Source of the DNA: Helicostylum pulchrum
Lineage: Eukaryota > Mucoromycota > Mucoromycetes > Mucorales > Mucoraceae
Assembly (NCBI GenBank): GCA_025677825.1
Contig: JAIXMO010000020.1
Location: 425,396 to 489,395 of the forward strand
Length of the DNA stretch: 64,000 bases
Direction of reading: 5' to 3'
Every line of letters begins with the position of its first letter. The first letter of the stretch is position 1. This document shows, one piece after another, positions 1-64,000 of the stretch. The notes under the pieces were generated by a model. The model did no database searches. It had not been told where the DNA came from and saw only the letters and a program-made list of their open reading frames with translations. The position numbers and the translations under genes were made by a program.

Positions 1-40
1 AAGTAAACCCTTTTTTAAAAGAAATAATCCATATACTTAC

Positions 41-3030
<2,990 letters not shown>

Positions 3031-3083
3031 TGTTTCTTCTTCTTTTTTTTTTTTACTGTGTTGTTTATACGAAACAAGGTTTC

Positions 3084-3150
3084 AACGCGAAAAATTTGAA
3101 ATAAAATTTGAAATAAAAAAAATTGGTCACAAAAAAAATTCATAACGCGT
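3084..3150. promoter_or_regulatory. MCB (ACGCGT) and E2F/SBF-like site upstream of MCM6
   Basis: ACGCGT, the MluI cell-cycle box, is at 3145-3150, 115 bp upstream of the MCM6 start. AACGCGAAA at 3084-3092 reads TTTCGCGTT on the gene strand, an E2F/SBF-like site. In yeast MCB/SBF elements drive G1/S genes, MCM genes among them. The role here is inferred from motif and position. Confidence 0.5.
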
Positions 3151-3384
3151 TTTTCACAAGTCACAGACTGTTTCTGTAATAGATTGACTTGCTGCAACAG
3201 TATTTTGTAAGTTGGCAAGAAGAGCGGCGTCGTATTCCGGAGAAAACCCGTATACACTCTAATATGACAGGTTACAATTGCTAGTACAAGGATACACTAT
3301 TTTTGGAAATCCCTTGAATTAAAACTTGGTAGAACAGTATCAATTTCTGGTCGAGTTACAAGCTTCAGTTATTCTAGCGTAAAA

Positions 3385-3725
3385 GTTTTCCTTATTGTCG
3401 ATTTTACTATGTTTAACTCTAGTTAGCTTTGATATTTCCCCCAAAAATCCTCAAACACATCTATAACTATCCTCTATCAGTAATTAAATTATTAATCTCT
3501 TCGTGTGTATGAATTGTGGCATTATCCATAATGAAATACTTATGTAGAAGGCTTTTAGTTCTGGGAAGTTATCTGATTGCCTCAAGACTCCCTGTTTTTG
3601 TACCACTTTTTCTTTTACAAACCTCAACAGCGCCGACTCTTTCTGTTTTTGTTTGAACAACTTTAACGTTTACATTAATAATTTCTCCAAGAGTAGAATG
3701 TGATTCTGTTTTAGTAATACAGTGT
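3385..3725 (-). mobile_element. Decayed Tc1/mariner-type DDE transposase (C-terminal part)
   Basis: Minus-strand translation shows KYFIMDNATIHTHEEI, the catalytic-aspartate region of IS630/Tc1/mariner transposases ('MDN.xIH' motif). Downstream in a shifted frame is RITEACNS, typical of the C-terminus of this family. Upstream, TKTESHSTLGEI resembles the segment before the second catalytic aspartate. Stops and frameshifts interrupt it, so it is a relic. I saw no clear terminal inverted repeats. Confidence 0.65.
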
Positions 3726-5897
3726 TTTAGATTGGATTTTTTTATTTGATAAAATAGAAAGAAGAGTTAAAGAGTAGAAACTTCACTTTTTTGTTTTTTG
3801 CCTCTTCACGAGTATTTTTTATCCATGAAATAGGAGGTTTGTAATACAGAGAGACGCCTTTTGATTTATCGCACATGCGATTGTTGGCCTTTTTAGCAGT
3901 TGTAAGAATAATATTCTTTAACTGTAAAAGATTGGATACAATAGCCGTGATTAAAGTTAACTCGTGCATGTTTCTAAAAAAACATGCACTTGCTCGGCTC
4001 TACCATTCGATAAATACCAACGTCAATCAGTTCCATTTTATACGTTCGGATATGAAATCCGGAAATCAGCTCACTACCAACGCATTTCTTGGCCAATTTT
4101 ACGAGGTCTGACTTTGGGAAAGTGGTATGATTACTTGTGGGTGACTTGGCTTACGCGTATGCTAGGTAAAAGTTTGCTCGAGAAGGCTCTAAATCTATTT
4201 ACAAGAACTGGACTGTTTACAGTTCTCTGATATCTCCACAATTTTCGAACAAGAGTTGTTGGTATAAACCAAACTGCGTCTATTTATAAAAACTTATGGA
4301 TGCGTTGAAGATTATGGTCTTCATCATCTATTAACGGAAGATAATCCTAACTGATATCGGAAGGAAATTCGATGTCTATGGGCTATTAAACATGTTAATA
4401 CCGTCATTATTATCAGTTATTTATCAAAAACTTGATATACATACACTGGCTTCTCCAACAATATTGTCATCTTCTTCGACAGTTTTCATCTTGTTCAGTC
4501 CAGAATTGTACATAGTTTATTTTTTTAAGCACTATATTAAAAATACATTAGTTAATAAACATATTTTCCCGTAGAATGCTGCCTAAGCTTACTGGATATG
4601 CATTGTAATAAAGATAAAGAAGAAAAGCGATTTATCTACCTATTCTAAAAAAAATGACAAAATATATACGCGTTGGGCTGATAAAATGGATAATCACTTC
4701 CTCATGTGATCTATTTACACTTGTTTGTTACAGTAGCTGCTCAATTTAAAGGCGCACTCACCTTTCGCACCACCGTACTCATCAAAAAAAAAAAAAAAGA
4801 GACGCACGAGAGCCAAAACTCTTATTTCCGTTGCTAGTTTTTTTTTTACGAAAAAAATAAAAGAAAAGTATCTTGGGAAAGAAAAAGCAGAGAGTGTTCC
4901 CTAATTCATATCATCTGTAAGACGCTTTACTCGTTTAATAGCTATCCACAATGTTCTTAATAAAACTTATTTTTCGCTAATAATATAATAGTTAGCGTGA
5001 AAACAAAGTGCCCGATCGGCATTATGTTTTTTAACGAAATATTATATCTTAGAAGGCATATGATAAACGTAATCATATTACACAAATGTAGTTCTCTACG
5101 TTCATAAACTATTAATGTTCTAAATAAACATACTGAAAGAGTACAGTGCATCCCGTAACCATCTTAACGTAAGAAAAACGAGCTGATTATGAATTAGAAT
5201 AGTAAAAATAAAAAACTGAATAATAATGCTCAGACTTATGATCACAGTTTGCTTAAATTTAATTTTGAAAGGTATTCGAATTCAATTAGTTGAGCTAAAA
5301 AAATGTTTGATTTGAGAGTGGATACACTGTATCAGGTTAATGAGACTGACATAGTTGTAATTGGTAATATTCGAGAATAAAAAGGAACCTAATATTCCGC
5401 CGAGCTCGATGATATTATTGAGATAGAACTTCAAGTGAATAGATCAGCTACGCTTCATGACAAAACTAACTATTTGTCAGGCAAGTTGGGTATGTTTTCT
5501 CCTATTTTTGTTGCCCGATAGAGTGTCAATTATAATGATTAGATAAATCCTGTTCAAAAGAGTAATTTTAATTTTTTTTTAAAGAAGTAGCCCTTGGAAA
5601 ATTTATTTTTATCATTACGGTCCAAGTGTTGCTAATTGTTTTAAAGAAGTGACCTGACTGGCATGAACAAAACTGGATAATAAAATAAGAAACTGCTTTT
5701 CATTTTACAACTCAGTTTTTTGAGGCGCGGACCGAGAACGATGAATACGTCATCAAATCAAATTAGGCTGTCCCGAGGCCCCCAACTGGCCCTGACAAGT
5801 TTGCGGGGAGGGGGTGCAAAAAAAAAAAAAAGAAGAGGGTAAAAAAAGTTATAGCAATCACTCACTCTTTTTCTATAAATTATATAAATCAGTAAAA
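3726..5897. other. Gene-poor interval
   Basis: About 2.2 kb of AT-rich DNA with only short stop-riddled frames. It may contain more of the transposon relic near 3965-4250, but I cannot show it. A GC-rich patch at 5725-5818, ending in a run of G and then A, lies just before the OSCP start and is probably its promoter. Confidence 0.5.
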
Positions 5898-6925
5898 ATG
5901 GCTTCTAGATTCACCCGTTTGGCTACCTCTGTCCCTAAGGTAATATATTTACTGCCTTTTTTTAACGACACTAAAACGACGTATTTATGAGTACAATTAC
6001 CCTGCGCTCGTTTTTTTTTTGTTATTATTTCTCGACATGGATAAAAAAAAAACCAGAAAAAAAAACTAATCACCTACTTATTTATAGTTTGCTCGTGGTT
6101 ACGCTGCTGCCCCCGCTGTTATCAAGGTAATTTTATATCTTTAAAGCAAATACGATTAAATGAAGTTTTGGAAAAAAGAAAAGAAAAAAAAACTAACATA
6201 AAAGAAATAATAGGCTCCCGTTACCCTTTTCGGTCTTGATGGTCGTTATGCCACAGCTCTTTACACTGCTGCTGCTCGTCAAAACACCCTTGAAGCCGTT
6301 GAGAAGGATCTTAAGACCCTTAACTCTGCTGTCCAAAAGGATGCTGCCCTCAAATCTTTCTTGGAAAACCCCACTATCAACCGTGGTGCCAAGATGGAAG
6401 GTATCCTCGCTGTTTTAAGCAAGTCTGGTAAGGCTAACCCTATCACCCAAAACTTCTTTGAGACTATGGCCGAAAATGGTCGTTTGAACCAAACCGCCAA
6501 GGTTATTGCTTCTTTCGAAGAATTGATGAGTGCTCACCGTAACGAATTACCCCTTGTTGTCACCTCTGCCAAGGTAATATATACATATATGTGATGATAA
6601 AAGAAAAAGAGAGCAAAGAGTATACTAATATAGAATGTATAATAGGCTTTGGATAAGGCTACTTTGAACAAGATTGTTGAATCTCTTCAAAAGTCTACCC
6701 TTGCTGAAGGTAAGAAGCTCCTTGTTTCTAACAAGGTTAAGCCCGATATTCTCGGTGGTATTATGGTTGAAGTTGGAGATAAGAGTATCGATTTGACTGT
6801 TTCTGCTAAGCTCGCCAAGTTGAACAAGTTGATCACTGGTAAGTTATATAATTAAAAAGGTGATGATGATGGTTACAAATACTAATTGTGCGTGTTTTTT
6901 TTATTACCTTATAGACTCTATCTAA
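5898..6925 (+). CDS. ATP5: ATP synthase subunit OSCP (subunit 5), mitochondrial
   Basis: Oligomycin-sensitivity-conferring protein, which joins the F1 head to the peripheral stalk of mitochondrial ATP synthase. Exons 5898-5939, 6088-6126, 6214-6573, 6646-6838, 6915-6925 give 214 residues, the usual length. The N-terminus MASRFTRLATSVPK is rich in basic and hydroxylated residues and fits a matrix-targeting presequence. The body begins APVTLFGLDGRYATALYTAA, the OSCP family start. The last exon encodes only a few residues after a GTAAGT donor; reading through instead would end in GKLYN. I prefer the spliced form because the usual end is a short ..DSI-like tail. Codon use is strongly biased (AAG, GGT, CTC, GTC), unlike most neighbours, as expected for a highly expressed gene. 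Confidence 0.9.
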
Positions 6926-8029
6926 ATATATATATATAAAAAAGAAAGAATATAAAAACACTTTATTTTTTTAAAAACTACTTTTAACACATCATCTTCG
7001 TCTTTTTCTTTAAAAAAAATCAATTACACTTCTATTTCAAAAAACACACTTTAAAAATTTATACGGTGCTTCGCGTATGAAAAAATCAGGGAGCTAAAAT
7101 AAACCAAATAGTATTTCTCTTTTTGTTATAAAACTAAATAAATAAAAATAAAAACTTAGTACGTAATGAATTGAAGTTTTACCGTGGTACTAATTTTTGT
7201 TCTCTTTGATACAAAAATAACTTAATGAGTCGGTATTCCTTAACCTTCTGTAAAAAAACCATTTAGGTAATTTACTAATTGTTATGCAAAAGGATATTTT
7301 TACTATAAACGACACTTTTTAATTGAACGTATGTGTTGTTTATTACATCACCACATCATTTGAAGCAGCTTTCATATGATATAATGTGCAAGCATGAAAT
7401 ATATGACTCCTCCCTCACAAGTTCTTTTTAAAGCATACTCGGTATTAGAATGTGATAACGAAATAGTTTATGAAAAGAAACTAACCAGTCTTACAATCAG
7501 CTATTAAAATCATCATGTTACTTAAACCTGTTCAATTTTACAAACCTTTCTTTTTCGCTTTTTTTTTTTCAGGGAAACTTTTAATCTACTTTAACAACCA
7601 GTTTAAAACTAAAAAAAGAAAAAGGTACTTGTAGTATGAATTTCGGGTTACAGCAAACATTACCTAATCACAGCATTTGTAATGAACTGTTTTGAACAAC
7701 TCTGCAGTGTGACATTATAGTATTCATGATTAAATGTAATCTATATAAAGAAGTCTTTAGAACTCATATTTTTTTAATCCTTGGGTATCATGTCGTCAAG
7801 TGGTTCTATAACACTTTATAACAAACAAGAATTGTTCTGTGTAGACTATGCTCCCTTATTGTCTACATTTTCAAACGCGAAATACAGCATGCAAGATTGA
7901 TTAAAAGACCGTTTGTCTTAAGTACTACCTTCTAATTTAAGTGGGTTTATTTATATACTTTTTTTTTCATATTTATTTTCTCTCTTTCCTTTTTTCTTGC
8001 AAAAAAAAAAAAGGTTAAATATATGAAGA
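6926..8029. other. Intergenic, no gene seen
   Basis: AT-rich DNA with no supported ORF. Near its end, at 7988-8014, is an A/T-tract inverted repeat (CCTTTTTT ... AAAAAAGG) that sits 16 bp before the next start codon, as in several other leaders of this window. Confidence 0.5.
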
Positions 8030-8995
8030 ATGTCCTCATCTAATGACATTACCCCACCTTCACCCATCTTGATCGTAGACAGTTACCCAAGCGCACCAAC
8101 TATAACCAGTACAAAAACACACATTAGCATCTGCTCAAGTACATTAGAATACAATATTAAAGAAAATGATAACAGTATAGAATATACGGAGATAGAGTTA
8201 GATAATACCATAGTTTACTATTATCAAGAACCACCATTAAGCTCGTTACAGCCCGAATTAAATGAAGAGCAAAATGTATTATTACTTTATAACCAAGCCA
8301 AAGAGCCAATATGGAAACTGACAAACCGAGATTGGCACGGCATGACATTAATTTACCAACAACTAATTATTGTTCTATCTACTACTCCGCCTCAATTTAG
8401 GTTCGCCTTTAATAAACAATTTTATCATTGGCAAGTGGTTAAAGAATCATTACATGATTACTCACTAAAATGTTATGTTACCGATACCAAACAATTGATC
8501 GCTCAATTCGATAAAAGCAAATTATTATTAAATTCAATATACACAAATCCATTTAAACAATCTGAAGATGATGATCCTTTTACTACGCTTGTCCTATTAT
8601 CTGGTTTACTTGTAAATAATCATATAAAAATTCTATTAAAATCACTAGGAAATAGTCATGATGCATTACAGTTAATTATTGACCCCCAAAGACAGCAGCA
8701 GCAGCAAATGGAAGACGAAGAGTATGATGAAATTGCTAGTTTATCCTCTACTTATCCAAGAAATTACCCAGGGCATCAAAGTTTAGTCGATGAAAGAGCA
8801 AGTAGATGGTCTTCTGCTGATTCATTTAAAAGTATAGAATTAGATCCCGGTCTTTGGCATTGCTGGTGGGGATATAAATTCTGGTGGTCATGGTTCCCAT
8901 GTTGTATGCCTGGAGGTTGTTGCGATAGAGCCTGTATACGTGGTAAAAGGCTCAAGTCAAAGTCAAAGCAAGGTTGGGAGCAGCAACACTATTAA
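8030..8995 (+). CDS. Conserved-looking orphan protein with Trp/Cys-rich C-terminus
   Basis: Intronless ORF of 321 residues; I do not recognise a named family with certainty. The N-terminal 60 residues are Ser/Thr/Pro-rich. Residues 75-190 alternate hydrophobic and aromatic stretches (for example FRFAFNKQFYHWQ) in a beta-strand-like rhythm that recalls tubby/LURP-one or scramblase folds, a weak guess. A glutamine run and an acidic patch follow. The end contains WHCWWGYKFWWSWFPCCMPG, then a CCDRxCIRGKR basic tail. Such a Trp/Cys block next to lysines and arginines could be a membrane-inserting or palmitoylated anchor. There is no signal peptide. ATG at 8030 is the first in frame after stops. 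Confidence 0.7.
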   Translation: MSSSNDITPPSPILIVDSYPSAPTITSTKTHISICSSTLEYNIKENDNSIEYTEIELDNTIVYYYQEPPLSSLQPELNEEQNVLLLYNQAKEPIWKLTNRDWHGMTLIYQQLIIVLSTTPPQFRFAFNKQFYHWQVVKESLHDYSLKCYVTDTKQLIAQFDKSKLLLNSIYTNPFKQSEDDDPFTTLVLLSGLLVNNHIKILLKSLGNSHDALQLIIDPQRQQQQQMEDEEYDEIASLSSTYPRNYPGHQSLVDERASRWSSADSFKSIELDPGLWHCWWGYKFWWSWFPCCMPGGCCDRACIRGKRLKSKSKQGWEQQHY

Positions 8996-9947
8996 ACATA
9001 CCAGATAATTGATGTAAAAAAGAGAAGATATATATATATATGTATAGAGAGAGAGAGAAAAAAAAAGTTTAAATCTCTCGTTTGTAATAATTACTCAAAT
9101 AAAATCTTTTATATAAATCGTGATTTTCTTGGTTGTTTATATATATGTGATTTATTGGGTGTCTAATACTTGGTGAGTAGAAGTCTATCTCTAATTAGTG
9201 AAGCATGCTTTTGCTTGGCGCTCAAGGAGCTAATAATTATTCTGATTTTCAAAGTCGATCTTTTTACAAATAAAACTCTTGTTAGATAAGATTTTTGTAA
9301 TCTCTACTCGTATCATACAGGAAAAAAAAATGTTTATAAGTTATGTTTAAAATGTGACATTATTTAATATAATTAATACAAGTTGTTTTTGATACTACAT
9401 GTACAATTTAAACTTGTCAAGAAATTCCAAAAAGTCTAGAACTAACTATACTTAATTAAGGTATTCTATTTATCCCTGACTTTGTTTCTTTTACTAAGAA
9501 AAAGGGGGAGTTACTTTTAAAAAAGCAAAAAAAGAGGCTCGCCTGCAAGGTAAATATTGTATTCAATTACTAAATTAACCGATATACTACGTTTTTAAAA
9601 GAATTGACTTCTGGGTTTCACTGTACTCTATTTTTATGCTGGCTAAAAACCTTCTCTAAATTGTTAAATTAGATACAAAATTAAAATTTTCTTATTCTCA
9701 AATACATAGCCGATCATAATTCCAAAGAATATCATTACATTTGTAGCTTTTTTTTTTTTTTTTGCATCTAGACAAAGTCCCAAAAACATTGAGAAATCCG
9801 GTACATTCGAGTGACGTTTGATTTGTTAAGTTGTGGTGTGCGTAGAGGGAAAAAAAGGCTTCTTTTTAAAAATTGTTTTTACTATATTTTTGTACATTCA
9901 TATATACAGATAAAGATATAGCTGTATATTTCATTCTTTTAATTTGC
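8996..9947. other. Intergenic, no gene seen
   Basis: AT-rich spacer with (TA)n and (GA)n runs just after the preceding stop and a T16 tract near 9750. An in-frame ATG at 9873 precedes ADA2, but the stretch it would add is hydrophobic and unlike ADA2 N-termini. Confidence 0.5.
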
Positions 9948-11510
9948 ATGACAATTACACATCGACAAAAACCTTCTGGTAGCACATTAAGCGCTGTAAC
10001 AAATGCAGATGGTGGATCAGGCGTAGATGACAAGGAACCACCTAAATATCATTGCGACGCTTGTTCTAATGACGTGACAAACACAGTTCGTATTCGTTGT
10101 GCAGATAAAGACTGTCCTGACTTTGACTTGTGCGTTACTTGCTTCTGTGGAGGAGCAGAACCCGTAAAGCATAAAACCTGGCACGACTATCGCATTGTAA
10201 AACCTCACAATTTTCCGATTTTCAGCGAAGATTGGGATGCCGATGAAGAGTTATTATTGATTGAAGCTGCAGAAAAGATGGGTATTGGTAATTGGCAAGC
10301 TATTGCAGATTACGTAGGTACAAAGAGTCGCAGTGAATGCGAACAACATTATTTAGATGTTTATGTGTCGAGCCCAAACTGGCCTTTACCTCGTATGAAT
10401 TTGCAGTTTGAAACTAGCGAAGAACAGTGCCGTGAACGAAAGCGTCATCGTTTACAACAATCGCGTGGGCTTGTGCCACGTAAACCTGTATCGTCTCACC
10501 CTAATAATGCAAAACCGATTACGAGTGGACCGGCATTTCATGAAATTCAAGGTTATATGCCTAGAAGATTTGAATTTGAAACCGAATATGAAAATGATGC
10601 AGAACAATTTGTCAAAGACATGGTATTTAACGATGACGATACGCAAGAAGAAATCGATTTAAAGGTGATGGTATTGGATATATATAATTCTCGACTGGAT
10701 CGTAGAATGGAAAGAAAAAATTTAATTTTTGAAAGAAGGTGGTTGGATTTTAAGCGAATGCAAGTTATGGATAGAAAGAGATTAAAGGAAGAGCGTGAAA
10801 TATATAACAAAACTCGTGTGTTTTGTAAATTACAGACTGAAAATGATTATGAAACCTTTGTTAAAGGTTTGGTAAAGGAACAACAGTTAAGAGATAGAAT
10901 ATCTACGCTACAGGAGTGGAGGCAGGCCGGCCTAACCACCATTAAACAAGGTGAACAATACGAAAAAGACAAACAAAATAGGTTGGGTCAATTAAAGACA
11001 CTGTTATCCTTATCAAGTGAAAGATTGGGCGCTAGTGGTTCAGCTCAAAGAAACGCATATAGATCTCAAATGACTACGCTTATACCATCCAACGGTGCCA
11101 ATTATTATAGAGACAGACCAACACAATCAAATGTTGCACCTGTAGCTACTTCCATCATCACATCTGCTGCTCCAGCTGGCGGTAGAAAACCTGCTAATCC
11201 ATTAAATATTCGTGATGCAGATGGTGTACATTTGTTAACTGAAGAAGAGCAAATATTGTGTTCTACTTTACGTATTATGCCAAGACCTTATCTTGTTATT
11301 AAAGATACAATATTAAAGGAATATGCAAGACAAGGTTTCCTGAAACGGAGACAAGCCAGATCACTTATTAAAATCGATGTCAACAAGACGAGTAGAATTT
11401 ATGATTTCTTCGTTGAAAGTGGTTGGATTAAATCATTTAAAGATCCAGCTACTGCTACACCACAATCACAAACACCGGCAGCATCATTACTTACTACGGA
11501 AGCTAAATAA
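9948..11510 (+). CDS. ADA2: Transcriptional adaptor ADA2 (SAGA)
   Basis: ADA2 binds the acetyltransferase GCN5 and ADA3 in SAGA and stimulates nucleosomal histone acetylation. From the chosen start it has 520 residues and no intron. A ZZ zinc finger lies at about 33-80 (YHCDACSND...C..DFDLC..CF). A Myb/SANT domain (SEDWDADEELLLIEAAEKMG ... GNWQAIADYVG) spans about 85-135. A central region carries the ADA2 motif PRRFEFETEYENDAEQ, and a C-terminal SWIRM domain runs from about 428 to 505. I start at the ATG at 9948 because the longer option at 9873 adds a hydrophobic stretch absent from the family. Confidence 0.95.
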   Translation: MTITHRQKPSGSTLSAVTNADGGSGVDDKEPPKYHCDACSNDVTNTVRIRCADKDCPDFDLCVTCFCGGAEPVKHKTWHDYRIVKPHNFPIFSEDWDADEELLLIEAAEKMGIGNWQAIADYVGTKSRSECEQHYLDVYVSSPNWPLPRMNLQFETSEEQCRERKRHRLQQSRGLVPRKPVSSHPNNAKPITSGPAFHEIQGYMPRRFEFETEYENDAEQFVKDMVFNDDDTQEEIDLKVMVLDIYNSRLDRRMERKNLIFERRWLDFKRMQVMDRKRLKEEREIYNKTRVFCKLQTENDYETFVKGLVKEQQLRDRISTLQEWRQAGLTTIKQGEQYEKDKQNRLGQLKTLLSLSSERLGASGSAQRNAYRSQMTTLIPSNGANYYRDRPTQSNVAPVATSIITSAAPAGGRKPANPLNIRDADGVHLLTEEEQILCSTLRIMPRPYLVIKDTILKEYARQGFLKRRQARSLIKIDVNKTSRIYDFFVESGWIKSFKDPATATPQSQTPAASLLTTEAK

Positions 11511-11713
11511 AGGAAAAAATATATACACCGAGGACCATTTTTATTTATACACATAACACATCTCTCTTTTCGCCGCCCTCCTACACTGCCCCCCCCCCCC
11601 TTCACACACACACACACACCCAACCCAATCTCACACAATTTCACATAGCTTATCACTTTCTTTCTTTCTCTTCTTTTTTTTTTCTTTTTTTTTATACGTA
11701 ATAAACACTCAAC

Positions 11714-12896
11714 ATGACTATAATTTCGAGCTCAATAGTTTTGCAGTCTATTCTAAAAGATGGTTGCTTATATCAAATGGAATATAAAGGTGTTCAAAAT
11801 AACCTCTTGTATATTATATTAAAACTACATGATTTAGGTGGTATGTTTTATTTGTTTGCTTCATAAAACATAAATTAATATTTAGTAATAGTATCGGATC
11901 AACAACTGACAAGTATTTATCGTTCCATCATTCATTCTATGGATACGTTACTTTTGCCCAAAATATATAAATTATACACTCCACTTCATATAAACAGCTG
12001 GTTAGATTATCTTGGTGATAAAGAGCAAGTATAAAAATATTCTATTCATGCATCAAGTTGGGCTTATACATCATTTATGTAGTATGTATTCCTCTTACCT
12101 GAAATTCTTTACGCGCCAAGTTATAAGTCATGGTATACAAGACACATTGAACAATTTTTTTTATTGTACGCCGTTAAGTCAATCCATCGGGTCGCAATGC
12201 TTACCTATGGTTCACTTGGCGCTTGGTTTAAAGCATGCCTTACCAGAAATTATAGCGCAAGCATTATCTTATGCTGCTACTTCTCATCAAGACACTACTT
12301 TTCTATTGGATGAACGAGAAATATTATACAATAATGGATATTTTACAGCGCATGAAATATTGGTAAACCAGGTGAAGGTGGATCCTAGATTTGGACCATT
12401 TTCGCCTAAATTAACCTATCGAAAAATATTGAAAAGTGCTAGCGAATTACTGCATACTTATGTCTATCTATGGAAGTTACCAAGTAATATAGAAGATGCG
12501 CTTAATGAGTTACGCGTGGTAGCAGCATGTTTGCTATCGTCTTCTGCAGATACTGGCCATTCAGGTTTAGACATCCCCGGTAATTTATTAAAATCTATTA
12601 ATGCTATGGATATCCTTTATCCAAACAACACATGCCCTACTCTACTTGTGCGTGTACAGTTTTTAAATGTGATTTGTTCCTATATTTTACAAGGTAGACC
12701 TAATATACTATCTATTTCGGCCATAAGACAAGTAGAAATAGATATAAATACTGGTCAACATATTCGAGCTCTACTGTCAAATGAAGAAGTGAATTTGACG
12801 ACATTATCCGTACTGACAGCTTTAGAAGACGCTAACACAAAAGACGAAAGGGACGATTTTTACAATAAGGTGGTTTCCTCCATTTATTTACAATAA
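11714..12896 (+). CDS. Questin-oxidase-like (AflY/DUF4243-type) protein
   Basis: Exons 11714-11840, 11886-12024, 12083-12896 give 359 residues. Family features seen: an N-terminal NNLLYIILKLHDLG segment matching the 'NHL.H.L.AL..LG' block, WLDYLGDK before YLKFFTRQV, and PMVHLALGLKHALPEIIAQA matching the 'HP.IHLGYG.EF..P.IVAEAL' block. Known members include fungal questin oxidase (GedK) and AflY of aflatoxin synthesis; most relatives are uncharacterised, so no substrate can be assigned. Intron 2 only joins the frame if its donor is GC (A|GCAAGT). Its stop overlaps the tail of the convergent FRG1 gene. Confidence 0.75.
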
Positions 12897-13860
12897 CGGT
12901 CAGCCTTTACTTTTTCTCTTCTATCTAATAAAGTTTCGGCAAGTTTACCTTCTGCCTTTGCCTTTTTCAATGCTCGCTTATCATCCAAGGTTTGATGAGT
13001 TTTTCCAGGTTCCCAAGATTGGAATCTTTTACTATTATAGAAGCAATATTAAAAAAAAAAGTGTGCATATATAATATGTATTTACTTACAAGTTCTCCAA
13101 TTCAGTTCCTGTGTCATCTGTTGCCTTTTTCTTTGTCTTTGGCTTGTATTTGAACCGTGTTTGACAATAAACACGGAAAGATTCGCAATAACCAACATCG
13201 TCAGCATCCGCACGAATACGTACACCACCACCGGCAATTTCATCCACCATTAAAAATTTACCGTGAATACTTTCAAACGCAATGCCTGCATCAGTTACTG
13301 TAGGTTTCCATTCCTCTTGTCCTCCAATAGCTTCACTGTTACAAGCTACAACACCAAATTTATCACTGCTGAGGTATTTTCCGTTGGCTGATTTTAAAGA
13401 GTAGGCGCTGGTTGTACCAACAATACGCGATCCAACAAATACTTGTTGTACAATCGTAGGCTCGGCTTTGCTTTCATCAAGATCGGGTATTGGGAATGCC
13501 ATAAATCTATCATCGTCATCAACTGTTAAACAAACGGGCGGATCACTAGGATGTGTAATAAACAATGGGCCAACCAAATCCTCTAAACTATCAGCACGTA
13601 CCCAAACTATGTAAGCTATTAGTAAATGTATACATGTATATATATATATAAACTATAACTAGTTTACCTTGATCTCTTGTGATTGCAGCTTCACGTTCTT
13701 CTTGTTCGGTAGGACGATGCTTTCTCTTCTTTTTCCTAATAAATAAATAAAACCGTTTTTTAATAAAAAGAACGTTTATATCAATTGAAAAAGATATATA
13801 CTTTGGTTCTTTATCACCTTTAAAGACTAACTTGTTCTTTTTAGGAGCTCTGTCAGACAT
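12884..13860 (-). CDS. FRG1: FRG1 homologue (RNA-processing/actin-associated beta-trefoil protein)
   Basis: Homologue of the human FSHD-region gene 1 product, a nucleolar and Cajal-body protein linked to pre-mRNA splicing and actin bundling. Exons 13860-13802, 13735-13668, 13615-13090, 13031-12884 give 266 residues; the human protein has about 258. Seen: Lys-rich N-terminus (SDRAPKKNKLVFKG), a fascin-like beta-trefoil middle containing SANGKYLSSDKFGVVACNSEA and IGGQEEWKP, and a C-terminus LLDRREKVKADRYCK nearly identical to the family end. The last 13 bp overlap the end of the plus-strand neighbour. Confidence 0.93.
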
Positions 13861-15458
13861 AGTTTATAACAAGTAAAAAAGACTTGTTTTTTTATTTTAT
13901 TTTTTTACACTAAACAAGTTTTTTGGTCACGAGCAGCGGCAGGTAAAAGTCATCATGATGGCGTAGATTTGGACTAAAACATATTAAGGTTTTAGATATT
14001 TTAAAAGAGGCACTTTTATTTTGACAGATATACTCTGAATGGCAAGTGTCTCAATAAAGATATTAAAAAAAAAATTATTTTCCCATTGCATACAATGTTA
14101 CCATGAAGAATTGCCATTTTAAGTGTCTGTAAATTCACTATAGTGAAAAAGTAGGCTAACAACTGCGTCGAGAGGGAAAAAAAGATATAGGTCCAGTCTT
14201 CAAAATGCTTTATATGCACACTGATAATTTGTAGTTTGAGTTCGTGAATTTAAATAGATTTTGTATTTAGTAACTTTCGAATATAGAAAGTTGCATGAGT
14301 ATTAATGTACGACCTTCAGAAATGTTGGTCACTTTTGAGCGGTTTAATACCTCCTATGTACGTCTATACATTAGTTAATCATTGGTACGTACATATCTGT
14401 ACTTATTGTTCGGACTTATTTCATGTAGCAAGTTTCTTTTAATATTAAATTGTATGAGTGCATGAAAAAGTAAAAGTGAATGTTTATTAAAGTAGTTAGA
14501 GTTTCATTTTGTAATATTAGTTTATGTTTAGAGTGTCTACTGCTCGTGCTCAGGGGATAAGAGTTAAACGTACCGGGATTTCTTTGTACATGCTACGACT
14601 CTAGAGGATCTTCTATTTATAATATCTCATTTGATTATTGTAGTCTTTATAGATATTGCTTCCTGCAGGTCTGGTCACTTTTATAAATTTTTTTTTTTTT
14701 TTTGGTTGCAGTGGGTTGTTTTGAGAGAGACACAAGTATAATTTATGGGCTCGTATTTGTTTTCAAGAACTACGTTGGAATAAGTTATTTTAGTTGCCCT
14801 TCTTTTTTTCATTTAGCTTTTCATCCTCGTTGCAAGATATTCTCATGTCCATCTTAAAACCGTGTGTTTTTTTAAGCTCAAGAGTAAAATAAATAAATTT
14901 GTTCTCAAGAAACGCCAATTCGACTTAGCCAAATACAACAAAGTAGTTTTCCCAAAACGGTAATCATTTCACAACAGACGACCAATGATTTTCCTTTTTT
15001 TTGCAAAGTTTTTCAGCTGTACTGCACTTGTACATCCAAAGTACACTTTCAAAAGAGTAATAAAAAAAAAGAGTAACATTTTGAACCAGTGTACATTTTT
15101 TTTATGACATGACCTGAAAATACCTGACTTGAAAATACCTGACCTAACTTTGCTACCGACACATTGTATCCAATACATACAAGTTATGTCATTTATTCTC
15201 ACCAGGGTGGCTACACAAAGGCGTCATGCAAATAATAATTTCTTTTTTTAGCAGTTCTCCTCTCACACCTGTATATAAAAAAAAATCTTTATCTCCCCCC
15301 TCCCCTCACTATTTTTATATTTTCTCTCTCTCTCTTTTTTTCTTTTTTTTCTTTCTTTTTCTTCTTTCTTTTTCAGATTTATTTCTCTTAATACATACAT
15401 ACCTACGCTCGCACCCTCTCGTACTCTCACACACATACGATATATCCTAGGAGAAAAT
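13861..15458. other. Intergenic, no gene seen
   Basis: About 1.6 kb without a supported gene. It begins with a perfect inverted repeat at 13868-13888 (AACAAGT, 7-base spacer, ACTTGTT), 8 bp from the FRG1 start. Near 15107-15150 the unit 'ACCTGACTTGAAAAT' recurs imperfectly two to three times. A long pyrimidine tract at 15310-15375 is probably the MADS-box gene promoter. Confidence 0.5.
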
Positions 15459-16542
15459 ATGCAGTCGTCTAACTACTACCAACCTAACCCACAACAGTAC
15501 ATGATGCAACCACCTATTGTTGATGAATCTAGTACAGTAGGTAGAGCTGTTGAAGAAGAGGATTCGGATGGAAGTGGAAAACCAGATAAGCGATCTGGTA
15601 GAAGAAAGATTAAAATTGAGTACATTGGTGATAAATCTAGAAGACATATTACATTCTCGAAAAGAAAAGCCGGTATTATGAAGAAGGTAAACAAATAAAT
15701 ACATACATATATATAACATCGATACTAACTTGTATAAATAGGCATATGAATTAAGTACACTGACAGGCACCCAGGTTTTACTTTTAGTTGTATCAGAGAC
15801 TGGTCTTGTATACACTTTTACTACGCCCAAGCTTCAACCTCTTGTAACAAAGCCCGAGGGAAAGAATTTAATTCAGTCCTGCTTGAATGCTCCCGATCCA
15901 CACGAATCATCTTCGTCAATGGATCATCCACCACCTTCTCAACCGTCCAATTCTCGATCTATCATGTCTACCAATGCACCCAAGTCCCCACCTACGGTTA
16001 GTACTACCTTTAATTATTATTAAAGAGATTTATATATATTATCACTTGGGATTGTTTGGAGAAACGTTACACACTTGCACTATTTCTTTTCCTTTATGAT
16101 AATAACATGTAACTAATTAAAACTTTTCTTTCTTTTAATATATATTTTAGACAAACAGTTATTATCATTCCAATCAAAATTTAGATAATAGTAGCAATTA
16201 CATTGAAGATAGAAAGGTACATTTTTTTTAAAAAAAAGTTTTTGGGGGTGCTGTAAAATGTTTTTGTGATGGTGGAATTAATTAAAACAATAGACTTTTG
16301 GTAGTATGGTCGCGTCTAATCCTACAATGATTTTAAATAATGATGATCCGCAACAACAAATGGCATCAAACTATTCGATGTCTTACGCTCCTTACAATAC
16401 ATCGAATCAAACTAACTCTACATCATCTGGTAATACTCCTCTTTATTCATATAATTTACCTCCTCAGCAAGATAACCGCGAAAGGTACTGGAGCTCCAAT
16501 GTCAAGAGTACCGTAAATACTAAGCGACAAGATAAGAGATAA
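15459..16542 (+). CDS. MADS-box transcription factor, MCM1/SRF type
   Basis: Exons 15459-15686, 15742-15996, 16151-16216, 16294-16542 give 265 residues. The MADS domain spans about residues 46-105 (GRRKIKIEYIGDKSRRHITF, then SKRKAGIMKK across intron 1, AYELSTLTGTQVLLLVVSET). The pattern KIKIEYI..KSRRHITFSKRK is that of SRF/MCM1 rather than MEF2. The acidic stretch before the domain and the Ser/Pro/Gln/Asn-rich tail are usual for fungal MCM1 proteins. It would bind CArG-type boxes as a dimer with partner factors, in cell-cycle or mating control. No second MADS gene is visible here. Confidence 0.93.
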
Positions 16543-17907
16543 CAGAAAAAAAAAAAAAAACCTCGAAAAAAAAATGTACATTTTTATATACATAATCGTT
16601 TATTCTATACCGTCCTTTTTTAAAAAACTATTACTACTTGATATAAATAACTTATACTTTTCCTACCCCTTCTGTATACGTACGTATCTACATTACTTCT
16701 TTTTTTTTACCCTTATGATCCATTTTTACTATTAAAAGAAAACTATTATTTTATATTCTGATGATCTCTTTACAATACTTTTTTTTTGAAATAGGTTCCC
16801 ATGCGGAAAGTCCCTTTTTTGTTAATTGATAATCTGTGTTACATTTTAAATTCACACCTAATTTATAGAACCCTGTCCTCCCCAACACTTCGAAAGACAC
16901 TGGGTTCGTACAAGCAAAAAAAAAAAAAAAAAAAAAGTCGCCGAAAAAAAAAAGGATTTTGTTTTTTGACATTTTCAAAAAGAACATTAAAAAAGATTGC
17001 ATCATGTTGAACTAGTTTAGCTTTAGAATGTTACCATTTATCGTTACGCTTGATTTGCATGAATAATTTCCATCATTTGTTGATAGATCTGAGTAGGTCG
17101 GCAAGTGGCTTTTTGTTTATATCGAGCGTGATGTTCATAATTACGTTCAATGTTAATTTTTGTTCTAAACGGCAGTTTAACGATGTGAGGCATTATATAC
17201 ACTACCATTCTGTCATTTATACCCAATTACTGGTTTATACCATTGCTTTACAGCTCTTTTACAATAATAGAACCTCTTCTCTTTTAAAGAAAAAAAGCTC
17301 GTACGATCAATAGTAATTTAGTAAAGACTAAGTGTTGTACCAACGTTACAAGTCTAGCTTGTAAGGTTTGAAAAAAAAAACGTACATTCAAGCAAATAAA
17401 TGGGATTGATATCGTATTTACATGAAGACAGATTTTTAAAAAAGATGATAAATCTTACTTGTTTATTCCCAAAAAGCTTAATCTGCTGATCTATCATGAT
17501 ATCCTTACGATAAACATACAAAGGTAGTATTACCTCATGCATGATGTTTGTATTTCTTCTACAAGTGAAGAAAAAAAAAAAAAAAGTGGCGAGGTGGCTG
17601 CAGCAGCTGAAAGGTTTAATACACTTTATAGTTTTTCAAAAAAAAAAAAAAAAAGTTAAAAAACACGAGCTACGTTATACAGTGGCACAGTTCTCCAATA
17701 TAATGTTACCAAACACAGGTTAGTCAAGAACTGTAAAAGGCGTAACGACACGATTTGAGAATCCCCCCAAAATCATTTTTTAAAAAGAAAAACTATCTTG
17801 TCATACATATAATTGGTGAAATGCCACACGGTCCACCTTTATACTCCCACTAATATAAATAATACAATAGGCTGCATGAGAGATGCTATTTATTTATTGC
17901 CTCAAAT
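16543..17907. other. Intergenic, no supported gene
   Basis: Contains A runs at 16540-16572 and 16917-16950 and small open frames. A 60-codon minus frame at 17044-17226 looks protein-like but has no neighbours in frame and no family I recognise. I see no tRNA or repeat. Confidence 0.4.
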
Positions 17908-19564
17908 TTACATCTGGTAATGAAATGCGGGTACGGCGTCAGTGATGAGATTCATGATATCATTAACAGTTTTAGATAAGCTTTCATTTCGAGTTACAGA
18001 ATATTTTAAATCCTTCGTGTCAGGTTCATCAGAACGTACAGAGGTTGTGTTCAAGACGGAAATCAGCTTGATTTCTAATGGACTCGAGGGAAATAAAAGA
18101 TTCATTTTAACTATATATTATCGGTAAATAATTCTTATCCATACTTTTTTTTTTTAAAAAAACACTTACAATTGATCATAATCGGTGCAGCTTGTTTGAA
18201 TTTAAAGACTTTAACCACCTCTGGATGTTCCTCTAAAAAAACCTCCATATTTCTTTCCTTTCTTCTTTTAAATTCGGTGTGCAATTTACTTTTACTTAAT
18301 CGAAATTGAACTAACAAAGTAAAACTCGAATAATTTTCCGTATCGTATTTTATAATATTACTATCGTTTTTAAGGGTAGGATATACTCAGTTAAAAAAAA
18401 AAAAAAAAAAAAAAAGTCGCTCCAAAAACCTATTTTATATCATACCTTTTGTATTTCGATAACCATCCATACATAAATTTCTTTCTATATTCAATCTTTC
18501 CTTCCATTTTCGTGTTATATATTGTTGGTTTGACAAGTGTCATTCTCTTTTTTTTATGCAAAGGTTCAGGGTTCGGCTGGATTTTTTTTTGGGAGTTGTA
18601 AGTAGGTAGTATAATTTCATCGTCATCGCTGTCACCCTGACTAGCTTCCGTCATGATATGATCGGCATATGAACGTTTAGCGCGAGTAAAGGTGTTGGAA
18701 GAGCCTGTCGTAGGAGATTTCTCTGCGAATAAACTAGCTTCGAATTCATGTTCTCGTGTTTTATATGATAATGCTTCATCCTGATCCGCGAAAAAGTCAC
18801 TCGTATCCGCAATAAAATCCTCCTTGTTTTTTAATTTATATCGATCTTGCTTATAAGCTGGTATCTCTTCTATATCCATATTCTCTCGTATATCCAGTAA
18901 CTCGTCTACAAAATCTCCATCTGAATACATATTTGTTTCGTATGTTTTAATTGGTTCTTTAGGTTTCGATCCGCTGCTTGAACTAGACGGTTTGAAAGCC
19001 GGTATATTATTTCGTTTAGGCATATCGTCAAATACTGGCCATCGCTTTGTAGGTTCAGGCTACACACGCGCGTGTAAAAAGAGTAAGTATTGTCTGCACG
19101 ATTATTTATTAGAAAAAAATTACAAACCTTTTTAAACAAGCTTAGGATTCTTTTAAACCAAGTATATAAACAGTTTTCGTGGTCCAGGTTAAAATCACTC
19201 TGCGGTAATAATGCAGATAAATCTTGACTTTGTTCAGCTGGTAAGTTATGTACAACAATATCGGGTGGAAAACTCAAATACTTGGAATCAAATGAAACTT
19301 GCACTATAATAAAGGGATACTCTCCCCCTTTCTTTTTAGTACACTTTTTTTTTAATATATAAATGTATATATTTGTTTATTGCCATTACTTTTAAGTGTC
19401 AAGTCAGAGTCGATTTTTATCTCAAGATTGTAACGATCTTCAAGACATGGTGGTAACATGCCGTAGCTGTAGTGTGAAGTAAATGTACCAGATAAAGTCA
19501 CTTGCTCTAATGTCAATAGCTTTTTTACAGCTTTACTTATTTTACGATTAAACTCTTCTGTCAT
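17908..19564 (-). CDS. BABAM2: BRE/BABAM2-like protein (BRISC/BRCA1-A scaffold)
   Basis: In animals and plants BRE holds together the BRCC36 deubiquitinase complexes through two UEV folds. Exons 19564-19390, 19303-19128, 19059-18446, 18360-18170, 18110-17908 give 452 residues. The N-terminal half matches the BRE UEV: a (D)RYNLEI strand, then SFDSKYLSFPPDIV aligned with 'IFNAQYPELPPDFIF', then ENCLYTWFKRIL. The C-terminal half matches the second UEV: KRRKERNMEVFLEEHPEVV and FKMNLLFPSSPLEIKLISV aligned with 'IDLPLFFPRDQPTLTFQSV'. Between them is a Ser/Asp-rich low-complexity insert of roughly 180 residues, which makes it longer than human BRE (383). Its promoter abuts the inverted-repeat element at 19611. 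No other subunit of the complex is in the window. Confidence 0.65.
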
Positions 19565-19610
19565 TATAATATATATGTCGCAGTAAAAGTAAAAAAATAC
19601 GAGTTTTTTT

Positions 19611-19978
19611 GGGGGAATTCTTGACACACGGTCTCTCCATACGGTCGATCCAAAAAAGCGTCACGTATTCTACTTTTCAAAAAAAAATGATTAACTAATG
19701 TATGAAGCAAACAGTAGTATGTACGTCATGATGAATAAATAAACCTACTTTATCACCTATATTTATTCCATCAAGTCCCTTTTTCTTTTTTCTTTACCTT
19801 TATTACTTTGTTTCGTTTTTGTTTTTTCGCTTTCTTGTTTTTTTTTTTTTTTTCGTTTTTCGTTTTTTATGTTTGTCTTATACGGTTCTTCTTAGAGTAA
19901 TGGCTATCTATAAAGGTAAGTAATACGTCAGATGTTTTAATCGACTGTGTAAATTGACCGTGCATCCAGAATTTCCCC
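19611..19978. mobile_element. Inverted-repeat element, copy 1 (about 368 bp)
   Basis: The left arm 19611-19669 and right arm 19922-19978 are inverted copies. Both begin from the outside with GGGGAATTC-like bases, then a CACGGTC block, a GTCGAT block and a terminal ACGTATT. The interior has GATTAACTAATGTAT, GTAGTATGTACGTCA and a long pyrimidine tract, then ATG at 19900 and the donor AAAG|GTAAGT at 19915/19916. The whole unit matches copy 2 (45435-45817) in reverse orientation. I found no convincing target-site duplication. It could be a MITE or a conserved promoter/first-exon module of a gene family. Confidence 0.6.
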
Positions 19979-21674
19979 AATAAAAAAAGACAGAACAAGA
20001 GAGAAATTAAATTTTCTATTACCAATTATGAGTGATAACAATTAACCTGGTAAGTTTATTTTGAAGGTTTGGAATATACACACTAAAGCTATATTACATA
20101 GGGCCCACTCAGTAGAATCTTTAAGCAGCGAGAGAAAACGAAAAGAGTTAGTAATAGTCGAGTATGAACTAAATGCTATCGTCGACAAAAAGTTGCGAAA
20201 AGCGCAAAAAGAGACTGCAGTAGTAGCCGATGCGAACCCCCGGAAGAGGTATATATAAGAATTTTTGTACTGCTATTTGTTTACTTTTGCTAACTTGACA
20301 ATCTTAAAACTTTATAACTAGGTTGAAGAGCAAGATGCTATTTATGTATCTTGGTCTAGATTGCTCCTCCGTTGGTTCATGCACAAGAACGAAGCTTTTG
20401 AAGCAATGTTCGTCTTTTAAACTCTGCTGATCTCCGACGTACAAATAATAACAAGGTAAATATATTTGCCCACTTTTATAAACATACCAAGTATTGACAT
20501 GAAATACTTTTAGTCTCGACTCTGTAATTAGCTTCAATTACCCAGAAGGTCAAAGCGGGCTTTTTAACTACAACTCAATGGGGAAGTTTACGAAGCAGGC
20601 TTATCTCAAAAAAAAATACGATATTACTCAATACAGTCATATCAAGAACATACTGGGTTTATTTTTATCATGCTACAAATCTCGTAAGTCTTGGAGCTAT
20701 AACTGGAATACCTTATATCGAGAAACCAAGACCTTAAAAAAAAATTACGACGTGGAAGAAAAGGAGGAATGGGAAGAAGAAGACTTTTGTCTTTTTTTTT
20801 CCCCGTTGAATTCCTCCTGAAGCTACGCGTATATTTTCGATGGTAATGCGGACAAGTCTGAATGGGGGCCACATTTGCAAGTTGTAGTCGCCGATTATGG
20901 AGAGATTGCTCGCACGTTCTGGGCTTAGACTCATGTGGTAGGCTGCTTTACTTCGCCGCATATAGTTTATGTAATTTACTGACTATATATTATCTAAACT
21001 CTTAGGGGCGATACGATGCTTTCTTTGGATGATATAAAAGTAAAGAGCAACTTGAAGGTTGATTTGAGAATACTTCAAGATGAACCTGTTCAACGCCGCG
21101 ACCAAGAAGTCGAAAATTCTGTTTTCGAAGCTTCCAAGAGTTGTCCAAGTGTCCAAAAATTCCAATCCGATCATTGCAAGCTGATGATAGAGTGTAAAAC
21201 TATCATTGATATGTATACCGACAAGGGGTTTGACGTGGATAATGTCGATTGTATACAAATTTGCGGCTTAGAAATCTTGATTTCCAACGTTCGTCTTTCT
21301 GCTTCTGGGTTGTATACTGGAAATGAGTTATTTTATGGCTCTATCACAAATTCTCTTTCCCAGCTGGAAAAAATGATTGATATTGCATTGAATCTTCTGG
21401 ATTTTACGGTTATTTGCCCGTCAGAAGGAACTGGTAATATAAACTAACCATTATTATTTTTTAGGAGGAAGTTGTGAAATTCAAAAGTAACTACCAAGAA
21501 GAAAGAGATATCATGAGGCAAAATAATAAGAACGTTAAAGGATATAAATACAACCGAGCTCTTGATAAAACGCCAGACAATGTATCGAAGAAGGACCGGA
21601 CCAGAAGAACGTGGGTCGCTTTTCGCGATAGCAGATCTAGTCCCGCTCCTTTTACAAGTCTCACAGACTTGTAG
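19900..21674 (+). pseudogene. Decayed member of a dispersed gene family
   Basis: A start exon inside the inverted-repeat element (MAIYK then a GTAAGT donor) is followed by coding-like pieces: VWNIHTKAILHRAHS with a basic run SSERKRKE at about 20070-20250; VEEQDAIYVSWSRLLLRWFM at about 20322-20420; GKFTKQAYLKKKYD at 20578-20820; a 143-codon piece at 21016-21447 with ICGLEILISNVRLSASGLYT; and a basic tail at 21474-21674. The pieces cannot be joined by GT-AG introns without stops in my reading, so I call it a relic. I know no function for the family. Confidence 0.45.
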
Positions 21675-22002
21675 AATTTAAAAAAGGAGGTGGATTTTGT
21701 AGTCAGTTAGACTGTTTTGGACGTCCAAAGTGAAAAACTGATAGCAAGTCAGATTGTGTCCCCTTTCAAATCTTGTCGCGGGAAGAGAATGAAAACCTTT
21801 TTTAACGAATAAGCACCAAATCTTTGCTTAATTTTTTTAATTTTTTTATTTTATTTTAATAAACAAAATTAAAATATATTTTATTTAAATCTGAGAATAT
21901 TAAGTAAGCCACGTAATTGCCATAATACCTCTTGTAATTGATCCATTAAATTTTTGATTTTTGATTTTTTTTTTGTATGTTCGAAATTTATGAGGTCCAA
22001 CT
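21675..22002. other. Intergenic, no gene seen
   Basis: A T-rich spacer between the decayed gene and the tail of the DUF202 gene; AATTAAAATATATTTTATTTAA-like sequence near 21860-21890 may hold polyadenylation signals. Confidence 0.4.
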
Positions 22003-22753
22003 TTATTTACCAATGCCAGTTTCTAACAGCATGACAGTAAACATACCTACGAATAAAAATAGTATACAGAAGGAAGCCCATGTAATAACGCCTCTACTTG
22101 CAGGAAAGTTACCGTGTTGTAGCGCCCATTGAGCATGAAAATATCGTACATTACCAAAATAAAGAAACAGGATACTGGAGAATACAAAGATGAGGCCGAG
22201 TGCTCTACCGATGCGTTTATGATGCGCTGTAGATACATGATATACTTGAATAATACCTAATATAAGAAGTCTGCATTAGCGTGCTTATTTATTTTTTTGT
22301 ATATAGTAACTATATAAATTACCTATTCCAAGAGTAATTAAAGATAATGATGTTCTAAACCATGCCAGGTAAGTTCTTTCATTTGCTACATTAAAAAAAA
22401 TTTGTTAACTAAAAAAAAGGGGGAAGAAAAAAGAAACTCTATTGACAAATACCTAAATGATCTCTTGCAGTATTACCCTTGTTCTCTAATACAACAGCAG
22501 GTGAATATTTTGAATAGATATCGTCTAGATATAATAAGAAGGAAGAGCTGAAATACTTGTCATCGTCTTCATTTTTTTCAGTTTCAGTTTCTACTAGAGT
22601 GATATTATCATCATTTTGTTGACGGGGTAGAAACATGACACCATTTCTATCTTGTCTTTTATGCTGCGATTCTTTAAAAGATATATGGTTTCTGTAGCAT
22701 GCACTATCGTAGCTAGTACTACGATAATGTTGTCCGTTCTTACTCATTGACAT
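22003..22753 (-). CDS. DUF202 (YidH-like) membrane protein
   Basis: Exons 22753-22453, 22385-22323, 22256-22003 give 205 residues. The DUF202 signature spans intron 1: ARDHLG then ANERTYLAWFRTSLSLITL. Three hydrophobic segments follow: LSLITLGIG, LVFSFSSILFLYFG and FCILFLFVGMFTVMLL. The N-terminal 100 residues are polar (Ser, Asp, Glu) and probably cytosolic. The same domain forms the membrane part of yeast VTC polyphosphate polymerase subunits, but SPX and VTC domains are absent here. Function unknown; an organelle or plasma-membrane location is inferred from the three helices. Confidence 0.85.
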
Positions 22754-23061
22754 TTTTTTTTTGTTCTGCTTGTATGTATAAAAGAAGAAGAAAAGAAAAA
22801 GAACAAGAGAGAAAAAAAAAGTTGATAATAGTACCCTTATTTCAATTTCTCCTATATTTTTTATTTTACATATAGAACCCCCTTTTTTCTTCATTAGCAT
22901 TAAACTTTTTTAGTACCACTTACACATAAAATTCTGCAAGATCGACACACACGCACACCTCATGAGAGAAGAAGAGGAGGTGGTGTGGGGGGTCAAATCC
23001 TCCTCCCCCCACAAATCTGAGTGAATTTGACCAATGAAAAGTATGAAACCTGATTTTGCAT

Positions 23062-23140
23062 TGTGTGAAAAAAAAAAAAAAAATCGCATTAAAAAGAGAA
23101 TTCTTTTTTCTCGTCTCTTTTTTTTTTGTTTTCTCACACA
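23062..23140. repeat. Inverted repeat in a gene leader
   Basis: TGTGTGA followed by a 15-base A run (23062-23083) faces a T run ending TCACACA (23116-23140). It lies 15 bp upstream of the ATG at 23155, within an otherwise empty 400-bp spacer. The 22920-23040 part is purine/pyrimidine-skewed with a G-rich patch. Confidence 0.6.
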
Positions 23141-23154
23141 GCTGTAAAATATAC

Positions 23155-23527
23155 ATGACAGAATCAAATCATTTTCACCCAGACCTTGAACAAAATACAA
23201 TTGATAGTTTAAAGGATAAAGATATCCGGTCTATGCCTGAAGGATCGGCAAGACTGGCTGCGTTAAGAGACCTAGGAGCTACCTTTGATGAAGGACACCA
23301 CCGAACAACAAAGATTGCTACTCCTTCGGGTACACCAAAGTTACCTACCTTTGTCGATGCTCGTCAGATTGAGGTAATACACACACAATAAAACCTTTAG
23401 GCGTCTTCTCCCCGTACTTATATATATTTTTTTGCAGCGCATCTTGAAAGAAAAGAAACAAAGTCCATTTTCAGCTACCATCGTTACAAATCGAGAAGAG
23501 TTTAGTCACTATGGTGAATGGTTATAA
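23155..23527 (+). CDS. Small orphan protein, 102 residues
   Basis: Exons 23155-23373 and 23438-23527 with clean GTAATA/TTTGCAG signals. The protein is charged and soluble, with no signal peptide or membrane segment. Motifs: MPEGSARLAALRDLGATFDE, then ATPSGTPKLPTFVDARQIER and a terminal EEFSHYGEWL. The second exon keeps frame and ends cleanly, and the composition is protein-like, so I think it is real. I recognise no family. A short start-proximal acidic segment and a PxLP turn are all I can add. Confidence 0.6.
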
Positions 23528-23771
23528 AATCCCATTCTTTTTTTTTTTTTTTGAACAACCAGATTTTTGTACACTATTAACATAAAAAAACCCACAAAAA
23601 ATAAAAAGCTTTTTTTTCGGCTCTTGGATTTTCCCATACTTCTTCTCTGCCGGTAGGTTAAAGTATTAGCCATCATGTTACAAAAGCGGGGAGGGAGGGG
23701 TGCAAAAAAGATAAGATTACAAAAAAGAGAAAAAGCTCTTTTTTTCTTTTTTCTTTTTACAAAAAGGGACT

Positions 23772-25282
23772 ATGCTTCGTTCTACGTTAAGAAGAATACC
23801 TTGTTCTAGACTAGTGCTGGTAAACGTTAGAGTTTATCGAGCTCAACCTCATATTAAACGGTGGCAATCTTCTTTAGCAGGTAAACAAGAATGGCATGAA
23901 CAAGACATGACACCCATTGCAAATAAACCTTTGAACTGTAAGTAGAGATACGTCATGATGCATTTTTTTTTAATATTCTCTCCTTTTTTTGTAATCAAAG
24001 TATCACCACTGGGCCGTTATGATGAAATCACAAGTCATGGGCCTGTAAAGTCAGACCCGGACCAAAGAAAAGTGGTTGAAAAACTAGACGACTTGTGGTA
24101 TGATCTTCGAGAATATAAACCGCCCGCATTTAAAGAACAAGGTAGTAATTCTGTAAGTTAAAAAAAAAAGTACAAAACAGTAAAAAAAATAAAAAAATAT
24201 GACTAATTTATATACAGTGGGGAAGTTGGTTTGGATATAGAAATCAAAAGAGTCCTACGCTTCGTCATGTTCCTGAATCATTGTATATTCACGGAAACGT
24301 GGGTACAGGTAAAACAATGGTGATGGATTTATTTTTCGATACACTTGCAATTACACGAAAACGCCGAGTTCATTTCCACGCCTTTATGTTGGACGTACAC
24401 CAACGTATTCATCGAGTAAAGAGCCAATACCCCAAACTAGCCGATCCTTTATCGCCTATTGCGGATGATCTTGTCCGAGACGCCTACGTATTATGCTTTG
24501 ACGAATTCCAAGTCACCGATATTGCCGATGCCATGATCTTGCGAAACTTATTTGAGGAATTATTTAAACGAGGTGTAGTGCTTGTCACCACATCGAATCG
24601 ACACCCTACCGAGTTATACAAGAATGGTATTCAACGGTCATCGTTTTTACCGTGTATTGATCTACTGATGGAAAAGTGTGAGGTATTGTGTTTGGATTCA
24701 GGTACGGATTATAGAAAGATGGAGCGAGCTCAATCCAACGTATTCTTCCATCCACTCAACCAGCACACACAAAGCAAAATTGAAGAAATGACACAGCTAT
24801 TAACCCAGGGTAAAAAAATGGTACCGCAAGATTTAAATTTCCTGTCACGTACTTTAACTATACCAGCACAAGCCAATGGTGTAGCAAAAATGAAATTCTC
24901 AGATGTATGTGCTCAACCACTAAGTGCAGCAGATTTTTTAGAAATCGTAAAGAATTTCCATACAGTTATTTTAACGGATATTCCAAGGATGACCATGAAA
25001 CATAGAGCAGAAGCTAGAAGATTTATTACGTTTATTGATGCCATGTATGAATCCCATGTTGTATTGATTGCTAGTGCGGAGTCTACCATGATGGATATAT
25101 TTAACGCGGATGAAGGAAGAGAAGAAATGGAAGAACAAATGTTGGCCATGAGAGATTCGTTAGATGTATCCGATATTTCTTCTCCTTTGTTTTCTGGTCA
25201 AGAAGAAGCGTTTGCTTTTCAAAGAGCTTTATCTAGATTAATTCAAATGCAAAGTACAGAATGGGTATCAAAGAAGAAGTAG
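23772..25282 (+). CDS. AFG1: AFG1-like mitochondrial ATPase
   Basis: AAA-type ATPase of the AFG1/LACE1 family, an inner-membrane protein involved in quality control and turnover of respiratory-chain subunits. Exons 23772-23937, 24001-24152, 24218-25282 give 460 residues. The first 40 residues, [15 protein letters not shown] onward, are basic and acid-free, a typical mitochondrial presequence. Walker A is GNVGTGKT (about 132-139), Walker B is [15 protein letters not shown], and [11 protein letters not shown] contains the sensor region conserved in the family. The C-terminus [15 protein letters not shown] also fits. An A/T-tract hairpin (23721-23744) lies 27 bp before the start. Confidence 0.95.
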
Positions 25283-25361
25283 TAGTAATAATAAAACATT
25301 TATTATTTATTATATATATAAAGGGGAGAAAAGAGAGAGACAGACAGAGAAAGAGAGAGGG

Positions 25362-27137
25362 TTATACATGATGGTTATTTAGCTTTTCTTCATTTTCAAT
25401 AAATGGTTGTTGATTAGAAGACCATGGACCATAATTATGATATGGAATAGGAGTACCAGGTCTTGTTCTATTGTTGTTATTGTTGTTGTTATTATTGTCA
25501 AATGAATCATAAGTAGCAGCAGAATCATTTCTTTGATGAACTACTTGTTGCCAATTTCTTAATTCTCTTGCCATACTAACTTGATAAGATTCAAACATTT
25601 CATTACTATCGTTATTATCTTGATGATGATGTTGTTGTTGCTGTTGCTGTTGTTGTTGTTGTTGCATCATTGGATACTTGAGTCTAGTTCTTGAATAAAA
25701 ATGAGAATCATTTGCACTTTGAGATCTGTTATGAAAGTTACTGAAAGCGGAATTGGATGCAGTAGAATATGAAGTTGGCGTCATGATTGGCATAATATTA
25801 TAAGTGGATGAAGTTGTAGACGTAGATTGTGGAGGCGTAGGTGTTTGCTGATGATGATCGATTACCATCGTAGGAGGAGAAAATACATATTGGGGTTGTG
25901 GTAAAGTTCTTTGATTTAATAACGGAGAAGGATCTCTCTTTATTGTAGCAGATGGAGAATCGGATAGTTTTCTCTTTCTTGCAGCAGCAGCAGCAGTTTG
26001 AATACCAGAATCAGAACTATAATGACCGGGGCTACGACCTCTAACAACCAAAGGAGAAGAATAACACTCGGATACAGTATGTTGTGAATGATCAGGCAAC
26101 TCAGCAATCAATTCAAATATTAAACAAAAGTACTGCTGTGAAGCTCTTCTTTTACCATTATTTGCAGTTGCAACTCTAAACTGTAATCTTTCAAATGTAA
26201 CACATACTTGCTCACAACCATACACTGTGTTTGAAGGAGTAATCGGTATGGTCGGAGGTTCTCTCTGCGGACCTTTATCACGTTTTGGTGTCATTTGAGT
26301 TAAAGCAACAGGTCGAGTTAGGTTTTTGTTTTCTATGACGGCTTCAGAAGTTGAAGATGTACATGCTTTTAATCGGAGATGGAATTGTTGAATAGGTTGC
26401 ATTGGTTTATCATTTAACTGCAATGCATAGCATGTCTCTTCTGAATGACCAGGAATAATAAAAGATGCTGTAACTTGAAAGTAATTTCTACGATAACATG
26501 TCCAGTGAGACTGAGATGTAAAAAATCCTCTATCCATTTTACAATTAAAAACCGTAGGAAAGCTAATATTTTATTTTATTTATTTATTAGTGTTGTTAGT
26601 AACTGTAAATAAATACAAAATAAAATTTTGGGCGTTTACCTTGTTGCTTTATGATTATTGTAGTCAAATAACTGTAAAAGTGCCTTTGGCTTACAAAAGA
26701 AATTTGGTTCATCTTGTGTATCAATAACCGTACTAGACGAATTATTTAATTGGGATGCAATTGACTTCGGTATAGGTAATGGAAACATTTCACTTGTAGT
26801 AGTTGTACTTGCACCACTACTACTACTACTACTATTTGTAGTCTCGTTTTTTAACGGTGATGTTCTTTTTTTTTTTTTTTTTTTTTTTTTTGTATATATG
26901 TTGTTAATACGCATAATTCATTCTTTCTTATATACTTTTATTTATTTACCTCTTGTAATCAAACTCTCGTTTAATATTATTGCCTTCACCATTACTATTA
27001 TCGTAATATAGATTTAGTATCACCCCCTTTTTTCTCCCTTTTTTTCGCGTAAAAACTTACTTTATAAATCCATGCCCAACAGGCATAGAATGTGACCTTT
27101 GATGAAAGAGTGGTGTTACCATAACATTTTCAGTCAT
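25362..27137 (-). CDS. NDT80/PhoG-like (Vib-1 type) transcription factor
   Basis: Exons 27137-27061, 26994-26950, 26864-26640, 26562-25362 give 515 residues. The NDT80-like, p53-fold DNA-binding domain spans about 125-300: KMDRGFFTSQSHWTCYRRNY, then VTFERLQFRVATANNGKRRA, QQYFCLIFELIAELPD and finally VVRGRSPGHY, all family landmarks. The rest is low complexity with a Q run, an N run and a nuclear-signal-like ARKRKLSD. Relatives control meiosis (Ndt80) or heterokaryon incompatibility, secreted enzymes and nutrient response (Vib-1, XprG). The intron 2 acceptor lies directly after a run of over 20 A, which is unusual. Confidence 0.9.
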
Positions 27138-27727
27138 TATTATTATACAACAGTGCTTTAAAGAAGAAACTTAAAAAAAAAGAAAAGAAAAAAGAAAAAA
27201 GAGGAAAAGAAAAAAAAAAGATATCTATTATATAAATAAACATAAAAAACCTGTTAAGGAAACGATTTAAGGAGTTGTAAAAAATACGCCATCTATACTT
27301 TAGAGTGTAATAATCCGCCACCTCTCTCTCGCTCTATTTTCATAACATGAAACCATTTGCTTGATGTTCGTTTCAACCGTTTAAGGAGTAGTTATCCAGC
27401 TGATACAGTGCTCACGATTATTATTCATTTAATTGGACCTTCAACATATTGACTCTTTTCCGTATAGCAAAACCCTTTCTTATTGGTGGCTACTATACCC
27501 ATTCTTTTTATTTTCGTATATCTCCATTTATTATTAACAATCCTTTTCTATAGTGCTCAAAATGTGATATATATATTTAATCAAACAAAAAGTGTCGATT
27601 AGTCACTTTTTTACATCAATCGCAACGACCATGTTTGTTGTGTTACACGCATTCTTTAGATCTCCGTTACTTAGGACTCGAACTTTAACAACTTTTTTTC
27701 TTTTTTTTTTCTCTATACATACAAACA
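27138..27727. other. Divergent promoter region
   Basis: Shared spacer between the minus-strand NDT80-like gene and the plus-strand LENG1 gene. It has a purine run at 27172-27220 and a T/C-rich stretch near 27695-27715 next to the LENG1 start. No ORF or RNA gene is seen. Confidence 0.5.
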
Positions 27728-28670
27728 ATGAACATTCTACATCACAAAAGGTAACAACATTTATGTTTTTTTTTGCTTGTGCAGACTGCTTATATTACAA
27801 TTTTTTATACAGTTATCACGTTTACAACAAAAAGAATATTGAAAAAGTAAAACGAGACGAAGCAGAAGCAGAAAAACAAGAAAAAGAAAAACAGGATCGT
27901 ATTACTTTAGCTGTAAAGAATTATTTTAAACCTTTTTTTCTTCTTCTCAAGCTAAAAAGCTCTCTTTTTTATAGGAAAGTGAAGCAAGATTAGATCTATT
28001 ACGAAAAAAAGCAAATGTTAAATTACCTAATGATCAAGTTACAAACCCTGTACAGCATATCAACTTATTTGAGCACGCTGTCGTAAAAGGAAACCCAGAG
28101 CACGAAGCCGAACTACAGGAAGAAAAAGAAAAATGGAATAAACAAATCACAATGTATCTTGGTCACGGTGCTAAAAAAGAAGATGATCCTTGGTATGCTA
28201 AAAAAGATGATAAAGCCGTAAAGTACAAGGACACAACTACCTTTAAAAGCAAGCATAAAGATAAAAAAATGTAAGGTCTTGATAGATATTATTTTTATAA
28301 TGCAAATTAACAAAAACCTCCTCCTTTCAGATATAAAAAGGGACCAATTAAATTAATAGAAGATCCATTGGAGTTAATAAAGACTCAATTACAAGAAAGA
28401 GAAAAACGAGAACGCAAGTTGGAAAGAAAATTCAGACCAAAAAAGCCCTCACCATCACCAAAATCAAAATCAAAATCCTCATCATCGCCGTCTATTGAAG
28501 CTCTTCGTGCAAAGCGATTAGAGCGAGAAAATAATGAAAAATTCAGACTAAAACAGTTGTATTTGGATCCTGAGCAAGATACCGAGTGTGTGGATGAAAG
28601 AAAACGAAGCTATAATTCTCAATTCAACAGACAAGAAACTGAACAAGCACATAATAAAAGAAGACGTTAG
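27728..28670 (+). CDS. LENG1: LENG1 homologue (CIR N-terminal domain protein)
   Basis: Homologue of human leukocyte receptor cluster member 1, a nuclear protein of poorly known role whose CIR-N domain is shared with splicing and transcription co-factors. Exons 27728-27750, 27813-27912, 27975-28270, 28331-28670 give 252 residues. The N-terminus MNILHHKSYHVYNKKNIEKV matches '[20 protein letters not shown]', followed by RRDEA-type and ARLDLLRKKA segments. Later features are INLFEHAV, YLGHGA..DDPWY and the family end RRSYNSQFN-like (KRSYNSQFNRQE). The protein is strongly charged and coiled-coil-prone. The first exon is only 23 nt. Confidence 0.9.
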
Positions 28671-29358
28671 GTAGTAATTTTGCTGTATCGTACCTTGGTA
28701 ATAAAAAAGAAAATCACTCTCTTCTTACAACACTCTATCTATACTTGTTAAGCTACTACTTGTCAACCACTTTAACTTTTTTTATCGCAGTTTCCTTTCT
28801 AGCAGTTCTAGTAGAAATTGGAAGCTGTTTCAAAGACATACTTCTGACCTTTTTATCCTTGAGGACGAACAGCGCTGCGGATGGTAGCAAATGCTTGATA
28901 CTCGAGACCTGCTTTAAATATGACTTTTATGTCCGAACCCGGCATCATTTTTGGACGTGCGTAATCGTTCATCCCTGTCCTAATTCTGTGAGCAATTCCG
29001 TGAGGTATCCAATCGTAATGTACCAAAAGAGTGTAATGCTGCCGTTGTAGCAATGCTAGTTTCCACGAGGGATGTATAGTGACGGATTTTTTTAGCTGCA
29101 GTAACTGTTATTGTTCTTGAATATTAGTGCATATTTACATTCATATATCTATTTAACCGTAAAACATCTTTCGGTAAGGTAGCGTCTCAGCTACGATGAA
29201 CCGATACAAAAATAAAGCTTATTAACTCGATATCCTTTACTTCTTTTACTTTACACCAATTTTATTTTCAAACAGCTGCCAAAAAATTACACGTATACCG
29301 ATATAAATTTTAAAAACTTTTTTTTTTATTAGGCGAGGTTAAACTATTCTAAAATATG
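28671..29358. other. Intergenic with possible gene relic
   Basis: A 66-codon minus frame at 28853-29053 looks protein-like (IPHGIAHRIRTGMNDYARPK), and an overlapping frame on the same strand also looks coherent, so this may be a decayed gene. I recognise no family. The rest is AT-rich. Confidence 0.3.
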
Positions 29359-29778
29359 TTAACGATCGATTTCACCATCCAAAAGTATGGGTATTTGACG
29401 ATTGATGGTTTTGATAATTGAGTCCGTATTAAAAGGGTTGTTGTTGAGTATTAATTGCCAGTACGCGATCCAGAGAAAGTATTGGATAGTAAAAATGGTT
29501 ACTAAGAAATGAATATATTGAGTAGATCGGCGATGAAAGGGAGCAGTCAGAGTAAAGAGGGTTGACAAAATATCTTCTTTGGTGAAGGACGATGTAGGAT
29601 ATCGATGTTTGAGCACCATTTCCCATACATATTTTTGAGAACGTTCAATAATAAAGTGATTTAGCGTTTCCTTAGATAGTAAACATAATCGACACTGAGG
29701 ACTTGATAAGAAGGAAGATTTATTATTGCTGAGTGAGTTAAAAATTAACTGATACACACCCAAGTGACCGCTTCTCAT
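29359..29778 (-). mobile_element. LINE-type reverse transcriptase C-terminal fragment
   Basis: A 139-codon open frame. It contains CRLCLLSKETLNHFI, which fits the zinc-binding tail of LINE-type reverse transcriptases (CxxC...HF), followed by KYVWEMVLKHRY where that tail normally has a C..K..W motif. The final cysteine is replaced (ERSQKYVW), which suggests decay. No polymerase domain or poly(A) tail is seen nearby. It lies 60 bp upstream of the Misato gene and may form part of its promoter region. It could also be a host gene fragment. Confidence 0.45.
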
Positions 29779-29838
29779 TTCTCATACAGCGCCCAACATC
29801 AAATTAAATTGTTCTTTTTTTATTATTATTATTAAACC

Positions 29839-31703
29839 ATGCGTGAAATTCTTACTATTCAATTAGGCTCCATAGCAAACCATGTTGGTACTCATTTCTG
29901 GAATGCCCAAGTAAGTCACACAGCCTTGTTCAATACTCTGTATAACTTTTGACACGTATATAGGAAGAGTATTTTAACTATAGTGAATCAAATGAATCTC
30001 ATACACAAGAGTTAAATCACGATGTGCTTTATAGATCTGGAGAAACTTCAAACGTAAAACAAAAAATATAAATTAACTCTAACAATAAAAAGGAGACTAA
30101 CAAACATTATATATATATATATAGGGTGTTACGACATATACACCGAGAACTTTAATTTATGACTTGAAGGGTGGATTTGGATCGATGCAAAAATACAACC
30201 GCTTATTCAACGCTGACGACGACCACCAACAAGTGACATGGGAGCAAGGAGTGAATAGAATTGACCGTAGTATCAGCAAGAGTCAATACCAACACGAGTT
30301 AGACCGTATGGAAACCGAAAATGACCCAAACGTCAATTTGGATATTGTGCAACAATTAGATTCATCAGTGAACAACTGGTCGGATTATAACCGTATCTAC
30401 TACCATCCTCGTTCTGTCAACCCTATTACAACACACCAAATGGATAACGAGATTACCCCCTTTGATAACTATACCATCGGTAGACAATCTTATAACGAAA
30501 ATGAAAAGGAAATGGATATTTTCGAAGATAATTTCAGATTCTTTGTTGAAGAGTGTGATAACTTGCAAGGATTTCAAATATTTACTGATGTGGATGATGC
30601 CTTTGGTGGATTCACTGAAAGTCTATTAGATAATATTAGGGATGAATACCTTAAAACACCCATCATGACTTATGGTTTAAGCGATTCACATGCTGAATAC
30701 CGAACTGATGTAAGTCCCCCCCCCCCTTTTTTTTTATTAAAAAAAAACTAACTGTCAACTAACTTTTTGTTTGTAGCGTCATAAACAAAAGATCATTTTG
30801 AACAGAGCATTTGGTATGACTCGTCTTGCAGAGTTATCTTCCATGTATATACCTATCTACACACCTACCATGGCAGCTACTAAGAATAGTGGTTTATCCC
30901 CTTACCTTTACTTTGATGAATACTCAAGATATCACACCAGTGCCATTATTGCCGCTGCTATCGAGACCAATTCATTGCCTTATCGACTAAAGCATAACTC
31001 GGTTACCATGGCCGAAACCATCAGTAAATTAAACTGGGTCAGAAACACCAGTTTAGCTTCATTATCTGTTTCTCTTCCTTTACCCATTTCCGAGAAGGGG
31101 TACATTGAAACCGTAGAAACCATGATCAAGAAAACTCAGTTACGACCTACAATTTCATTACTTGACCGTATCTCGACCACCAAAGTAAGTTTTTTCTAAA
31201 TACAAATCAAATCGCTGGGTAAGACTGATACATTAAAAAAAAAATAGAAAATTGATACATATGGTGAATCTATTGTGACAAGAGGATTACCACGCAATAT
31301 GCAAGGTCAATCGGAATATTTACAAAAGCTTTATAAAGACTTTACAGATGAAAACGATCCATTGCAATCTAGATTTAGTCTCGATACAAGTTTCCCGTTA
31401 CCTGATTCATACCCTCGTATCTTTACCAACAGAGTAAACACTGACGGACTCATTTGTAACGCAACTTATACTATTGATCCTGCAAAGTCCGTACCTGTCA
31501 TGACACGACTTGAATCCGGATCGATATTAAAGGCTACAGTAGACCAACAGCTAAAAAATTTGGAAAAGATCAGGTTTGCTGATTTCTACGAGTACGCTCA
31601 AGGTGAATGTGCTTTAACCAGAGAGGATTTCTTGGAGACCAAGGAAGCCTTGATCGGATTATCTGATGTATATACAAATGATGATGATAACATGATGATT
31701 TAA
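29839..31703 (+). CDS. DML1: Misato/DML1 homologue
   Basis: Misato/DML1 proteins have a tubulin/FtsZ-like N-terminal segment and are needed for mitochondrial distribution and mtDNA inheritance. Exons 29839-29910, 29964-30053, 30125-30709, 30777-31184, 31248-31703 give 536 residues. The family start is MREILTIQLGSIANHVGTHF. The segment TPRTLIYDLKGGFGSM follows, and the tubulin-like signature DVDDAFGGFTESLLDNIRDE occupies the place of the GGTGSG loop. An acidic tail ends the protein. Intron 3 contains an unusual run of 11 C. The gene opens a tight plus-strand cluster with only 161 bp to SWA2. Confidence 0.95.
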
Positions 31704-31864
31704 ATAAATGTATTTTATTTTTACCAAACGTTTTTTGTATCACTCATATATGATGTCAACAGTGTTCACTTTTTTCCCTTTTATAAAAAAAAAGGGCTTT
31801 TTTTTTTTTGTAAACCCGCATTTATTTTTATTTTTCTCTTTTTTTTTTCTTCTTCTTCGTTCAG

Positions 31865-34088
31865 ATGAGTCAAGAAACTAGTTATACGAGACAAAGGTCT
31901 CACAGTAGCAGTAACTCAAACAATGTGCCAAAACCAGCTCGTGGTCCCGACGGACCGTCTTACTCCAGCACCTCGCCCAAAACGGGCCATCGTTATTCTT
32001 CCTCGGCCAATGGTAAATTAACAAGACATTATGCAACTCCCGAAGAAAGCGAAGCTGTTATTCCCGTGTTTTCCACACCTACACACATGTATATTCGACA
32101 AGAACTCAACGCTCAACCAAGAGGTTCCCCAGTATACACTGCTTCTCCAAAGTATACCGCTCCTACTGCACCCACTGCTTCTGCAAAGTATACCGCTCCT
32201 ACTGCACCCACTGCTCAACCTTATTCACCTGCTCAACAACAACAACAGACTTTCTCTGGTAACGCCAAGAATTTTGCGTCTAACGGGTATCAAGAGTCTA
32301 GTAAACCGCCACCTGGCTCTCCTTTAGGTTATGGACGTACAAGAGCAGAAGTAAGAAAGAAAAAAAAAATTATGTAATATAATGAAATTATACTGACACC
32401 TTTTTTTTATAGTCTGCTACTAGACCAACAACAGATAGATTTGCTATGGAATCAACCGAAGTACATAATACATATTCCGGAACCCAGCCAACCCCTCAAG
32501 CAGATGTAAGTCCTTTTTCATTATTTATATTAAAAAGAAATCGAAAAAAAAAAGTAACGATGAAAAAAAATTAGAGTGTGTCACAAAGGGACATGTTATT
32601 AGCACAGTTGGTAGATATGGGATTCAGTTTAGAGGCGTCTAAAGTAGCCATGACAGCGAGTGGAGGAACAAATTTACAAGAGATTTTAGATATTCTTGTA
32701 CAAAACGCCAAAGTTGAAACCCAATATCCTCACCATCAAACGCCACCACCACCTTCTAGTAACCCACGACCCACCAGTCAACCACCAAAGCCTCCACCTC
32801 ACGGCACCAACCCACGACCCATGAGCCAACCTCCGCCTCCACCCTCTACAAACCCACGCCCTACACCTCAACAACCTCAACCTACCACCTCCTCGGACAA
32901 CGACGACGAAGATGACGACCCACGCGCCGAAAGAGAAAAGGAGGAAAAGTTCAAACGTGAGCAAGAAGAACGTCGCCGTGAATACTTTGACCAACTGAAA
33001 CGCGAAAAGCCTATACCGCCTACACCGTCCCCCCGTCCACCCATGGAGCCTGTCTCCGCCTACGCCGACCGAGAGCGTAAACAAGGAAACTTTTTATTTA
33101 ACAAAGGACAGTATACCGAAGCAGAGACATACTACAGTGCCGCTATCGCCTCGTTACCGCCCGGACACGGCGAACTTGTTTTACTCTGTAATAACCGTGC
33201 CGCTGCCAGATTAAAGTTGCGAAAGTATCACGAGTGTTTAGCGGACTGTGCGTTAGCCATTGATATTGCGCGTAGTCAGATGGAGTACAGTGCTGTGTTA
33301 GGAGACACGATGTGGAAGGGGCAGTTGATCAAGGCCTTGCACCGAAAGGCTTCTGCGTTAGAAGGGCTGTGCTTGTTTGAAGCTGCGATTCAAGTGTATG
33401 AAGAGTACGTTCGGTTAGACGGGTCTCGTAGCACACAAGCTGCTCAAGGTATTGCAAGGTGTCAGCAAGCTATTACAGAAAAAAGACAAGCGCCAACACA
33501 ACAACAGCAACATCCTCCTCCTCAACCTCCACGACCTGCTAACAACGGACCGACATGGAAACCAGCAAATGATAATTCTGCTTTCCCAAATATCGATTTT
33601 AACATGTTTATTCCCAAGCAAACTCCCGAACAGCTGGCTGCACAAGCAGATATTAATAAGAGTAAAGCGGTGAAGGAGATGAGAGAACGAGAAAAGATGA
33701 AGGAAGCAGAGGATGCGGAAAGGTTAAGAAATGAGGATAGTGTGAATGCAAAGATTATGGCGTGGAAGGCGGGTAAAGATAGAAACTTGAGAGCCTTGTT
33801 GGGTTCGTTGAGTGGTATTTTGTGGCCTGGTGTGCAGTGGAAGCATGTGCAGATGAGTGAATTATTAGAACCTAGAAAGTGTAAAGTGACGTACATGAAA
33901 GCTATTGCCAAAGTGCATCCAGACAAGGTACATATGTATATTTTTATTTTTTTAATGCAAAAAAAAACTAACAGCGTTTTAAATAGCTTCCTGCTAATGC
34001 TACAGTAGAACAACGTATGTTGGCAAGCAGTATTTTCACTACTTTAAATCAAGCTTGGGATTCATTTAAAATCGAAAATAATCTGTAA
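31865..34088 (+). CDS. SWA2: SWA2/auxilin-like protein (UBA-TPR-J)
   Basis: Auxilin-type cofactor that recruits Hsp70 to strip clathrin from coated vesicles. Exons 31865-32350, 32413-32505, 32575-33927, 33987-34088 give 677 residues. In order: a Ser/Pro/Tyr-rich disordered region, presumably for clathrin binding; a UBA domain at about 197-236 (LLAQLVDMGFSLEASKVAM); a Pro-rich linker; TPR repeats at about 350-480 (RKQGNFLFNKGQYTEAETYY, CNNRAAARLKLRKYHECLAD); a charged stretch; and a C-terminal auxilin-type J domain with HPD (VHPDK) right at the last intron. The order UBA-TPR-J is that of yeast Swa2. Confidence 0.93.
32150..32221 (+). repeat. 36-bp tandem duplication in SWA2
   Basis: Two copies of a 36-bp unit in frame, encoding KYTAPTAPTASA and then KYTAPTAPTAQP, with a partial third unit just before. 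A recent in-frame expansion in the disordered N-terminal region. Confidence 0.75.
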
Positions 34089-34205
34089 ACCCTTTTATAC
34101 CCAATCAAAAAGCCACCTTTAGTTTTTTTTTCTTAAAGGACACCTAATAAAAAAAAAAAAAAGAGAGCATTTTTTCTCTCTTTTTTTTTTGTTTTTAAAA
34201 AAAAA

Positions 34206-35096
34206 ATGTCTTCAATAACAATAGATATTAAAGACTTTTCTAGTCCACAATTCAATGCAAAAAGTTGGATTAATTCTGTACTTAAACCCACACCAGTTAC
34301 TGACCAAGATGATGGAGGGGCAAAAGATACAACCATTCTTGTCACCAAACTTCAAATGGTAAGTGAAACCACATCACGTCACTTCGATCAACTCTCTACT
34401 TCAGTTCTTAAATCGATGCCTCGTATACTATACGATTTAAAAGTGATTGCCGACGCAGCAAAGTCGACTCATCAAGGTATCGAAGGCGTCAAAAAGAACT
34501 TGGGGTTAATAGAAGGAGAAGCCGCTTTAGAAAAGTTACGTAAACCTCATATCGCAAAGACGCGTATGGAAGAATGTCGTTTACTGCTATTAGAAAAATC
34601 AAACGAGTTGCAGCAACACGAACGTGAAAGAGAAGCATTAGCGTCTTTGATGCGTCAGGAACAGGAAAAGGAACAAAGAGAGTTACAGGAGAGAATGGAA
34701 CAACAAGAGAGAGAAGAAAGAGAGTTGAAAGAGTTACGACAAGAACAAGAACAAGAACAAGAACGAGTAGAGGAACAACAACAAGAGGTACCAGCGATAA
34801 AGGAAAGTGTAGTAGAGGTAGTAGCAAAAGATGAAGGATTAGATTACGGACATGTTCAGTTACCACCGTTAAGGTCTACACCAAGAAGAATGCCTACACC
34901 TACACCTATACCTAGTAATAACAATAACACAGAAGATAGTTATTTGCAACAAATTCAAGAATCTGTGACAAGTAATATGTTTAAAAGAATAGGAGTACCG
35001 GTAAGTTTTTAATATATAACACACACAAAAAAAAAAGACCCTTTTTATTAAATGATTTTTTTTTTTTAATAGTTGGATAAGTTTTGGCAATCTTAA
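34206..35096 (+). CDS. COG7: COG7-like Golgi tethering subunit (short form)
   Basis: Exons 34206-35000 and 35073-35096 give 272 residues. The first 100 residues match the COG7 N-terminus: FSSPQFNAKSWINSVL aligned with 'F....FDVK.WINAAL', then TTILVTKLQMVSET and LKSMPRILYDLKVIADAA. The rest is a Glu/Gln/Arg-rich coiled coil and a short tail. COG7 is a lobe B subunit of the tether for retrograde Golgi vesicles. Animal COG7 is about 770 residues, but yeast Cog7 is only about 280, so the short form is plausible. The last exon encodes just eight codons. A hairpin of A and T runs (34151-34192) precedes the start. Confidence 0.75.
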
Positions 35097-35322
35097 TAAA
35101 AAATTGTTGTTTTGCTGTTTGTGGTACAGAGTACTGTATCATCATGCAGTGTTTTTTAATTCAAGCTGAGTGCAAAGGGAAACTTTATTAGCTGTAAAAA
35201 TAAAAAAAAAGTTGTAGTTAACGATGTTACACCAACGACAACAACTAGCGAAAATTCAACATAAAAAGTGAGATTTTTCTTAATCTTCTGTTCTTCTTTT
35301 TTTTTAACAAATTAAAAAAAAA

Positions 35323-35477
35323 ATGACAAACGATATAGATTGTATGCTTCGTGACTTGGAAAAGCAAGTGCAAGAATTTACTATGGTAAACGCAAAAAAG
35401 AGAAAAAAATACAATGAAAATGTTATTTATGTACTCCTTTTTTTTGCTTCTTTCTATTTTTGTCCTTCTTTTTCTCT

Positions 35478-35511
<34 letters not shown>

Positions 35512-37980
35512 CTGCTACTAAAATAATAGACTATGAGCGAACATCAAGTATTAACTGAATCTACAGGTAAAAAAAAAAAAAAAAAAAAAAAACGTTTTTT
35601 TTCATGTATATTTGAATCTGAAAGAATCTCTCTTAATCTTTTTCTTCTTTTTTAATAAAGAAAGACGCCATGGTAAACAAGAAAGTAGCAGTAATCAAGA
35701 CAATGTTCCCCTGCAGGTTTACAAAACGCGTGCAATACCCCTTCAACAGCAGTACAAGAAGGAAACGGTAGATGAGCAAGATGATTGTCGCGATGATGAT
35801 ATCTGTATTGGTAGTATTTTACAACGTTCAGCCACTGCTCGTCGTCCAACTATTGATAAACCAATTTCAAATATCACCCAATCCAGATCACTTCGAAGCA
35901 CAAGTGGACGAAATAAAACCAAAAGGGATGAAATCGTACCACCAGTGCCTACACAAGAAGATGAAGAACTTCGTTTTGCTATGCAGAGAGTATGGGCTGT
36001 ATTAGATGCAGATTCAACCGAGGTATGATATGAATATCTATTTTAATAATGTACTTTTTATTGATATATTTTCTATTAGGAGCGTGTTCCTACCGCCGTG
36101 TTACCACCACCACCACCACCATTAATAGAAGGTACAACAGACGTAGACAGGTCAAATATGGTTAGTACTGGTCGTATTCAAACCGTACCATTAAAGACTT
36201 TAACAACAAGAATTTACATTGATGATGCCAAAACACATAAAGTTGTACAACTTACAAATCTTTTGACAACGGCTATGGTTGTACAATATTTAAAAAAGAA
36301 GGGATTGTTGGATAATTCGGACGATTGGACTTTATTTGAGATAGCAAAGAGCCATGGTGTTGGTAAGTTATTTTACCTTTTATATATATGTGTGCATACT
36401 AAAAATATTATATATACTGCAGAGAGACCTCTTCGTGAATGGGAAATTGTACTAGATATTGTTAGTATATGGGAACCTGATGCAAGTAATGCTCTCCTGG
36501 TTAAGAAATATTCATATCATTCTACTTTAACTTCAGAGGTAAGGGTTAAAAAATATAAAAAGGAGTATTTATCAAGTGACTCATGTTTATCATTGTAGTG
36601 TGTTTTACAAAAGAAAATATCACCTATGCGTGGTTGGATATCGATTGAATATAAAAAGGGAAAATGGCAAAAGAGATATTGCTTTGTAAAAGATAACGCT
36701 ATTCACCATGCTAAAGATAATAATAAGGTAAATGAACATAACAACATATATAAACCCAGTTTCTTTATTAATAGATATATATTACTTTTTTTTTTTAGGG
36801 GTCTTCTACTTCTATTTTATGTCATTTAGGTACTTATGATGTTTATACTTTATTACAACCGTTAAAGCAAAGTCCTACACCTTTTGTATTTGCTATTCGT
36901 GCACAAGATAGAGCAAGTATGTTTGAACGAGAAGGTGATTACATGCGCTGTTTAGCAGTTGAAGATCAAGAAGAAATGAAAGATTGGGTTTTGAGTATTC
37001 GTTCCACAAAGGTAACACGCACTCTTTTTTTCTTTTCTTTTTAGTTGAGAAAATCTAATTTTGGGGGTTTTTTTTAGAGTAACATTCAATATCAATATCA
37101 TCCCAATAGAGTGTTAAATCCATTGGCTCATATTTCATTAGAACCTTCTGCTACTTCAGACGAACCAACTACTATTCGCAGACACAAATCAACAAGAGAA
37201 TTAAGTACTACCAACAAATTATCAGATGAACATACAAAGCACGCTTTACCAAGAAGTGAATCAACACGTAGAGTAGATGAACCTAAAAGATCTCTTACTA
37301 GAATTCGTCGTAATCCTACTGTTTCTACTGGCGTTATGGCTGAATCAAATACAGTGATTACTTCTCCTACAGATGCTCCATTAATCGATTACGCTGATTC
37401 ATCTACGTTTGCTAAAGGTTCTTTATTAGCTAAAGAAGAACACAGTGATCAAATGTTATATAGACAACAACAACAACAATTATATGATGAACAACAACAA
37501 AGCAAATTAATTCATATCGATGATCGTATTAAATTTGCTAAAGGATCTTTACTAGATAAAAATAATTCAGCTACTGCTTCTGCTGCTGCTGCTTCTGCTG
37601 CTGCTGCTTCTTCTGCTACACCACCAACAAGTAATAATAAAATGACACGATCTAAAAGTGTACGTGAAGTATCATCATCCAATACCAATGAAGAATCTTC
37701 TTCTTCTCGCAGACATGTTTCACTAAGAAGAAAACCTACAAATAAGAAACATCACGATGTACCACTTCCAAATAATACGCCAATCAATAACTCTATATCT
37801 TCTACGCCTCCTCTTCCTCCTCCTGCTTATTCCTCTTTACCTTCTTCTTCCACTACTGCAAATACTTTACTAAGACTAGATGATACCCCTGAAAGGTTTC
37901 ATTCAAGAGAGTTACATGGAAGGCATGTTAAGCCCTTGTTAAATTTTGATTCAAATGAAAGACCAACAACAAGAAAATAA
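35323..37980 (+). CDS. RA-PH domain adaptor protein (MRL/Grb7-like arrangement)
   Basis: Exons 35323-35385, 35530-35566, 35661-36022, 36080-36362, 36423-36538, 36599-36727, 36799-37011, 37078-37980 give 701 residues. A Ras-association domain spans about 180-285 (RIYIDDAKTHKVVQLTNLLT ... ERPLREWEIVLDI). A pleckstrin-homology domain spans about 290-402 (MRGWISIEYKKGKWQKRYCF ... DQEEMKDWVLSI). The tail is Ser/Pro-rich with a Q run, an A run and repeated KFAKGSLL-like motifs. RA next to PH is the arrangement of RIAM/lamellipodin and Grb7 adaptors, which link Ras-family GTPases and phosphoinositides to actin. A similar role in polarised growth is inferred. Intron 1 holds a run of about 40 T. Confidence 0.85.
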
Positions 37981-38121
37981 GTTGTAATAAAAGACAAAGA
38001 GGAAGAGAAAAATATATATTTTTTATATAAGTGAAAACTTTTTTTTTTTTTTTTTTTTTTTAAGCGTGTTTTTTTAGTGTTTTTTTTTTGATATCTAAAA
38101 GTGTATACTTTTTCTTTTTTT

Positions 38122-38954
38122 TTAAAGAGGATTTGGATTTGAATTTGTAGGGTAGCGATAAGTTTGTTTCGTTTGCTTGACTGAAGGAGAAGGCGTGTTG
38201 TTTTCTTTTGTTGAATCAGTTGGCACTTTACCAGTTTTTTGTAGTTCAGCAATCTCAGCAGCAGCTGCAAATAAATAAAATTAAGTTTCCTATATATGTT
38301 TATATATAAAAAAGAAAACCTTACTTAAAAATCTACCGCCTGGACCTCTGGGACGACGCATAGCATGCTTATGTCTACTTTCATGGAGATATGGTTTTCT
38401 AGTTCTCTCTAATTTATGCAACTCTTCAAGCTTTAAACGAGCAGCGCGTCTTTTAAGGATACGATGATATTGTTTTGCATTTACGTACAATGGTTCTTCT
38501 TCTACGACTGGTGCAGCTGTTGCTACTACTACTAATAAAATAATATATATATAAACAATCCACGTTATTTTGATATTCTTTATGTTTTTTTTTTACCTTG
38601 AGCTTGTTGAGCCATCATACCAGTTGGCTATACACACACACACAAAAAAAAATGAATACAAAGAAAGAAAGAAAAAATTTAAATAAAAAAAAAAAGGGGG
38701 GGGGGGACTAGTTTACCATGGAAACATGTTGGGGAAATCCTAGATGTGGTCTTCCGTAAGTTAATGGAGAACTTTGACCTTCAGTCTAAAATAAATCATA
38801 AAAAGGGGATAAGAAAAAAAAGGTGATCTTTTAAAAAGAAAAAAGGTCATCTTACCAAAGTTTCTTGAACACTAGCTGTTGTTGCGGGTTGAGAAGTGGC
38901 TTGCAATTGTTGTTGTGGTTGACCAGAACCATTAGGATCATTAAAGGTATTCAT
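38122..38954 (-). CDS. HAP2: NF-YA/HAP2, CCAAT-binding factor subunit
   Basis: Exons 38954-38856, 38785-38717, 38627-38597, 38531-38325, 38264-38122 give 182 residues. The subunit-association helix ([19 protein letters not shown], about 82-105) and the DNA-binding part ([20 protein letters not shown] followed by GGRF, about 111-137) are both intact. Sequence-specific CCAAT binding needs NF-YB and NF-YC, which are not in this window. The N-terminus is Gln/Ser/Thr-rich, the usual activation region. Intron 1 ends at a G run of about 11 beside an A run. Confidence 0.96.
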
Positions 38955-39287
38955 GGTTTTTTATTTTGAAGATATGTAATAGGCTGGAATTATTGATATG
39001 CAACTGGATAATGTATTTTATTTTTTTATTATATATTGCGGACCTGTCAAGTTGAACAACAAATATGATAGGGCAATGGTTTCTTCCAATCAAACAAAGA
39101 AAATAGCTAAATAACAAAGGAGAAAAAATAACGAACAGCTATTTTTTTTTTATTGTAAGCTGTAGTGAACCTAGTAAAAACCGTTCGAATACTATACGTC
39201 ACCTTTAATCTAATCTGAGATTTTTTTTTGGGGGCTGGGGGAAACATACACACAAAAAAAAAAGGTGTGTGCCTTTTTTTTTTTATT
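38955..39287. other. Divergent promoter between HAP2 and LINES with A/T hairpin
   Basis: A 333-bp shared spacer. At 39254-39284 a near-perfect inverted repeat (A10 GG, TGTGTG loop, CC T11) ends three bases before the LINES ATG. An AATAGCT...AGCTATT pair lies around 39103-39145. CCAAT is present at 39086-39090. Confidence 0.6.
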
Positions 39288-40449
39288 ATGAAAGACTTTA
39301 TTACATATCATGAAAACTATTCTCTTTATCAAAAAGTAATACATCATGAAAAAAGTGCTATAGATCAATGTAATCAAAGAATAACGCACGCTTCAAAGGT
39401 TCCAACGGATCATGAACTTGATTTCTATCACTGGATATTAAAGCACATTCGAGCCTGTGAAGAGTCACAGTGCCATCAACTCGGTCAAACAATACAAGAC
39501 GGTATCTTACATATCCTTACTTTACAACCTCAAATAAACTCTTGCTCGTTGCTTGTATGTATGATTGATCTTGTAAAAAATAACAACCAACTTGATAAAA
39601 ACACGCTGCATCAATTTATCTCTTTGACATGTCATTTATGGCAGCATAAAAAGATTTACATGTGCCGTAAATCAATTGAATTATGTAAGCGTATTTTACC
39701 CTACTTACCAGACGCTGCTGCTGTTATTTTACCTCAGGTGGTACAATATATTGAAACATGTCAGACGGTATTGACGCGACAGGATATAGCACACATGCAA
39801 TCACCAGAATATACAGACTTCTTTTATAATAGTCCAGCTTGCTTTACTTTTGATCGCGAGTGTATAAAGTTAATGATTCAAATCGTACTCTCTTTTTTTT
39901 TGTATCACCCACAGCACGAATCCGTATTATTAACCGCCATGAAAGGTATTTATATATAAAAAAAGAAAGAGAGAAAAAGAAAGGGGGGTTAAACTAAACG
40001 TCAAAATAGATGTGCATGATCTTGATCCATTAGAGCTTAAAACTATGCTATTCGATATATGCTGTGCCAACGACGACGACACGATCCAATTGCTAAACAC
40101 AATCCTTACACTGTTTCAACAATCATCATCTATTGTTACTGATTTTCTACAATCGATCGATATAACCCCTCATTCGCTATTCTTGTTCTTTTTATCTCGA
40201 TGCGGTAACACGCATGATATTATCATTGATTTGTTGTTAGAAGACGATTCCGATTTCTTGTCTTATTTCTATCGGTACATTAAATATGCGAATCAGGGTC
40301 ACTTACATCCTTTATTGAAACAAGAAGAATTTTTAACTATTCTGGCAAACACGGTACTTGTATTGGAAGGAGACGGTTTACCGTATAACCCAAAACCATT
40401 AGTCAAGCAATTAGTTCAATTAGAAGAAACACTTTATAGTTTACGATGA
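39288..40449 (+). CDS. LINES homologue (Lines C-terminal domain)
   Basis: Exons 39288-39945 and 40010-40449 give 365 residues. The C-terminal half matches Lines/LINS proteins: DSDFLSYFYRYIKYANQG (like 'D..LLSYLLRYLKL') and near the end GLPYNPKPLVKQLVQLEE (like 'FPYNPKPLLRLL'). The rest is alpha-helical and Leu-rich, suggesting a helical-repeat fold. Drosophila lines acts in Wnt/Hedgehog patterning and human LINS1 is linked to cognition; the ancestral role in fungi is unknown. It is smaller than animal relatives. It converges with RSC9, leaving 234 bp. Confidence 0.75.
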
Positions 40450-40683
40450 ATAAATAAGAGCGCCTTTTTATTTATTTATTTATTGTTTACAGCAATCGAA
40501 GAAAAAAAAAAAGATAAAAAAAAAATTATATAAAAGGAAAAAATGTTATACAGTGTGTTGTTATTTTTTTTAAAAGAAAAAAATAAAGTATATCTACAAT
40601 AAGAGAGAGAAAGAGAGCGAAAAGAACGTGTAATAATGTGAATATGGGGAAAGTAAGGAAGGGAGAGCTTCTTTTTTTTTTTT

Positions 40684-43371
40684 TTAGGCTGGCATATTAT
40701 CAGAAAGATGTAATTTAGAAGAGGATTTGAAATTGGAACAAATTGACCAAATATGCGAAGCGAGTTTAGGTCGTTGTTCAGCAATTGCGGATAATTCCTT
40801 TTCATAGGGAATAAAGTAAATGTTACTTTGGGGATCTTTGGAAAGCCAATTAAGTAAATGAGCAGCCACAAGAGCAATACCTTGAATATCTGATGAATCT
40901 ATCACCGTCGTTTTGTTCTTAATCATGGGAGATGTGGATGTGACTGGCGGTGTGCTTGTGGATGAGGATGATATATTGGATGTAGGTGTAGATGGAGAAG
41001 ATGAAAGTGAAGGTTCAGGGCTTTGCACTGGACTATTATAACAACTCTCTCCGATTTGATTGTAGAAATGCGTCCGTAAATGTGATATCCAGTCATCTTT
41101 CGTGGTAAATAACTGTTGTGTGCAGTGAGACCAGCTACATACATATTGATCATTCACCGTTGCAACCATATGATCGTGTAATACATGGCGTTGAAGTGTA
41201 AAGGTATCGTCGAATAAAAGTGAACATTGTGCCCATTTACAAGACACTTGTGGGCCTACATATATATATATATATATTTTGCAATTAGTAATTTATACAT
41301 ATAAACATTTTGTATGAAAAAAACAACTTACGGTCTTGTAAAATACTCATCTTGATTTGAATACCGAGAATGTTCAGTCCTTCAACTACAGGAGAAGATT
41401 GACCGGGACTAGCTAATAAAGGTTTCGCTTCAGAAGTAGTAGATGCCTTGGGAAACGCTATCTTCATGACAGTATAAAAATCACGCATCTTTAAAGCCTT
41501 TTCTAACCCAAATCTTGCTTCATATAAAAGATAAATATCGTCCAAAGATAACACACTGCTTCTATCCGCTACTTCAAATTTATCCTTTAACCATCCTAAA
41601 CATCGAAAGGGTTCATCTAATTTCTGGTATACAGTTAAATCAGGTACACGAGGAACCACTGGTTGTTGTTGTTGTTGCTGCTGCTGTTGTTGTAAAAATC
41701 CATTAGGTGTAGGTAATAAATCGTCTTGAATAAATCGCGAACAAAAGTACTTTGATTTTGTCATTAATAAAGAAATCACTAAACCGATATACGCACTTGA
41801 ATGAGAAGAAGTCAAGAATTGAGATCTGGATTGCTCGGATGTACGTGTATGTTGATAAATATATTCTAACGCTGTACCGACCAACTCTTCGTCGTTCGAT
41901 AATAACATTTGTGCAATGCGGTTCATGACGGGGCTTGATTCTAAATACGTACGATTGGTTGGGTTCATGGTGAGCCAAGTTAAAGTACGAATGGATCCAA
42001 TAACCAGGTATCGATCATGAGCAGCAACTAAAGTATGTACACAGTTTAAGCAAGGATCCATTTCAGACGCTAATTCCATATGTGCAGCGATATTTTCCAA
42101 TACATCCATCGAATGACGTCCTAATTCAACATGACCTGTACTCATCGAAGTCTCTAATCCTTGTACTAAAATCTCCTTGACCAGCGTATGTTTGGCCAAT
42201 ATAGGAATATAGGTAGCCAGAAACGAAAAATTGCGAAGGATGTGAAGTACTTTTAAGATGATTTCTAAAGTTCCTAATGAATCACTATTACTCAGTTCTC
42301 CAATTAAAAGTGGTACCATGACTGAAAATTGATCGTCCAAGCCAGCAGTTGTTGTATTAGTTTCTTTTGATTCGTTTTCTTCCATACCACTCGTGTTCAT
42401 CATATCCTTTAATGTATCGGTAGCGCTAGAAGGTAATGCATTATCTGCAGCATGACTAGTTAAACAAGGTTGAGCAAGAGATAATAACAGTTGAAGTAAA
42501 AATGGCGACTCGGTTAATTCTAATTTCTCTGGGCATTCAAATGACATATGTACAATTTCGTTTAAAGCCCAATCCACATCTAACCGTTGACCAAACTGTA
42601 ACGCAAATAAAATTCTATCCTTTTCATTAAATGTGTTGTTGTCAGTTACAGATTCTTCTATCATGCTAGTTGTACTTGTATGTTGTAATTGTTCTTGTGC
42701 AGTAGCATATATAGGTGGGTCCATATCCATATTACTGAAATCGAATAATAAAGGATTGCTGTAATTGGCAGTTGTATTCGTATCTATTAACTTTTTCTTT
42801 TTGGCCGGTGATTTCACACTGGGTGGTTTCTTTGATCCCACTTTATAAGCTTTACCGGCTAATGTAGAAGATTTATGTGCACCAGGACCTAATAATTCTT
42901 TCGGTGGTTGCCAATCCTTTCTCCATAATTTTTCTTCTTCCCAACCCAGCTAATAAATATGTTAAAAAACAATTACAACATACAGTATATAATATCATTT
43001 GACTTTACCAAGTTTCGTATATATACACCTTTTAAAATATAAGCACTATTGGTACAAGTAGATGGGAATTTAAATATATCGCCCACTTGTTTCCAGCCTC
43101 TGTTTTTCGTTACTTCATCAAAACCACCTGAAGCTGCCACCACTTGAAATATTTTATATAAATCTAATCTTCTACCACCTAATACCGGTTCCGCTTGAAG
43201 TGTCGTTCTAAAATAAAAAATATAAATATAACTCAATTCCGAAAGAAAAAATAAAAAAAAAATAATATTATGTCAAATGCTTTACCCTTTCATTACATGA
43301 AACTGCTTTAGTTCTTTGATAAAGTTGACATATTCTGGCGTACGGTCTATTGTATCACGCAACCTCGTCAT
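40684..43371 (-). CDS. RSC9: RSC9/ARID2-like chromatin remodelling subunit
   Basis: Subunit of the RSC (PBAF-like) nucleosome remodeller. Exons 43371-43286, 43207-43009, 42949-41332, 41255-40684 give 824 residues. An N-terminal ARID occupies about 5-105 (TPEYVNFIKELKQFH; LGGRRLDLYKIFQVVAASGG; then TKNRGWKQVG). An Arm-like helical region spans about 150-430, followed by a Q run and a helix-rich middle. Two C2H2 zinc fingers near the C-terminus (from about 640 and 675) read CKWAQC..H..H and CSWSHC..H..H. The order ARID, helical repeats, C2H2 matches ARID2/RSC9 proteins. Confidence 0.88.
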
Positions 43372-44139
43372 TGAAAATATATTGTATGGTTCTCACTTTT
43401 GTTGCAGGAGAAAGTTTAAATCCGCTCTCTTTTCTTCTTCTTCTTCTTTTGTTAGAGAGTTTTAAAAAGTATATAACAAAAAGAACGTGTTTTTCTTGTT
43501 GTTCGCTTTATACTGTTTCCTCAACGAATGAATATAATAAAAAAAAGTTGTGTACTTGATGTAGTTTAACTTTAAAAAAATAATATATACCACAAAAAAA
43601 AAAAAGGTGGGATACTTTTTTTTTCTTGTGGCTTATATAAGTGCTTAAGTGATTGAAAAGCATTATTTTAGGTAGGATTGGTGCGGTTTCTCAAATCATT
43701 GTTTGACATTCATTAAATATGTTTATTGTTTCATGGCACACAATACAGTCAGTTTAAAAGATTAGGTAAAGGGAGTTTAAGAAAATCCTCTTGCTTCACT
43801 TGTTCTGGCGCTCCAAACGCATAAAAAGCTTCTGTTGGATAGAGAAGCTAGAAAAAAAATCGCTTGATGTAATTAAGCAAGAAGAAAGGTAAGAGGCGGA
43901 AACAATATGTATCTTGAGAATGGCAAGTCCAAGCCGAAAGAGAAACGAAGCAAGCTTACATTATACAAGATGTTATTATATGAGAGTACTCTTAAAGTGT
44001 TTTAACTTAATCTTTTTTTTTTTAGTTAGCCTTCTGTTGCAGTGGTTATTGATTATCGGGCTCCAGCTACAAATCATGATTTGTTACCAAAGCTTTGAAG
44101 ATAACTAACACGTAGAACAACACCCTCACGGTATAATTT
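43372..44139. other. Intergenic with a possible relic and an inverted repeat
   Basis: At 43588-43632 CCACA plus an A run faces a T run plus TTGTGG (an inverted repeat). A plus-strand frame around 43905-44000 reads KSKPKEKRSKLTLYKMLLYE and resembles tail pieces of the decayed families here, but it is too short to call. Confidence 0.35.
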
Positions 44140-45060
44140 ATTTCACAATAGAAAAAAAATAAAAATAAAAATTAAATATTGTTTAATCAAAGGGATGAGC
44201 ATTTGAAACTTCTTTAGAAAAAAAATATTGTTGTAACGACCACAACTCAAGAGCTTCCAGCCGAATTCATCGTATCCGTTATCTTCTTCTTCGTATTTCT
44301 TGCCAGTACCAGCCTCGTAAGCTTCTTTCAGCTTATTTAATATGGAGGAGGGATGACCACGGAAAACAAATGAGGGGGCGACGGAAAGAGTTTTACTGAG
44401 AGGGGAGCAGTAGATGGATCTCGTCCAGTTTGTGCATTCCGTACTAGTATACTGATGTTGATTGAGTCCTAGGCTATTAACAGTACCCATTTGACAGTTA
44501 GATACCACACTTCGCATTTGTAGAGCAAGAGATTCCATATCGGATTTAACATGAAGTAAGAATTTAAGAATACCGTCTTACCCCATTGAAATCATCAGGC
44601 TTGCTAGGTAGTACGAAGTTCGTTTGTGAACTGGCCACATATAAACCGTTGCAAGCAAGATCTACAGTTGATAGGCGCGCCTCTTTCAAATTGCTTGCAA
44701 CACTTGCGACGATATTTGATATCATAGTTTGATAGTATTGCTATCAAATTTTCTACGATATCTTTGCCTTCGCTAGTAAGTTCCCCCCCCCCGTCAAATT
44801 ATGTTTTTGGGTCTTGGAGACATATTTAGCAATCTCAGCTGCAGCAAGATCTATTTCTTTTCCTTCGACGTCAACGAGGAATCAGCTGGTACGGACGAAG
44901 CAGCAGGATCAGAAGAAGAAGTGCTGTTGTTGTGAACTCGATACAGAGAGCCTTTACTGCACTATATTCAACAGTTGTTAAAGCTAAATATTGGTTCAAT
45001 TTTCGCTTTAAAGAAACGCCTTGCTGTAATATTTCCAGAACTGGGTTAGACATTCATCTT
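44140..45060 (-). pseudogene. Decayed hypothetical ORF
   Basis: Minus-strand coding-like pieces in different frames, in gene order: KRKLNQYLALTTVEYSAVKA near 45030; EGKEIDLAAAEIAKYVSKTQ at about 44865; EGKDIVENLIAILSNYDIKY with CCKQFERGAPINCRSC at about 44770-44630; then a 131-codon piece (44143-44538) with GLNQHQYTSTECTNWTRSIY and YEEEDNGYDEFGWKLL. A run of nine C at 44784-44792 sits at one frameshift. I do not recognise the family. The gene lies downstream of the minus-oriented arm of inverted-repeat copy 2, so it may once have used that promoter. Confidence 0.45.
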
Positions 45061-45189
45061 TACCAATCATTTTATGTAATGACCTTAGTCTTGAGCTGAC
45101 AAACTGCAAGTGTTGAAGTTGAACTACTAAAACGTCTAGGCCGACTTGATACATTTTCGTAACTGACACTTTGTCCCAAAGACGGGTTG

Positions 45190-45286
45190 AATTATAGGGT
45201 TCAATTCCGGAGAGGGAGCCTGAGAAATGGCTACCGCATCCAAGGAAGGCAGCAGGCGCGCAAATTACCCAATTCCGACACGGGAG
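45190..45286 (+). rRNA. Decayed fragment of 18S (SSU) rRNA
   Basis: GGTTCAATTCCGGAGAGGG, then AGCCTGAGAAATGGCTACCG, CATCCAAGGAAGGCAGCAGG and CGCGCAAATTACCCAATTCC match a highly conserved stretch of eukaryotic 18S rRNA, roughly nucleotides 370-450. Against the consensus I remember, changes include TTCGATT to TTCAATT and AAACGGC to AAATGGC, which are CpG transitions, and CCACATCC to CCGCATCC. Similarity stops abruptly on both sides, so it is an inserted non-functional fragment. A 115-codon minus frame across it is an accident. Confidence 0.85.
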
Positions 45287-45434
45287 ATATTTAGTTAAGT
45301 CTGTGGCAGACCACTTGATATAGTCTGTTTTACTCCAGTATCCTAACAAAAACAATAAAATATTTTTTTTAGCTTTTAATGTAGCCCAAACTTTCCATTA
45401 TAATTCATTATAATTACCTGCAGCATTTAGTAAA

Positions 45435-45817
45435 GGGAAGTTATCTTTGATACACGGTCAATTTACACGGTCGATTAAAAAAAGTCTGACGTATTATTTA
45501 TCTTTATAGATAACAGTTGCTATAAGAAAGAGCTGTAATAGGTTTGTATACTGAACATTAAAAAAACAAAACACGATAGCAAAAAAATAATAAAAGTAAA
45601 GAAAAAGGAAAAAAGGACTTGATAAAAAAAAATGGATGATAAAATAGGTCTATATTTACTCATCGTGACGTACATACTACAATTTACTTCATAAATACAA
45701 GTCGTTATACATTAGTTAATCATTTTTATTTTACATGTGTGATTTCTATTGTTCCAAGTTGGAAAAGTAATAAAATACGTCGACCGTGCAAATAGAACCG
45801 TGTATCAAGAATTCCCC
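45435..45817. mobile_element. Inverted-repeat element, copy 2 (about 383 bp)
   Basis: Arms 45435-45494 and 45774-45817 are inverted copies with TTGATACACGGT near each outer end and ACGTATT at each inner end. Read on the minus strand the interior aligns with copy 1 along its length: AAAAATGATTAACTAATGTAT, TAGTATGTACGTCA, ATCAAGTCC plus a pyrimidine tract. The start-codon/donor block is mutated (CTG for ATG, AAAG|ATAAAT for AAAG|GTAAGT). The minus arm points at the 18S fragment and the decayed ORF. Confidence 0.6.
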
Positions 45818-46940
45818 TTATCTTTTCCCAGATCGACATTGTTAAATTGGTGGGGGTGGGCTTTGGGCGTAAATCACCCTTATTTATCTGATACCGTGAT
45901 TGAAGTCAATGCTGAACAAACATTACCTTTGATTGATACGCATCACATCTTCGCCGAAAATTGTTACCTATGAACTTAGTTATAGATTATGTTCTGAGCA
46001 ATTGCTTTCTATCTTTACCACAGTGGGTAGCTACAAAAGGTAGTAAAGTCCAAAGCAACACAGACAGAAAGTTTCGCCAAGGGCGGTATGCTTCCCCGCA
46101 ACTGATGCTACCGGGCAAACAAGTGTCTAAGTAGTTGACGAAGTCGTTCAGAAATAATACATCAATGCGTTCATGTAACACATTATTTTTATAATATATA
46201 CATATACTAAATGCCGGTCTATGGCCATTTTATAAATATTTTCATTATATTTAGCGTCAAATCTCAAAATTACCGCTGTATGAGAACCGTTTTATGCCGT
46301 ATTGTTTTTATTTATGACTGGTATACATAGATGGTCATAGTGAAGTATGTGATGCGTAAGGCAGTACATTAGACACTTATCCTCCTTTTTTTAAAAAAGA
46401 AATACAAGTGGATGGACCAAAAAGATAAACTTATCACGTGTAATAGGCGGTGCTTTCGTATATTTTCGTTTTGATGGAATAAAAATTAGTTTAATAGTCT
46501 TTAAGTTTGCTTGATAAGGCTTTTTGAGTTTGTATTCCTACCTTTGATGTAACACACACGAAATTAGTTGATGGAACTCCAAAATACAATATACTTTATC
46601 CCTTTTTCCTCCTTTTAAATACACTATTTTTGAAAAACAAGAAAACTATTAGTATGGACGAGGTATATGATCTTCACCAGCATACACACGGCGTTGTTTT
46701 TTGTAAGTGGTCTCTTTATTGAAAAAAATAAACTCGGTTTTTTAGGGGGGGGGGGGGGAGGTTTACAGAAACATTTATCGTCAAATATATAGTTATCAAA
46801 TATAATACAGTTTTCCATCAAATGTATTATTATTCAACAAGAAACAATACAGGGGGTAGTTTACTGAGTCAGTAAGTTTATAGTACTCAGATATATAACG
46901 ATTACGATTAAAATTTTGTAAAAAAAAAAGGGAAGGTGAT
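45818..46940. other. Gene-poor interval with a coding-like scrap
   Basis: A plus-strand piece at 45833-45973 (STLLNWWGWALGVNHPYLSD) follows a CCCAG acceptor-like site just beyond the right arm of element copy 2; I do not recognise it. A run of 14 G is at 46745-46758. A short ATG frame at 46654-46704 followed by GTAAGT could be a first exon of the next gene, but I cannot confirm it. Confidence 0.35.
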
Positions 46941-49900
46941 AGCTATATCACTTATGATAAGCAAAAATCGAAGGTTTTATCCTGGGGGAAAAAATGCGAT
47001 AAAGAAGATGAAGATACGGTACAGATCGACATTTCTGGAAGGAGATTATACCGACTTTTTAAAAAGGATAAAGGTAGTTGGAATCAAGATGATCTATTCT
47101 CGTTTAAAGCGGTATCAGATTACATTAGCCTATCCGTAGGAAGATTGTTGGGAAAAGAAAATAAAAGGCTTAAACAAGTTAATGATACCGACGCACTTCA
47201 CTATGTATTTGTTGTTCCATCAGAATGGGAAGAAGAAATCAAAGAAGTTCTGATTCGACCTATTTTTGTTCGAGCCAATTTGATATCAAAAGATGATCAT
47301 CAAGACAGGCTTTTATTTTGCACTGATATAGAATCCATCTATTACTACATAGCACGATATCGACGCGATAATTGCAAGCTCACACGTAATACAATTATAG
47401 GTGTAATTGATGTAGTGGAAGAGAGTAAAGTGTCGATACAGCTGAATTCGATGTTAATCGTAAATTCTCTATTTGATTTATCTAACTCTTTGTTGTTTCC
47501 AAAACTCGTGGCTTCCGATTCATCATTTCTTACCACCAATGATGTTAAAAATGGTATAAGAAACTTTATAAAGATCAAATTCTCTTTCGATGCTCAAGAG
47601 GACACCATTAAAAATATCATGGAAGAAATACACCCTGATAGTCCTTACAAATTAGTTAGTAATCTGATATGATATGAATCAAACGATATGTACTAACGAT
47701 TTATTATACAGTGGGATGAAGATAAACTTTCTTGTTTAAATAAGCCTTTTATTACTGACAAAAGTATATCTGAATTAGATAAAAAGCGGGAGGCACTTAT
47801 AAAATCCATTCGACCTATTGATATATGCGCTGAAATTAGTAAACATTTGCCTAATAACTTAAAACGTTTACTTCCAAACAACCTTATGCAGGAGTACTCA
47901 CTTTTGAGGTTACTTGCTAACGGCTGGAGCTATAAAGTAGACAAAGGTCTGTTATACTGGGCAGGGATTCTGTTTGAGTATAATCGTATTTTTTTTGGCT
48001 CTAATAATGTCATACATAAACGCTTGGGTATTGCGACTTTCGACAATAAAAGTGTACTAGTAGGAGCTGCTCGATATATGTTTAACGCACTTCATAATTC
48101 TGACATATACAGTAAGCCGCGTATATTATATACAGAAGATTCGGCAACCTCTTCTTCGATATTCCTAAAGTCAAAGCCTGATGCTATTTTGAATATAGGT
48201 ACGCCAAAACTATATTATTTTTGATCTCAGTACTGATATTTTTATAACTAGATATTTCGCTCGAGTCTACAATGTTATCATTTTCACTTTTAGATGAAAA
48301 TGGTTTAGTAAAACAAATGTGGGGCCACGACGATTTTGTACCTGACACACGGTAAGTTACGATTAAAAAATCGAATAGATGTCTGTACTAAGATAACACT
48401 AGTTTGCGCGCTCTGGGTTCGTTCTTTAGTTTTTCGGATGTAACAACATTAAATATCAAAAATTTGTAAGCGTATTCATATGTATAATGTATCTAATATC
48501 GATAAAAATAAATTAACATTTACTCAGGTTTATCGTGTTTGTCGATGAGTACTTCATGAATGATCCCAACCTTTTTTTTAATGAAGAATATGACGTATTC
48601 CATAAGTATATGGTAGCTGAAATAGAGGACATATTAAGCTTAGAGAGACAGAATAAAGATGCATTGGCGTCGACACAACAGCAGGTTTACATCAAATCGT
48701 TTGTATCGATTTATTTAATTTATATAAATTATATTCTATCAAGAAAGCTGCCAGAAATTACAGCAAGTAATGCTAATATAAAAATTGGATATTCTATTAC
48801 TATAGATAGCATCTTGCTAAAAAGGTTATTTGGTACTGAAGACGATTTAAGAGACATAATTTACGCAAGTAACCTGGTACAAAAAGATGACAGTTCTAAA
48901 AAACTCAGAATTGCTATACAGGGAGAAAGTCTCTTTCCTGTAATCCAACAATCTTTCAACTTACAATTTCCGGTCAAGTCTTTCTTTGTGACAACTCAAT
49001 TATATGAATATTACGTACAACTAACGTTAAACCAAGTAGTAACTGAGTCCGATTTAGAAAATGAATATCAGGAAGCGATTATTATTCAAGAAGAAATTAT
49101 ACGAATTCCAAATATATATGATACTTTGTGCTTCAACATGTGGAGCAACATTATAGAAGATGGCAGTCTAATTCAATTATGCGATACACATAAAGCACAC
49201 GACGACGATGAATTACTAGAAATATTCACCTTAGAAAATCGAGCAGAATTCACAAAAAAACTTACGGGGTATATTTCTAAAAATGTAAGTCATCTAAAAT
49301 AGTGTCAGCGATTATTATTCTGTTTAACTAAAATATTAATTTACACTTTGTATAGATCCTCAACAAAATGTCAAACGAACAAAAAACAGACACAACCAGC
49401 ATACATCTAAGTACATCGTGTAATTGCAGAGTTTGTTTAACAGTAAATGACATTACAGAGATTTCTTTTCGACCAGTTTTACAAGATATCATCTCTCTTA
49501 TATTTACTTCCTTGATAAATAAGCAACTCTTTGAAAAATATAGAAATATCCAATATGTATTTCACTTGATACGCTTCAACTATAACCCACAATTCCAATG
49601 TATCCTTATGAAAATACTAGAAGACGAAACCGACCATTTTTTGTATGAAGAAAGAATCGACGTAGCTCATTATACTTTACCGAAGTTATTAAATCAATTG
49701 TTGCAACCTGCTCTTCGGAAAGAACCATTTTCATATAGGGCGTTTAAAGTGGGTGTTTTATATCATGTGTATAGCGAAAATTATGGATTTGGCTTTGATA
49801 CGGAAGGCGGTGACATATCTTATATATTTAAAAACAAGATAGATTCAAAAATCATTTCAATCAACGAAGAAACTGCGTTTCCACTTTTCAAAAAGGGAAA

Positions 49901-50271
49901 TAGAATAAAAAGTACTCAAATAAAGCGATTGTTTTATTTGAGTTCTAAGACTACCATGGAATCTCTTGACACACGTAAGCAGTGCCAGGAAAAGATTAAT
50001 TTGTAACTTACATTTTACATTAGGATTATTTAGGTTAAAAAAGGCGGATACTTTAAGCTTCGACGAAACAGTCCACGCAGAGGATATGTCTGAAAATGTT
50101 AGAGGACCTTATTGTTCTGTATTTGATCGTCGTAATATACCTTTTATAATTTCCATACTTTACAAAGGGCATTCGTCTTCCATTTCTTTGGCGGTAAAAA
50201 GTGTCGGTGGTGAGATAGAAAAGGAATATTGCGTTGTACTTGCAGAACCAATGACTTTGGCTTGTTTTTAA
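46941..50271 (+). CDS. Large Hsp70/HSPA12-like ATPase-fold protein (5' end unresolved)
   Basis: Exons 46941-47654, 47712-48198, 48252-48351, 48403-48465, 48528-49284, 49356-49974, 50024-50271 keep frame for 995 residues. Features: YDKQKSKVLSWGKK (like 'Y....P..WG' after the first phosphate loop in HSPA12), NQDDLFSFKAVSDY, VFVVPSEWEEEIKEVLIRPI, LFCTDIESIYYYIA (like 'EPEAAAIYC'), and VIDVVEESKVSIQL with phosphate-2 features. After about residue 500 it departs from known Hsp70s. Two short clusters of CxC cysteines (SCNCRVC) follow. I associate this with an expanded Mucorales family. The N-terminal GIDFGTT-type loop was not found upstream, so the gene may be truncated or have missed exons. Confidence 0.65.
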
Positions 50272-51020
50272 AAATAGGACAATAAAATACGCTACAGTTT
50301 CCCTTATCAATCGAATAACTTTATACCATTTTGCTAAGCTTTTTTAAATGTAATGCAGCATAGAATGTACAAATACAATTAATATTACTGTTTTCAGTTT
50401 CATTGTATCTGGCCCAAGTACACGAAAATAAAATATGCTCTTGCTCTCTCGGTCTAAAAAGACTTAATTGCTAGAAGAATATCCGTATACAGCTTGGATT
50501 ATTCCGGCTTCAAGTGTTTCTGTGTGGGATGGGGAAATATTGGAGTTAAGGTTTTGGAAAATACATTTAGTTATTCCGTTTGTCCCAAATGATATTAAGT
50601 TTTTTTTTTTGTTGATATTTAAATATAACCTAAAAGACTACTAGTGAGAGGAAATGTTCTATTTAGCTAGGAATTTTTGTCGCTGTCCAAAGTGCAAAAT
50701 ATGTAGTGGATCAGAAGGGACAAAGGGGTTTTTTTCTCGACGGATGCAGTTTAGAAAAAAAGTTGATACTAATAATGAATTTTGATCTATTTATACATGG
50801 ATTTGATTGAATTAAAAAAGTTATTTAGAAGGCGGGGGATATTAAAATAGAGAGAATAGGTAAATAAAATAGTTTTTATTAAAAATAGTCTAGATATTCT
50901 ACTTTTTATCATGATGGAAGCGGATTTATGTATAGGAGACGGATGATGAATATAAACAAGGAAGGAAATGTGTTATGCTTAGAAATTTAAAAGAAATTAT
51001 AATCCCATGATTAATTATAA
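50272..51020. other. Intergenic, no gene seen
   Basis: AT-rich DNA between the Hsp70-like gene and the tail of DAHP synthase; probably 3' UTRs of convergent genes. No ORF of note. Confidence 0.5.
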
Positions 51021-52295
<1,275 letters not shown>

Positions 52296-52422
52296 TTTGT
52301 TTTTTGTAACTTTGAAAAGTAAAGAGGAAAAAAGAAAAAAGAAAAAAAGGTAATAATTATCTCTCTTTTTTTTTATAATGAAGCAAACAAAGCAGTCGCC
52401 ACTTTTTTGATATGAGTTTATG

Positions 52423-52429
52423 TGAGTCA
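52423..52429. promoter_or_regulatory. GCN4/CPC1-type site (TGAGTCA) upstream of DAHP synthase
   Basis: The exact core TGAGTCA. In yeast and filamentous fungi the amino-acid starvation factor Gcn4/CpcA binds this sequence and controls the aromatic genes. Position and target fit; binding is inferred. Confidence 0.6.
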
Positions 52430-52603
52430 TTAGCTACTAAAAAAAAAGTTGTATAATATTTTCGGCGATTCAAGAAGATTTAATTTTGACTTTTACACAT
52501 GTCAACGTATCATAATTGCGAATGTCATTTCGTGTTGCAATTGATTGCTTGTTAAAGCCAGTTTAGGTCAGAGGGACGGAGGCACATAATCAACAAAAAG
52601 ACC

Positions 52604-52611
52604 TGACGTCA
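52604..52611. promoter_or_regulatory. CRE-type palindrome TGACGTCA
   Basis: A perfect CREB/ATF palindrome in the spacer between DAHP synthase (minus) and the kinesin gene (plus). It could serve either gene; the rest of this 600-bp spacer shows no gene. Confidence 0.45.
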
Positions 52612-52899
52612 GTAACACCGCAATACAAAATAAAAAAGGAAAACTATTCGTATACAGGTTGCAAACAAATAAACAAAGCAAAATACCCGACTTTGTATGT
52701 CCGAGGGTTTGTAAAAAATTTCTTTTCTGTACTCACACAGTCTAAAAAAAAAAAAGAATTGATTTTTATGCATAACAAAGCCCTGATTTATTTTCCATAT
52801 TTCATAACCTTGATTAATTCCTTTTTTAATTAGTTTCTTTCTTTTTCTTTCTTTCTTTCTTTTAGTCTATCTTCTTTCTTTTTTCTAAAAGCAAAAAGA

Positions 52900-55532
<2,633 letters not shown>

Positions 55533-55640
55533 GTTTGCATCAACACCCTAAAATAATAATAACAATAAAAATTTCTTTTTTCTTTTTTTTGCCTTCTTCT
55601 TCTTTTACTTTATTTTACCCTTTTTCTTTTTCTGCAGTAA

Positions 55641-57081
55641 ATGACTTCTTCTGACGGTGTAGGTATTGCTCACTTGCCAAACCAAAAGCATAAAATTATA
55701 TCAAAGAAAGGTGCTCATTACACCTTGATGGTCTGTGGTAATGTAACAACTCATCTTCTCCGTACAAACACGGGGCACTAACTTTTTTTACTTTGTAAAG
55801 GTGAGTCCGGTTTAGGTAAAACTACATTTATCAATACACTGTTCTCTACTACTATCAAAAACTTTAAATCGCCCGAGAAAAGGCATAATAAACAATTAGA
55901 CAAAACTGTTGAAATTGAAATAACGAAAGCAGGTAAAAAAGGGGAGACAAAATTTATGTTTTGTGCGTAATACTAAAACATTTTTTTTTTTTTGTTAGAA
56001 TTGGAAGAAAAGTTGTTTCGATTAAAGTTGTCGGTAGTAGATACACCTGGATTTGGTGACTATGTAAATAACAGAGAAAGTTGGGCACCTATTGTTGAGT
56101 TTATTGACGACCAGCATGAGAATTATATGAGACAAGAACAACAACCTACCCGTCAAGGAAAAATTGATATGCGTGTACATGCCTGTCTTTACTTTATTCG
56201 GCCAACTGGACACAGGTACACCCTAAAAAAAAAAACTGGTTTTTTTGTTGTTGTTGGTACTTATAATACATAATAGTTTAAAACCATTAGACCTTGAAAT
56301 TATGAAACGACTTGGGTCCAGAGTAAACTTGATACCAGTTATTGCTAAAGCAGATACATTGGCCCCAAAAGATTTAGCAAAGTTTAAAGATAATGTAAGT
56401 TAACATCAAAGCCTCATCTTTATGTATACTCATGTATATAGAAAATAGATTCGTGAGGTTATCCAACATCATAATATCAGCGTGTATGCATGCGCAGTAG
56501 ATAGTGATGATGAAGAAACCACAAATCGTAACCAAAGTATATCCAGTGCTTCACCCTACTCTGTTATTGGCTCTACAGAGATTGTGAATACCAGTGACGG
56601 TAGACAAGTAAGGGGTCGTGAATACACTTGGGGCGTAGCAGAAGTTGAAAACGACGACCATTGCGATTTCAAGAAACTTCGCAACTTGCTTATTCGTACC
56701 CATATGATTGACTTGATTTCCAGTACCGAAGATATTCATTATGAGTATTATCGTCAACAACAAATGGCTAATCGTAAATTTGGTGAACCAAAGTAAAAAG
56801 AAAGAAGAATAACAATTTTTTTTTATACTTATTTTCTTTTGTGTAGGTTGAAAAAAGCAGAGAATCCAAAGCTTCGTGAGAAGGAAGAAGAACTTCGAAA
56901 GTCGTTCACTGAAAAGGTTCGAAACGAAGAATCCAGGTTCCGCGAATGGGAGCAGCAGCTTATTAAGGAAAGAGACAGACTAAACAAGGATTTGGAGTCC
57001 CAACACGCTCGTATCAAATCATTAGAATCTGAATTAGATAACTTGTACAATCATGGTCGTAGTGGTACAATGAGAAGATAA
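55641..57081 (+). CDS. Septin (CDC3/CDC12 group)
   Basis: GTP-binding filament protein of septin rings at division and branching sites. Exons 55641-55737, 55801-55932, 55999-56215, 56277-56394, 56449-56792, 56847-57081 give 380 residues. G1 is GESGLGKTT (33-41), G3 is DTPGFGD (about 91-97) and G4 is AKAD (about 172). The septin unique element follows ([20 protein letters not shown]). A C-terminal coiled coil begins at about 310 ([14 protein letters not shown]...). The N-terminal basic [18 protein letters not shown] fits the phosphoinositide-binding region. I cannot fix the paralogue group further. Confidence 0.95.
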
Positions 57082-57489
57082 TAACACACATACAACAAAG
57101 ACCTGGCGTCCCTCTCTTTAATTCTACTTTTTTATTTTTAAATCTTAATAATACTTTACTACTAACTCAGTGAAAATCCAAACACCTCACAAATAAAAAA
57201 AACTCTTTAAACCAAGTTGCGATATTTTTACAATTTCGTTTTTTTTTATCGTTCTGTTGTGGAAAATAGCCACTTACTCGGAAATCAAGCTGCTGTTTTT
57301 TGTTCTGTATATGTTTATATGTTTCAACTAAAATTCACGTTAACATAATTACAGCATGGAACAAATAGTAAATAGACTACATTACTAAATTGACGCCCTA
57401 TTTTATCATCTTTTTTTTTCTCTTCAACTGGCGTCTTTTTTTCTTCTTCTTCACTTAGTACTTTGCTTTGTTGTCATGTTTTGCTTTAT
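57082..57489. other. Intergenic, no gene seen
   Basis: 3' UTR of the septin and a spacer. The part at 57350-57480 resembles, weakly, the interior of the inverted-repeat elements (GTAAATAGACTACATTA..., then a pyrimidine tract). Confidence 0.35.
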
Positions 57490-58780
57490 GTTTGCACAAA
57501 CCGATACGGGTTCTTCTCAGGGTAATGGTCGTTGTTAAAGGTAAGTAAAATATGGCACACTTTTTTTTTAAAATTGATTATGTAAATTGACCCGTGTATC
57601 AAGAATTTTCCTCATGCAAAAATAACGTTACCAAAGTCTGAGCGAAAGTTTCGGTACTTCAACTCTCATAAGATGGAAGACTGGAATTTCACAAAATGTA
57701 AAGAATATATTACGCAAGAGTGAAACAGATTGCCTAGTACAAAGATCCCTTTATACGGCACTTCTAAAATGTTTAGTCGAAATATCTGAGATGGATGTCT
57801 CTCAAGAAGTAAAGGGAAATGCGTTAAAAAGCATATCGGGATGCAGTAAGTTCTCAATTTTAACCTCCCTATATATATTTGGTCTTCTAACCAGTAAGTC
57901 ATACTTAGCTGGCCGGTGGTGTTGGGGAAGAGAGTTCAAGCCCTAGGTTTGAACCATTGCGTCGTGGTCAATCGTAATTTAGTGGAATATGAATTCCTTT
58001 CACGAAAAACGACCACGGCAAGCGTCTTCTAAAAGAAACAGAGATGCTTTTAAAGGATGCTTTGCCCGCAAAGAAAAAAAAAGGGGGGGGGAGGGATAGG
58101 GGTAATCCAGTACGTGACCTTATCCAAGGCTATCTGTCTTAACGACACAAACTATTCCGAAAGATACCTCGTGCTTCGTAAAAGAAGTTATCCAAAAGAC
58201 CGAAGAAAATAAGACTCTTTCAAAAACAGAACAGTTAACTTTAAATTTTATAGTGGAAATTGATATTTAACAACACTTGAATAGTCTCAGTGATCTTCTT
58301 TATCCTGAGTACAATAATGCTGTCATTCTTTCTCATATTATTAACAAATTATCTGGGTTCGGCCCTGAAGAAAGCAAAATGAAAAGAGATGATATTATAA
58401 ACGAAATAAAGTCGTCTAAAAGCATTTTGAAGAAAGAGAGAGTGACGATGATTTGAAACTTGCCAAAATGATGAAAGATGCTTTAGGAAATTTACATGAT
58501 CGTAATCTTGGGAGGTACAAGTCCTTGGAGTTTTTACTGCAAGGCACAAAAGTCAATCAAGATCACAAATTTTTGCACAGCAAATCGCAGGGTCAGTCTT
58601 TGAAAAAAGTCACTGTCGATCTTATAGAGAATCTGTGTTTACACATGGTCAACTTTATGTTGCCACTTCAGCCAAATGGAGTCTATTCAAAACTTCTAAT
58701 TTTGATTTATCAAATAAATCATATTATTCCTTTACACATCTGTTTATCTTATAATCCTTATTTTATATTACAAAACGTAT
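57490..58780 (+). pseudogene. Third, half copy of the element leading into a decayed gene with helicase relic
   Basis: Sequence 57490-57612 matches the right half of the inverted-repeat elements, including ATGGTCGTTGTTAAAG|GTAAGT at 57525-57546 and GTAAATTGACCCGTGTATCAA. A coding-like piece follows at about 57672-57850 (SQNVKNILRKSETDCLVQRS; LLKCLVEISEMDVSQEVKGN). After stops and a G run at 58083-58090, another piece starts at about 58453 (DDLKLAKMMKDALGNLHDRN). It then runs into KSQGQSLKKVTVDL and, in another frame, VFTHGQLYVATS. The last two are the C-terminal signature of PIF1/Helitron helicases, so the locus is a mosaic. Confidence 0.5.
58575..58740 (+). mobile_element. PIF1/Helitron-type helicase relic (C-terminal motifs)
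   Basis: KSQGQSLKKV and HGQLYVATS, in two frames separated by a frameshift, correspond to the consecutive family motifs 'KSQGQ(S/T)L..V' and 'HGQLYVALSR'. The arginine finger region is lost. Helitrons carry such helicases, though host PIF1 is also possible. Two hairpin-plus-CTAGT structures lie downstream. Confidence 0.55.
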
Positions 58781-58854
58781 AGTCGAAAAAAATATATCTT
58801 TTTTTAATTCGAATTAAAGTGCTATAATGTACAATTATTGAAAGTTTAGTCTGT

Positions 58855-58892
<38 letters not shown>

Positions 58893-59577
58893 CAAGAGCT
58901 TCAGCATTCAACTGACCTAGTTATGTCGACTGTTCTATAAGAAAAACAGAGATTTCCGTTAAATATTACAAGTCTGTAAAGCCCTCAGGGCGACGGAGAG
59001 AAGGCCTGGCGAAGCCGGTCCGGATCTGCTAGTTAATTATCTCCCCAAAAATGTTTTCAAATATTACGTAACTCTAAATTTCTACACATGTTCAAAATTT
59101 TGAATAACGTACTTGAAATACGTGTAAAAGATACCCTTTCTTTTTTTTTTGGAGTAACAAACTAGGGCATTTTCTTCGGGAATAACATTGGGGATAACAT
59201 CGGGGATAAAAACATGGTGCTGCTAATAGAGCACCTCAAGTTAATGAAGGTGTTTTCTGGCAAACTGTGACGGCAAAGATTCACCGTTGGCCTAATTAAG
59301 TAAAAAAAAAAAAAAAAATTACGTATACCACCCATATATGGCTACAAGAATGGGGGATTTTTGTCGCCCCCGTTTGCTTGAGAAGCATTTCTGACCAAGT
59401 GTGTTTTTTTAACCTTCGCTGCGTTGCGGTAAAAGAAAGGGCAGACGGCAGTCCCTCCCGGAGGGCTGGAGGCCAACATTAGGCGGCTAGTAAATAATAT
59501 ATTTAAATATAAAAAGATCATCTTTTTTTTTAATTGACATCTTTCTTTTCTTCCTTTTTAGTTTAAAATAAATAAAA
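58781..59577. other. Repeat-rich interval with two Helitron-end-like structures
   Basis: Holds a T run of about 33 at 58858-58890. Hairpin 1 has arms 59003-59010 and 59014-59021 followed by CTAG|T at 59029-59033. Hairpin 2 has arms 59449-59457 and 59461-59468 followed by CTAG|T at 59487-59491. It ends in an A/T-tract inverted repeat (AAAAAGAT, C, ATCTTTTT at 59511-59527) 50 bp before the next gene. No ORF. Confidence 0.4.
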
Positions 59578-60335
59578 ATGTCTGCTTGGAAAAGAAAAAT
59601 TCAGTCTTCATTGAAAGAAAATATTGAAAAGGTTGGATTATCTGCAAACTATGCTTCTATTGCAACTGTAAAGCCAAATAACATGCCTGCTGTTAGAACT
59701 GTTGTTATGAGAGATTTTGCTGGTGAACATCATACTGATAACACGGGCTGGAACAGTGACTTATTGGTCGTTATTACAGATAAGCGTACAGATAAAATAA
59801 ACGAGTTGAAGCAAAATCCTAATATTGAGCTTAACTGGTAAAAAAGAGCGAAAAAAGAAACTATATTATTCAGCAACCTCATTCGTCATTTTACTGTAGG
59901 TATATGAACGGTACCATGGAACAGTTTCGCGTTGTTGGTACAGTAGATATGATTGAAAAGAACTACGACAGCAAAAAATTAGAGCATTTGGATAGCCATT
60001 TTGAGCAAGTAGAAACAGGTGAACGTGACCCTAAAAATCTAGCCTTAGAAATGTTTTTACAACAACAAAAGTCTGCAACAACAAACAAGTTTAACTGGCA
60101 AGCAGAAAGATTACGCCACTTTTATCAGTTTGGAACTCATATGAGAGCTCAAATGACAAGCGATCCAAGTAAACCACTCGATATCAACGAAGTAGATCCA
60201 AAAGATGGTTGGTTTAAAAACGACCAGTTACAAGAGTCACTAGAAGAGGCTTTTGAAAACTTTGTACTACTGGTTATTACAGTTACATCTGTACGCCACT
60301 GGTCTCCTTGCACAGGAACCAAATCACTTTTATAA
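59578..60335 (+). CDS. PNPOx-like FMN-binding protein (Alr4036 type)
   Basis: Exons 59578-59837 and 59900-60335 give 231 residues. The pyridoxamine-phosphate-oxidase-like split barrel is recognised from AWKRKIQSSL, YASIATVKPNNMPAVRTVVM (strands binding FMN), DKRTDKINELKQNPNIELNW and the spliced WYMNGTMEQFRVVGTV. The WQAERLRHFYQFGTH block is normal for this subfamily, which is found as small fungal and plant flavoproteins of unknown substrate. The last 25 residues (VTSVRHWSPCTGTKSLL) do not look like the family end. A neighbouring frame reads LLAQEPNHFYK and stops, so a late frameshift is possible. Confidence 0.8.
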
Positions 60336-60907
60336 ATAGGAGTTTTTATTTACCACTGAGTATGAAAATAAAAATTATGTATTGCTTTATTTTATCTTCT
60401 TTATTTCATGTCAGCGATTTAATGCTATAATGTATAATTACTTTCTTGACGTTTTTATAGGAAGTTCTTCTTGACCGGAGAACTTCTTTCAAGTCAAAGA
60501 AAAAAGGACAGGCCTTCTAAAAATCATGCAGAATCTGGTTAATTTAAAATGACCTTTTAATACTTTGATTACTCCTCTTACTTTCAAAATTCTTGTTTCC
60601 GGGCAAACCAGAGCCGTTATCTTGAGCACCTTCGCGTCTTTGTTTCCATTTGGCGTAGGCGGCAGGATACTTGATGATGCTCTTCATCTCAAGTATCATA
60701 AGTTTCATAGTCCGGTCCGAACAAATTGTGATTACGGACATACAATATCCTCAAAGTGACCGTTCTCACTGAATCTGTAAATGTGTTAATGCAGTAACCA
60801 AGTTTAAAAACCTCGCCCCTTTTTTTTCATTCTTCTTTCTATTTTTTTTTTTATTCTTTTTTTTTGTGCTTTCGCATACTATTATCAAGCTTTAGTTAAA
60901 AAAAAAT
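60336..60907. other. Intergenic with repeat and possible relic
   Basis: TGCTATAATGTATAATTA at 60423-60440 nearly repeats 58820-58838. A 65-codon minus frame (60544-60741) reads SIIKYPAAYAKWKQRREGAQ and looks like a fragment of a lost gene or transposon; I do not recognise it. Confidence 0.35.
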
Positions 60908-62731
60908 ATGACAGGCAATATTGTACCTGAACAAGAACATTCCGATTCAACTACTGATGGAGATGCTCGGCCTTCAACAAGACTTGCGCACAAAAATAAG
61001 TCATTATCAGCTAGTCGACCTAAATTACACCCAATCCGAAGTTCGGATACGTCCAGGTTTCCCACACTCGAAAGGCTCGAAAATACAATGTTACAGTCTA
61101 AAAGCTCCAAAATAACCATTGAACCTGTTACATTTCCAGAATACAATAACGTACCTAATAGTAGTATAACAAATTGTAGAAAGAACGGGTCACAGGTTTG
61201 TTGTTTTTTTTTACTTTATATATATGTATATATTTATTAATTTGTTTCAAACTAGAGTGATGCAAGAAGTGTTCATTCAAGTAAGTCGAATAATACTACT
61301 AGGAAAAAAAAGAAGAAGTTACAGTCGACTCCAACAGAGATTTTTGCAAGAAACCTAAGTGAAGCAGTACTTGACGTTGATGGTAATTAAAGCTTATTTT
61401 TTTATATGATCTGCCTTTAAAAATGTATACTATATAGACTCTATGGATGATGGATACGTTTACAACTCTACAGACTATCATAATCTATATCCGACCTTAC
61501 TATCGCCACCCATTATTCCTACATTTGAAACTTCAGGTACAACACTCTACGTATATATACAGATAAATACGAAAAATAATAATTAATAGTTTATGTATAG
61601 TTCATGATGAAGGCAATAGTTACTTTACCGATCGTCCTCGACAAAAATACCGCCGCCCCGGTTTACGCTCTACTGTATCCGAACTTCCGGTAAGAGGGGT
61701 GAAATCGTTTTACCTCGAATCCATGTCTTCCAAGTTCGAGAAACGAAGGCCTAAATCACCCAATTTTCAATCACCCCATTATCGCTATTCTTCTAGCGGT
61801 GAAGAAGATGAAGAAAACTCGCCTCTGTTATATTACTCTTCCTCATCCGGGTCTAAGCGAAAACTTCTTCCAACCAAGTTAAAACCTTGTTGGTGTCAGA
61901 TGTTAACCTGTATTAGTGTATTCACCATTTTATTTACCTGTATTTTTTTTTTCCTTTTGGCTAGTCCGTTAAAAGACATAGAGGTTACTACAATAAGCAA
62001 CGTATTAGGTACTCAGAAGCAGTTGATATTTAACCTTCATGTTAAAGCCAGGTAATTATTATGAAAAAAAATCATGTGTTGACATCATTTGCTTATTATC
62101 AATAAATTGTGTGTGTAGAAATTCAAACAATTGGAATATACAGTTGTCACATTCAGCTTTTAGCGTGTTTGCTGCTAGTCATTTTGTTCCAACCATCATG
62201 GACAATGATAACAAAACTCGTGATATTACTAGTGCCAGACAAGGTAAGACTTTGTTTACGTATCTTTTCTTTTAGATGCATAATTGTGTATATATATTTT
62301 TTTTTATGCTTATATAGAATATATTGGCACTGTAAATCGACTAGTTGATCCACTTATATTCGAAGCTGCACCTATATTTTACTTCCAATCAAAAACGAGC
62401 GATGCAACCAGCCAAATACAAATAAAGAACCCAGGTGAAACGAAAGGAGATATATCAGGGAATGAAAGATGGCAAGTGTTGTACAGATAAAATAAAGTGT
62501 ATTTTTTGTTCTAAATATTATGCAAAAAAAAAAAATAGGTCCTTATTAATTAGATACCCATATGAACTTACGGTAAGAGGCGTGCTAAAATATCAAATAT
62601 TTCCTTCTGTATTTTCCTCCAAAGTGTTCTCGGCAAGAATATGTAAAATAGTTCAAGTTGATCCCGCTACAGGCTTGATAAAAGACGTACCGCTACCTGA
62701 ACAGTCTATTTGTGATGAGACTCTAGTCTAA
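60908..62731 (+). CDS. VAC7: VAC7-like vacuolar membrane protein
   Basis: Activator of the Fab1 PI3P 5-kinase on the vacuole in yeast. Exons 60908-61195, 61256-61382, 61438-61536, 61601-62051, 62119-62243, 62318-62477, 62539-62731 give 480 residues. The N-terminal 270 residues are Ser/Arg/Pro-rich and cytosolic. One membrane helix lies at about 271-294 (MLTCISVFTILFTCIFFFLL). It is followed by the conserved lumenal domain: LKDIEVTTISNVLGTQKQLI, NLHVKARN..NWNIQ, SVFAASHFVP, and YPYELTVRGVLKYQI. The exon 6/7 junction is uncertain: ending at QV uses a GTTGTA donor, while a better protein match (WQVLYR-YPYEL) would need a non-GT donor. Confidence 0.88.
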
Positions 62732-63690
62732 AATATACCAATAAAAAAAAGATATATCCCACTCTTTTTTCTTTATCGTGTTTACAAAAAAAAAATGTTA
62801 CATATTATACTTAAGCTAATAGTTTAATTAAAATGAGAAATATTGACACTTGACCATTTATTTACTTATTGGGATAAACAAATTTTTCAGGGCCCTAAGA
62901 CTAACTACACACCCGATCAGAAAGATCGTGTAATAAGAGTGCCTAAATTGAGACTAGCGCTCGCGGGGACTGGAATATGAAAAAAAACAAAACAAACAGA
63001 CAAACAAACCAACGAACAAAAAATCAAATCAAGAAATCAAAAAATCAAAAAATATTACGGTAGAAAAAAATATTTATTGAAAATAAAATAATAAAAAATA
63101 CAGGAATGCTATTCGCAATTTAAGGAAATAAAACTATCAATGAACACCTTTACTTTGTGACGAGAGCCTTAATAACAGTATACCTACAAGCGAAGTACGG
63201 TTAGATATAACGCACAGTACTAAATGTAGTTGTATACTTTACCTTATCATAACCTCGCGTCTTTGTCAAGTTATAGTAGCCCCTAAATCAATTAAAAGAA
63301 CGGTTACTTATAAGAAATTGAATATAAAGAACATTGCTATTAAATATAGGACATAACTTACGTGTGATATATGTTCATTTATTCATTTTAATCTAGAAAG
63401 CATATCTTTACGTTTTATTATTGCTTCAAATACAAATACAACTTACTGGAAATAAGACGCGTACACGTTCACTTGTCCGTTAGAAATAATTTTTACTAAA
63501 CAATACGTGTTTTTCTATAAAAAAATACATTATCTTCATTATCGCTACTTGTGAAAAAAGAACTTACAAAAAAAAATGTCAACGAAAGAAAGAGTGATTC
63601 GAGTTTTTTTTTAAAAAAAAACTGGCCTTTATATTCGTCCCAAGTTAAAAATGGAATAAACCGCCCTTCTTTCACTTTTCAAATTTAAAA
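62732..63690. other. Gene-poor interval
   Basis: AT-rich, with imperfect (CAAA)n and (ATCAAAA)n runs at 62980-63050. A minus frame around 63170-63300 (GYYNLTKTRGYDK) hints at a small gene, but I could not build one. No tRNA found. Confidence 0.35.
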
Positions 63691-64000
63691 ATGCAAAGCG
63701 ACATAAATATTGAAACGTACACAAATTCTGAAACTGAATGCCAATCTTGTGGGTTGGTATCTTTCAACGCTGGATACTACGCCAGAAAACATTACAGAAC
63801 CAGAAGTCATAACGAGTTCATGTAAGTACGATTTTCCTGCTTTCAGTAGCATAACGGACAGTAGCAAGAGAAAGAAAAGCAAGATCCCCAAGATGAAAAA
63901 AGAGATTTACTCGGTTACAAAAGGCGATCAAGTTTATGAGATGACCCTGAACAAACCTTCCGATTTCATCAAGCTTCTACTCTGTAACCCAGAAAAGGGC
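63691..64000 (+). CDS. N-terminal part of a zinc-finger protein (cut by window edge)
   Basis: ATG at 63691 opens a frame with one zinc-finger-like unit: CQSCGLVSFNAGYYARKHYR followed by TRSH, a C-x2-C...H...H arrangement. At 63821 the frame meets GTAAGT and, only 25 nt later, TTTCAG. Joining 63821 to 63847 restores an open frame to the window end (ITDSSKRKKSKIPKMKKEIY, then VTKGDQVYEM). Without splicing it stops at once. I recall similar finger-first proteins in fungal transposable elements, but cannot prove it. Either this is an ultra-short intron or the gene is damaged. Confidence 0.5.

Follow-up and report, generated by a model that had tools for sequence, protein, structure and literature searches.

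A dispersed family of terminal-inverted-repeat elements, probably MITE-like transposons, in Helicostylum pulchrum

The element at 19611-19978 and its genomic family

Examination of the window (the whole 64-kb stretch of DNA analysed) and of the 32.2-Mb genome that holds it (168 contigs) reveals that the segment at 19611-19978 on the plus strand belongs to a sequence family that is dispersed in the Helicostylum pulchrum genome, has defined ends and has no one shared neighbour gene. In all probability this segment, here the lead copy, whose limits follow from the genome copies and a family profile, represents an old, non-autonomous DNA transposon family with terminal inverted repeats (TIRs), MITE-like and perhaps derived from Mutator. 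We infer transposition by a transposase supplied from elsewhere: it would bind to the arms, excise the element and insert it, often into intergenic DNA near the 5' ends of genes; a short target duplication of about 8 bp would accompany insertion as a family trait, and many copies would since have decayed or lost one end. The apparent promoter-exon cassette thus proves to belong to a family with some hundred known loci, at which the idea of an exon trap can be examined in parallel.

The left terminal inverted repeat of the lead copy occupies 19611-19669 (plus strand) and the right one 19922-19978 (minus strand), both delimited by a terminal-repeat profile together with an alignment of the arms, in which 43 of 59 positions are identical and two one-base gaps occur. 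The score of this pair (50) exceeds the best found among 3000 random window pairs of the same spacing (46; 0/3000 as high), and the terminal-repeat profile, which counts the lead copy among its seeds, detects both arms with E ~2e-15. The family profile, seeded with the lead copy itself, matches 19613-19977 (E 2.6e-87). The arm pair is absent from the output of a general repeat finder for the 64-kb window, probably because of the indels in the arms. The facing arms described in the initial annotation, with an ATG, five codons and an AAAG|GTAAGT junction between them, are therefore real. Three of the blocks that it had listed as common to the arms (CACGGTC, GTCGAT and ACGTATT) are indeed found once per arm in identical order; the fourth, GGGGAATTC, is exact in the left arm (at 19612) but reads GGGGAAATTC in the right arm.

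Between the arms lies a pyrimidine-rich interior (19776-19870, plus strand), which is common to other copies in the alignment and, as originally described, stands upstream of the start codon. The ATG begins at 19900 and with five codons constitutes ATGGCTATCTATAAAG (19900-19915, plus strand); it is followed by the donor-like hexamer GTAAGT (19916-19921, plus strand). Given that this hexamer abuts the inner edge of the right arm, which starts at 19922, the arm would fall within a first intron, in agreement with the earlier proposal. A minus-strand ORF does have its start codon (19564) 47 bp away from the left arm, but the "BRE-like" label attached to that ORF is unconfirmed, since Pfam returned no family for the pieces of it that were tried. 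One minus-strand ORF extends 17 bp into the left arm, and no ORF of at least 70 aa is contained within 19611-19978.

Five genome searches, with loci merged within 800 bp, recovered at least 98 distinct loci on at least 46 contigs; as four of these searches contributed the best 40 of 133, 146, 43 and 106 candidates, the true number is probably above 98. Applied to 66 sequences, the terminal-repeat profile recognized 96 ends, with 26 facing end pairs listed (L031 appears twice, L064 runs off its locus and some ends are weak), and in 18 facing pairs the match at each end stops no more than 4 positions short of the terminus. Among the 21 long-flank copies outside the window, the match in 17 reaches at least position 361 of the 368-base query; intact copies are 304-567 bp long, with arms of about 60 bp.

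MITEs are short elements present in many copies near genes, which have terminal inverted repeats and no coding capacity. The present element resembles them in its small size, its terminal inverted repeats, its many dispersed copies with mostly unrelated flanks, its proximity to genes and, as judged from the lead copy, the lack of a transposase or other coding capacity. It differs from them in that its target duplications are mostly eroded or absent, in its many one-ended copies and in the donor-like hexamer beside one arm. The one-ended copies (L010, L011, L015, L050, L056 and others) have variable inner breakpoints on either side, and some keep the left end alone. Simple cut-and-paste gives no explanation for them, which counts against the MITE-like reading.

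The window contains two further copies. The second (45446-45817, minus strand) has both ends recognizable by the profile, and the third (57354-57611, plus strand) lacks its left part and retains both the ATG and GTAAGT. A fragment of small-subunit rRNA (45043-45289; Rfam RF02542, 53.6 bits) follows the right end of the second copy at a distance of about 150 bp, and a similar rRNA-like trace at the protein level was noticed by eye in L026.

Flanking sequences and target sites

In 20 loci examined with flanks of about 4 kb at either side, the element ends adjoin unrelated sequence, save for other repeats and neighbouring copies, and no flank of the other copies matches the window flanks at E 1e-4. 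By blastp (E 1e-5), no common family unites the ORFs that neighbour 23 copies and L082; shared groups of flanking ORFs were seen for L022 with L026, for L015 with L027 and for the two overlapping L026 copies. Thus the alignment of genomic matches, which had been suggested as a check, points to a dispersed element with defined ends and mostly differing flanks rather than to the 5' end of one gene family. Flank comparisons revealed no downstream repeat that travels with the element.

Target duplications were sought by comparing the 8 bases outside the ends of 19 intact-end pairs, taking the best result over 36 boundary offsets. Four of the 19 match at 7 or 8 positions: L057 has an exact 8-base duplication (AGAAAGAA, 8/8), L052 also scores 8/8 but in poly-T, and L073 and L021 score 7/8. 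Mismatched control pairs reach 7/8 in 2.9% of cases and 8/8 never. The remaining 15 pairs score only 2-6 of 8, with the lead copy at 2, and across 18 intact pairs none of 160 combinations of duplication length and offset is clearly favoured (best z 2.3). Such duplications, which the initial annotation had proposed to look for, are thus evident in a few copies; no clear length emerges across the family, and the lead copy shows none. In L021 the element sits after the fourth codon of an ORF, following ATGGTTAAACCT, with TAAACCT repeated on its far side; joining the flanks restores one frame (MVKPILNEG...), and the frame through the element hits a stop.

Downstream of the lead copy, a gene-like remnant of approximate limits (20046-21674, plus strand) includes an ORF at 21016-21447 that matches 11 proteins, from Mucorales where the source is named, has no Pfam family and has one paralogue in the genome (on C136). 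A Helicostylum pulchrum record that is 99% identical to this ORF, possibly of strain KT1b to judge by its tag, begins inside it at MLSLDDIKVK, without the codons of the element. Splicing to a candidate AAAG acceptor that ends at 20088 would place an open exon of 160 bases in frame after the five codons. The 1.9 kb that follow the lead copy have no second match in the genome except for the one paralogue and a short repeat. The latter is an interspersed repeat of about 105 bp (21634-21738) with matches at 8 other places over 59-105 bases (79-95% identity) and 4 shorter ones. About 200 bp upstream of the paralogue is a weak relic of the element (L091, 1549-1780), with an E of 1.4e-5 and a large composition bias.

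The start codon, the donor-like hexamer and neighbouring genes

The right ends were compared over 62 sequences, namely those of 93 aligned rows (left arms included) that have letters at the codon position, with the other 31 left out. The start-codon position reads ATG in 21, ACG in 20, ACA in 8 and other triplets in 13, which fits CpG decay, and a neighbouring CpG reads ACG in 32, ATG in 13 and ACA in 5 of the 62. In the sequence class that includes the window copy ACG is commonest (11/24, with ATG in 3/24), and the ATG of the window copy would most simply have arisen from an ancestral ACG by a C-to-T change. ATG outnumbers ACG (18 to 9) in the other class, of 38 right ends, so that one lineage may have had ATG as its founding state. 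The 28-base string of the window occurs once in the genome, and another 10 sites differ from it at one to three positions; ATG is present in 3 of these 11.

The GTAAGT beside the right arm belongs to the family sequence: GT is present in 51/62 right ends, the full hexamer in 41/62, and the hexamer together with ATG in 16/62. Of the proposal that the element carries its own start codon and 5' splice site, the donor hexamer thus survives as a family feature, but the start codon is not fixed. The hexamer columns have a mean conservation of 0.937 versus 0.871 for all columns, and 19 of 109 six-column windows, the donor's own among them, are conserved at least as well. Conservation among copies mostly reflects recent common descent, and that of the donor is therefore no proof of its use; the resemblance to a splice donor is probably incidental.

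The orientation of neighbouring genes was scored from the nearest ORF of at least 100 aa, these being open reading frames taken without a gene check, in 24 long-flank copies: 21 from 20 loci (L026 has two), which are the top matches of one query and hence not a random sample, and the three in the window. The nearest downstream ORF is in sense orientation in 21/24 copies, and the nearest upstream ORF is antisense in 16/23. Given that random intergenic places have a sense downstream ORF in about 62% of cases, the probability of this excess is about 0.006-0.007. One of the 21 sense ORFs, beside the second window copy, is the rRNA fragment, and without that copy the count is 20/23 (P ~0.009-0.010). 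A stronger excess, calculated against one half (P 0.0003), was weakened by the measured background. Element orientation alone can be assessed only within tandem regions, where 6 sense versus 2 antisense cases are not significant (P 0.29). The excess instead comes mainly from divergent intergenic sites (14 vs 1), a kind that random sampling also yields most often; they account for 14/23 copies versus 36-42% at random (P 0.012 and 0.052), or 13/22 without the rRNA-fragment copy (P 0.021 and 0.079).

Pfam gave no clear family for the neighbouring ORFs, and three that were searched have relatives in Mucorales where the source is named. By eye, degenerate gene-like ORFs follow the first and the third copy in the window. 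In L018 an acceptor-like stretch (CTCTCTTTTCTCTTCCAAG) follows the element, with a start codon about 45 bp further on at which 3 of 6 relatives fetched also begin. In L082 a left-end-only copy (560-1230) runs straight into the gene EDC94DRAFT_671047, with a MULE fragment just beyond it.

Some of these features could be accommodated by a first-exon trap, in which an outward promoter in the pyrimidine-rich interior and the donor would let an inserted element start transcripts of the downstream gene; splicing would remove its own right arm and join a short leader, coding if ATG is present, to the first acceptor of that gene. The frequency of the donor GT, the higher conservation of its columns, the excess of sense downstream ORFs, the acceptor and shared start codon at L018, and the in-frame acceptor ending at 20088 are in keeping with this. 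Against it, many other windows of the alignment are as conserved as the donor, the tandem copies are without significant orientation, and the excess lies mainly at divergent sites. Moreover, ATG is found in only a third of right ends, the donor is broken in the second window copy (ATAAAT) and in L021 (ATATGT), and the H. pulchrum record that matches the downstream ORF starts without the element. We therefore regard such a trap as unlikely; the corresponding general notion, that the right end of a fungal MITE might be a portable outward promoter with a leader exon and donor, to which some copies would add five codons, is similarly doubtful. If copies do supply leader exons, the family would clearly exemplify how a small fungal DNA transposon can spread the 5' ends of genes; if not, its description is routine annotation of an old repeat.

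Two other readings are far less probable. The segment might represent a promoter and first exon conserved in a single ordinary gene family, its inverted repeat being due to chance, a reading that the initial annotation had itself named as its refutation. The degenerate ORFs after the first and third window copies, the Mucorales relatives of three neighbouring ORFs and the relic upstream of the paralogue would suit it, but the ORFs that adjoin 23 copies do not belong to one family, both ends are near-complete in 18 pairs, left-end-only copies exist and L021 interrupts an ORF. These observations contradict it, and we reject it as having very little chance of being correct. Alternatively, the conserved block might serve inward reading on the opposite strand, where it would supply a branch point together with a 3' splice site (TACTTACCTTTATAG). 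Read in reverse complement, the donor region does resemble such a combination, and by eye an ATG follows the acceptor on that strand in many copies, but the interior of the lead copy lacks any ORF of at least 70 aa, and this too seems highly improbable.

Superfamily affinities and related transposons

Our best guess for the superfamily of the MITE-like element is Mutator-like, since duplications of 8 bases and terminal repeats some 60 bp long would suit such elements. PMC6446971 gives a range of 8-11 bp for MULE target-site duplications, which embraces the apparent 8-bp duplication here, and the length of the arms is likewise within what is seen in MULEs; for the MULE-Mucorales group it gives a 10-bp duplication and a 40-bp TIR, in contrast to about 8 bp and about 60 bp in the present family.

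The genome has 20 matches to the MULE domain (PF10551). Among 12 MULE loci fetched, L082 and L085 contain the terminal repeat and L088 a weak version of it; no autonomous partner with both ends was recognized among them. A MULE-bearing element on C108 ends in the terminal repeat of the family, but the 9.4 kb preceding that end yielded no left end. It shares about 4.9 kb with a MULE on C138 (97.7% identity), which has a weak remnant of the terminal repeat at the same place; a relative on C94 is without the repeat. The stretch common to the three MULE copies stops inside or before the terminal repeat. At the 3' end of the C108 MULE, matches on C138 and C115 cover 1-125 of 171 bases, and those on C32, C94 (two) and C132, also from base 1, stop at 98-107. 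In one MULE group the genome also encodes a SWIM-type second ORF (L085, L086, L088, L089); an upstream ORF resembles TnpB/Fanzor proteins by motif only, and Pfam provided no confirmation of this.

Pack-type elements are TIR elements that capture genes. The truncated ends of the present element likewise adjoin unrelated sequence, but unlike in Pack-type elements no facing end lies at 0.9-4 kb without a nearer partner in the 20 long loci. No capture of a host gene between distant ends was seen among the terminal-repeat profile matches.

A literature search for the Helicostylum pulchrum genome and transposable elements found nothing, one for MITEs with splice donors and first exons gave, by title, none on fungi, and the word MITE is absent from the main text of a paper on Mucor genomes (PMC7011435). 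The family may already carry a name in RepBase.

A distinct kind of transposon is also conspicuous in this genome. The IS1595-type transposase domain (PF12762) has 25 matches on C9, C20, C21, C28, C37, C42 and other contigs, 12 of which have the same score and an open frame of 302 aa, a uniformity that suggests a recent burst.
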